From contig QYRS01000019.1 of NCBI GenBank assembly GCA_006503535.1, forward strand, positions 1-64,000: a stretch of 64,000 nt of DNA, written 5' to 3'. Below, piece by piece: positions 1 to 64,000 of the stretch. Source of the stretch: Arthrinium phaeospermum (lineage: Eukaryota; Ascomycota; Sordariomycetes; Amphisphaeriales; Apiosporaceae). The notes beneath the pieces were generated by a model, which saw nothing but the letters and a program-made list of their open reading frames with translations, searched no databases and was not told the DNA's origin. Every line of letters starts with the position of its first letter. Position 1 is the first letter of the stretch. Position numbers and translations under genes: made by a program.

Positions 1-327
1 GCCTTTATCGCTTTATCACGTATCCCTTTATCACTAGCTTCGCTTGTGATAGAGGGGATACGCGCTATCAGGCAATATAAAATTTTAGATGTATGTGCCT
101 TATCACATAGTGATATCAGGGGTATGAGGGTTATCTGGGCAATAACTACCATTACTTTCCGAGCTACACTTTATTTATTTTGGTTTTTTTACTTTAAGAC
201 TTCATCCCCTCTTCCCCTAAAAGGGGATCTGGGGAATAGAGATGGTAGGGGTAAGAGGGAAGGGGGGATAGGAAGATATACTAATATTTATATTCTACTT
301 AATATAAACACCAACAAAATAATGTAT
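1..327. repeat. intergenic, dispersed palindromic repeats
   Basis: No gene is supported here. The stretch carries several copies of the dispersed repeat built from 'ccctttatcactag' and 'gtgatatcagggg' words, and a purine-rich block ending near position 270. A 94-codon plus-strand reading frame crosses it, but it is made of these repeats and opposes all neighbouring genes, so it is not called. Confidence 0.6.
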
Positions 328-400
328 TAGCCCCTAAGATGAATCGAACATCTATCATGATATTAACAGTATCAAGCTCTACCATTGAGCTATAGAGACT
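328..400 (-). tRNA. trnN: tRNA-Asn (GUU)
   Basis: The minus strand folds as a complete cloverleaf. The acceptor stem pairs 394-400 with 329-335, the D arm is GCTC-GAGC, and a TGATA/TATCA anticodon stem encloses the loop CTGTTAA, giving anticodon GUU. The T arm carries TTCGATT. It lies downstream of rns and tRNA-Tyr on the same strand and could be processed from the same transcript. Confidence 0.9.
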
Positions 401-660
401 TATATTTTATTGCCCTTTATCCTATAATCTCGAAGAGATTATGGGAAGAGGAAAAATTTGAGATATTTTAGCCTATTACCACATAAGGGCAGCGTGATAT
501 CCCATCCCTCTTCCCTCATATCACTACTAAAATTTAGATATAAAGGGATCCGGAAATAGATACCAGCAATAAATTATAAAAATTCGTACCCTCTTCCCCT
601 CATAACACTACTAAAATTTAGATATGAGGGGATCCGGGATAGGATAGATCATGTAAAGTT
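401..660. repeat. intergenic, dispersed repeats
   Basis: No gene seen. Two closely similar copies of a repeat containing 'ccctcttcccctcat', 'aaaatttagatat' and 'aggggatccggg' lie at about 505-560 and 588-640. The same words recur across the window (for example near 26790 and 51490). Confidence 0.6.
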
Positions 661-745
661 TAGGAAACAAGAGATTCGAACTCTTAAAAGCCTATAGCTA
701 CTGAGTTTACAGCTCAGCCCTTCTTACCAATAAAGGAACTTTCCT
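661..745 (-). tRNA. trnY: tRNA-Tyr (GUA)
   Basis: The minus strand folds as a class II tRNA with a long variable arm. The acceptor AGGAAA pairs with TTTCCT. The TGAG/CTCA anticodon stem encloses CTGTAAA, giving GUA. The T loop is TTCGAAT. It lies immediately 3' of the downstream copy of the rns 3' end (750-789), the position where tRNA-Tyr commonly follows rns. Confidence 0.88.
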
Positions 746-749
746 TTTA

Positions 750-789
750 TTTTTGTTTAATTTTATGATTCCCGTGCAACTTCCACTAC
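750..789 (-). repeat. second copy of rns 3' terminal segment (helix 45)
   Basis: These 40 bases are identical to 1983-2022, which is the 3' end of rns (helix 45 plus trailer, core word GAAGTTGCACGGGAATC on the minus strand). The copy is separated from the first by a decayed GIY-YIG element and abuts tRNA-Tyr. One reading is that a mobile element inserted near the end of rns and carried its own replacement 3' end, so this may be the ancestral or even the functional terminus. Confidence 0.85.
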
Positions 790-796
790 TGAGATA

Positions 797-1760
797 TTAC
801 TTACCATTTATTAAATATCTACCTTTTAAAATTTTACTGTTTTTCCCATTTAATTTATTCATAATAGTGGAATTACTACAATTTAACGCTAAAGCCGCAT
901 TTCTGGCTGAAGGGTAAGAAGTTGTAACTCCATTATTTAAATCTGTTACTAATATAGTAACAGCAGTAGGAGATAATGAGCTCATTTTCATACGGGTAGC
1001 ATGTGATCTAACGAATGGAGTTCTATTTTCAGTAATATCATCAACATACGTTGAAGTTTATTTGTAGTTAATTCTAATTTTTTTACTTTTTTTCTAATCA
1101 GTTTAAAACAAACTCACTGAAACTATTTGATTAGCGTAAGAATTAGAATTTTCTTTATATAATCTAACCATCCATGCATATTTAAGTTTAAAACGGGTAG
1201 AGTCCTTAGTTACACGACCTAAACTAGAGCCTGCTACAATACAAATATTATAAGTAGGTTTTAGTACATCGAAATAATAATTTTCTCTTTCAATAATTAT
1301 CTTTTTTCTTTCCATTTTCCCTCCGGGAATAGGAGGGGATGGTATTCTAAAATCTCTAAACGAAAATTACTATAACCGTTCTTTAATAAAGCTCTATATA
1401 TAATACTATTATTTTTTAAGAGATTCTTTCATTAATCACTTAGCCCTTCTATGTTTTTTCTAATGAAAAAACAAAGCTTACGGCGTACTGGGCTTTATTT
1501 TTTTTTTTAGTTATTAAAAAATGCATTTTTTAATAATAAAAAAAAATATAGGAGCCGGAGAAAAAATCTCTTAATCTTCTAGTTAAATCTGCAGCACTTC
1601 CAATATAGGTTGATCCGTTAATCAAGTTATCAATGATAAATACCAGACTTCCTATTGTTTTCTTTATATATTGTTTTTACATCAGCTAAATCTAAATAAA
1701 CTTTAAAAGGTAATGTATTTTTACTACTAAAACCAAACTTTAGAAGGAGACATGTAACGA
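797..1760 (-). pseudogene. decayed GIY-YIG homing endonuclease
   Basis: Read on the minus strand, 1760-1560 encodes the start of a GIY-YIG domain (KSGIYHW, then TYIGSAADLTRRL after a one-base shift). About 1315-1103 encodes the later part (KPTYNICIVAGSSLGR), and 991-797 encodes a NUMOD-type DNA-binding module (SYPSARNAALALNCSNSTI). The pieces are in different frames and a hairpin repeat (about 1438-1494) splits them, so it cannot make a full enzyme. GIY-YIG enzymes with C-terminal NUMOD modules normally drive intron homing. Here the relic lies between two copies of the rns 3' end rather than in a recognisable intron. Confidence 0.75.
1438..1494. repeat. hairpin repeat (AGCCC...GGGCT family)
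   Basis: Begins with agcccttc and ends with gtactgggct, with an internal palindrome ttttttctaatgaaaaaa. A near copy lies at 9286-9338 and a shorter relative at 55308-55340. It interrupts the GIY-YIG relic, so it is probably a small mobile hairpin. Confidence 0.7.
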
Positions 1761-1902
1761 AGCATAAATGAACAAGGATTCTTAGAATAAGCATGAGTAA
1801 CACCTTTATTTCTTGCGCTTCCTATTCCACATCTCTCCGAGATTAGGGATGGGAGGGGACCAAAAAGTGCCAAATTCGCGTTTAATAATTGAATAAAAAT
1901 TT

Positions 1903-1978
1903 GTCATAAACCTGTTCTGGACTTGAACCAGATACCTATAGTATTCTATATGGATAAGCACCTTTGCACAAGGCTTTT
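1903..1978 (-). tRNA. tRNA-like relic, identity unknown
   Basis: The minus strand carries a strong T arm (CTGG-TTCAAGT-CCAG) and an acceptor 3' strand CAGGTTT that can pair partly with AAGCCTT at the other end, plus a possible ATAC/GTAT variable arm. No convincing seven-base anticodon loop is visible. It may be a degraded class II tRNA between the first rns end and the GIY-YIG relic. Confidence 0.3.
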
Positions 1979-1995
1979 AATTTTTTTGTTTAATT

Positions 1996-4030
1996 TTATG
2001 ATTCCCGTGCAACTTCCACTACACGCTAAACCCCCACACTATAACTAAAATACCAACTGTATAGCGCCCAGGTACTCTATTATTACGATCTCTTCTCAGA
2101 CATAAGGGAAAGAAGTTAAAAATTCATTTAACCTATCATATCCCGCAAAGTAGGACGATTTTAAAAAAGCCTTGTGTAATTTTTTATCAATTAGGGGTTT
2201 CGACTGTACATTAAGCAGCATTTCAGCCACCCACCAGTGATCCAGTCTGTAGCGATTATATAATTAACCGACGGTCTATAAACAGATGGCGAATGTTTAA
2301 CCGTTTTCACTAGTGTAACCAGGTAGGAATATACCTAATACCTTTATTTGGTATTCTACTTATTATAATTTCTGAAGTTCAGAAACTAAAGTATATTCTA
2401 ATTATATATTGCATATACTGTAAAAGTAGGATTTTAATTATTATATTTTTTTAATATAATAACCAATTTGGTCCTTGTATTGTGTTGAACCGTATTTCGA
2501 CTTAACACTAATCAGAATCGCGCATACGAAGATCCTACTATAACATCTAAACCATATCGTTTACTTAATTATAATAAGAGAGCAAACTTATTGCGCTAAC
2601 TCCTTTCAGCATGTGACGAGTGGTTAGTACCAATCCGAAGTTATATTCACCGTGACATGGTGATTCACGATTACTAGCAATTCTTATTCATACAGCCGAA
2701 TTTCAGACTGTAATCCATTTCCGAATTCTATCCTATTTTTTGAGATTAGCTTAAACTCGCATTTTTGCTTCTCTTTGTGTAGGAATATGTGGCACGTCTA
2801 TAGCCCACAATATTCAGGCCATGATGACTTGTCTTATTCCCTTTTGTTCTTACCATTGTAGAGGGGCAGAAAATGCTCTATTAAATTATTGTAAATAAAG
2901 CCGGGGTATTCGTTAATTTCACGGTCGGAACCGCAGTTTCATAACATTAACTGAAAACAGCCGTGCAACACTTGTATTGTTAAAATTAGAAGATTAAACT
3001 ACTAACTTTAATAACATTCAAATTGTGGTAAGGTTTTTCGTGGATCACCGAATTAAATAACATACTTCACTGCTGGGGTCAGAAACGGTCTAGTGATTTC
3101 AGTTCCTGCGTTGCCACACTACTCTTGAGGTGAAATGCTTACACTTTCATTTATAAACCAAGTAATATTACCTAATTTATGGCATTCATCATTCTCTGCA
3201 AAGACTACTGGGGTACCTAATCCTGTTCGTTCTCTGTGCCTTCGTCCCTGAACGTCAGTTTTTACATAAGAGGTTGCCTTCGCCTTTACCAGTCCCTACA
3301 GTATCAACAAATTTCATCTCTACACCATAAGTACGACTCTCCTCATATAAAACTCTAGTAGAGATGTATCCTGTTAGGACATTTACTACCGTCTACGTAC
3401 CCTTTAAACCTATTTAAGATGAATAACACTAGCCTCTTACGTATTACCGCGACTGCTGGCACGTAATTAGTCAAGGCATAAATGCATATCGTCATAATCA
3501 ATATGCAGTTAGAACTTTATTCGACAAACCGATTTAGAGTAAGAACATACTTTTATATCAGTAATCTTCTCCGTTCTCCGAAGTTGCCAGTTCAGCCGTT
3601 CGGCCATTGACCAAGATTCCTCACTGCTGTACTCGCTTGCCTTGGGATTTTTTCGTCCCCAATGTGGTCGATCAACTTTTCAGCTTCGACTACGAGAATT
3701 TAGGCTTGTTAAGTAGTAACCTTAACAACAACCTATCTCGGCGACCACCCTATGTCCTCTTAAAGCGGCATAATTACCCTTTTTTGATTATGGGGGATTT
3801 TTCCCCCTCTTTAAGGTCGGCTCGGGGTCTATACTCACCTGTACACCACTTTTAATAAAATAGAAGCTTACGCCTTATTAAATTAAACGTTCGATTAGCA
3901 TGTGTCAAGCATTTCGACAGCGTTCAATCAGAGCCATCACCAAACTCACCCTTATATACACACATTTATAGTGTGGATGGTTAGATCCATCACTATAAAA
4001 TTTTGGTTATTTTGATATTAACACTAGACT
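1996..4030 (-). rRNA. rns: small subunit ribosomal RNA
   Basis: Small-subunit rRNA of the mitochondrial ribosome. The 5' region near 3945-3880 contains the conserved words TTGGTGATGGCTC and GAACGCTGTCGAAATGC. The 530-loop equivalent lies near 3450, and the decoding-region equivalents lie at about 2600-2700 (minus strand TACTAACCACTCGTC and CGTGAATCACCATG). Helix 45 is split off: the helix 44/45 junction word AAGTCGAAATACGG lies at about 2488-2502, and GTAGTGGAAGTTGCACGGG at 2004-2022, with a group I intron between. The 5' boundary is estimated. A second helix 45 copy is at 750-789. Confidence 0.88.
2023..2480 (-). mobile_element. group I intron in rns, no ORF
   Basis: Between the two helix 44/45 halves of rns the minus strand carries a group I core of the type repeated in cox1, cob and nad5 of this window: AGACCGTCGG followed by CTACAGACTGGATCACTGG and TGAAATGCTGC (about 2190-2285). 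No endonuclease ORF fits. The intron ends are approximate. Confidence 0.7.
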
Positions 4031-4067
4031 CTGGGTGTGAATCAAGAAAAATAAGATATTTTTTTGG

Positions 4068-4112
4068 ATTTATTTTGGGATAAAATCAAGCTATTTCTGC
4101 TAAATATCTCTT
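4068..4112. repeat. left flanking direct repeat of nuclear-type insert
   Basis: A 26-base exact core (4073-4098) is shared with 9594-9619, within a longer imperfect match 4068-4112 versus 9580-9634. The copy lies just upstream of the rns 5' end. The two copies bracket the foreign segment like a target duplication or the two ends of a recombination event. Confidence 0.75.
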
Positions 4113-4263
4113 TCGTATATTCTTCCCGCCCTAAGGCGGGAAGAATAAAGGAGGGCAATAAATTTTAGTATTGATATCAGAGATAAGAAGGGGGAAGAAG
4201 GGGGTGTGCAGGGTTGCTTTATAAATCTTAGATTTATATCAGCAGAAGGACTAATTTATGCAA

Positions 4264-4877
4264 CTATGTAAAACGAATAACAGACTTAAGATCAAACTTC
4301 GATTCCAGAATAAACTCTTCCTTGCCCTCCTCCTTCAAAACCCATTCCTCTGATTCTTTCCAAGACTTCATACTCAAAGAAGTGGCCACAAATGCACAAT
4401 CTTTGACCAAGGTCTTTATGTAACGCTCGACCTGTTGCTCAATATAGATTTCAAGTAAGCTAGGATTCATCTTCCTTATATTGTTTTTCGATTCCAACAA
4501 TTGATGGTCGAAACCAGAAGGAGACAAAACACGTCGACGTTTGGAGTCTGAAAGTCTCAGACTCTCAGAGTCAACAGAAGCCTTTCCTACTAAAGATCAG
4601 TAAAACCTTAAAAATAACCATGTTACTTACTCTTCAATTTGGTTCCGAGAGAACACGACGAAGTATCTGTATGGTTCAGGTTCGAACCTGCATTAAAAGT
4701 TGAATATGAAACAGCCAGACCGTGCTGTAAATTCAAAGAGGGACTTTGAGGACTTGATGCAGAAAGAGTACCCTCAGATTCAACTCTTGAGGTGTTGACA
4801 TTGTGAAGTTGTTTACTTGAGGGCACAAAACAATTGTAGCTGGATGAAGAATGAAAAGAAGGCAAAAAAGATTCCAT
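4264..4877 (-). CDS. hypothetical nuclear-type gene with one spliceosomal intron
   Basis: The predicted start is ATG at 4877. Exon 1 runs to 4631, the intron is 4590-4630 (41 nt, GTAAGT donor, ACTGATC branch-like site, TTTAG acceptor), and exon 2 runs from 4589 to the stop at 4264. Splicing joins two open frames across a phase 1 junction and removes an in-frame stop, giving about 190 residues. The N-terminal half is Ser/Asn-rich. A basic KRRR patch follows the junction and could be a nuclear localisation signal. The C-terminal half is acidic and possibly helical. I recognise no family. A second gene at 5909-6579 has a similar position and layout. If mitochondrial, the intron could not be spliced by the usual machinery, so the gene would be silent. 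Confidence 0.55.
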
Positions 4878-5600
4878 TGTGAAACAAAATATAGAACAGA
4901 TGCAGATGTAATGTGATAATGTTTAGGCTGAATCGATCTGATCTTTTTCTGGGTAGAAATAAAAGAACAAAAGTGAAGGGGAGGATCCTTTAAATAAACT
5001 TTTTTAGCTATACATCATCCTTCTGAAAGAGACAGACTCCAATTTTAGATTACGCAATCTTAATACGTAAGTTTCGCCACTACTCCGTAATCAAGTTATC
5101 TAATCGACATGTACCCGCGGCTAGGTAATACGAGGCCACATCGTGCGATATTACGTAGTTGGCCACTAAGTCCCTGTATCTATTCACCAATCACATACAA
5201 TCTTCTTATCTTCTCCGACCCTTCAACCGTAACCCCCCCACGATCGACGAATCACTTGATTAAGATCCCCACTTTAAACCAAGTTTGTGCCTCACCAGAT
5301 TACGTCACATCATCATGAAGATCCCTGAATAATACAAGATCACATGCTGAGATGAACACGCCACCCTTAGTCTGGATCACACAATCTCAAGATTTGACCA
5401 ATTAAATTAATATTTTTTCTTACTTCTCTAAGGACTCGTAATCCTTTTGATCTTGTGATTGACATTGTCCATATATAGTTTAAGATCTCTGTTAACCTCC
5501 TCGGATCGAGATGCATGCCAAGGCAATGCATCTCGATTGCCACCGTGTCATGAGTCATGGTGGGTGATGATGGAATCATCTAGCCTCGGGCTGGCCTTAG
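4878..5600. other. no gene seen in nuclear-type segment
   Basis: Upstream region of the minus-strand gene ending at 4264, of mixed composition. Short opposing frames at 5109-5579 overlap each other on both strands without family signals and are not called. Two perfect-looking GATGCATGCCAAGGC-type inverted words near 5505-5540 are the only structure I see. Confidence 0.4.
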
Positions 5601-5604
5601 GGCG

Positions 5605-5772
5605 GCTAGAACCTAATAAAAACAGGTTTTCCTTATCTATGATGTAATAAACAGATCATCTAGACATAACTAGTGGGCTGATCATGAATCTAGATCCAAG
5701 GAAAACAAGTTTTCCTTATCTATGATCTACGCCAAGATTCCTTATCCTTGGTATCATCCCATAAAAATATCT
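5605..5772. repeat. long direct repeat, copy 1
   Basis: About 160 bases that recur at 7008-7168 with very few differences. The shared words include aggttttccttatctatgat, gggctgatcatgaatc and tccttatccttggtatcatc. A partial third copy is at about 6815-6885. The repeats lie 3' of the gene ending at 5909 and before the aminotransferase promoter, which suggests a local duplication within the nuclear segment. Confidence 0.85.
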
Positions 5773-5779
5773 CTCTTGC

Positions 5780-5855
5780 CCCCATATCACTCATATCTAA
5801 CAGTTAGTCGTGATAAGGGGATTCATGATATCAGAGATAAGAGGGGACCAGAAAA
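5780..5855. repeat. mitochondrial-type dispersed repeat inside nuclear segment
   Basis: Contains ccccatatcactcatat, gtgataaggggattc and gatatcagagataag, words found in the mitochondrial intergenic repeats at 4150-4200 and elsewhere. Its presence here argues that the foreign segment has been exposed to mitochondrial repeat spread. Confidence 0.6.
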
Positions 5856-5908
5856 GATAAAGGAACAAAAGTGAGTTTTAAGTAAATATGCCACACTAAA
5901 TTATGAAA

Positions 5909-6579
5909 CTATGCATAACTACGAAAGTTAAATCTCAAACCAAACTGTACAACTCTACTTTCCTCTGCGATTGACGTAAAGTCCGACTCCTTGGTCTCAA
6001 CCCATTCTACATATTTCCCATCCAACTCCACACCGAAGTCTTCCTCCCCTTCCAAGTGCTGTCGAACTACCTCCTTCAGCTTTTCTAGGAGGGCTCTCGA
6101 ATATGGCCGTCTCTTCAGAACGAAATCGGATGTGTCCCCTCCACGACGCAACTCAGAAGGAATGAGACCAAATTTCTTGCAATACTTTTTAGCCCATTTC
6201 TCACTGCGACGAGTCGACCCGTAAAACCAATCATGGCCATCGTGGCGAAGACGAGACTTCGCCACTAGAAAGAGGTCAGTATAAAAAAAAATACTTATAG
6301 AAACAAGGTATAACTTACCGTTCAGGTTCAACTTTTTCATCGTATCCAGGCTCTTTTCTGAACCTGATCCGTCTAAAAGATTAAAAGGAGAAGTAGGCGG
6401 TGTAGAAGCAAACGAGGTACCCTCCTCGGTGAGGTTGTTGATTGAGTATCTTCGGGAATTGTAATAATGGACGGCTGAATAGAAGGTGGTATAAGAGAAG
6501 AAGAGTTCTCAGGAAAAGGAGTATCCCTTACCTGAGAACTCGGAGGTAGACCATCCATAGGCAAATTTTCAAACATCAT
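5909..6579 (-). CDS. hypothetical nuclear-type gene with spliceosomal intron(s)
   Basis: A clear downstream part runs 6340-5909 on the minus strand, with a 54-nt intron at 6265-6318 (GTAAGT donor, TACTGAC branch site, TTTCTAG acceptor). The intron length is a multiple of three and has no stop, so retention would add 18 residues. The remaining protein is charged, with a central segment SEKWAKKYCKKFGLIP and the end RFNFRSYA. An upstream exon probably starts at ATG 6579 (residues MMFENLPMDGLPPSSQ) and joins through an unresolved intron whose acceptor may be TTTTAG at 6373. No family recognised. It resembles the gene at 4264-4877 in layout and weakly in its C-terminal acidic EWV/ES pattern, so the two may be distant paralogues. 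Confidence 0.5.
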
Positions 6580-7007
6580 ACTAGAAGTAAGAGATGATGT
6601 AAAGTAAGTGTCATGGGTAGATGAGGTACAGATGTCAAAAGATCATAAGAAAAAAAATAGATGGTCAAACTTAAATATACTTTAATGTGAGAGATCCTTA
6701 TCTATTACAAAATAACATTCCATAATCAACCCCGCAGTGCAACCAATATAAGGTGACCTTGTGACCAAGAAATAAGACGGATCAGCACAACATGTTGTGC
6801 TGATCATGGACCTAGAACCCCAAAAAACAAGTTTTCCTTATCTATGATGTAATAAACAGATCACCTGGACAAACATGGGCTGATCTTAAGTAATCTAGCC
6901 TCCGGCTGGTCTTAGGCCGGCTGGGCAAGCCAGCCACCCCGCGGCTAGTTTGGGGAAACTTGTTTTAGTGCCAAAGGCAAAAAACCAGTTTGAAAACTAG
7001 TGCCTAA

Positions 7008-7168
7008 TAAAAACAGGTTTTCCTTATCTATGATGTAATAAACGATCATCTAGACATAACTAGTGGGCTGATCATGAATCTAGATCCAAGGAAAACAAGT
7101 TTTCCTTATCTATGATCTACGCCAAGATTCCTTATCCTTGGTATCATCCAATAAAAATATCTCCTTGC
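7008..7168. repeat. long direct repeat, copy 2
   Basis: Near-identical to 5605-5772. It lies about 550 bases upstream of the plus-strand aminotransferase start. Confidence 0.85.
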
Positions 7169-7179
7169 TCACTATCCTA

Positions 7180-7714
7180 GTTTGAAGAATCAAACCTGTT
7201 TGATTCAAAAACAAGTTTGAATAAACTAGCACACCCCCGCCACTTTGGCTTAGAAATCATACGATTAGAAATCATACGATTAGAAATCAAATGCTTAGAA
7301 ATCAAATGCTTAGAAATCAAAGATGAATTTTACCCCTCCTCTTCCCCCCCTCGGGGATCTGGAGCAGGCGGCACCTAAAGCCGAAATATCTATCAATATA
7401 AAAATAGTCACCTCCCCCTTACATTCTGTTTTTTTTATCCTAAACTCATCTTCATCAATCTAAACCCCCTACACTATCACAATCTATCAATACACCACCA
7501 CCACCAACCTCAACCTCCGCACTATCACAATCTAACACGACACCACCAATCTCGTGCCGGCACCCCTCACTGTCACAATCAATTACCTCACCATCAATCA
7601 TAACCTATCTATACTTTGATTCTCATCAAAGTATACCCTAAGCCAACTCTTTGACTATTTTATTGGTCACGACCTTCAACAGACATATTTCTTGTCACCC
7701 CATCATTCTTCACT
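7180..7714 (+). promoter_or_regulatory. nuclear-style promoter and 5' leader of aminotransferase
   Basis: The stretch ends in a long pyrimidine-rich and ACC-rich leader (7400-7714, words such as aatctatcaatacaccacc), typical of ascomycete nuclear genes and unlike any mitochondrial leader in the window. The start context is CACTATGGCC, with A at -3 relative to the ATG. A tandem repeat of 'tagaaatcatacgat/tagaaatcaaatgct' lies at 7250-7325. An expression start cannot be placed from sequence. Confidence 0.45.
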
Positions 7715-9091
7715 ATGGCCTCTTCAACTGGAATCGCTCAAACTTCTTCGGAGTACACCTTTCTCCGTGATCTTCGCAAGGTGTACCCTCAGATCCTGAG
7801 CGGTAAGGGCAATTACCTTACTACAAAGGATGGCCGCGAGGTGTTTGACGCATGCTCAGGAGCTGCTGTCTCCTGTCTTGGCTACGCCAACCAAAGAGTC
7901 ATCGGAGCAATCAATAAACAGTTAGAATCCGGAACCCCCTACCTGGCATCCTCATTTTGGGCCAACGATGTCGTCGAAGACTTGTCCAAGGAGCTCATCC
8001 AGGGTACGAACGACAAAATGGCTAGAGTCTACTTGACAGGCTCTGGTTCTGAGGCGATGGAGGCAGCTATCAAGCTGTCTCGTCAATACTTTTACGAACA
8101 AGACCCGGAAACTCCCCGTGTCAACTTCATTTCTCGAGAAAGATCTTATCACGGCAATACCCTTGGAGCTTTGGCTGTCTCAGGCTTTCCTGCCCGGAAA
8201 GCACCTTACATTCCACTCCTCATGAAGAATGTTCACCACGTTTCTTCATGTAACCCCTACCGTCAGCGAGGAGTGGGTGAAACGGATGCTGCCTTCGTTC
8301 GCCGGAAGGCCGACGAACTCGAGGAAAAATTCCAGGAATTGGGTCCTAAAACCGTGGTCGCCTTCATCGCCGAACCAGTCGTCGGTGCCGCCCTAGGGTG
8401 TGTACCGTGTGTGCCTGGTTATCTCCAGGCAATGCAAAACGTTTGCCATAAACATGGCGCACTGTTCATCTTGGATGAAGTTATGTGCGGCATGGGTCGT
8501 ACTGGTACCTTACATGCATGGCAGGGAGAAGATGTTGTACCTGACCTCCAAACCATGGCCAAAGGACTTGGCGGCGGGTATCAATCGATCGCAGCCTTAA
8601 TGATATCGAAGAAGGTTGTAGAGTTGATTAGGACCAAGAGTGGTCAATTCATCCATGGACTGACCTACCAGGCAATGCCTGTACAGGCAGCAGCTGCCTT
8701 GGAGGTCCAGCGGGTCCTCCGGGAGGACAACTTGTTGGAGAATGTCTCCAAACAGGGTGCCTATTTGGGAGAACGTTTGAAAGCTCTCCTCTCCAACCAC
8801 CCGAATGTCGGAGACATTCGAGGAAAGGGTCTTTTCTGGGGTCTGGAGTTTGTGAAAGACAAAGAGACTAAAGAGTCTTTCCGCCCTGAAGATGCCGTTG
8901 CCCAGAAAATCATGGAGTTGGCTATTTCAGCTCCATACAACATGACAGTCTACCCTGGAACTGGCACCGAGGACGGTCATCGTGGAGACCATATCATCCT
9001 GGCACCTTCATACATCATCACCAAAAAGGATGTGGACCACATCGTCAAGACAGTGCTAGCTGTCGTGAGGGAAATTTTACCCGTGGATTAG
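7715..9091 (+). CDS. class III (PLP-dependent) aminotransferase, nuclear-type copy
   Basis: An intact 458-residue class III aminotransferase with no intron. These enzymes move an amino group from an omega- or alpha-amino donor to a keto acid using pyridoxal phosphate; the substrate here cannot be told. Visible features are the cofactor phosphate motif around GSGSEAME (109-116), SYHG (144-147), the conserved acidic residue in ILDEV (Asp254) and the Schiff-base lysine in MAKGLGGGY (Lys283). The length is normal for the family. There is no N-terminal targeting peptide. Codons are GC-rich at third positions and all tryptophans are TGG, so the protein reads the same in nuclear and mould mitochondrial codes. 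A diverged AT-rich homologue lies at 10257-11705 on the other strand. The start is the first ATG, in a good context. Confidence 0.93.
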   Translation: MASSTGIAQTSSEYTFLRDLRKVYPQILSGKGNYLTTKDGREVFDACSGAAVSCLGYANQRVIGAINKQLESGTPYLASSFWANDVVEDLSKELIQGTNDKMARVYLTGSGSEAMEAAIKLSRQYFYEQDPETPRVNFISRERSYHGNTLGALAVSGFPARKAPYIPLLMKNVHHVSSCNPYRQRGVGETDAAFVRRKADELEEKFQELGPKTVVAFIAEPVVGAALGCVPCVPGYLQAMQNVCHKHGALFILDEVMCGMGRTGTLHAWQGEDVVPDLQTMAKGLGGGYQSIAALMISKKVVELIRTKSGQFIHGLTYQAMPVQAAAALEVQRVLREDNLLENVSKQGAYLGERLKALLSNHPNVGDIRGKGLFWGLEFVKDKETKESFRPEDAVAQKIMELAISAPYNMTVYPGTGTEDGHRGDHIILAPSYIITKKDVDHIVKTVLAVVREILPVD

Positions 9092-9575
9092 CTAGGTGTA
9101 CTGCCCTAGTCTAAGGGGAATAGGGTTCCTATTTCTCAAAGAGGATGAAGAGGGGAGATTAGAACACCCCTACTTGAAACCTCAAGTGCTTTACATTCAT
9201 TTTCTTGTCGAAAAAGGGTGGTACATGTATAGGGTCTTATTGTCGAAAAAGTGGTACATATATAGGGTCTTGTTTATTTTTTTTAGCCCTTCTTTGTTTT
9301 TTCTAATGAAAAAACAAAGTTTAAGACGTACTGGGCTGCTTTACAAATCTTCGATTTATATCAACAGAAAAAGAGTGGTACACCTATGGGATATTATTAG
9401 CGGCTCGTACACTCTTTCAAGATAAAACCAAATTAAATTACATTCTTTACTAAGTCTGAAATAAACTTATGCATTCTTAATTTTTTCTTTCATGAGCCTC
9501 CGGCTACAGAATGCATTATTTAGTTTATTAAGGGATTAAAACCCAGAGTATAGTTTTAAGTTAATATAATTTAGT
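9092..9575. other. 3' flank of aminotransferase with hairpin repeats
   Basis: No convincing gene. Tandem copies of 'gtcgaaaaagtggtaca(t)atatagggtct' lie at 9205-9270. A hairpin of the AGCCC...GGGCT family is at 9286-9338, followed by a stretch (9340-9368) like the words near 4212-4245 and 39850-39890. A 109-codon frame at 9096-9425 is built from these repeats and is not called. Confidence 0.55.
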
Positions 9576-9579
9576 TCGG

Positions 9580-9634
9580 GGATTTTTTTTTATTTTTGGG
9601 ATAAAATCAAGCTATTTCTTGCTAAATATATCTC
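9580..9634. repeat. right flanking direct repeat of nuclear-type insert
   Basis: Partner of 4068-4112 with an exact 26-base core at 9594-9619. It marks the return to AT-rich mitochondrial sequence. Confidence 0.75.
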
Positions 9635-9961
9635 TCTAAATTATAGTTTTATGTAGGCTTTGCAATGCTCGCTTTTAAATTATATATTAGATGATAATAT
9701 TATCATTTAATTAATTATTCTATTTTCTATTTAAAACCTAAACCTTTTACTTGAAGTAATTATATATACAGACATATTGTTTACTATAACTTTCCTTAAA
9801 TTCTTTTAAATTTAGTTTATTTTTATCTCCAAAATCTAGCAGAGGCGACTAGTCCCGAGGACTAGCCTCTCGGTCCCCCCCCCCCCTTTATCTCTTTATA
9901 ATGCCGTAGGCAAAGTAATGATATCCCTGATATCAGAGGAAGAGGCTAGATAAGTGATATA
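9635..9961. other. AT-rich intergenic with GC cluster
   Basis: No gene seen. It holds a GC-rich palindrome (tagtcccgaggacta, near 9849-9863) followed by a C10 run near 9880-9890, and dispersed 'tgatatc' repeats before the tRNA. Confidence 0.5.
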
Positions 9962-10031
9962 AGATTATGGAGGAATCGAACCTCAAACTTAAGATCTGCA
10001 ATCAAAGTGTAGACCATCTACAAGCATAATC
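9962..10031 (-). tRNA. trnC: tRNA-Cys (GCA), copy A
   Basis: The minus strand has acceptor GATTATG paired with CATAATC, a D arm TGTA/TACA, anticodon GCA in loop TTGCAGA, and T arm GAGG-TTCGATT-CCTC. The anticodon stem has only three good pairs. One of four tRNA-Cys-like copies in the window (others at 12534, 40046 and 40692). It lies 3' of the mitochondrial-type aminotransferase, so it may serve as a processing signal for that transcript. Confidence 0.75.
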
Positions 10032-10256
10032 TTTATAAATATTTTTGCTTTGGCGCGCCAAAGCAAAAATATTTATAAATAAATATCTAAAAACTAGACA
10101 CAACAGATATCATAAAAATTACTAGCTGATGACCTCAGTGTTATTGTATTATCTAAATATTTTTATAATATTTACTAATAACTTTCATTAATAAAGATCC
10201 AAGACGTATTGGATATAACGTCAGGATATACATGTTTTCTATACTATTACATTACA
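10032..10256 (-). repeat. copied atp6 3' tail downstream of aminotransferase
   Basis: The minus strand contains the last codons and 3' flank of atp6 in degraded form (GGATCTTTATTAATGAAAG, then sequence matching 12750-12870). It also has a perfect GC hairpin ttggcgcgccaa beside the tRNA. The aminotransferase stop lies exactly at the edge of this copied block. Confidence 0.8.
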
Positions 10257-11705
10257 TTATATTCTTTTAATGCTAACTTCAGTAAAAACTATGTTAATTA
10301 CTTTAAATAGCACCTCCACAATATAATCCACCTCCTTTTTATTGATGATAAATGGAGGAGCAATAATAATACGATCTATGTGAAAAAGATAACCAGCAGG
10401 CCCCCCATGGTAGACAGCTAGGTTATATTCGGGCGAGAAAGCTAAGTCTACGATTCTTCTAGCTATATCTAGGTTAGGATTAAAGGGCTTTTTAGTTTTT
10501 TTATCTGTTACAAATTCTATGCCTCATAAAAGACCGCATCCTCTAATTTCACCCACATTAGGGTGATCAGATAAAACAGCTCTTAAACGTTTTTCCAAAT
10601 ATAGCCCTTGTTTAGCTACATTAGCTAGTAAATTTTTATCATGGATAACTTTTTGTACTGCTAGAGCACCTACAACAGTAGATGGCATCCCTTCATAAGT
10701 TTGTCCGTGGACAAACTCCCCGTTACCTCGATATATAACATTAACAACTTTTTCAGATGCTAATACAGCTGATATAGGAACATATCCGCCTCCAAGTCCC
10801 TTCGCATTAGTTTGAATATCAGGGATGATATTTTCCTGTTGTCAAGCATGCAAAGTTCCAGTTCTACCTATACCGCATAAAATCTCATCGAAAATTAAAA
10901 GTACACCATACTTAACACATACTTCCTGCATAGCCTTTAAATAGCCAGGTACAGAAGGCACACCTCCTAATGCTGCACCCACCACAGGCTCAAGAATAAA
11001 GGCCATAATTGTGTCTGCCCCTATCTCTAGAAACTTGGCTTCTAATTCTGCTTTTTTTCTAGCTACGAAAGCAGCATCTGATTCACCTAATAATATTTGA
11101 CGATAGGAATAACATGCGGAAACGTAGTGGATGTTATCTAATTTTAATATGGATTGATAATAATTTTTCCTAGCATTATACCCTGATAGAGCCAAAGCAT
11201 TTAAAGTTGCTCCATGATAAGAACCTGCTCTAGCCACAATATTGGTACGCTTATCATCGTTATTTTCACGATGATAAGTAAGGGCCAACTTAATTGCAGC
11301 TTCTATAGACTCTGAGCCGGAATTAAGCAAGTATACTCTGAACATTTTATTTTTTGTCCCGAGTATAAGAACTTCGCATAAATTATCGACCGCTTCACTA
11401 TTCCATATCGATGATAGGTAAGTTATACCTGTCTTGTTCTGCTTAGTTATCGCATTAATAACTCTTTTATTACCATGACCTATGCAAGATACCATAGCAC
11501 CAGATGATGCATCTAGAATATTACGGCCATCCTTTGTAATAATGTAAGAACCTCTACCTTTAATTGCATAAGGTCTATTATCATTAAATGGAGCCATTAG
11601 AGAAAAAGAACTGTAACACCTGCTAATATTTTTAATATGTACTCCAGCTCGGATGAAACCTTTTGTGGCTAAACATGTACCTATAATTCTTGCTGCTTGT
11701 ATCAT
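10257..11705 (-). CDS. class III aminotransferase, mitochondrially adapted, with presequence
   Basis: An intact 482-residue class III aminotransferase, if TGA is tryptophan. The two TGA codons are residues 288 (HAW) and 394 (GLLWG), each aligned with a TGG-encoded tryptophan in the 7715-9091 homologue. Visible motifs are LNSGSESIEA, SYHGATLNA, IFDEI (Asp273) and NAKGLGGGY with cofactor lysine about 302. Codons are AT-rich like the neighbouring mitochondrial genes. Residues 1-33 are basic, lack acidic residues and end RCYSS, as in an import presequence with a processing-peptidase arginine. The homologue lacks this part. I infer a once nuclear-encoded, mitochondrially imported enzyme now encoded in mtDNA. 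The start is ATG at 11705 and the stop TAA at 10257. A copied atp6 tail and tRNA-Cys follow directly. Confidence 0.92.
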
Positions 11706-12363
11706 TTTTTTTTAATGTAAAAATATCACTTTATTTTAATATATACTATCACTAGAACATTTACTTTTGTTGCCCTTATCCTTTTATCCCACCCGTGCTT
11801 TAACTATTCATAATTATATAAATAGGCTTCTAAGGGTGGCTCCCTAATTTTGGAAGGATTCCTTAACTACGTGAAAGATATTTGTTAGGAGTATATTTTT
11901 ACTTCAAAATTTAGGGCAATAATTTATTTTTCTTTTCCCTAATCCCAAACCCCTAACCCTTTCAGGGTGTGGGGTGTGGGATGTGGGAATGAGATAAATT
12001 ATTTCTCTTTATATTTTAAAGTTTTCGATAAAATGTTAAAGTAAATAAAAAGGGATAAAGGGATAAAGGCACTATATACAGTAAATTTAGGTTAAAAACC
12101 ACGAATTTTATATTGGGTATCTCCTCTATAACTTAGTTGTATGAGGGTAGAGTTAAGCTATAAGTAGAACTTAACAATATAGGAATATAATTTTGAATTT
12201 TCCTCATATAACTCGCTCCTCATTCCCTTTATCACTAGCCCGGAACCCCTCCCTAATCCGGAGGATACTAATTAAGAGGGCTAGTGATATGAGGGCAAGA
12301 GTGATATGAGGACAAGAGGGATACATTAGATCTGGGGATAGAAGGGCAAACCTATTCTTTTAT
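11706..12363. other. intergenic with GC-rich repeats
   Basis: No gene seen. A block at 11938-11990 ('aacccctaaccctttcaggg' then 'tgtggggtgtggg') recurs almost unchanged at 22185-22235. Dispersed 'tttatcactag/ctagtgatatgaggg' repeats lie at 12205-12330. Confidence 0.6.
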
Positions 12364-12532
12364 TTAGGATGTTTTACTTATTAGTTCTGTAACATTAGAT
12401 GATTTTACGTTTAATAGAGTTATCACTTGTCTACTATCAATTTTTAACGCACTTTTACCTAATTCAAATACAAATCCAAGAGTAATAATACCTATAAATA
12501 ATAATGCTACGATTAATCCATAAATATTCAGA
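12364..12532 (-). pseudogene. nad3 3' fragment
   Basis: The minus strand encodes the C-terminus of NADH dehydrogenase subunit 3: NIYGLIVALLFIGIITLG followed by FVFELGKSALKIDSRQ, then a novel tail ending ELISKTS. The N-terminal two-thirds of nad3 are absent and no start is present. It directly follows the broken tRNA-Cys, so it is a captured gene end like the atp6 tails in this region. The intact nad3 presumably lies elsewhere in the genome. Confidence 0.85.
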
Positions 12533-12533
12533 A

Positions 12534-12631
12534 GATTATGGAGGAATAGAACCTCAAACTTAAGATCTGCAATAAAAGCATATCAATCTTAAAATATGCA
12601 ATCAAAGTATAGACCATCTACAGTCATAATC
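12534..12631 (-). pseudogene. tRNA-Cys copy B, disrupted
   Basis: It shares both ends of the tRNA-Cys copies (GATTATG acceptor and GGTTC-ATTCC region), but about 28 extra bases repeating the anticodon-arm words lie in the middle and the T arm has a change (aatagaacc). It should not fold into a normal tRNA. Confidence 0.8.
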
Positions 12632-12639
12632 TTTATAAA

Positions 12640-12868
12640 TAATTTTGCTTTCTTCCCCTTCATCACCCTGGATCCCAGATCCCCTTGGGGGAAGAAAAGG
12701 GAAGAGGGGGGATCCGGATCCGCAGCCAAGCAAAAATATTTATAAATAAAAATATCTAAAAACTAGACACAGCAGGTATCATAAAAATTACTAGCTGATG
12801 GCCTCAGTGTTATTGTATTATTATAAGTATTATCTAAATATTTATATAATATTTACTAATAACTTTCA
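12640..12868. repeat. atp6 3' flank with GC-rich palindrome
   Basis: 3' untranslated region of the main atp6, ending in tRNA-Cys copy B. A GC-rich palindromic insert lies at 12647-12726 (atccccttgggggaag, gggatccggatccg). The same position in the other copies holds shorter hairpins (ggcgcgcc near 10060, ggaattcc near 40130). Confidence 0.6.
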
Positions 12869-15549
12869 TTAATGAAGATCTAATCCGTCTTTGATATATC
12901 CGGATGATAAAACTACAAAAACTTGAGCTTGTATAAATGCAATTCCTAATTCTAAACCTGAGAAAGCTATAATGAAAGATAATGGTACTAATCCCAAGAA
13001 GAAGAATATTATACCACTTGTCATTATATTGTATGTGAAACCAGCTAATATGTTTAATAACATATGACCTGATAAACGTCCACAAATTCATCCTTTTGTT
13101 AATAAATCTCCGAAAACTTAAACTAATTTAAACAAATACACACCTTTAAAGGGATTAGTTCTATTTTCTTTCAAATATAAAGATATACTAGCTTGGCGAT
13201 AGCCTAATGCTCTAGCTGCAGCACCTATAGAAGGATATATTGTAACTTCTTTAGTTTCTACACTAGTAACCTCCACCTTTTTAGATGTTTTTTGAACTTT
13301 TATGGCTGCACTAAACGTAGTTTGTGTTGAGCCTTCTCTAGATAAAACTACACTGCTTTCAGGTTGCACCTTTCCTATATTAGGTTTTTCAACCTGGCCT
13401 TCTGTATCAAGTAATTTAAAAGTATATTTACCTAAAACAGGTTTATCTTGATTTAAGTAAATATAATGTTCGATATATCTTTTATCAATACCTAATGCAC
13501 GGGCAGCTGCTTTTATAGCGTGGTATGTAGTAGAAGTATTTGTTTCTATGTCAGTTACCTCAACTTTAATTTTCATAGGATGAGATGCTGACATTTTAGC
13601 TAAAGTTTCTGGAGATCTTTTAAGAGCAGCAGCGCGCATATTCTCTACAGTAGCTTCTGAATGTTTTCATCCAGACCCTCGAGAAGGGCTTCCAGGTGTT
13701 TTTAATATATTATACTCTGGAGAGTATACTTCAAAAAAATGTTTTTCTCTAGACATAAGATTATCTATGTCACAAATATCTAGAATAGTAAGACTAAAGT
13801 TATGGTAGCCGTATTTTAATAATGCAACATTAATAGGCATACTATTTTCATTTAGTAATCTATTTACATTATAATACTCTAATAGTCTACGGTTTAAATC
13901 CATAGAACTACCTACGTACTTTTTACTATTCAATTTATTAGTTCACATATAAATACCTGATCTACCTTTAATATGGTTAAGAATGTCAAGTTTATCTTTG
14001 TCTGCATCCAGAAAAACAACTAAATCTGAAGAACTTGTATAGGAAATATCTTTACATGCTGCACATGAAGCTGAAAACGCTCTAACGCCCAATTTATTGT
14101 AACTAAATTTGTATAAATTTATAGTTACCCTTGGTTGATATAATAAACTACGTGGTGAGATAATCTCTCCAACTTTGTTTATATTAATACTATTGGGTAA
14201 AACTGAATTAGTATTTAAATATTTTACACTAGATAATATAAGTCGTTCACAACTTTATCCTTTCTTTAAAGGTATTTATATTGGCATAAGCCCAATAAAT
14301 AAATCCTTTCTTTAAAGACGAGTCGCACATGTTTGCGTTTAAATTTTACTTTTCTTTATTATTTCTAAGCAGCTGTAAGCTCCTAAAAAAAAATAAATTG
14401 TAAAAAAAGATATTAATCTTTATACATAATATTATGTATTTACCCATTTCTCTATTTATGTTGTGATACCGCTACGTATAAATAGAACGTAACCGTAAAA
14501 AAACAAAGTAAGAGAAATATAATTAAGGATAGGCTATTGTGGTATCTTTAATCTTGAATTACTTAAATTCTTCCAAGAACCGGGTTTCCCGGCGACTAGA
14601 GTATACCTTATAGTTATTAATATGTATTCTATTCCTCTCGCTAAATAAGTTATCAAACGATAAAAATAGCCTAATCATAAGTAACTAAAGAACCGTCTAC
14701 TCGTTGCTCTTTTACAGTTATTGTTTTGTATATCTACCTATCGAAGCAATTATGCTAGTTTAGATTCCTCGTAATAAGTAGACACATATTACTGATTTAG
14801 ATCCGCGATCACCCATTCCTATTACTAGAATCTCTAATGATATTACTATACCCTGAGTCATTAATCAGGCCAGATAAAAAGTTTCCGTATTATCTTTAGT
14901 TATTAGAGCTTTAGGGCTTCCCCGGAATTTGGCTCTTGAACACAATAAGAATAAGTCACCTAACCTCATCTATTTATGTTAGCTGCTAATCTTAAACCTA
15001 AAGAAATATTTCTAGCTAAGTAACTGATGAATTCTATTAACACTAATAAAGGTAATAGTGCTAAAGGACAACCTGCAGGTACTAAAAGAGAAAAGAATAC
15101 TAAACCATGTTTTTGGAATCCTAATATAGTTGCTCCTAAAACTATAGTAAAACTTAAAGAGAAAGTTAATACAAAGTGGCTTGTTGAAGCGAAACTATAC
15201 GGAACCATTCCTACTAAATTATTTATTAAAATAAATATAAATAAAGCGTATATAAATGGGAAGTACATTTGCCCGTTTTAGGGTTTATTTGATTTGTTAC
15301 TATGCTATGTATAGTTGCGTATAAAGATTCTTGGCTAATAGATCAGTTATTTCCTACTAATCTGTTGTAATTTGTACTTAAAAGATTAAGAGCTAATATA
15401 AATAAACCTCCTAACATTAAGAATAATCCTATGTTAGTTATTGAGATATGTAAGTTCCCTAATATAGGTGCGTCTAAACTTAATAAATCTCTAATTTCAA
15501 ACTGACTTAAAGGACTAATTATTTCTCTATTTAAATTAAATTTTTCCAT
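12869..15549 (-). CDS. atp6: ATP synthase subunit a
   Basis: Membrane subunit a of the F1Fo ATP synthase, carrying the proton half-channels. Exon 1 is 14976-15549 and exon 2 is 12869-13076; they join as AN-I-LSGHML. Conserved parts are FPFIYALFIFIL, the RNISLGLRLAAN segment with the essential arginine (LGLRLAAN), and GLELGIAFIQAQVF. A TGA tryptophan follows VGNN. One base is missing near 15272: TGQMYF is expected, but the frame breaks just before Gln-Met. The protein is otherwise normal, so a sequencing indel is possible. The group I intron has a GIY-YIG ORF. Copies of its 3' end occur at 10032-10256 and 40345-40536. Confidence 0.93.
13077..14975 (-). mobile_element. group I intron atp6-i1
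   Basis: The 5' exon ends AACAT and the intron ends in G before TTTATCAGG. The core lies at the 5' side (14650-14960), with GATCGCGGATCTAAATC and GAGCAACGAGTAGACGG on the minus strand, the same core type as nad4-i1 and nad1-i2. The ORF occupies the 3' half. Confidence 0.85.
13118..14250 (-). CDS. GIY-YIG homing endonuclease in atp6-i1
   Basis: Site-specific endonuclease that spreads its intron. With TGA as Trp the frame is open from about 14250 to the stop at 13118. The GIY half is GRSGIYMWTNKLNSKKYVGS (near 13960-13900), the catalytic region continues RRLLEYYNVNRLL, and the acidic residue lies in SREKHFFEVYSPEYN. Two C-terminal NUMOD-type DNA-binding modules follow (YHAIKAAARALGIDKRYIEH and YPSIGAAARALGYRQASIS). 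No ATG starts the frame; an alternative start or processing of a fusion is likely. Confidence 0.85.
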
Positions 15550-15729
15550 TTTAAATTATTATAATTGTATTCAATAGTAAAAGATTTTTATATTGAAAAA
15601 TATATCTTGACAAACATCAGTATTTTTATTTATTTACTTTATTCCCCTCTTTTATCCCTTTATGATGCCTACTGTATTAAAAAAAAATAAACCAAGCGAT
15701 CTCTGTGATATAGGGGGATAAAGTATTAT
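15550..15729 (-). promoter_or_regulatory. atp8-atp6 spacer and atp6 leader
   Basis: The AT-rich leader of atp6 (15550-15616) is repeated almost exactly at 17336-17402 in front of another ORF. The dispersed repeat words cccctcttttatccctttat and gtgatataggggg lie at 15640-15722. Confidence 0.65.
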
Positions 15730-15882
15730 TTAGTTAAAAAGTTTAGAAATAAAAGTACGTGCTAAAAATAAACGAACGAATCTAGGTAATATGTATTTAG
15801 ATAACATGTATATTGTTATTAAAATTATAGCAAAAGCAAAAGTTACTTCATTTACAAAATAGAAAGGAGTTAATTGAGGCAT
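15730..15882 (-). CDS. atp8: ATP synthase subunit 8
   Basis: A 50-residue protein beginning MPQLTPFYFVNEVTFAF, followed by the single membrane segment and a basic tail ending RTFISKLFN. Both the MPQL start and the length are diagnostic of fungal Atp8, a small peripheral-stalk subunit of ATP synthase. It is encoded just upstream of atp6 as in other ascomycetes. The first four codons and the upstream region are copied at 17404-17765. Confidence 0.95.
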   Translation of the reverse strand: MPQLTPFYFVNEVTFAFAIILITIYMLSKYILPRFVRLFLARTFISKLFN

Positions 15883-16205
15883 TTTATATATATAAAGATT
15901 TTTTTATGAATGTTATATTAAAGAATACTGGAAAAAAAATTTATAATATCTCCCTTATATCGGCAGAATAAAATTATAATATATTAAGTTTAATTTTACT
16001 TAAATTAGTTAGATTTTCGTTTTTTTAACATTTGCGTTTATTACAAACGAAACTAAATAAGATTGTATTTGTATTAAATTAGATTTAATAAATAAAATTT
16101 AAATTTACTAATAAACAATTTAATACAAAAATAGGTAAACTTATGTTTAATGATAAAAAAACCGGCTAAAATAAAGAAATAATAATTAAATACTACACGA
16201 AAAAA
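15883..16205. repeat. atp8 upstream region, direct repeat copy 1
   Basis: About 320 bases repeated at 17408-17760 with small indels. Shared words include aatatctcccttatatcggc and aataaagaaataataatta. They frame the tRNA-Lys and the chimeric ORF at 16558-17330, indicating a duplication when that block was inserted. Confidence 0.85.
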
Positions 16206-16276
16206 ACTAGAACTTTTCTATTTATATGTAAAATTAAAAATTTATCTATTTTTTAAGGTCAGTCTTAAGACTGACC

Positions 16277-16349
16277 AATTTTCATTTTAGATTCGAACTA
16301 AAATAAGGATATTAAAAGTATCCAGCTCTACCTTTGAGCTAATGAAAAT
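16277..16349 (-). tRNA. trnK: tRNA-Lys (UUU)
   Basis: The acceptor ATTTTCA pairs with TGAAAAT. The D arm is GCTC/GAGC, the anticodon stem GGATA/TATCC with loop CTTTTAA gives UUU, and the T loop is TTCGAAT. It is closely related in sequence to tRNA-Arg at 27120-27192, suggesting descent from one duplicated tRNA. Confidence 0.9.
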
Positions 16350-16557
16350 TATGTCCCTATATATAGGGACATACCATAAATCTTAATTTTACTTCCTACA
16401 ACGAGATTAATTCTCACTAGGTTATGGTACGTAATATCAAATATTAAAATCTTCTCCGATATTCTTTTTTAATTAAAAAGGATCTAATAACGATCTGTTT
16501 CAGGTTTTTACATAAAAAAATTTAAATAAAAAATCGTTTTTCTATTAACATAGAAAA

Positions 16558-17330
16558 TTAACGAAAATCTTTCATGTTTTTTCTAGTAGTATCTGAATTT
16601 CATAAATAATTAGTAGGACGTCCGGCATTTTGATACTGCATATAGGCTTGTCAATATTCGTAATCCGCCTGAGTAAATACTTGTGAATTTCAACCTTTAC
16701 ACTTTTGGCCTGTACGCATAGAATCATCGCGTAAAGCTTCAGACAGATTTCCTAAATAAGGTTGATGAGTTATATGCGGACGACCATGATGATCATAGAA
16801 ACCTCTAGCACGTTGTGCTAAAGGATCCTGTATGTTATATTGACCTTGAGTATATCTAAAAAAGGTACCCTCTTGAATTCCACCAGGTCCAACACCTGGT
16901 CCTTGTACAGGTTGTGCTGGTTGGGCTGGTTGAGCTCCTGGTTGTGCTGGTTGAGCTGGTTGAGCTCCTGGTTGTGCTGGTTGAGCAGCTGGTTGTGCTG
17001 GTTGTGAGCCTCCGTAATTAGCATCCGGAGTACTGGATAAGAAAAATTTGGGTGATATCTTTCCCTTAATTTCTATAGGGCATTGGTCAATAAAATACCC
17101 TTCCAATGACTCTCTTACAGCTAATCTGATATAGTTTAGATTAAATAAAGAGAAAAAACACCATAAAGGACTGGATTTTATATCTAATATATCCAATTTG
17201 AATTGGACTAATATTAAATATCTGCAACTAAAACCTAAGATAGTAGCGAGTAAAGCTGCTAAAACTAAAGCCCAAACTTTAGGGCGTTTAGAGATAATAT
17301 TTTTGAATTTTTTAATAAAATTAAATTTTC
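16558..17330 (-). CDS. chimeric membrane ORF with Pro-Ala-Gln repeats
   Basis: Unrecognised ORF. After an AT-rich leader copied from atp6 (17336-17402), the frame opens with GKFNFIKKFKNI, whose first residues mirror the atp6 start EKFNL with a one-base shift. A hydrophobic segment (ALVLAALLATILGFSC) follows, then a soluble part, about 12 short Q-P-A repeats (near 16890-17010, also visible as gttgtgctggttgagctgg DNA repeats), and a polar end with TGA tryptophans (stop at 16558). No ATG opens the frame; TTG at 17196 or an ATT/ATA codon upstream may serve. It probably hijacks the atp6 expression signals. Confidence 0.55.
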
Positions 17331-17403
17331 CACTTTTTAATTATTATAATTGTATTCAATAGTAAAAGATTTTTATATTGAAAAATATGTCTTGACAAAC
17401 AAC

Positions 17404-17423
17404 AATTGAGGCATTATTTTAGG

Positions 17424-17461
<38 letters not shown>

Positions 17462-17765
17462 TTTTATTAATGTTATATTAAAGAATACTGAAAAAAATTT
17501 ATAATATCTCCCTTATATCGGCAGGAAAAAATTATAATATATTAAGTTTAATTTTACTTAAATTAGTTAGATTTTCGTGTTCGAAACATTTGTGTTTATT
17601 ACAAAACGAAACTAAATAAGATTGTATTTGTATTAAATTAGATTTAATAATAAAATTTAAATTTACTAATAAACAATTTAATACAAAAATAGGTAAACTT
17701 ATGTTTAATGATAAAAAACCGGCTAAAATAAAGAAATAATAATTAAATACTACACGAAAGTATGT
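17404..17765. repeat. atp8 upstream region, direct repeat copy 2
   Basis: Copy of 15880-16205 with an expanded T run (about 33 T at 17428-17460). It includes the atp8 start codons MPQL, which then run directly into the copied atp6 leader. Confidence 0.85.
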
Positions 17766-17794
17766 AATATCAAATATTAAAATCTTCTCCGGTA

Positions 17795-18088
17795 TTATTT
17801 ACCCAATAGTAATACCTCCTTACCAAAGTAAGCTTTAATTAATTTTAATAATTCTAAGTCCTTATTGTGCAAACCTATATTAAAACTTAAGTTTACTCTA
17901 TAATTTAACGCCGATAAAGGGCTGTTTACGACATTAACTGAAAAATTTCCTTCAACCTCAGCAAACCCTGTTAAAAACCAAGGATCTATAGGAGTATAGG
18001 GGAGAGAGCTAATGCCGACAGGATCCTCCTTTGACTTATTATTAAGCGCTAAGGTGGTGCTATAACCACGTCTAATTACCTCATTCAA
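17795..18088 (-). pseudogene. truncated LAGLIDADG endonuclease
   Basis: The minus strand encodes IDPWFLTGFAEVEGNFSVNV, a first LAGLIDADG motif, then about 40 more residues (HNKDLELLKLIKAYFGKE) before the frame ends at the duplication boundary near 17790. The second half of the enzyme is missing. Confidence 0.8.
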
Positions 18089-18123
18089 GGCAAACCCGGG
18101 TGCTTAATTTAGAGAATACTTTT

Positions 18124-19028
18124 CTATTCGTCTATTCTACCTCTATTCATACCAGCTTTTAAATTCTGCAGTTTAACTAAACCTTCACTATTTAAATGTT
18201 CTTTATTATTTAATATAATAGCTCCTGTTTTAAAATCCAGGTAGTTACATAATTTAGAACCTTGGAGAGGATGTTTTTCAAAAAAAGGTATAATAATATT
18301 CATAATATCAGACAATTTACTTACAACAAAATATGTTACCATACCATTTGTATCTTTATATGTGACACCGCAACCAAAAAAACTAATAAATTCTTTTATT
18401 AGTAGATCATCTCTAGAATGTTGGTTTACTTGAAATCACACTCTAGCAGAATAACCGCTTTTGTATTTACTATTTTTAAGGATTTTTATAGCAAAATTCC
18501 CTTCTCCTTCTATAAACCCACTAACTCAGTTAGGGTTAGGAATAGCTTTAGTTTGAACCTCCGGTCTAGTTACAGCTATAGTATCAGGGAAATAACTTAA
18601 TAATGTATCAGATATACCACCTTTATTCATTGCAGATTTAATATTCAAAACAGTTTGGATATTATCCAATGACGCGATTTTATTATTACATAATTTAACT
18701 ACCTCACAAAACAAGATAAAATCTGCTGCTTTTTTAGTAACTAAAGGATATGTATTGAAATGAGGGATAATAACATTAGTTAAATCGTTTAATTTAGTAA
18801 CTTCAAAAAGAACAGCATCACCTGAGATATATATTTACCTGCACCAAAAAATTTAGATATTTCTTCTAAAAGATTTAAGTCATTTTTATGTAATTTAATA
18901 GCAAATTTAGGGCTTACTTGTCAACCTAATTTAATAGTACTGGATTTAGCTACTACACAACCAAAACTTGATTCTGCATCTGAGAATCCTGTAATAAATC
19001 AGGGATCTAATTTATCTTTTTTTTTATT
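18124..19028 (-). pseudogene. LAGLIDADG endonuclease downstream of nad4, frameshifted
   Basis: Two LAGLIDADG motifs are visible: [16 protein letters not shown] (near 19000) and NWVSGFIEGEGNFAI (near 18525). The frame is the same as nad4 and separated from it by a single TAA at 19029, but one base is missing near 18830 (GAGKYIS/GDAVLF junction). It lies after the nad4 stop rather than in an intron, so it may be a leftover of an element that replaced the nad4 3' end. Confidence 0.8.
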
Positions 19029-22000
19029 TTAGAGGTGCTTCGTCTGAGATAGTGTACTACAATAACGCATACCATTAGGTACAGTACCATTAGATACAAA
19101 ACTACTACTATATTCAGCAATATGGCCACTTGTATTATAAATTAAACTAGATACATTAAAATGTAAACCATCTAATATTACAGAAGGGTATACTCCTAGT
19201 ATTACTGTAAAGGAAACTAAAACAAGCAATACAAAGAATTCTCTTTTAGTTAAATCACTAATATTTTCATCAAAGAATTTAGTAAATGATCCACCAAAAG
19301 AAATTCTATTGAACATGTATATAGTATAAGCGGCTGAGAATACAATTGAAGTACTAGCAAACACACCTAATAGAGGTAGTCTTTCGAAAGTACCGTAGAG
19401 AGACATAAATTCTCCTACAAAATTTAATGTTAAAGGAGCTCCACAATTTCCTAAACAAAGAATAAAGAATAATAAAGAGAATAAAGGCATCATTTGAGTT
19501 ACACCTTTGTAATAATGTATTAATCTAGTACCTGATCTATCGTATAATATACCTCCTGCGCATATAAATAAACCACTAGAAACAAATCCGTGGGCTAAAC
19601 CTAATATTATACCTCCTTCTATACCCTGGATTGTATTACTAAATACTCCTATTAAGTATACAGCTGCGTGAGATACAGAACTATAAGCTATTAATTCTTT
19701 AATATCTGTAGTTCTTAATGTACTAAAACTAGCGTATATAATTGTAATTACACCTATAACAAAAACAATAAATGTATAATCTAAAGAAGCTTTAGGTAAT
19801 ATAGGTAAGATTATCCTAAATATACCATATAAACTTAATTTTAAAACAATACCTGCTAATACTATACTTCCTCCTAAAGGTGATTCAACGTGAGCCTTTA
19901 ATAATCAATTGTTTAAAAATATAGTAGGAGTTTTTACAGCAAATGATATAAAAATACCGATAAATAAAAATACTTGTGTAGTGTAATCAAAATTAGTTTT
20001 AAATAAAGCATCAAAATCAGTAGTACCCATTATAGAAGATATTGTTAAAATAGATAACAATAGAAATAAAGATCCGAATACGTTCGCATAACTGCGTTTT
20101 CTTTAATTTTGAGTTACTTCAATTCATACTGGCTAACCAGCAATTATAATAATATTAATTTTTTCTGCCCTCCGGCCTAGGCCCAAGGGACCTAGTCCTG
20201 TATGTTTTCTTTGAAAACAAAGAAAGGAAGGAATTCATATTTAACTTGATAGATTGAATTTTAGACAAACCTTGTTCTGTTAAATGTTCTTTATTGTGCA
20301 TTAAACCCGAGACTTTTTTAAAATCTGCAAAGTCTAAAGCTTTAACACCTTTAATTTGATATTTATTAAATAGTGGTATAATTTTTTCAAAAACATCTTT
20401 AAAGTTTGTTACAACAAAATATACAGCGGATTGGTTTAACCTTAATTCAATTCTACCACATCCAAGAGTGGATATTAACATTTCCATTAGTTCAATATCT
20501 TTGCTATGTTGAACAATATGAAATTTTAACACTACAGATTTACCCCATTTAGTTGTAGAGTTACGTATAGAAATATGAAAACATCCGTCACCACTAGTTA
20601 AACCTGCGATTCAATTAGGATTTATATTCTTAATTTTAGGTATTAATGGCCTAGGTACAGGCTTGATCTCAGGGAAATTGAATCTCAATTCTTCTGATAA
20701 ACCTAAATTCATAGAATCTCTAATACAAAGTAATTTATTAAACCCTGGTTTATTTAAATGTTCTTTATCCTTAATTAATTGAACAGCACTTTTAAAAAGA
20801 GTATAATCTGCTCATTTTTGACCTAATAATGGATAATTATCAAAATGAGCAATGATTGTTTCTAAATCTTTTAAAGATTTAACTGTATATTGTGAAGAAG
20901 TTTCTCCGTGTTTGGTGATTTTACCTAACCCAAAGAATTTTTGAACTTGAGATAGTAAATCTAAATCTTTACTATCCCCTCGGCCTAGTCCCCCGGGGCC
21001 GTAAGGCCGGGGGCGAAAGGGTAAAGCAATTTTAAAAATGGCTTGGATTTGATATCCCATTCTATACGTATCACTTTTAAAAAAACCTAACATAAAAGAT
21101 CCTTCTGCATCAACTAACCCTGTGATAAATCAGGGATCTAAATTAGTTTTAGCTTCCAACTTGTTTATGTAGGTTGTGTGCAATGATCTTTTAAAGTTAC
21201 TATTTGCAATAATATTATTATAACGGAAATGAATTTTTCGCTCAAAAACAGGTTGTCCTGCGACTAGAGTACACCTAACGAAATCTAAAATTCTAGATTT
21301 CGAAGAACCATCTACTCGTTGCTCTTTTACACCCTTTAAATTTATAGTCTGTATACACTTGACTTTAAACAAAGAATGATTTAGATCCGCGATTACCCAT
21401 TTCATGAACAAATTGTTCTTCATCTTTAGTGATATTACCATACCCTGAGTCATTAATCAGGCCATATAAAAAGTTTCCTTTATGTACTTGGTTACTAAAG
21501 CTTTAAGGCTTGCCCGGAATTTGGCTCTTTTACACTTTCGGAAAAATGTATATAAGAAAAGATAAAAACTAGCTCTTACTTTATTACTAGATCCAAATAA
21601 ACCTATTAATATAAATAAAGGAGGCAATATACTTTCAAAAAATACATAGAATAATAAAATATCTAATACTAAAAACACAGCTATTAGTAATGTTTCTAAT
21701 AATAACATTATTATTAAATAAGATCTAATATTTTCTGTTATTGAGTTTCAATTAGATAATATAGCTATAGGCATTATTATAGTAGTTAATAATACAAAAT
21801 ATATAGAAATCCCATCTACTCCTAAATATATATCAAATAAATTTATATCATAATGTTCTTGTACAAATTGAAATTGATTAGAACTAAAATCAAATAATAT
21901 AAATATAACTAAAGATATTGCTAAATTAACAAGAGATGTAACGAAAGCTGTTATTTTATAAGATTTTATTTTTGAAGGCGCGTTTTCCGTATTATCATAA

Positions 22001-22065
22001 GAGATATCACTAGATATTAAAAATATCCCTAATATAGGAATTAATAACAAAGAAGATAATAACAT
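19029..22065 (-). CDS. nad4: NADH dehydrogenase subunit 4
   Basis: Proton-pumping membrane subunit of respiratory complex I. Exon 1 is 22065 to about 21542 and exon 2 about 20077 to 19029. Exon 1 starts MLLSSLLLIPILG and includes YLGVDGISIYFVLLTT and ETLLIAVFLVLDILLFYVFF. Exon 2 includes NWLLKAHVESPLGGSIVLAG, AYSSVSHAAVYLIG and GFVSSGLFICAGG. TGA tryptophans are present. The protein has an unusual tail of about 30 residues (GTVPNGMRYCSTLSQTKHL) after the expected end, then a stop followed in frame by a LAGLIDADG relic. The exact splice junction near TFF/GSLF is not fixed. Confidence 0.94.
20078..21541 (-). mobile_element. group I intron nad4-i1
   Basis: The 5'-located core at 21270-21535 shares words with atp6-i1 and nad1-i2 (GCGGATCTAAATC, GAGCAACGAGTAGATGG). 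The LAGLIDADG ORF fills the 3' half. Confidence 0.8.
20155..21220 (-). CDS. LAGLIDADG homing endonuclease in nad4-i1
   Basis: Double-motif LAGLIDADG enzyme, open with TGA as Trp. The motifs are DPWFITGLVDAEGSF and NWIAGLTSGDGCF, with the usual KEHL boxes (IKDKEHLNKPG, MHNKEHLTEQGLSKIQ). Two GC-rich insertions are in frame: one inside the first domain (PFRPRPYGPGGLGRG, 20980-21022) and one forming the C-terminus (RSLGPRPEGRKN, 20158-20205). The enzyme may still fold if these are tolerated. A GGCCTAG-type cluster like the C-terminal one recurs at 28960-29010. Confidence 0.88.
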
Positions 22066-22371
22066 TTATTATCTAAAAAAAATACAAACTTCCCATATAA
22101 TTAAACTAAAATTACATCATAAGTAAACAATTACATGATTGGATTCTCTCACTTCCCTCCTGATCCCTCGGATCCCCTATTCCCTAATCCCTAACCCCTA
22201 ACCCTTTCAGGGTGTGGGGTGTGGGATGTGGGATGTGATAAGGGGATAAAAAGATAAGAAACAAGGCCGAAGGGAAACAAAATAAGAGAATTAATTATAC
22301 ATAAACATCTAAACATAGCGAGATATTAAGGTATTTAGAATAAGCTTATATTAATAGGGAATATATCAAAA
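22066..22371. other. nad1-nad4 spacer with GC-rich repeat
   Basis: No gene seen. It contains the 'ccctaacccctaaccctttc' block (22185-22240) shared with 11938-11990. Confidence 0.6.
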
Positions 22372-25300
22372 CTATAAAATACAAGGAACTAGTACAATAA
22401 ATGCAAACACTACTGGTAATAATACTGTTCAACAGAAAGACATTAATTGATCAAAACGTATTCTAGGGAAAGATGCTCTAACTCAAATAAAAGTAAAAAT
22501 CATTATAGAACTTTTTACTCCTAAACTTAAACCATATAAAAATCCTTCTAAGGCAGGAGTATTCATTATACCTTGAACAAAGTAATCTAGAACTAAAATT
22601 CAATCTATAACAAATAATTGTCACACTAAAAAGTCTAAATAACTTAATAAATAAACAAAATCTAATATTAAATAACCACCTAAAAAAATATACTTGTTAA
22701 TATACACATTAACACTATACTACCATATTCAGCTAAGAAAAAGAATACGAATACAACTGCAGCGTGTTCTGTCATAAATCCACTAACTAATTCCGATTCA
22801 GCCTCGGCTAAATCAAAAGGAGCTCTATTAGTTTCTGCTACAGATCCTATAAAGAATATTAAAAATATAGGTAATAAGGGAAATATAATCAAACTGCTCT
22901 TTGTGATTCTACATTAACAGTTAAATTAAAACTACCTGTTAACATAATAACTAGTAAAATAGCAGAACTTAAAATTAATTCATAACTAATTAACTGAGCT
23001 GTACTTCTTAAAGAACCTAAGAAAGCATTTACTATTAGCACTTCAACCTGCTAATAATATACCGTAAGTAGCTAAAGAAGAAACTGCTAACAGATATAAG
23101 ATACCTAAATTAAAATCACTAATTGCTAAACCAGGTCCATACATATTGCAAAATGCGCTAATTAAATTTTTCTTCCCCTATTCATGCTTTTGAATTTCTT
23201 TTATTCTTAAAACATTTTCATCTAATTTATGTTCTTTTTTTTTTACTATATCCGAAACTAAACATCAATCTTTAAAATCTAAAGATTTTACACCTAATAT
23301 CGGATTATTATTGAAAAAAGGTATTATAATTTCAGTAATATCAGAAAATTTGGTAACTTTAAAATCTACCGTGTTTTCTATTTTTCTTAAATAACAATTT
23401 CCACAATTTAGATAATCTTTAATTGCTATTAATAATACCTCGTCTTTTTCATGTTGAGTAATTTTAAATAAAAGAGACTTAAATATACCCTTATCTAAAG
23501 AGACGGAAAAATTCCCCTCACCTGCTGTAAATCCAGATATTCACTGTGTATCTGGAATTACACATGGTTCTCTTAGATCCCCTAAAAGGGGAAGAGGGCG
23601 AGCAACAGGAATAGTTTCAGGAAACATTAATTGTAATTCTTTTGATAAACCGAAATTTAAAGTTGCTTTTATGTTAACAATTTTTTGAAAACCTTCAGTA
23701 GTTAAGTGTTCTTTTAATTGGATAATAGATACAATTTTTTTTAATAATAAATAATCTCCTTTTTTTCTACTAATTAAAGGATACTTATCAAAAAATTCGA
23801 TTAGTTGTATTATCTCTTGCAATTTTCTTACTCTAAAATTACAAGTAGATTGGCTAATATCTACAATTCCAATATTACCTAAACTTTGTTGAATTCCTAG
23901 TATAACCGAAGAATCTTTAACATGAAGTTTAATTTGGAAAACAGGTTGAATTTCTCAACCTGCTTTATACTTAGGTTTTCTTGTCATATTACACATAAAA
24001 CTACCTTCAGCATCGGTAAATCCTGTGATAAATCAAGGATTTATTTGAGTTTTAACCTCGTTATTCTCGATTTTATTCTTAAATGTTGAATAATTACTTA
24101 CCCTTATACCGAAGGGATTATGGGTTAGAGAATTAACTCTTGAAGAATTAAGGTTTGTATCAACCTCTCCAATTAATGGTGAATCATAATTGTTTTTAAC
24201 ACACTATTTATGATAACTTATTTCTAAGTTAATTAGAGCACACCTTAAATATTTACAATAATATTATAAATATCTATAGCCGTCTGCTCGTTGCTCTTTT
24301 ACAGCAATATAAAGCTTATGCTTTTATATTGCTGACTTAGATCCGCGATTGTCCATAGCCCAAAGCTTAACTCTGGATTATCTTATAACTTGTTACTATA
24401 CCTGAGTAATTAATTCAGCCACTCATAGCCTTTCGGCTATGGCTTAGTATTATAAGCTTTAGGAGTTTCCCGGAGTTTGACTATATTACCCTATGAACTT
24501 AAGGTATAACACCATAACCTAGTAGTGCAAAAACTAATGTAATAACAGGACCTAAAAAAAATAAAACGATGTTAGCTTGTGTAGGTGCTACATATTCTTT
24601 TAATAATAATTTTAAAGCATCAGCAAAAGCTTGTAATAATCCGTAGTACGAATACATCTTACTTTATCCATTTATTCAGTTTCACTAAATAATACAGGAA
24701 GAGATTGTAAGACTTTCTCCCTAAATAGCAGCATGCTGCTATCCATTTAACAGGTATAAAAATTATACCCTGTATTTTTTCAAATAGGGTCTGACTATAT
24801 CTTAAGCATTATTAATAATAATAACACCCATCACCATTTAGTCGATGAACTGCACACCTTTTTAATAAAGGTGCTTGGCTGCGGATAGCCTATTTCCTTT
24901 CGTGCATCTATTTTGATTTTACTATACCCCGAGTCATTACCTGAGCCACATATTAGTTACCTAATATGTTTAGTAAAAATAGCTCTTAAGGGTTCCCCGC
25001 AATTTGACGATGTTTAGCAAAAGGTTCACTTCTGCTTTGGCCAAGCAAAGTATCTCACTCTCTACTTATATTTTTCGGCTATAAAACTAGAGCGCTACAC
25101 TATAAAAATAAAATCCTTTATATTCTTTATTGCTATCCAAATAACTACTTAGGGTTTTGGGGCTTATCTTTAAATCTTTACTTGCTTCTAGTTTAGAAAC
25201 ATAACTAGGTCTATTATTATTTATTAATATAAAGTTATCATTGACTTTTTTATATACTCAAAGAGAAACAGTTACATTAACTTTTTTTTTGATATTATTT

Positions 25301-26656
25301 AATAATGATTCTTTTGAAGTTTAGTCAATTCTTGGCTAAATAATAATACTAATTTTCCACCCTTTATGCTAGCTAATTCAGTATCTAAATTATTTAGTAT
25401 AGATCTGTAATCAACATTAAAAAATTCAGCAGCTTTTTGCATACTGGTAAAAGGATCTCACATTAACTCTAAGGTTGAAGCATTGTAAACTCATACCTTA
25501 CAGTTATTATATTTTCTTAATGTAGATATTTCTTTTAGTTTTTCTAATTCTAAACTATCTAATTCGTAACTAAATAAATAATTTCCATTTATACCACCCT
25601 TAATTCACTTATCTAAGTGATTATTTATAGTTATATGTTGTACATTTAATAATTTAGCTACTTTACCTATAGATTCATATTTAGTTTTTACTACAACTCC
25701 TTCTTTATCTAAGTAATACATTCAAACATTTTTAGCTATAATACGATCTAAATCTAAACCTAATATAGCATCACTCACTAGTTTTTCAACTAACTCGAGA
25801 GATTCTATTTTATCTGTTAAAAATAGATTGTTTTTATATGGAACATATGTGTTCAAATATACATTTATAGTTTCTCTGGCAATACCTAAATAAATAGCTA
25901 ATTCATTAATACTAGTAAATGTTTTATAAGAAGCATTTAGTTTTTTAGTAGAATTAATGTGTTCGTAAAGATATATATTAATTCCTTGATATTTATTTTC
26001 AAAGTTTGATTGCAATTGTCTAAGTTTAAGTATTTCATATAAAGACTCAAAAGTTTGTGCACTACTTAAATTACTTTTGAATATAGTATTCAAAAGAGGT
26101 AAGTATTTTTGTAAAAAAAATTCTCTCTTTCTTTTTGCATATCTAAACTACAAATTTCTATAACAGAAAAATTGAATTTATCTCACCCAATAGTTCTAGC
26201 AAACACATGAAATCTGTCGTTTAGATTGATATTAAAGTGAGTTTTAAGTCTTTTTTGGAAATCTTTAGCTCTACCAATATAGAAAATATTCGGATTTTTT
26301 TTCATAGTAAACACATATATTCCACCTTTACCCGGTAAATTCCTAAAAAAAGCACTAAGAGCAGTTCTTGACGTTAAATCTTCACAAACACCTACTACGT
26401 TTTCCTCAAAAGGAATTAAAGGGGCTTGACGGTTTTTATATAATGCTTCTATAGCTTTATCGTAACTAGTTGTACAATAAAATCTAGTTTGTAATTTTAA
26501 TAAAATATTTTGACCCACTGCATTAGGACCTAATCTTCTTTGCATACTTGCCATGGTTTTTCTTTCAGCTACAGTAACATAAGCTACACTAAGTAAGGCA
26601 GGAACAATAACTAAAAGAACTTCGACTATCGATATAACAGTTGGTATATATAACAT
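22372..26656 (-). CDS. nad1: NADH dehydrogenase subunit 1
   Basis: Membrane subunit of complex I near the quinone site. Exons are 26513-26656, 24502-24648 and 22372-23141. Joins are [12 protein letters not shown] and GYGVIP|YGPGLA. Conserved parts are [47 protein letters not shown] and [15 protein letters not shown]. One base is missing near 22886 (AVW then IFP), breaking the frame; surrounding residues are all normal, so this may be an assembly error. The first intron ORF is fused in frame to exon 1. Confidence 0.94.
23142..24501 (-). mobile_element. group I intron nad1-i2
   Basis: Core at 24270-24480 with GCGGATCTAAGTCAG and GAGCAACGAGCAGACGG, the same type as atp6-i1 and nad4-i1. The intron ends in G before TATGGACC. 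Confidence 0.83.
23178..24210 (-). CDS. LAGLIDADG homing endonuclease in nad1-i2
   Basis: Double-motif enzyme: [15 protein letters not shown] near 24030 and [13 protein letters not shown] near 23540, with [16 protein letters not shown] between. It is open throughout with TGA as Trp. A short GC-rich repeat (23567-23600, coding [12 protein letters not shown]) is inserted in frame in the linker just before the second motif. The start lies near 24210 without a clear ATG. Confidence 0.87.
24649..26512 (-). mobile_element. group I intron nad1-i1
   Basis: Core at the 3' side (24785-25030): GGCTATCCGCAGCCAAGC, GTGCAGTTCATCGACTAAA and AAGATATAGTCAG, the same type as nad4L-i1. The GIY-YIG ORF runs from exon 1. 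Confidence 0.85.
25299..26512 (-). CDS. GIY-YIG homing endonuclease in nad1-i1, fused to exon 1
   Basis: The frame continues from nad1 exon 1 with [13 protein letters not shown]. The GIY-YIG domain is [20 protein letters not shown] with [11 protein letters not shown], and the acidic region lies in [16 protein letters not shown]. At least three NUMOD-like modules follow ([58 protein letters not shown]). After the stop at 25299 a fourth module in another frame ([19 protein letters not shown], about 25140-25250) suggests an indel near the end. Two TGA tryptophans lie within. Confidence 0.85.
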
Positions 26657-27119
26657 TAAAAAAAGTAATTAATTAAATTTATTTATTTATTATTCATAAC
26701 CGTGTGTAATAATAAATATAAATGAAAAATAAATATATACTAATAATGTCATCTCTCTTATCTCTTTATCCTTCTTCCCTCTTTATCACTACTAAAATTT
26801 AGATATCAGGGATCCGGGATATCAGAAAAGGAGTTTAAAAGACAAATTAGAACTTTAAAATATATTTATTTGTTATAAAAAAATACATAAACCCTAATAC
26901 CCGGATCCCCTTTATCTATTCCCTCTTCCTATTCCCGGATATATCGAAGAGATAAGGGAAAAGAGATGATAAGGGATGGGAGGGATTATAGGATTAGGGA
27001 ATGGGCGGGTATCTCTTATCTCTTATAGTGCCTTCTGTATTAAAAAAAAAATAAAAAAGAAGAGATAAGAGATTAGAGATTATCGGATAAGGAATTATCG
27101 ACTTTAAATTAAGGTCAGA
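26657..27119. repeat. intergenic, dispersed repeats
   Basis: No gene seen. Dense copies of the 'ctctttatcactactaaaat', 'gatatcagggatccggga' and 'gaagagataaggga' family lie at 26750-26830 and 26900-27080. Confidence 0.6.
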
Positions 27120-27192
27120 TATTCTCATTTTAGATTCGAACTAAAATCGGGATATTAGAAGTATCCAGCTCTACCATTGAGCTAACGAGAAT
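27120..27192 (-). tRNA. trnR: tRNA-Arg (UCU)
   Basis: The acceptor ATTCTCG pairs with TGAGAAT, allowing one wobble. The D arm is GCTC/GAGC, the anticodon stem GGATA/TATCC with loop CTTCTAA gives UCU, and the T loop is TTCGAAT. The body is strongly similar to tRNA-Lys at 16277-16349. Confidence 0.9.
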
Positions 27193-27478
27193 TATAAATA
27201 TTTTTAATATTTATATTGTTTTATCAAGTGTTATAATACAAATGTTATTTTTTTTTATCGAATAAGAATATATTCAATCAATATCCATAAAGCCCCTTTT
27301 ATCTCACCATAATATTATGGGATATGGGGATTATGGGATGTGATATCTCTTATCTCTTATCTCTTCCAACCCTCTTCCCCTCTTATCTCGAAGAGATATC
27401 TGGGGATCCGGGAATGGATTAGAGATTATGAGATAAGAGGGGAAGGGGAAGGGTAATAGAAGAGGACAACGGATTAAA
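27193..27478. repeat. intergenic, dispersed repeats
   Basis: No gene seen. Repeat words such as cttatctcttcc, cttatctcgaagagata and aggggaaggggaaggg at 27330-27470. Confidence 0.55.
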
Positions 27479-28200
27479 CTAAAGACGTTTACCTTTACCT
27501 TTACCTTCATTTTCAACTGGTTCGTTTTTTAATTCTGATATTCTATTATCACAGCTACGTATTTTTTCCTCGATCATATATTTATTTTTAGCTAATATAT
27601 CCTGTGGAAGACGAGCTTCATCATAAGTAGCTTTAATTTCAGTTAACTGAATTTTTATAGCCTGGATTTCATGAAGATTCACGTTTTCATTCATATCTTT
27701 TTTAAATTGATCTAAATCTTTTGTTAAAGAAGGAATAAATTCACCGCGCACGGGAGAAGATTCTTTTAAACCTTTAGCTCCTGTTTTAGAAGATTCAGCT
27801 TCTGTTTTAGAAGATTCTCCTTTAGAAGATTCAGCTCCTGTTTTAGAAGATTCTCCTTTATTAAATTTTCTAGATTCTTCTAGCGCTCTTTGGAGTTCAG
27901 AATCAGATGAAGTAGCAGAATCAGAACCATAATCATATTCCGCAGGATCATCTAGTATAGATTTATCATTTGAACCTCCAGGTTCATTATCTTTAGTTAA
28001 AATAGAAGATATTTAGATTTAATAGCTGCTACAGACGGGAGTTTTCAAGATCATTTGTTTTCAAAAAAGAATTCTCAAAATTCTTTGACAAAAACGGAAA
28101 CAGTTGTAATAAAAGCTATATGTAAAGCATAAAAACTAGTAAAAACATCACTTAAAATATCTTTTAAAAAATATAAACTTAAAGATATTGTTAATGCCAT
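27479..28200 (-). CDS. membrane-anchored acidic/basic ORF after cox1
   Basis: Unrecognised. It starts MALTISLSLYFLKDILSDVF 15 bases after the cox1 stop, with one or two hydrophobic segments. A one-base break near 28000 leads to an acidic stretch (DDPAEYDYGSDSATSSDSEL), four ESSK repeats (also visible as DNA repeats 27780-27860), a helical charged region and a basic end GKGKGKRL. The segment SELQRALEESRK fits the spacing of a ubiquitin-interacting motif (Leu-x2-Ala-x3-Ser), which may be chance. The layout resembles the other accessory ORFs after cob and nad5. Confidence 0.5.
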
Positions 28201-28214
28201 TAATAGTTTTTTTG

Positions 28215-39726
<11,512 letters not shown>

Positions 39727-40045
39727 GTGCCTATCTTCCTGATCGTGAACGACATACACAAAAAAAAACATTCTTTTTTTTTATACATATGTATATTAAG
39801 TACTCAATAAATTATAATAAATATATTTATTATAATTTATTTAAGTAAATATTCTGCTGATATAAATCTTTGATTTATAAAGCAGCCCAGCGCACCCCTT
39901 CTTCCCCTATTCCCGGATATATCTTCGATATAAGAGGGATGAGGGGGATCCGGTGCTTATTAAAATCGAAGATTTTAATTAGCGGGGCTAAAAATTATTT
40001 AGAATATTGTTAAAAAGAAGCTAGATAGTTATATAAATATAAAGA
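39727..40045. other. cox1 upstream spacer with GC hairpin
   Basis: No gene seen. A repeat at 39855-39985 contains 'tctgctgatataaatc' and 'gataagagggatga...gggatccgg', related to the words at 4212-4245 and 9340-9368. At 39990-40045 begins a direct repeat of 40640-40690. Confidence 0.55.
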
Positions 40046-40115
40046 AGATTATGGAGGAATCGAACCTCAAACTAAAGATTTGCAGTCAAAGTGTAAACCA
40101 TCTACAATCATAATC
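40046..40115 (-). tRNA. trnC: tRNA-Cys (GCA), copy C
   Basis: Acceptor GATTATG/CATAATC, T arm GAGG-TTCGATT-CCTC, anticodon GCA in CTGCAAA. The anticodon stem is weak (two or three pairs). It lies 3' of an atp6 tail copy and 5' of cox1. Confidence 0.7.
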
Positions 40116-40344
40116 TTTATAAATATTTTGGAATTCCAAAATATTTATAATGGTATTACATCACTACGAAATATTGGCCACAAAATAAAATCCTTTATTT
40201 TGTATATATGCTCGGTTAGTTTTTTTTATAAGGCGGAACTAGAGACAGTAGGTATCATAAAATTACTAGTCTATCACCTCAAGATTATTGTATTATTATA
40301 AGTATTATCTAAATATTTATTATAATATTTACTAATAACTTTCA
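40116..40344 (-). repeat. atp6 3' flank copy
   Basis: It matches the 3' flank of atp6 (12770-12868) at 40240-40344. A perfect hairpin built on ggaattcc follows the tRNA, replacing the GC cluster of the other copies. Confidence 0.75.
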
Positions 40345-40536
40345 TTAATAAAGATCTAATCCGTCTTGGATATAACCAGAGGATAAAACTACAAAAACTT
40401 GAGCTTGTATAAATGCAATTCCTAATTCTAAACCTGAGAAAGCTATAATAAATGACAAAGGTACTAATCCTAAGAACAAGAAGATTATACTATTCGAATA
40501 GTTCTCAAAATACATTGAAAGCAAGTAATTCCTCAT
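40345..40536 (-). pseudogene. duplicated atp6 C-terminal fragment
   Basis: Encodes the atp6 C-terminus from about SIIFLFLGLVPLSFI through GLELGIAFIQAQVF to GYIQDGLDLY. It is nearly identical to the main gene but ends LDLY rather than LDLH and is preceded by unrelated codons (MRNYLLSMYFENYSN). No upstream atp6 exon is present. It is an extra 3' end, as expected if a mobile element once replaced or copied the atp6 tail. Confidence 0.88.
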
Positions 40537-40691
40537 CTGAATTGTGAGAATGAGGAAAATAATTAGATAGATCTGGATCCATTGATACTCCTATTAGAGA
40601 CAATAAAAAGCTCTTGTATAAAAGTTAAGTCTATTGTAATTTATTTAGAATATTGTTAAAAAGAAGCTAGATAGTTATATAAATATAAAGA
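40537..40691. repeat. spacer, direct repeat upstream of tRNA-Cys copies
   Basis: 40640-40690 repeats 39988-40045 almost exactly (aatttatttagaatattgtt and aagaagctagatagttatat), showing that copies C and D arose by tandem duplication. Confidence 0.75.
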
Positions 40692-40760
40692 AGATTATGG
40701 AGGAATTGAACCTCAAACTAATGATTTGCAGTCAAAGTGTAGACCTACTACATCATAATC
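40692..40760 (-). tRNA. trnC: tRNA-Cys (GCA), copy D
   Basis: Same ends as the other copies (GATTATG/CATAATC) with anticodon GCA in loop CTGCAAA, but the D arm differs (gtagacctactac). Either this or copy A or C could be the functional gene. Confidence 0.6.
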
Positions 40761-40988
40761 TTTATAAATATTTTGGCTGGCGCGCCAGCCAGCCAAAATA
40801 TTTATAATGGTATTACATCACTACGAAATATTGGCCACAAAATATAATAAGTATTAATAATAAAAAAAATTTTTTTTTATTATTTCATATATTACCTTGA
40901 TACCTCTCTTATCTCTGAGATCACGGATCCCCGGATATCCAGGATAAAGGGATAAAGGGCACGAAATGAAACTTTACTTAAAAAAACA
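40761..40988. repeat. spacer with GC hairpin
   Basis: Hairpin ggctggcgcgccagcc at 40774-40789 directly after the tRNA, repeat of the 40140-40200 words, then an A/T run and a dispersed 'cttatctctgagatcacgga' repeat. Confidence 0.6.
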
Positions 40989-41420
40989 TTACCCAGTCAA
41001 TAAAGAATTTTGAAGAAAAGAAGGTAATACACCAATTATTGAATGACCATCTATCCAAACAAATACATCAGTACTGTCTACAATATTAAAAGGAACATGA
41101 CTAGGCCCGGCGTAATTAGGATTTGGAATTCTATTTGGTGGTAAAATCCCTTGTTCTATACAATCATGCACATTAAGGCATGTTACATTTTTAGGAAGCC
41201 GGTCATCTCATGTGAACATTATACTTTTATCTTTATAACCATTGTTATGTTGAACCAATATAGATCAATTATCACCATTTCTATCTTTAAATTTATTTAA
41301 ATAAGGATATTTAACAAAACTTAAATTAGTAGTACCTTTAGCATGCGGTTGACCATTTTGAGGCACTAGCGCTAAAAAAGCTGTAGAAACTCAAATACCT
41401 ACAGTAGCCTGCAAGGTCAT
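40989..41420 (-). CDS. small membrane-anchored ORF after cob
   Basis: Unrecognised 143-residue frame beginning MTLQATVGIWVSTAFLALVP 75 bases after the cob stop, with three TGA tryptophans. The N-terminal hydrophobic stretch is followed by a soluble part (NLSFVKYPYLNKFKDRNGD, TWDDRLPKNVTCLNVHDC) ending VLPSFLQNSLLTG. The open frame and mitochondrial Trp codons support coding. It belongs to the group of accessory ORFs placed directly after core genes here. Confidence 0.6.
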
Positions 41421-41494
41421 TAATTTTCCTTCTATTTTGTCTGCAAAAGTTTGGATTTTAGTAGCAAAATATTTATAATTATTTCCTCGAGAAA

Positions 41495-44400
41495 TTATTT
41501 CCTCGATAAAGATAAATCAACTAATGTATTTTCGATTAAACTTATAGCAGGAACTATAAATGCAAAGTGTCCAAAATATAATGCTGTACTAATTTGTCCA
41601 AATTCTATAAATGGTGTTTCAACGTGTTTAGCTCCTATTTGCATTAACACTAAGAAATTAGCCACAAATACAAAGAAAGCTATTTTACTTAACGGTCTAA
41701 ATTGTAAACCTTTTGATCTCCCTAAATCTGTTAAAGGCAATAACATAATAATTAAGATAGCACTAAACATTGCTATAACCCCTAATAATTTGTTAGGTAT
41801 AGATCTTAAAATAGCGTAGAATGGTAAAAGATCAATAAAATTTAAATATAAATTTAATATTATCTCCTCTTAATACCGGCAAGAAAATAGCAACAGCTTT
41901 ATAGCCCCAATTTATATAACATTTCTTTAATAAAATAAGGTTTAACTAAAGTTCTTAAAGTATCCATAGATTCTTTGAAAATATAAATACGGGGTTTTTT
42001 ATCTCTATTATAATGTATAGAGCATTTAAGGTTAAATTTATCTTGTAATGTGAACATTAACTTATCGACGTCTGTGTTAGTAAAAGCATAAACACTTATA
42101 TGTACACCGTCACCATGTCTACTTCCATCATCCATCAATCAAAAAGCTAAACCTCTAGGAGATAACAATTCGTAAATGTTAGAAGGAACTATTTTCACAT
42201 TTGATTCATAAAACATTGCTCTAAATTCATTAAAACAGGGAAGTTGCATAGTTGTAAAAGATATAGCACTATATGTTTTTTTAGTCCTATTATCTACCAC
42301 TATTCTAGATTGAGGAGTATAATCCTTTACACAAAAAGGTAAAAGAAGCTTAACACATAATAAAATATTCTTTATGTGCTACAGCTGTTTGAGCATAAAC
42401 CAATCTAGAATTACCAGTAGATGATCTTTGTACTATGTGGGCATCACCAAGTAAAATCCCTACCAATATATCTTTGGTTTCATCCGGTAATTTGATTAAA
42501 GCTCTATCAGAAGAAGATAAACGTCCAATTCCTTTTGTAGAACGAACAGCTTTTAATACCGGACTAATCACAAAAAATAATAAGGAGATAAGATCAATTT
42601 TGATTTAAATTAAGTTAACACAGTATTTCTACTATGATCGGACTATATCTTCAATTTAAACTGTAGCTAAATCAGAAATTTGAAGCTGCAGTGTTATAAT
42701 TTAAATCGTCCCGCGTATAGTCTCTGAGGATCCTACTTATAATGTGACTCATTATTTTGGTTTCCCGCTGATTGTCCATTAATATATCCTTGAGGATTTT
42801 CACTTAAATATTTTTATTTAAGTACCTAAGGTTTTAGGAGTTTCCAGCATATAGCGGGATTAAGTGACATCTTTTTTGTTCTATCACTCTGGTACAATAG
42901 CAGGAGGAGTTTGCATAGGATTTGCCATTATATAGTTTTCACTATCACCTAATACATTAGGCATAAAGAAAACAAATAAACTTAATACAAATATAAACAT
43001 AAATATAGTAATTAAATCTTTAAACAGGAAGTAAGGAGCAAAAGGTAATCTATCGTAATTACCTGATACACCTAATGGGTTACTTGATCCTGCAGCATCG
43101 TGTAATGCTATTAAATGCATTAAAGCTAATGCAGCTAATACAAAAGGTAATACAAAGTGTAATGCAAAGAATCTATTTAAAGTTGCGTTATTCACACTGA
43201 AACCTCCTCAAATGACATGTTTATTTCGTATAATATTTAACTTATACTTTACACCCTCACGGATGTAGTTAGACTATTTCTTAAATCTTCAGACCCCGCA
43301 TCCCCTTTATCACGTAGTGATATCAGGGGAATAGGAATAATGAATATTTTGGGGTTATCGTGTTGAGCTTATTGTAGGTATAACTCACTCATTAGTCGTT
43401 GAACGCTTTTAATCCATTTATGTATACCGAATTAAATTCCGCTACAGATAATCTTCTAATAAACCGGAGGTTGTTTATGAGATGTCCCTGTAATTTTCCC
43501 CATTTGCCTCTAAAATAATCTTATTATAATAAGATTATTTTAAGGAGCCCGTAATTATTATTAATATATATTTAGGAGTATTTATCTATTCACTACTTAC
43601 AGTTCAGGGAAGTTTAAATTTTTATAACGTGAACTTTCACGTAAATTATTTAATCATTTAGCATATTGTATATATTTTAGTCCAATTAAAGAATGTAATC
43701 CTGAAAATGAAAAGAAATTTATAACTTTTTGTACATCAGATTTAGAACTAACACCAAATTGATTATAATTATTTGTTGTATCTATTTTTCTATTAGTATC
43801 AAATACTAATTTAAAAGCTTCAAATAAATTAGAGTGTACTCTTTGCTTTAATTGAAAACAACCATCATTATTCATTTTAATAAAGAAAGAACCTTCTGAA
43901 CATGTAAATCCTACAATTCAATTTTTAAAAAAATGTAATAATGTATAATCAAATGGATTTTTAGGTATTTCAAAAATAGCAGGTATATTGTTTATATCCC
44001 CTATTAGATTATAATCTTTAATATCATTCATCAATATATGCATGGCTAAATTAAATTGATTTACTCTGGTGTCTGTTAAGAAATATTTTATTATGCACAA
44101 GTAATGGAAATAAGACTTCTTGTAGATCAGTTTTATTTATTACTAGTTTACAAGTAGGACTTCTTAAATCCTTATAAATATTTATTTTACCTATTTTTAA
44201 AACAGAATAAATATATTCTAAGGTAGAAATATCTTCTAAGTGTAAAGATATTACCATTTTCATAGTGATAAATCCTTTTGTAGTTTTACTTATTTGAATA
44301 TATCCATCACCATCAATCAATCCAACTAAAAAAGCTAAAAAGGTTGAAGGTATTGAATTATATTCTTGTTTATCTAATCTTAAAGTTTTATTCCCTTTTT

Positions 44401-47400
44401 TTAAAGCATTTTTATGTACAACACCTATAGTAGGTAAAAGGGCTTCATTATCTGAAGCCTTAATAAGTAATAAACTTAAACTATAGTAAACAGCAATTAA
44501 AAATGAAAATACAATAAAAATACCTAAATATATATTAATTGTTATTATTTTTGACTCAACAATATCTTGTCCAATTCATGGTATAGCACTTATAAGGTTA
44601 GTAATAACTGTTGCACCTCATAGACTCATTTGACCATACGGTAAAACATACTAACTTACTTATATTAATTTATAAAGTTATAAATATAAGCTGTAAATAC
44701 TTTAATCTTCGTATATCACATTAGCATAAGCTAAAAGTTCCGACTGTGCATTAAGCATCATTTCAGACACCCATCAGTGACCCAGTCTGTCGCGATCATA
44801 TAAATAACCGACGATCTTGTACTATAAATATAAACATATATGTGTAAGTTTACTTATTACACATAGAATAATTTTTATGTATTTTGATCGTTTTCACTAA
44901 TATTGCCAAAGAAAGTATTTCTTTCTTCAATATCCCTGTCGGGTTATTCTGCTTTAACGTATTATTTTTCTTTATAGATTACATAATAACTTAACTCACA
45001 GGACTATAATTTTTATTCAAATAAATAGTACTAATTAACAACAACATTAACTAATATCAACTAAGCAAAATCAACAATTCAACGGTTTTTAAGACATTTA
45101 CTTACACTTTTTAAAGATCTATAGACAGTTTTGATAGAACAATTCAAATTTTCAGCTGTTTCTTTAGTACTAGGATATTTACCATGTATTGTTCGACCTA
45201 AATTCTAAACTATTATAGACTTAGAAGCTTTTTGCATATTTTATTTAGCTTGCTTAGAATAAACAGGTTTTTCTATTCCCATAATCCCATAATCCCTTAT
45301 CCCTTATCCCTGAGGGATTAAGGGTTTAAAGCTTTTTCTCTCATCAATTCTATAGTTTTAAAGGAAAAGACTTCATTTCTGTTTAAGCCACCAATTCTGT
45401 CCCCACGATCTTGAATATAGTTCGATTTCATTTTTATTCTACTTAACTCACTATGTTTATAACCAAAAGTAGAACCAGCCTCAGTTAAAATATTATAATT
45501 AGGTAATAAAGATTTTAAATAAAAATCTTCTAAGTTTAATAACTTTTGATTATTTTCCGCTGTAATAACTTCAGGGTAAATTTCTAGAATTAAAAAAGCA
45601 AACTTGGATAATTTATATTTTTTAACTGCATTTTTTAAAACTTTACTACCTGTTAAATGAATCAAATGATTAGCAAATCTTTTATTTATTCTGTTGGTAG
45701 AAGCTGACCCTATGTAATAATCTAAAGTAACTTTATTTAAAATTAAATATATACCACTGAGACCCTTTGTTTCAGTTAGTATGTTTTTTTGTGTAGAAGC
45801 ATTATTTAAATCTTCGTAAACATAGATAGGTTCAAGATTTTTTTCTAGAATAAAATCTTTTAATAATTTGGAAATATTTCTAGAACCAACACATATCTCT
45901 TCTTTTTTATTTTTTTTTAAAATACAGGAGGCATCATAAGACCTATCTGCCTCTTCAGATTTATCAGTATTATTTGATTTAATAACTTCTTTATTTTTAG
46001 AATAGTTTATAGTATAATTTTTTATAGCTATATGTACCTTTTTCTCAAAATCTATCATAAAATTTGATTTGACATGATTCTTCCTAAATATTTTTAATTT
46101 AGGTTCTATGTATATAAGATATACGAGAATATATGTTTCAAGTATTGACTTAAATGTATCAGGATCTGTTTTAAAAGAAGGGTCTTCTCTTCTTTTTAAA
46201 TTTAATACTATTTCATCTATCAAAATAGTGTAAAGACCTATTTTGTCTGCATGTGTACCTACTTTATCCATACTTGCAGGGAAGTTACATAATTTTTTAC
46301 TGTATTGTAATAATAAATCATAAATCTTAAGAGAATCTAATTCAGTGTTAATTCTACAGTAAATATTTGTACAGTTTTTTTTTGTGGAGTAATATCTTAC
46401 ACCTTGAGGTATCTTAACGAAGTTAAGTCTAAAAGGGTTAGAATTTTTTTTTCCGTAATGCAATTGAACTTGTTTTTGTTGATTTTGTTTTTGTTGATTT
46501 TGTTGTATTGAATAAAAATCATTTTGGGCTATGTAAAAAAAACCCAGGAAAGCTGTCCAAGTTCCGATAAACTATAACCTAAATTTATCTGTATAGTATC
46601 CCTGTACTTTATCAATATATTAATCCCCGATATTTAGCTTATATCTTTCTAATATATCCTTTAAAGCCTTGTGTAATCTCTCTGGTTCTAAAAAAAAAAA
46701 AAAAGAAAAATTAGGAACTTCCGACTGTACATTAAGCATCATTTCAGATACCCACCAGTGACCCAGTCTGTAGCGATTAATATAATTAACCGACGGTCTA
46801 TAAACAGATAACAAATGTTTAACCGTTTTCACTAGTATAGCCAGGCATATTACCCAATACCCCTGTCAGGGTATTCTACTTTAGTTTTAATCTACGACCT
46901 AACCTTTGTCCAAATCGTGGACGAAGGATTAATCAAAACTTTATATCATAAAACAGTATATTTCTAATTATATTATTGCATATACTCTAATTTCAAGTAG
47001 GACTTTTATTTTTAGTATCAAGTTAAAGATATCCTTCAAATTTATATTTCATTTCATCTATAATATAAGGTTTAACAATTAAAACTAAATCCGACATAGA
47101 TTGTTTTCATATACTAATTTTCATTGATGGATATGTCCTGCTTTTACAACACTAGTCTTAAGCCCAAATTTTTCATTAAGTATTTTACTTAAATAAATAC
47201 AATCCTCATATGAAAAACTGTTAGTTGCAAGGGAAATTCCTTGATTCTTTTGTCTAGATCCGTCTTGTTGGATTCAATGGGCCAAACCCATTGGTGTAAT
47301 AAACTCTCCTATTCACTCTGGTATTCGTTTTATCATAATACCATTAACTTCATGATAAAATGAATTATAGATCCATAAAAAACTAGTAAAACTATAGGTA

Positions 47401-50400
47401 GTTAATCTATAATTATACCGAGTTAATGTAGGATCTAAACGTTTATCGTTAATAGATTCCGACTTAACTACCAATTTAGGTGTGACAGTTGAACAATAGC
47501 CTAATTCATGTAATAGAATATTCAGATGATGAATATAAGCAGAGTTTTTTACTCCTTGTTCTATACTAAAGCGTACACTATCCATCTGACTACCTTTAAT
47601 CTTATTACCTCATCAATCTCCTAATAATCCACAGATTATTATAGATAATGCGTCTATATTATGAGGACCAATTCTATGAATAGCCTTGGTTCTACTTTTA
47701 TTAAAAGGTAAAGAAGGAGAAATTACTAGATTATCTTTTTCTTCCCCCTTATCCCCAAAATCACCCCCCCGGATCCCTAAAGGGAAGAGGGGGGGGTCAG
47801 GAAAGGGGGACCAACTTGAGAAACTAAAAATAAATTTGGCCACAAACTAGCCATCATAAGGATAAGTATAACTGTTCCTAAAGCTCATACTAATGTTCTT
47901 GGAGATCTGTAAGATCCGTAATACATTCCTCTTCCTATGTGAAGATACACTAAGAAAAAGAAAGCTGAAGCTGTATTAGCGTGTAAGTAACGAATTAATC
48001 ATCCATTATTAACGTCCCTCATAATATGCTCAATAGAATTAAATGCTTCTAGTACGTTTGGACTATAATGAACTAGAATAATATCACTCAACAGGTATAT
48101 TTTATTTGAAAATACTATCATTATCCGGCATCAAAAGTAGGTGGAGATGGACGATTATTATCTATTAATGTGCTTAATAGCCCTCTGACTTCTATAGTAT
48201 CTAAATTATCTCAACTAGGAGAGACTGTGATATTATATTCGTCAAAGCCAGTGTTAACCTTTAGATCAAATATATGTGAGCAGAATAATCATAAAATTCT
48301 ATTAGGTGATACGAAATTAGTACTAATATGATATTCTGTATTATCATACAAATAAGGACCTAAGCTAACATATGATCCATTAATATTAGAAGAGATAGGT
48401 TGATTACAATATACACAACATCGTACATCTGGCGTTAAGCCTGGGCAATGTATAATTATGCTTTCAATATTAGCATTGAGAGCATATAAGAATTTCAGAG
48501 AGGACCCCGTAGGGTCATTTAAATCTATAATTGCTTTATAATAATCATTACCCTTCTTAAGAATTACAGGAGTTATATCTAACTCTAAAGGTTTTCTATT
48601 TTTTATAGCTATATGTAAAATAGCTAACAAACTTAAAATAATAGATCATAATGCTAAATAGTCTAAATTCAGACCTAATAATATTTTTATTAAAGCTAGG
48701 ATTATATCTAAGCTATCTAAATTGAGATCATCTAGTTCGATCTCCAGCCCATCTACCTCAATACCCAGTGCTTCTAGGACCTCTCTTAATGTAAGCTTCT
48801 TAAGAATAACAATATAATGAAATAGAATATTTTTTACTGTTAAGTATAAAATTATCCCTTTCCCGAACCGTACGTGAAAGTTTCCCCTCATACGGCTCTC
48901 CACAACCTTAATGTTCGTCGATTGATCAATGTTCCAATTAAGTTGATTTGTCTAATACTGTTTCTCTTTTTCTATGCTTCATCATGTGACATTGTCTACA
49001 TAAAGCTATTCTCTTACGGTTATTTCTAACCATTTGTCTATCCAGATAGGATATCTTGGGATTTAGATCCTTCATAGCTCTAATGTGATGCATTTCTACT
49101 CTGTAAGTAGATTCACATATACTACACTTAAGGTTGTCTAATGTGGCCGTGGATTTTTCTTGGTATAGTCCTCCGATAACGGGAGATGCACTAGTTAGGA
49201 ATCTAAGAGTAAGCTTGTAGCTAGGCTTGAACAAGGATTTCCCTTTAGGGCCTGTTAGTGAATTTCCAAATTTCTTGTAGACTTTAGCCATAGTTCCTAA
49301 ACTAAATTTAGCAGCAAGTAGTTTGGCACATGATTGTTTCAGGATGTATTCCGTGTAACTCGCTAGTCTACCATAGTTGTGAACGAAGTTATAGTAGTTA
49401 AGATAACCTCTCATTACCGAGTTATACAGTAGTATAATTTGGTCGTGTTCAAGGTGTAATCAGAGAAATTTAGGACTGGATTTACCGTTTTTCATGAAGC
49501 TTGCTTGAGATAGTTTTTCATTTATCCTGTTTAGCGGCGCTTCAAGACGTAAACCTAGTTTATTTCTTTTAAGCCTTCTATAAGTTCCAATTCTGGAGAA
49601 ACTAGTGTGATTGGATCTAAATATTTTAGTACCGAGGAAAAGTACTGCACCATCGTTCAAAGAGGTTACTTTGGTTTTAGTTTCATTAAGTTTTAGTTCA
49701 ATGGTAGCTAAAAACTCTTTCACTTTGTTTAAGATTGATAGTGTTTCTTCTTTTGTACCTCTGACACCTATTACTCAGTCATCCGCATATCTAACATATA
49801 CTAATCTTTTCAATTCGTCGGATCCAAAGTCTGTCGCTGGTGCTCTAGATCTTTCTCCTATTAATTTACGTACTAGTTTTTTGTCGTTATTTTGCCTGGC
49901 TTTGAGTAAATGGTATTCGTAGTATCTACTTTCTTTAGATCTTGTGGATCTGACCCCTTGGTCGAAGTCAACCTTTAGATTTTGCATGTATTCGTCAAAA
50001 GAGTGCAAGAATATATTAGCTAAGATAGGGCTAACTATGGAACCTTGAGGAGTACCAATTATGTTGCTTTTGTAGGATCTGAAGTCAAAATAACCAGCTT
50101 TTAGGGCTTTCCAGATAAGATTCGTAAACCTTCTATCTGATATTTTTCCTTCGATTATCGTCATCAATTTGTGATGTGAGATGGTGTCGAAGAATTTAGT
50201 TAGATCTCCTTCGATAACCCATTGAACGGGTTGGAATTCCTGTTTTACTTGTTTAAGGGCCGTATGGCAACCTCTGTTGGGTCTAAACCCGTGAGAGCTG
50301 TCCTTGAACAGTGGTTCATAAATAGCTTCTAAGGTAAGTCTAATAGCTTCTTGAACAATTTTGTCCATAGGAGAGGCAATAGAAAGAGTTCTTGTTCCCC

Positions 50401-51388
50401 CCGATGCTTTAGGGATCTGGACTTTACGGCTTGGTGAAAAAGTGAATTGTTCACTTTTAAGTTTAGCCGCGAGGCTTTCCAGTTTTCCTCTTGATATACC
50501 ATCCAAAGTCTCGGGGTTAACTCCGGGGGTCATGTTCCCCGGTTTACTCTTTATGTTTTCGTAAGCATATATTAGAGTTTCAGTATTAGATAATAGATTA
50601 TGTAAATCCCTGTCTATTATTAGATCGTTTGCGGAATGTGATCTTAACGCGAGTTTATTTAACTTAGCACTTACGTTGGCTCAAGTGTCCGTATCTCCTC
50701 CGGAGACATAAGTCCGGTTAAATAATAAAGTTGCTGCAATTCTTCCCTTTCTCTTAGCGTTACCTAAGCCGTATTCTACTCAGGGAGTGGTAGATCAGGT
50801 ACTATAATTGCTCTGTTGCCGATAGGAATTACTTCCCTTAGGCAATCCTGTGTTCAATGGCAATGTTCGTATATCTCCCTTAGATGCAATACCCATAACC
50901 TTAATTGTTCTTCCTGAACAACCTGTACTCTCTCCTTCTGTAGAAAATCACGCACTACAATTTTCTAAGAGAGTAATACACCTGTAACCGAAGCGTGTTC
51001 CCCATAGCTTGAGGGCAGTGGTTATTATTGTTTGACTAGTATGAGCCTCATCATAGGAGAAAGATCTTGCGAGATTCTCCACACTCGGGTAGTAGAAATT
51101 ATTCGCTTTTAGCTGAGATGCTATGTTCAGCAAAGGGTTTTCCCCATTACCTAACTCAGATGATCTATTCGCAATTGAAGGAACGAATGTGTTTAAAACA
51201 CACGACATTGTATTGTTACCACAGCGCACGTGCATAGCTAGTGTAACACCTGTTATAATTTGTATAATTAAACATAAAGCTAATAAAGACCCGAAATTTC
51301 ATAAATAGCTAATGTTACTAGGCTCTGATGCATCAATAAGATATGAATTCACTAATTTTAATAAAGGATGACTTTTTAATATTCTCAT
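41495..51388 (-). CDS. cob: cytochrome b
   Basis: Central subunit of complex III, carrying the two b haems. Exons are 51230-51388, 47849-48067, 46542-46556 (15 nt, TAFLG), 44554-44650, 42883-43215 and 41495-41832, totalling 1161 nt and 386 residues. Conserved parts are [23 protein letters not shown]-type [84 protein letters not shown] and [12 protein letters not shown]. All junctions keep the frame and no indel is seen. Interrupted by one group II and four group I introns. Confidence 0.96.
41833..42882 (-). mobile_element. group I intron cob-i5
   Basis: It splits PEW|YLLPF. Core at 42640-42860 (AAGATATAGTCC, CTCAGAGACTATACGCG, ATCAGCGGGAAACC). The ORF lies 3' of the core. Confidence 0.85.
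41899..42571 (-). CDS. LAGLIDADG endonuclease (single-motif pair, type 2) in cob-i5, frameshifted
   Basis: It begins [40 protein letters not shown] is the first motif and [16 protein letters not shown] the second, as in the LAGLIDADG_2 group. A one-base shift near 42345 (FIMC / VKLLLPFC) separates the two. It ends [14 protein letters not shown] at 41899. Confidence 0.82.
43216..44553 (-). mobile_element. group I intron cob-i4
   Basis: It splits DIVE|FIWGGF. Core at 43265-43500, with a dispersed repeat ('cctttatcacgtagtgatat') in one loop at 43305-43330. Confidence 0.8.
43597..44553 (-). CDS. LAGLIDADG endonuclease in cob-i4, frameshifted
   Basis: Fused to exon 4 through [18 protein letters not shown]. 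The motifs are [15 protein letters not shown] near 44320 and [15 protein letters not shown] near 43920. One extra T near 44090 breaks the frame between FL and TDTRVNQF. It ends NLNFPEL at 43597. Confidence 0.83.
44651..46541 (-). mobile_element. group I intron cob-i3
   Basis: Between the 15-nt exon and YVLPYG. Core at 44740-44890 (AGATCGTCGG, CGACAGACTGGGTCACTG), the type shared with rns-i1. Confidence 0.83.
45318..46541 (-). CDS. GIY-YIG homing endonuclease in cob-i3
   Basis: Fused to the microexon; a 381-residue frame is open from 46463. A long N-terminal part of unknown role ([39 protein letters not shown]) precedes the GIY domain [20 protein letters not shown] with [12 protein letters not shown] and [16 protein letters not shown]. 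The C-terminal NUMOD region [19 protein letters not shown] is followed downstream (45060-45235) by a helix-turn-helix fragment in another frame ([11 protein letters not shown]). A short repeat of KQNQQKQ lies just after the exon. Confidence 0.87.
   Translation of the reverse strand, partial: FFYIAQNDFYSIQQNQQKQNQQKQVQLHYGKKNSNPFRLNFVKIPQGVRYYSTKKNCTNIYCRINTELDSLKIYDLLLQYSKKLCNFPASMDKVGTHADKIGLYTILIDEIVLNLKRREDPSFKTDPDTFKSILETYILVYLIYIEPKLKIFRKNHVKSNFMIDFEKKVHIAIKNYTINYSKNKEVIKSNNTDKSEEADRSYDASCILKKNKKEEICVGSRNISKLLKDFILEKNLEPIYVYEDLNNASTQKNILTETKGLSGIYLILNKVTLDYYIGSASTNRINKRFANHLIHLTGSKVLKNAVKKYKLSKFAFLILEIYPEVITAENNQKLLNLEDFYLKSLLPNYNILTEAGSTFGYKHSELSRIKMKSNYIQDRGDRIGGLNRNEVFSFKTIELMREKALNP
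46557..47848 (-). mobile_element. group I intron cob-i2
   Basis: It follows ILMMA and precedes the 15-nt exon. Core at 46720-46860 (AGACCGTCGG, CTACAGACTGGGTCACTGG). Confidence 0.83.
47023..47848 (-). CDS. LAGLIDADG_2 endonuclease in cob-i2
   Basis: Fused to exon 2 and open to 47023 with TGA tryptophans. [14 protein letters not shown] is the first motif and [17 protein letters not shown] the second; it ends [16 protein letters not shown], like the enzyme of cob-i5. A GC-rich dispersed repeat (47745-47815) is inserted in frame at the N-terminus and codes [18 protein letters not shown]. Confidence 0.85.
48121..48903 (-). CDS. ORF between domain V and 3' end of group II intron
   Basis: The frame is open from within domain V to 48121 with two TGA tryptophans. 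The first part has a charged amphipathic stretch ([20 protein letters not shown]), a hydrophobic segment ([14 protein letters not shown]) and a soluble part with paired cysteines ([14 protein letters not shown]), ending PSPPTFDAG. No family recognised. It resembles the accessory membrane ORFs elsewhere in the window. A start near 48843 or after domain V is likely. Confidence 0.5.
48938..51229 (-). CDS. group II intron reverse transcriptase/maturase with HNH endonuclease
   Basis: It continues in frame from cob exon 1 ([10 protein letters not shown]), about 763 residues with several TGA tryptophans. RT blocks seen are [66 protein letters not shown] and the catalytic VRYADD near 49775. The maturase region spans [20 protein letters not shown], and the HNH domain is [20 protein letters not shown] with [10 protein letters not shown]. 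All catalytic residues look intact, so the intron may be active in splicing help and retrohoming. Confidence 0.93.
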
Positions 51389-51969
51389 TTTTTTTTTCTA
51401 TTTCTATTAATAATATTTAAAATTTAGAGCTATTTGTCCCAACAAATCTACACCCTTCAAATCTTATGAAGTCCTTATCTTCCCTTCATATCTAAATTTT
51501 AGTAGTGATAAAGGGACCAATTGGATAAAGGTACTATTTTATACTCTATTATGTATTATATACACTATTTTTCTATATCCCTATCTCTTATTTTTTTGTG
51601 CCTTTACCACTGATGTCGCGCAGTGATAAAGGGATATCCGAAACCGTCCTATTATCTCTTCGAGATTAGGGACTAGTCCCTATTGGTATTACCTACTAAG
51701 AGCGGTGATATATCACTATAAGTTATAATATTAAAATAAATCGGACTATAAAAATGTAAAAAAGGGTTTAATTCTCTCCCCCCCCCCAGATACCCATCCC
51801 CTCATATATCATAGGGATAACGGGATCAAAAATAATGCAATTGTTTTGTAATAAACAAAAGAAAATATGATGATATATGATACGATACGATATGATAGGA
51901 TACCTATTTTAGGCTCCATAACTTCCCCCCTCTTATCTCGAAGAGATAAGAGGGGGGGACTAAAAAGAG
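51389..51969. repeat. intergenic, dispersed repeats
   Basis: No gene seen. Repeat family copies lie at 51470-51530, 51590-51720 and 51920-51958 (cttatctcgaagagataaga palindrome), with a C9 run at 51779-51787 and an ATGATA/ACGATA tract at 51868-51905. Confidence 0.6.
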
Positions 51970-52042
51970 TAATACGTGTAAGATTTGAACTTAGCGTCTT
52001 AGTAGTTTAACTACTAGGTTTTTCCAATTAAACTAACATATT
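51970..52042 (-). tRNA. tRNA with anticodon UAA (Leu?), class I shape
   Basis: The acceptor AATATGT pairs with ACGTATT, the D arm is GTTT/AAAC, the anticodon stem TAGTA/TACTA encloses GTTAAAC, and the T loop is TTCAAAT. Loop position 33 is T, so the anticodon reads UAA, which would serve leucine UUA codons. The variable loop is short, whereas leucine tRNAs are normally class II, so the identity is uncertain. Confidence 0.6.
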
Positions 52043-52230
52043 TTTAAATTATCACATTAATATGATAATTTAACTAGTCCCCTCACCTTCCAAAAGGAGC
52101 TAATCTTTATCGTACTTGCTAGATAAAATTAGCGACCTAAAGACAGAGGAGATCTAAAAATTCCGATTAAAAGCAAAACTGTAATTCATTAAAGTGATAA
52201 CAGTTGGTATAAAAAAAATTTTTTTTTATA

Positions 52231-52930
52231 TTATTTTTTTTGTGAAGGACCGGCATTCAAATCTTCACCTGATCTCTTGCTACCCGAAATATTGCTTGTA
52301 TTATAGCTAGATTTACCTTTAGTTAAATCAATTTTTTCTTTAACCTCTTTATTTATAAATCTTTCTATATCCACCTTTTGTTCCAGTAAAGATTCTTTAT
52401 CTTCGAGTTGTTGTGGAGTTAAATTTGATTGATCCTCAAGAGCACTAAGTTGGTTTTTAATTAACTTTAATTGCTCCTTTTGGTATTCAATCATTCTATT
52501 TTCCACAGCTATCTTTCTATTTTGAAAAGAATCTTTTCAATTTTCATCATTGGATGCAAATTGAAAAGGTTCTACTCCAAATATATCAAGTAAATAAGGT
52601 AAGTTTTTAATAACTAGATATAGGAATAGAAGTAAATAAACTACTTTTTTTAATTTTTCTACATCAAACATGTACAAAGTGCAACTTGTGATAATACCAG
52701 TACTTAATCATGCGATATTTTTACTTAATCTAATTGATCCTTTTGTTATTAGATTTATAAGCCCAGGAAAACCTAAACTGCTAGTTAACATAACAGATTT
52801 CGGAGATAACTCATTAACTCTTGCTTTGTTCATAGCAGATTTAATATTTTGTATTTGGTTCAAACCATCTAAAGTAGAATCTACTTTAAACCCCCCTCCT
52901 CGAACTGTAATTACGAGCACTATTGTGTAT
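52231..52930 (-). CDS. chimeric ORF: LAGLIDADG remnant, nad5-like piece, coiled coil
   Basis: Unrecognised as a whole. The N-terminus (STLDGLNQIQNIKSAMNKA) matches the inter-domain region of LAGLIDADG enzymes such as 18600-18650. Next, KGSIRLSKNIAWLSTGIIT resembles nad5 [19 protein letters not shown] encoded just upstream (about 53090-53180). A hydrophobic segment (VVYLLLFLYLVIKNLPYLL) follows, then a long charged coiled coil (NRMIEYQKEQLKLIKNQLSA, ESLLEQKVDIERFINKEVK) and a basic tail GPSQKK. Two TGA tryptophans are read through. It seems to be assembled from pieces of its neighbours. Confidence 0.55.
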
Positions 52931-55900
52931 TAACGATGCATGTAAAATTTTACTCGTGAAGGATCTTCTTCCAAGAGAAGGTACCATAAGTGAAGAACCT
53001 GCAAATAGAATTAATAAGATCATACTTCATTCAATTTGCCCTAAGAAAACATAAAATAGTAAGTAAGTAATAAATCCAGCTAGTATGTATAGAGCGTAAC
53101 TTGTAACTACACCTGTACTTAAAGATCCTATACTTTTACTTAGTTTTATTAACCCAACCTCAAGACCAAAAGGTCCTAATAATTCTATACTTCCTTTATC
53201 TAATACTTTAGTAGTTTGTCCACCTAAATCTAAAACTAAATTTGTAATATATTATAGAACATTTCTACTAAGAATCTTTGATTAAAGAAACCAAAAATAT
53301 TATATCCTAATTTAGAGAATTTAAAGCTTATTAAAGATTCAGGTAAAAATTCAGATAGGATAATAGCTAATGCACTAAATGAAATAGTACAAACTAAAGG
53401 TAATAATTTGAATAAAACAGGTACTGCAAATTCAGTATCAATCATTATTTCATGAACAGGGTGTATAAATATATTATCTATAAAGAAACTTGACCCTAAA
53501 CCTATAAATATATCTTTAGTTAAGTAACCAAAGAATATAGAAAAAATGGCTAATATAACTAAAGGTAAACTTAAGAAAATATCACCTTCATGAGCATGTT
53601 TATAATATGTCATTGATCCATTAGGATTAGTTAAGAAAGTTAAGTATAAAACTTTCACTGAATATAAAGTAGTAAATATTGCACCTATTACTGCTATAAC
53701 ATATACAGCTATACTACTAAAATGGAATTGACCATAAGCAGATTCTAATATAAAATCTTTACTATAGAATCCAGTCATGAAAGGGAAAGCAACTAAACTA
53801 AGACTAGCTATTAATATAACAGAATATGTTAAAGGTAAGAATGATATTAATCCTCCATATTTTCTGAAATCTTGATTATCAGCTACTGCGTGAATAACCG
53901 CACCTGCTCCTAAAAATAATAATCCTTTATAAATGCATGATTAACTAAATGAAATAATGCTAAATTATATGAAGATAAACCTATAGCTATAACCATCATT
54001 CCCAATTGCTTAAATTCTTTACTTAAATTAGGTGAAACTCTGTAAATTCTATCTAATAATTTAATTTTTTCTTGATAAACCAGGGTCCCCAAAATTTGGT
54101 TTTGAAGGACCTTTAGGTCCCTTATATTTAGGTTCTACAGTAGGTTTTGAGGATATACCTGAACCAGGCATATATGGACCTGGCATATTTTTTCCTGTAC
54201 CATCTGGATTTAATCAAGGTCACTTATTGGGGTTTCATTTTTCTTGTCCTTTCCCCATAATAAATAGGTTGTAATAGAAAGTATAACAATACAAATAATA
54301 ACACTAATAATAATAATAATATCAATTATATTGATAATAGATAAGAATTTGTGAATTCACAAATCTAAATTTGAAAATGTGAAACTAGAATCATGTAAAC
54401 CTGCTTTACTTGTAGGGTAAAAGGCTAAACAAAAAACACTAGACATTTTATCCGAGTTTAAAGAATCACATTGCTAAAATTTTGGACCATTTCTTTACTA
54501 GTCTGCTGAGCGTACGCTCTTAGCTGACACGCGGCTTATAAAAAAAGATATATTTTTTTTAAGACCGCGTGTCAATGTATTTTTCTCATCTATCTTTGAA
54601 TTTAACTCATTCATTAAATTTAACAATGTCTTGATTTTTCTTAGATAATCTAACTAAATAAAATTCTTTATTAAATTAACTCTTTTCATTTTCTCTGTTC
54701 TCAGAGGATATTTATTAAATAATTATCAATTAAATTAAATAATTCACCCTTTCTATATATAACATACTTAAACGCTTCTATTTTAGGACTACTAATATCT
54801 ACTCTTCCCCCATATATATGTATTAAGGGTTCTAATAAGTATTTATTTTTTTGAGATATACTAATAAAAACTTGCCCAGATGCTTCATTATAATAAATTG
54901 AACCATCACTATCAATAAACCCACTAAGTCATCCATTATTAAAAGTAAGGTTATTAGAATATTTTAATTCTATGTTAAATTTTACACAAAGTTTATTCAT
55001 TTGTAATAAACGTGTTGGATTTCGAATTAATCCGTTGACATCTTTTATTAATGCTATTAAACCTGCTCTATTTCTTAGTTTATATTTAAAAGCAAGAGCA
55101 TTTGAAATTTGTTTAACACTTCCTCCATACATATGTTGTACTAAATATAAAACTTTTTTATCTCTAGTATCCATGGTTATCTCACAACTATTGTATCCAT
55201 TTTTCGATAATAAAAAGTAACCATCTCCATCTATTAATCCCGCTAATCATTCTTTGAAAGCAAGATCCTTAATATCCTTAGTATTATTACTATTATCTAA
55301 ATTATTTATAGCCCTTCGTCCGTTTGAGGACGTACTGGGCAGCGGAGCAGTTGTGGACATTTTTCTACTAAGCATTAAGCAATATTTAGGGTTTGTATAT
55401 TTTAATAATGTTAGAACAGGGATTTTAATAGTTTGCGGATTTTTTTTGATTATTATAAATAATAATCAAAAAAATAATCGAAGACATGTTTTTCTAAGAT
55501 AGATAATTTTAATATTGAATTAATTAAATTTAATTCAATAAAGACTAATATCAAACGTATGGCCTCTGAGATTCCTACTAACTTACTGATAATATCAAAT
55601 TTTCACCTTATTAACTCAGACATAATATGCTGGAATAACCATATAGTGGTAGATGAATTAAAAAACTTGAAATTATAGTGATTATAGAGATTACCTCTAA
55701 AATAATCACGAGCTTTGGTTATCTGCGAATTAGCTTCCCCTAACCCCTTTGGGGTACGGGACGCCTCTACGCATATAGTTTGATGCCTGAATATACTTGA
55801 ATGAGAAGTATATTCTTGAGCCAATTGACTCATTGTAGAATAAGCTATAACTTTTTTTATATCTTGTTGGAATAATCCTATAAGAGAACTAAATACAGTA

Positions 55901-58900
55901 GTAATTGCACCTAATCATAAACATATTAATAATATAGTAGAACTATATTCTATTAAAGGAGATGAACGAATTAATAGGTATACACCCGCAGTAACCATAG
56001 TTGCAGCGTGTATTAAAGCAGAAACTGGAGTAGGCAAAAAAATGTTGATTTTCATTATATACAATGTCAATAACGACAACAGTACAAATACGATGAAAAT
56101 ACTCAATAACTTTCGCTATTGTTCGGACTATATCTTCAATTAAATTATTGATTGATAAATTTAGCTAAAAATTTGATTATTGCTAAACCTTCAGGAGTAA
56201 AATGTTTTTTATCTTTAACTAATAAATAAATTTTTAATCATCTACGATAAGATATAAGTTTTTTAGTTTTTAAAGGGTTATTTTGTAAATAAACAAGAAT
56301 TTTATTTAACTTACCATGATTTACAACTGTATTATATCCATTATAGCTTTTAACATGAGTAATAAACCATCTATTTGCTTAGCTAAATTTTTATTAAATT
56401 CTATATCATTTTCTGAGATACTACATATCTAACTGTTACAATAGTTTTACCTGTAACTTTAGATGTTAATACAGATGAAGTAAAACAACCTTCAGCATCT
56501 GTAAACCCTGATAACCAAGCGTTTTCCAAATTTAATGGATGTTGCTGGTCTAAACATTTTATATCCATTTTATAAACTTTATTAAAACCTTCTATTCATA
56601 ATTTGAATTGATTTATTTTATATTTAGTTATAATATTACCATTAAAAATCTGAATTAAAGTTAAAATATCTTTCTTATTTCTAACTCTAAAATGATGAGT
56701 TTTATTAACTTTGTCTTGTACGGATACAGATCCAAAACCTAATTGTTTTTTAATATAAAATAATATTTGAGCATCTACACTAGATTGTGTGATTTTAAAC
56801 TCTAAATATCCATCTTTATTAACAATAAATGATCCATCTCCTTCTGAAAAGCCTATAAATCATTTAAATTTATCATTAAATTTAATTGCTTCACATGTAG
56901 TCTCTGAGGATCCCTTATAAATACCAAGGTTTCCTGCGGATTGTCCCTCTTCTTGGATTTTGCCGAAGCTCAGTAAATGAACAGAGGACCAAGAATTCAT
57001 ATCAGGATGTTCCCGCATACAGTAAAGTTTAAGGAGAGCCCTATTTAACAAACCCTCCATGGCCATAGGTAATCAAACGTGAAGTCCCACTTGAGAACTT
57101 TTAGCCATAGCCCCTATTAATAAACATATTCCTATAATAGTAACTACATTTTCATTTATGTAAGGAGCTAATGAAAATACTGTAGCGTAATCTAAATTCA
57201 AGTAGATTATAGCCTTTCAGCTATAACTTGGACTATATCTTCACCCTTAAAGCTAATATACTCTTAATATTATCGACAATAAGGGGTATAACGTGTAGTC
57301 TCTGAGGAACCTTTTAATAAAATTTTATTGTCAGTTTCCTGCGGATTGTCCATTGTCACATAGTTCTATTCTTTTTAATTTTTAAGTTTTGTGTACATCC
57401 TATTTATATAAGTTTCCACAATTATCTATAAAAAGACTTTAGGAGTTTCCCGCATATAGTTATATAATAAGAAGGATATTAATATCCTCCACGGCAATTT
57501 ATTTAATTTGTAAAGAATTAAGATGCGAAAAATCAAATACTTTTCGTTTACTGTTAAATTGATTTTTTATATGTTTTATTTTTTCCAGATTATCTTTACT
57601 TAGACTTCCTCTATGAAGATCTTGAACAAGACATCAGTCCTTATAAGCTAAATACTTAGAAGAGTATAAAGGAAACTTTTCAAAATATCTATGAACTATT
57701 TCATGGCTTCTTGAATTATGAGCTACCACAACAAAGGCATAAAACACTTTATCCTTAGTTTTTCGAGTTCTAGTATACAAATTAACAGTAAAAAAAGCCG
57801 CAATTTCACTCATAATAAAAAAAAAACTAGATCCCCCTTGTTCAAGAGTAACCTCTCTAGAATAATTCTGTTTTACTTCTATACGGAAAAAAGTTTGAAC
57901 ACTAGTTCTTAAATATACACCATTTTTCTTACGATCGTAAACAGTTATACTAAAACACCCATCAGAATCTGTAAACCCTGCTAATCAGCCATTACTATCT
58001 AAAGGAGATTTATCTAAACCTAAGTAAGGTATAGAACTATTATCTTTTCATTTATTCAATCAATAGCTCTATGTAAAGCTTCTATTTTAGGTGTTCGCAT
58101 ATAACCATTAATTAAATGAATTATTTTTAAAACTTCTTCTTTAGATAAAATTTGTAGTATTACATGACCTTCTTTAGGTTTACTTATAACTTTACCTACT
58201 TTTAAATCCATAGATAATTTATCCGCTAAAGGTTTATCGTGTATATTAAAAGCAATAATTATTTTAGGTCTACGTATAACTTTTTTTTCTATATTTTTAT
58301 CTTGTACAGCTATGTGCCCATCTCCTTCTACCAATCCTGCTAAATAGGGGCCAAAAGAAGAATATTTTCTTATTTGGCCTAATCCCTGTCAAGCAGGGGT
58401 ACAAGATACAGAATTAAATTGAGAAGTTTTACCTATTTTATTTTTATATAATAAAATTGAATATTTTTATTTTTCGATCTTGTTAAAACTTTATAATTTT
58501 TTTTCTTCTTACCTAAAGATCATAAAATAGCAAACATTCCTACAGTTAAAAAACAATCACCCACTCTATTAGTTAAAAATGCAGATATAGAACTTTGATT
58601 TGCTGCTATTCTAGTAAATCAGAAACTTACTAATAAATAAGAACAAACTCCTACACCTTCTCAACCTACAAACATTAATAAGTAATTATTAGCTGTAACT
58701 AATATAATCATCATAAATGTGAATAAGCTTAAATAACTAAAGAATCTTTGTATGTGAGGATCATTACTCATGTAACTTATAGAGTAAATATGAACTAAAG
58801 AACTAATAATTAAAACAGGTATTAACATAGAACAACCTTAGTTAACAAGATTTTAAAGTCACCTCCGTAATAGAAGGAATAGACCTTAAAAGTAGAATTT

Positions 58901-61369
58901 CTACTCAGGAGTTTTTACCTTAGTGGTAAGGCTATCCACTGTGCATAGTGTTTTTTATGAATATTCCTCCCTACGATATTGCACTCGTTCTAAGGCTCGA
59001 CTGTACATTTGGACAGACATTTCAGCCTAACCCCGGTGATCCAGTCTGTAGCGACATTTACAACTGCCGACGGTCTTTAATCATATCATCATTAACCGTT
59101 TTCACCTAATTTTTGTATAAGAAGAATGGAATGTTTGATTGTAATCTTGCTCAATTCCTCTAATGATTATCCTCAGCTAATACTATTTACTACCTAAATA
59201 TTACAACTTTGTATGAAGTTGTAAAGAATTCATATCGTGAATTAACATGAGGATTTCCATTATAATATTTATTCTTTGGTGCCAAAGGAAAAAAAACCAA
59301 ATCTTGGCTTATCTGAAGATAAACCCGTCTAACCCGCTACCGTAAGTCTAATAATTATTATTAACGTAAAAACCAGATATTCTTCGCTACTGTAAATCAG
59401 ATAAAATTGCCCTCCCACATAAAATATACCTATTTACCTTTACTACACTTAATCTTAAACTACCTAACTTCACCTAACAAGTTCAGATAATTAAAAAGTA
59501 ATAATTCCTAATAGATAACTTAGACAAAAAACAAGTGCTAAACAAAAAAAAACTAGGGAAAGCCAAAGGAGAATCTATAATTTTAATTTAAAACAGATTG
59601 CCTACTTAGGGGCAAATACTCTTACTCTTCTTATTTTATATTTTTTAATTTCTATATAGACGTCCTTTGAACTTAATACATCAATATCTAAATGTCTACT
59701 TAATGTATCAGGGTATAATCCTACAATTGAAGCCGCTTCCGTTAAAGATTTAGCCAAAAAATCTCTCCATCTTGGTCACATATTTCATAAACACAACTAG
59801 TTCACTTAGGTAGTACCTTTTTAGTTGTAATATCTATTACTCTTCCATCTAAAAGGTGTTCTACTGTAGGTGTATGGAACAAAATTTGGCTAATTTCTTC
59901 TTGGCTTAAATATAGGACTTCTTCTTTATAAGTAGATAATCGTGAGTTATTCATCGTGTTAGATAATTTTAAGATTAAGTCACGGATATACTCTTTTCTA
60001 TGAGCCCCAGCATAAATAGCTTCACACATTATTTTTAAATCCTTAAAATCTTCACCTTTTTTAGTTAAAAATTCCATATCGGCAAAGAAAGGTATCAAAT
60101 AGTTATTTAAAACATAAGGGTTTTTGATAATAAGTGAGACGGTACTTTTGGCATTGCTATTTTTAGGTGTATTTTTTTCGGTTGTTATAGCTATAATGGA
60201 TGAATTTTTTATTTTATATAAAGAATATCCATCAAAACCTAAAAATTTTTCTAAAAATTCCTTTATTTTTACCATAAGAGGAAGTTGAACTACAGAATTC
60301 TTAAGAGCAAATGTAGGTACTAAGTTATCTCTTCTAAGAAAAAAGACCCATCTCCTTCGATGAATCCTAGTAGTCAACTTTTAGTTATGATAACTGGAGA
60401 GTTTGCCGGTCTATCAAAATGAATACGGTTGGTGTTCATTTTATTTTTTAATCTTATTAATGGAGATTTAACCATTTCGGCGGTTAAATCTTTATCTCTA
60501 TTAGAGTAATAAAGGAAAGCTTCCTTAAAATCTAAATAGTCAAGAAACTTTGTAGTATTTAGGTTAAATTTATCGAAAATAGATATTAATAAAGCTATAC
60601 CCTTTTGATCTGTAACGTTAAAAATACATTCGTCTTTATATAAACGAACACCTCCGATGGCTAACTTGTCATTAATATATCTTAAAACCTTTTCATCATC
60701 TTTATGTAAAGTAATCTTAAACATAAATGAAAAACTCGAAGTAGTGACTTTATCTTTTTTAAGTGTACGGTTAATAATAAAATTTCCTTCAGCATCCGTG
60801 AATCCTACAAATCACTCAAGAAATCTTGAGTCTATATATTCTAATTCCCCTTTGTCTTTTACGTTTAAACGGGAAGAAAGAGTTGAATAGAAGCAGCAGT
60901 GCATTTTTTTCAAACCATTAGTAGGTTTTTTAACAAAGCTGCGAACGTATCCTTTTGATAATACGGTAGGGGATTTTCAAACAACGGGTGGTTTGGCTCA
61001 GTAACCGTAAACCAAACCTAATTTGTAAAGTATGAATCTAGAAATAAATATATCCTTATACAGTTGGATTCAAACCAACACAGCTTCCGTCTCTCATATA
61101 AATGAAAAACCCACTAAACTTACTGTTAAACTATCGAACTCAAAACCTCATACAATGTTAAATCATTCACTATCTATTCATCTAAATAATTCAATTGAAA
61201 CTGGTATATTATTAAAACCTACTTCAAAAAAAGCTATGATTGCTAATATTGTAGTTGTAATTACACTAAAACATGTAATAAACTGTGCACCGCTAACTCC
61301 AACTTTTCTACCAAAAAAGCCAGCAACTATAGATCCTAATAAAGGTAAAATTATTATACTTAAATACAT
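52886..61369 (-). CDS. nad5: NADH dehydrogenase subunit 5
   Basis: Largest proton-pumping membrane subunit of complex I. Exons are 61118-61369, 58511-58828, 57052-57198, about 55822-56034 and about 52886-54002. Conserved parts are [100 protein letters not shown] and HLVNHAF. Two bases appear missing: a T near 53935 (HAF/KGLLF) and one near 53250 ([13 protein letters not shown]). Everything around them is normal. The stop is TAA at 52886 after [11 protein letters not shown]. The start overlaps the nad4L stop by one base (TAATG). Confidence 0.94.
54075..54450 (-). CDS. small membrane ORF with Pro/Gly tail in nad5-i4
   Basis: ATG at about 54450 ([19 protein letters not shown]), then a hydrophobic isoleucine-rich helix ([17 protein letters not shown]). 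Two overlapping frames follow. One ends shortly; the other, from ATG in TTATGGGG, reads MGKGQEKWNPNKWPWLNPDG and a Gly/Pro/Lys-rich tail with TGA tryptophans. A one-base shift would fuse them into one membrane-anchored protein. No family recognised. Confidence 0.4.
54680..55360 (-). CDS. LAGLIDADG endonuclease in nad5-i4, end frameshifted
   Basis: The motifs are [15 protein letters not shown] near 55245 and [15 protein letters not shown] near 54925, with the [17 protein letters not shown] box between. The C-terminus breaks near 54675 after [11 protein letters not shown] and continues in another frame ([17 protein letters not shown]). A hairpin of the AGCCC...GGGC family lies at 55308-55340 upstream of the first motif. 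Confidence 0.83.
56035..57051 (-). mobile_element. group I intron nad5-i3
   Basis: It splits MAMEG|PTPVSA. The core overlaps the ORF start (56890-57030) and S (AAGATATAGTCC) is at 56124. Confidence 0.82.
56150..57051 (-). pseudogene. LAGLIDADG endonuclease in nad5-i3, frame-broken
   Basis: Fused to exon 3. The motifs are [14 protein letters not shown] near 56860 and [15 protein letters not shown] near 56520. At least two one-base losses follow (near 56435 and 56360) before [20 protein letters not shown]. The enzyme is probably dead, or the bases are sequencing errors. Confidence 0.8.
57199..58510 (-). mobile_element. group I intron nad5-i2
   Basis: It splits WSLG|NLDYATV. Core at 57235-57470, closely similar to cox1-i1 (CTCAGAGACTACACG, AATCCGCAGGAAACT). 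Confidence 0.84.
57500..58510 (-). CDS. LAGLIDADG homing endonuclease in nad5-i2
   Basis: The motifs are [15 protein letters not shown] near 58345 and [15 protein letters not shown] near 57985. It ends [16 protein letters not shown], which matches the short exon-fused remnant in cox1-i1. Open from the first motif to the end; one base near 58465 separates it from exon fusion. Confidence 0.86.
58829..61117 (-). mobile_element. group I intron nad5-i1
   Basis: It splits LTVS|MLIPV. Core at 58985-59110 (AGACCGTCGG, CTACAGACTGGATCACCGG). Confidence 0.83.
59602..61010 (-). CDS. LAGLIDADG homing endonuclease with NUMOD tail in nad5-i1, frameshifted
   Basis: The motifs are [15 protein letters not shown] near 60810 and [15 protein letters not shown] near 60375. 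One T missing in a T-run near 60340 splits the two halves. After KKVLPKW an extra base in another T-run near 59755 separates a NUMOD-like tail ([19 protein letters not shown]) ending VRVFAPK at 59602. LAGLIDADG joined to NUMOD is uncommon in this window. Confidence 0.83.
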
Positions 61370-62969
61370 TATTTATATTCTATCGCTATACTTCCTCTTC
61401 AGTTTACCTTAATATTCCCATATTAAGCCTGACTATATCTTAAGCCTAATATTAATAATTAATTATTAATAAATAACCAACTCACATCTAGTCGATGAAC
61501 TGCACACCGTTATTAATTAAAATACTTGGCGCTTGGCTGCAGATATTCTACATATCCAAATCGTTTTTACCATACAACGAGTCATTACCTGTTCCATTAA
61601 TTATATTACTACATTAACTTGGTAGATTTGGTTTTAAGATTTCCCCGCAATTTGAGAGTTTCGCCTTATTTAAGACTAGACAAAGGTTTACTTTGCCTTT
61701 TTTGATCAAGATAATATCTCTCTTTAAGCAAAATTAATCATTCTTATTCATAGATTTTTTTAAATCTATTACCTTATTTAAACCTTTTTCAGTTAAATGT
61801 TCTTTATTTTTTATAATAATAGCAGCTTCTTTAAATTTAATATAATCATTATATTTAGTACCTTTAATTGGATATTTTTCAAAAAAAGGTATAATATACA
61901 TCATTATGTCATTAATTTTTGTTACTACAAATTCACATACTTTACGATTTTTATATTGAGATACATAACCACAATTAAAAATTTCAACTAAATTCTTTAA
62001 TAACCATAAATCTCTTGAATCCTGAGCTATAGAAAAACGTAATCATACTTTATTACCTGATATTGCTATGAAAAAATTGGATTCCCCTGAAGAGAATCCA
62101 GCTATCCATTCAGGTTGTATATTATTTAATAAATTAAGAGGGGAAGGATTCCGCGCCTCCATTTTTATGGTTTTAGCTTCTATTAAAGGAAAATGTTCTT
62201 TTAAAATTGTAGATAAACCTCAATTAAGAGATGCTTTATATTCTAAAATTTCTTTTAGTCCTTCTATATTAGTATGTTTATTTTCTAACATTAACAATAC
62301 AATTTGTTTAAAGATTTGCAAATCTTTATATTTATTAGTTAATAATAAATATTTTTCAAAATGAGGTATAATTAGATTATTTAGATTAGTTATATCACTA
62401 ACTCTAAATTCTACTGTAGATTTATCATTAATTTTTGATATATATCCTATATTATTAAAATATTCTTGAATTAATAATAATAAAGCTCTATCTTTTTCAT
62501 GTAATTTTATTTGAAATCTAGCTTGTACATTTCATCCTATTTTATATCTAGGATTTTTTAAAATAGTTACAACAAAAGAACTTTCAGCATCTGAGAATCC
62601 ACTTATAAATAAAGGATTTAACTTCATTTTTCTATCCGTACTATAATTTCTTGATTGAATCATAGTACTTGATAAATTTGAAGGTATATAAGAAGAATTT
62701 AATTTTGGATTTTTATTAAGGGAATTGTTTAATCTGTAGAAAGCAACTAGAATACCCAAACCTATAGCAGATTCTGCACCTGCTACTGCTATTATATAGA
62801 TAGCATATGTTTGACCTATTATATCATCAATGTTAAGTGAACTTACCAATATTAAAAATGTTATAGATAATAGCATTATTTCTATAGAAATAAGCATTAA
62901 TATAATATTTTTTCTATTTAAAACGAATCCTAAAATTCCTATTAAAAAAAGTATCAAAGTAATATTCAT
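61369..62969 (-). CDS. nad4L: NADH dehydrogenase subunit 4L
   Basis: Exon 1 is 62731-62969 ([20 protein letters not shown] through [15 protein letters not shown]) and exon 2 is 61369-61399 (RGSIAIEYK), giving 89 residues, the usual length. Small membrane subunit of complex I. The stop TAA overlaps the nad5 ATG (TAATG), the coupling typical of filamentous ascomycetes. ATG at 62969 is preferred over the upstream TTG. Confidence 0.96.
61400..62730 (-). mobile_element. group I intron nad4L-i1
   Basis: It splits FYR-L-RGS. Core at 61430-61660 (AAGATATAGTCAG, GTGCAGTTCATCGACTAG, TATCTGCAGCCAAGC), the same type as nad1-i1. Confidence 0.86.
61734..62730 (-). CDS. LAGLIDADG homing endonuclease in nad4L-i1
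   Basis: Fused in frame to exon 1 ([18 protein letters not shown]). The motifs are [16 protein letters not shown] near 62610 and [15 protein letters not shown] near 62105, with [18 protein letters not shown] at the end. Open with TGA as Trp to the stop at 61734, so apparently intact. Confidence 0.9.
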
Positions 62970-62984
62970 TGTATATTTATTCAA

Positions 62985-63468
62985 AATTAAATTATTGTAA
63001 AAGTAGTAATACCACTGGTTAACAGTGTGAGGATAGAGCCCCGCCTCGCTCTATCAATAGTATCCTGCCTGGTGTGCATCCATGGATAGATGGATACATG
63101 CATGGATAGATGGATCCATGCATCCATCCATATACTTCTTACTACTAAGTAGTCATCGGCATAGATAAAACAAATAAGTATTTATAGTGTCCTTATATCT
63201 CTCATATCTCTTTTATCACTAACGATAAAAGGATAAAAGAATAAAAGGCACTTTAAATATTTAAGTTTTAAACTTATATTTAACTTTATTGACAAAACCT
63301 ACCTATGCACCACATACTGATAACAATAATTTAATATTTTGACCCTATTTTAAAAAGTTTATAGCCTTCTTAATATAGCCAACCTATGTTAATATCAATA
63401 TAAGCATAAACTTTTTTTTTACGCATTACTAACCCTAGTAATACATAAAAAACTAACATTAAGGTAAT
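62985..63468. repeat. intergenic with tandem ATGGATAGATGGAT repeats
   Basis: No gene seen. 63068-63132 is a tandem and inverted array of catccatggatagatggat units. Dispersed 'ctcttttatcactaacgata' words lie at 63200-63250. Confidence 0.6.
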
Positions 63469-63987
63469 TTACTCTTCTGGTTCTGATTCTGATTCTGATT
63501 CTGATTCTGATTCTGATTCTGATTCTGATTCTCACACATCCTCAGGTTCAAAACCCTCTACATAACCCATTTTGATCATTAACCTGTAATTGTGATCACT
63601 TAATCTGTCCATAGTTTTTACTAAGCGTGGGTTATGATAAGTTTGTACTATTCTACCTATCCTGTCGTTTTCCACTCCAATATATGAAGTAAAAACATCA
63701 TAAAGCGCACGAATACGACGATTACTGCCCAAATTTGACTCTAGTATACCTACTAATATATCTAAATTCCTTCATTCTTCATAATCTATAGTCATATCCT
63801 CCTCTGTAGGTAAATCAAATTGTTGTGCTGTCTCCAGTCAATCTGATATTGCATCGTTCAAATGGTCAGGTAACAAGGGTATAGTAGAAAACCGTGTACG
63901 GTATGGGTTTGAATGTGGTCTAGGATTGTTAGCTTCATCAGATGATAAACTATTTCTTTCACTTATTGTTTCTGAAGTTGAAGACAT
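63469..63987 (-). CDS. acidic ORF with Ser-Glu repeat tail
   Basis: Unrecognised 172-residue frame, ATG at 63987 (MSSTSETISERNSLSSDEAN), with three TGA tryptophans. The middle is a folded-looking charged domain (YDVFTSYIGVENDRIGRIVQ, SDHNYRLMIKMGYVEGF). It ends in a (Ser-Glu)n tract encoded by a GATTCT hexamer-like array (63478-63530). It could continue upstream beyond the window, as the frame is open at the edge. Confidence 0.55.
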
Positions 63988-64000
63988 AATTTCGACTTCA

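What the first reader, a model, noticed from the sequence alone, without database searches (positions are those of the whole stretch)
10257..11705. Aminotransferase gene in mtDNA that uses TGA as Trp yet keeps an import presequence
Sequence shows a complete class III aminotransferase with all cofactor motifs, AT-rich codons and two TGA codons placed exactly where the homologue at 7715 has TGG Trp. It also has a basic N-terminal extension with no acidic residues ending RCYSS. Known: matrix enzymes imported from the cytosol carry such presequences, while mtDNA-encoded proteins do not. Inference: a nuclear gene for an imported enzyme moved into mtDNA and adapted to its code, the reverse of the usual organelle-to-nucleus direction. 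I do not recall aminotransferases among standard fungal mitochondrial genes.
Basis: partly seen in the sequence, partly recalled or inferred. Interest (0 to 1): 0.95.

Follow-up and report, generated by a model that had tools for sequence, protein, structure and literature searches.

The report
Mitochondrial aminotransferase wearing an atp9 start
A fungal mitochondrial DNA carries an intact aminotransferase gene whose supposed import signal is really the copied front end, upstream region included, of the mitochondrial gene atp9, so the enzyme looks set up to be made inside the mitochondrion rather than imported.

Summary
The ORF is real but on the MINUS strand (11705 to 10257): 482 codons, code 4, TGA at Trp288 and Trp394, class-III aminotransferase with its active-site residues. 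The central claim fails: the "import presequence" is the first ~24 codons of atp9. Window 11640-12528 is a second copy (94.4% over 907 columns) of the nad3 3' end, nad3-atp9 spacer and atp9 start found at 79016-78114 of the same contig. The cassette lies between the atp6 3' end and a decayed copy of it. All 32 nuclear-labelled relatives have acidic residues in their first 30; this leader has none. Of 72 database relatives with N-terminal extensions, 8 carry atp9, atp6, nad3, nad4L or nad5 pieces in frame at E≤1e-4; shuffled sets average 0.05. Mitochondrial aminotransferase genes are already published (PMC6140425), as are atp9 copies with foreign extensions (PMC4162613). The combination, a resident enzyme gene repeatedly borrowing front ends of core genes, I found in no listed paper. 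Nuclear origin is plausible (branch support 80-86). Expression and activity are untested.

The parts
10257..11705 (-). Class-III aminotransferase ORF, 482 aa, read with code 4
   Evidence: (PF00202, 269 bits)
11634..11705 (-).
11706..12363 (-). Copied nad3-atp9 spacer: atp9 upstream region, presumed leader
   Evidence: copy of the region upstream of 78179
12364..12528 (-). Copied 3' end of nad3 (last ~54 codons and stop)
   Evidence: fuller nad3 near 79.2-78.8 kb
11598..11633 (-). Linker codons 25-36 (KNISRCYSSFSL), before Met37, which aligns with the N-terminus of P0006; holds the R-x-Y-S motif
10842..10844 (-). TGA codon read as Trp288
10524..10526 (-). TGA codon read as Trp394
10800..10802 (-). 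Lys302 codon, expected PLP lysine (role recalled); K in 20 of 20 rows
12869..13069 (-). 3' coding end of resident atp6 (identity recalled), directly upstream of the cassette
12532..12898 (-). atp6 last codons plus 3' flank, repeat copy A
9961..10228 (-). Degenerate copy B of the atp6 last codons and 3' flank, in matching pieces, just downstream of the aminotransferase stop
7715..9091 (+). Comparator: second, GC-rich class-III aminotransferase of another clade, opposite strand

Best explanation
A mitochondrially resident, probably working PLP-dependent class-III aminotransferase gene that has taken over the 5' end of atp9. A duplicated segment (nad3 3' end, nad3-atp9 spacer, first ~24 atp9 codons) lies in frame before the enzyme core, in the spacer between atp6 and rns. 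Shown: intact ORF, conserved catalytic residues, the duplication, the in-frame junction, TGA at conserved Trp sites, similar joins in relatives. Inferred: transcription and translation use the copied atp9 signals; mitoribosomes make the protein in the matrix, reading UGA as Trp; the unfolded ~36-41-residue leader is a remnant, not an import signal, perhaps trimmed at RCYSS; the family entered mtDNA from the nucleus long before this species.
For: Duplication 11640-12528 vs 78114-79016, 94.4% over 907 columns. A separate split atp9 with both exons on the same contig. Leader match E 1.2e-6; 0 of 1000 shuffles at 0.01. P0001 and 8 of 72 relatives with over 25 aa before the core carry atp9, atp6, nad3, nad4L or nad5 pieces at E<=1e-4, against 0.05 per shuffled set; P0154 and P0157 are further atp9 joins. 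P0001 keeps 83 of 84 columns invariant in the other rows; S131, Y163, E239, D273, K302, T336 are invariant in 20 of 20; differences from P0002 are 5 of 91 invariant, 11 of 97 well-conserved and 77 of 265 variable columns. The core is modelled with fair confidence (mean pLDDT 78.6), residues 1-41 under 50; the best PDB matches are class-III transaminases. In both trees P0001 groups with P0002, P0003, P0004 and P0006.
Against: No RNA or protein data. Upstream signals are assumed, not mapped. Leader homology stops at about codon 24; the next 12 codons have no shown origin (no better than shuffles). C19 is an incomplete mitogenome: no LSU rRNA at Rfam thresholds and no COX3 match. The nucleus-to-mtDNA step rests on branches of support 80-86, with Diaporthe and Hypoxylon rows that I labelled nuclear lying inside the mtDNA-rich part. 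mtDNA location of P0002-P0004 is inferred from their joins, P0004's from a weak match.
Confidence: 0.85

Rival explanations
1. One reading: a nuclear gene for an imported matrix enzyme moved into mtDNA and kept its presequence.
For: The leader is basic, lacks acidic residues and ends RCYSS; nuclear homologues exist; relatives P0062 and P0137, of unproven location, have presequence-like N-termini.
Against: The leader and ~820 bp before it are a copy of the nad3-atp9 region of the same contig. 32 of 32 nuclear-labelled database rows have D/E in the first 30 residues (no targeting predictor was run). The nearest relative P0002 has an atp6 end in that place and P0003 an atp9.
Confidence: 0.03
2. 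A silent relic: an ORF carried along by duplication, not expressed, awaiting decay.
For: [quoted passage not shown] borealis and atp9 copies called common in Helotiales (PMC4162613 passages). GC3 of 0.238 is above the 0.09-0.16 of nad4, nad4L, nad5 and cob stretches. No expression data.
Against: 482 codons open in an AT-rich genome; 83 of 84 otherwise invariant columns kept; divergence from P0002 concentrated at variable columns. The neighbouring atp6-end copy has decayed.
Confidence: 0.15
3. Variant of the best reading: the atp9 join is ancestral to the family (atp9, a cox1 3' end, aminotransferase) and was later moved or copied to the atp6-rns spacer, rather than captured anew here.
For: P0003, P0081 and P0154, distant in the tree, show atp9, then a cox1-like C-terminus, then aminotransferase (in P0154 the cox1 piece is 15 residues, E 0.001). 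A cox1 C-terminus relic ending QSSF follows the intact atp9 at 76406.
Against: No aminotransferase relic behind that atp9 (hits elsewhere only at E 0.12 or worse). The DNA between leader and core matches the 76.4 kb relic no better than shuffles (score 21 vs mean 20.7). P0002 has atp6 instead of atp9.
Confidence: 0.4
4. Assembly chimera or nuclear copy of mtDNA.
For: Repeats of about 900 bp can misjoin; the contig lacks rnl and cox3 and ends inside a third atp9-start copy.
Against: The two copies differ at 24 of 823 aligned upstream sites plus indels, so they are separate loci. TGA would stop the gene in the nucleus. Independent database records show atp9-aminotransferase joins.
Confidence: 0.04

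Closest known systems
Aminotransferase class-III-like gene in Annulohypoxylon stygium mtDNA (PMC6140425, passages read); also Pestalotiopsis fici (PMC11277600, passage)
   Same: Class-III aminotransferase gene in ascomycete mtDNA. A. stygium also has an AAT_I fragment between atp6 and rns, the same spacer as here.
   Different: There the gene lies between atp9 and cox2 and has two short introns. The passages seen describe no atp9-derived 5' end.
Sclerotinia borealis ORF 0044: full-size atp9 copy without stop, continuing into 213 unrelated residues (PMC4162613, passages)
   Same: Duplicated atp9 running in frame into other sequence, plus a truncated atp6 copy; atp9 duplication and truncation called common in Helotiales.
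   Different: The added sequence is called unrelated, not an enzyme. Here only ~24 codons of atp9 remain, before a complete aminotransferase.
Mobile ORFs (mORFs) with C-terminal duplications in Glomus and Allomyces (PMC3630166, passages)
   Same: Insert next to an atp6 3' end with a second copy of that end downstream; overlapping set of host genes (atp6, atp9, nad3).
   Different: mORFs encode a homing endonuclease and supply a new C-terminus. Here the insert holds an aminotransferase, no other ORF of 120 aa or more, and the second atp6 end is decayed.
Nuclear fungal class-III aminotransferases, e.g. P0009 Amorphotheca resinae (57%), P0018 Leptodontidium (55%)
   Same: Same family and active-site columns.
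   Different: On megabase contigs, standard code, acidic residues in the first 30, no mtDNA-gene piece.

Membership tests
Class-III aminotransferase (PF00202) | Full-length domain over the curated cut-off | tested here: met
   269.2 bits vs cut-off 30.5, residues 48-469
Class-III aminotransferase (PF00202) | PLP lysine, aspartate and phosphate-site residues kept | tested here: met
   K302, D273, Y163, S131, E239, T336 invariant in 20 of 20 rows; their roles recalled
Class-III aminotransferase (PF00202) | Transaminase activity | not testable with these tools
   needs expression and assay
Named NCBIfam family PRK07483 | Score over the curated cut-off | tested here: not met
   464.9 vs 485 bits, best of the 25 shown of 69; ORF 7715 (538.6) and P0009 (561.1) pass
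Imported matrix protein with presequence | Nuclear gene with its own N-terminal presequence | tested here: not met
   gene in mtDNA with TGA codons; leader is an atp9 copy
mtDNA-resident aminotransferase (A. stygium type) | Aminotransferase ORF within mtDNA among core genes | tested here: met
   between atp6 and rns on C19
mtDNA-resident aminotransferase (A. stygium type) | Groups with named mtDNA members | tested here: inconclusive
   Nearest rows P0002-P0004 are unnamed; P0087/P0088 (named mitochondrion) and P0014 (Juglanconis, mtDNA origin recalled) are farther; the A. stygium protein was not identified in my set
mORF with C-terminal duplication | Encoded homing endonuclease | tested here: not met
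   no other ORF of 120 aa or more between 9100 and 13100
mORF with C-terminal duplication | Duplicated host-gene 3' end flanking the insert | tested here: met
   atp6 3' end copies A and B; B degenerate and in pieces

The most novel reading that the evidence does not exclude
In ascomycete mtDNA a class-III aminotransferase of nuclear descent is a long-term, wandering resident that persists by repeatedly joining the front ends of core genes (atp9 most often, also atp6, nad3, nad4L, nad5), borrowing their start codons and expression signals; the borrowed piece may then be trimmed by a matrix peptidase at an R-x-Y-S site like those in other in-frame ORFs of the same mtDNA. This is recurrent leader capture, with processing, inside an organelle.
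Probability: 0.5. Interest if true: 0.68.

Novelty: new variant of a known kind. Interest (0 to 1): 0.5.

Why it matters
Genes normally leave mtDNA for the nucleus and gain presequences. Here a metabolic enzyme gene appears to have gone the other way, and its anatomy suggests how an incoming gene could become expressible: by taking the start of a resident gene. The joins (atp9, atp6, nad3, nad4L, nad5) are natural test cases for which organelle leaders can drive a foreign gene. It also warns that basic N-termini on mtDNA ORFs can be pieces of local genes, and that a database entry named as a core subunit (P0095, 'NADH dehydrogenase subunit 3', 590 aa) can hide an enzyme.

Tried and rejected
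Retained presequence: rejected. Tandem duplication of the window's two aminotransferases: rejected; 53% identical, different clades. Recent copy of the host's own nuclear gene: not supported; best nuclear locus C9 is 48% (P0001) or 52% (ORF 7715) identical and in another clade, and DNA 4100-9600 has one nuclear match, 76 bp at 80%. A cox1 C-terminal relic inside P0001: not shown. An aminotransferase relic behind the intact atp9: none. Pfam on relatives: of P0002, P0003, P0004, P0081 only P0003 gave an atp9 hit, below cut-off (13.7 bits), and P0002 no atp6 hit, so those assignments rest on tblastn. Hits at E≤0.01 that I dropped before counting: P0004 (atp9, 0.004; the shuffle control gives 2.15 per set at 0.01), P0027 (0.004, judged chance), P0030 and P0062 (match ORF 7715). 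R-x-Y-S enrichment was looked for after seeing RCYSS; frames that share descent inflate it, and in aminotransferase extensions it is weak (3 of 73; 34 of 1000 shuffles reach it; the looser R-x-[YF]-[ST] shows none, 628 of 1000). The organism was not identified: the last protein search went to atp9 joins. Protein searches list only the best 120 of 7123 and 8000 hits, so counts of joins are for that sample. Literature searches: (none found); I saw no described atp9-aminotransferase join in listings or passages, but only open papers are held, and Wai et al. 2019 was seen only as a citation in PMC7902536.

Full report
OBSERVATION. Read with code 4, window 10257-11705 is an intact 482-codon ORF on the minus strand; the plus strand is full of stops. 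It holds a full class-III aminotransferase domain (PF00202, 269 bits, residues 48-469). TGA stands at Trp288 and Trp394, TGG at Trp101. In an alignment of 20 rows including P0001, column 288 is Trp in 19 and column 394 in 16; S131, Y163, E239, D273, K302 and T336 are invariant in 20 (their catalytic roles are recalled). The AlphaFold model has mean pLDDT 78.6, with residues 1-41 under 50 and short low stretches at 168-170 and 334-336; the best PDB matches are class-III transaminases.

SETTING. The window is part of contig C19 (96,493 bp) with rns at 2461-3955 and group I and II introns, atp9 and cox2 pieces. I recognised cob, cox1, nad4 and the atp6 end by motifs recalled from memory; nad3, nad4L and nad5 through relatives that Pfam names. 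Rfam finds no LSU rRNA at its thresholds and COX3 has no match in the whole 48.4-Mb assembly, so the mitogenome is incomplete. The contig ends 88 bp upstream of a third copy of the atp9 start.

THE 'PRESEQUENCE' IS atp9. The intact atp9 begins at 78179 (minus strand) with MIQAARIIGTGLATTGLIGAGVGIG, and its second exon (FALMMAFLLLYVA, stop) is at 76615. The aminotransferase begins MIQAARIIGTCLATKGFIRAGVHIK. The similarity is not limited to the peptide: window 11640-12528 matches 78114-79016 over 907 columns at 94.4%. That segment holds the last ~54 codons of nad3, the nad3-atp9 spacer and the start of atp9. The copies differ at 24 of 823 aligned upstream sites and 6 of 71 in the first coding bases, with 15 gap events. 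Shuffling the 24 residues gave 0 of 1000 hits at E 0.01, against 1.2e-6 for the real ones. So the basic leader is a changed atp9 start: K15, R19 and H23 are substitutions relative to atp9. Of 32 database rows that I labelled nuclear, 32 have D or E in the first 30 residues. Against this, P0062 and P0137, whose genomic location I do not know, have presequence-like N-termini; neither is in P0001's clade.

FLANKS. Just before the copied nad3 end lies the resident atp6 3' end (stop at 12869). Just after the aminotransferase stop lies a degenerate copy of the last atp6 codons and 3' flank, matching in pieces of 86-98% (10217-9961 vs 12898-12532); a third atp6-end copy is at 40.2-40.5 kb. The cassette therefore sits between two atp6 ends. 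This resembles mORF insertions (PMC3630166 passages), but there is no other ORF of 120 aa or more between 9100 and 13100, so it is not filed as one.

RELATIVES. One search lists the best 120 of 7123 hits; the top three are P0002 (80%), P0003 (63%) and P0004 (71%). I compared the N-terminal extensions of 73 proteins (P0001 and 72 others, out of 150 in hand) with over 25 residues before the core against this contig. P0001 and 8 others carry a core mtDNA-gene piece at E≤1e-4: P0002 (atp6 end, 1e-21, then a cox1-like end, 1e-6), P0003 and P0081 (atp9, then cox1 end), P0022 (nad4L), P0031 (nad5), P0095, P0099 and P0102 (nad3). Twenty shuffled sets gave 0.05 on average at that level and 2.15 at 0.01; P0004 (atp9, 0.004) is therefore not counted. 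Pfam confirmed nad4L, nad5 and nad3 but not atp9 or atp6. A search with the atp9 part of P0003 found 20 proteins with atp9-like starts; 3 carry PF00202 (P0003, P0154, P0157), P0154 with a 15-residue cox1-like piece (E 0.001). I had no DNA for these, so mtDNA location is inferred from the joins or from names (P0087 and P0088 are named mitochondrion).

TREES. With 132 rows and with 62 rows under a mixture model, P0001 groups with P0002 (99*, 98*), then P0003 and P0004 (97*, 98*), then P0006 (100*, 100*). ORF 7715 is elsewhere with P0058 (97%), P0057 and P0054. Rooted on nuclear-labelled rows, the 15 mtDNA-labelled rows, four nuclear-labelled Diaporthe and Hypoxylon rows and 24 unlabelled rows fall in one part (support 80, then 86), beside a nuclear-labelled group; the label needs two changes, and one origin is not ruled out. 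Labels are mine, from contig length, record names and joins. A nuclear origin is thus likely but neither dated nor counted. P0102 and P0154 are long branches and unsure.

SELECTION. P0001 keeps 83 of 84 columns that the other rows hold invariant. Against P0002 it differs at 5 of 91 invariant, 11 of 97 well-conserved and 77 of 265 variable columns, classed without either. Codon-position GC is 0.476/0.375/0.238, against GC3 of 0.09-0.16 in nad4, nad4L, nad5 and cob stretches and 0.54 in ORF 7715 (two further core rows of that script were out of frame and are not used). This fits purifying constraint and partial AT adaptation.

POSSIBLE CUT SITE. RCYSS at residues 29-33 has the form R-x-Y-S, which recalls the R-3 type site of the matrix processing peptidase (recalled). 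In 71 minus-strand frames of 120 aa or more (aminotransferase left out) R-x-Y-S occurs 12 times, against a shuffle mean of 3.3 and maximum of 11 (0 of 300 reach it); in 17 plus-strand frames 0 times. Of 13 sites including P0001's, 4 are followed within 50 residues by a LAGLIDADG-like motif. This was looked for after the fact, related endonucleases share descent, and in aminotransferase extensions the motif is only weakly enriched (3 of 73; 34 of 1000 shuffles). It is a lead: mtDNA-encoded joins may be trimmed after translation. The 8 papers listed of 76 hold no mention of mitochondrial processing peptidase.

READING. Best reading: a resident mitochondrial enzyme gene under a copied atp9 start, made in the matrix, with the leader a remnant. 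The duplication, junction, ORF, TGA placement and residue conservation are shown; expression through atp9 signals, translation, trimming and activity are inferred. The substrate is unknown: the closest NCBIfam model, PRK07483, is missed (464.9 vs 485), and the stretch before the C-terminal APP motif differs from nuclear relatives (HIDRIIIAPPF vs GDHVILAPSY), which might mean another substrate.

KNOWN AND NEW. Known: aminotransferase genes in ascomycete mtDNA (PMC6140425, PMC11277600, PMC7902536, passages only), atp9 and atp6 truncated copies in S. borealis and other Helotiales (PMC4162613 passages), and mORF gene hybrids (PMC3630166 passages). PMC5626475, PMC8393795 and PMC12112736 were also seen as passages only. 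Not seen in listings or passages of my searches: the atp9-aminotransferase join or its recurrence over several core genes. Only open-licence papers are held, so this is a weak negative.

Noticed in passing
window 7715-9091, + strand: Second class-III aminotransferase, opposite strand to the core genes, GC3 0.54, 3 TGG and 0 TGA, no close nuclear copy; looks like a much less adapted, separate acquisition.
   Followed up: partly
minus-strand frames across contig C19, e.g. window 62651, 58370, 46397, 29767, 11621: R-x-Y-S motif over-represented (12 sites in 71 frames vs 3.3 in shuffles), in several cases shortly before an endonuclease domain; possible trimming site of in-frame mtDNA ORFs.
   Followed up: partly
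window 5606-5779 and 6997-7168: Direct repeats, 97% identical, in the GC-rich block beside the second aminotransferase.
   Followed up: no
contig C19 from 96405 downwards (L036): Third atp9 start: about 51 atp9 codons run in frame into a membrane-like tail, ORF about 150 aa; the tail resembles the linker of nad3-joined P0099 (E 4.6e-4).
   Followed up: partly
contig C19 76406, minus strand (L034): Copy of the cox1 C-terminus behind the intact atp9; a similar piece links atp9 or atp6 to the aminotransferase in P0002, P0003, P0081 and P0154.
   Followed up: partly
window 40237-40490, minus strand: Further copy of the atp6 3' end.
   Followed up: no
window 52588-52749, minus strand: Second, partial copy of a nad5-like C-terminal stretch (48% to P0031, E 2e-6).
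   Followed up: no
P0095 (database protein, 590 aa): Recorded as NADH dehydrogenase subunit 3 of Dematophora necatrix, but it is nad3 continuous with a full aminotransferase.
   Followed up: partly
whole contig C19: No LSU rRNA or cox3 found, so the held mitogenome is incomplete.
   Followed up: partly
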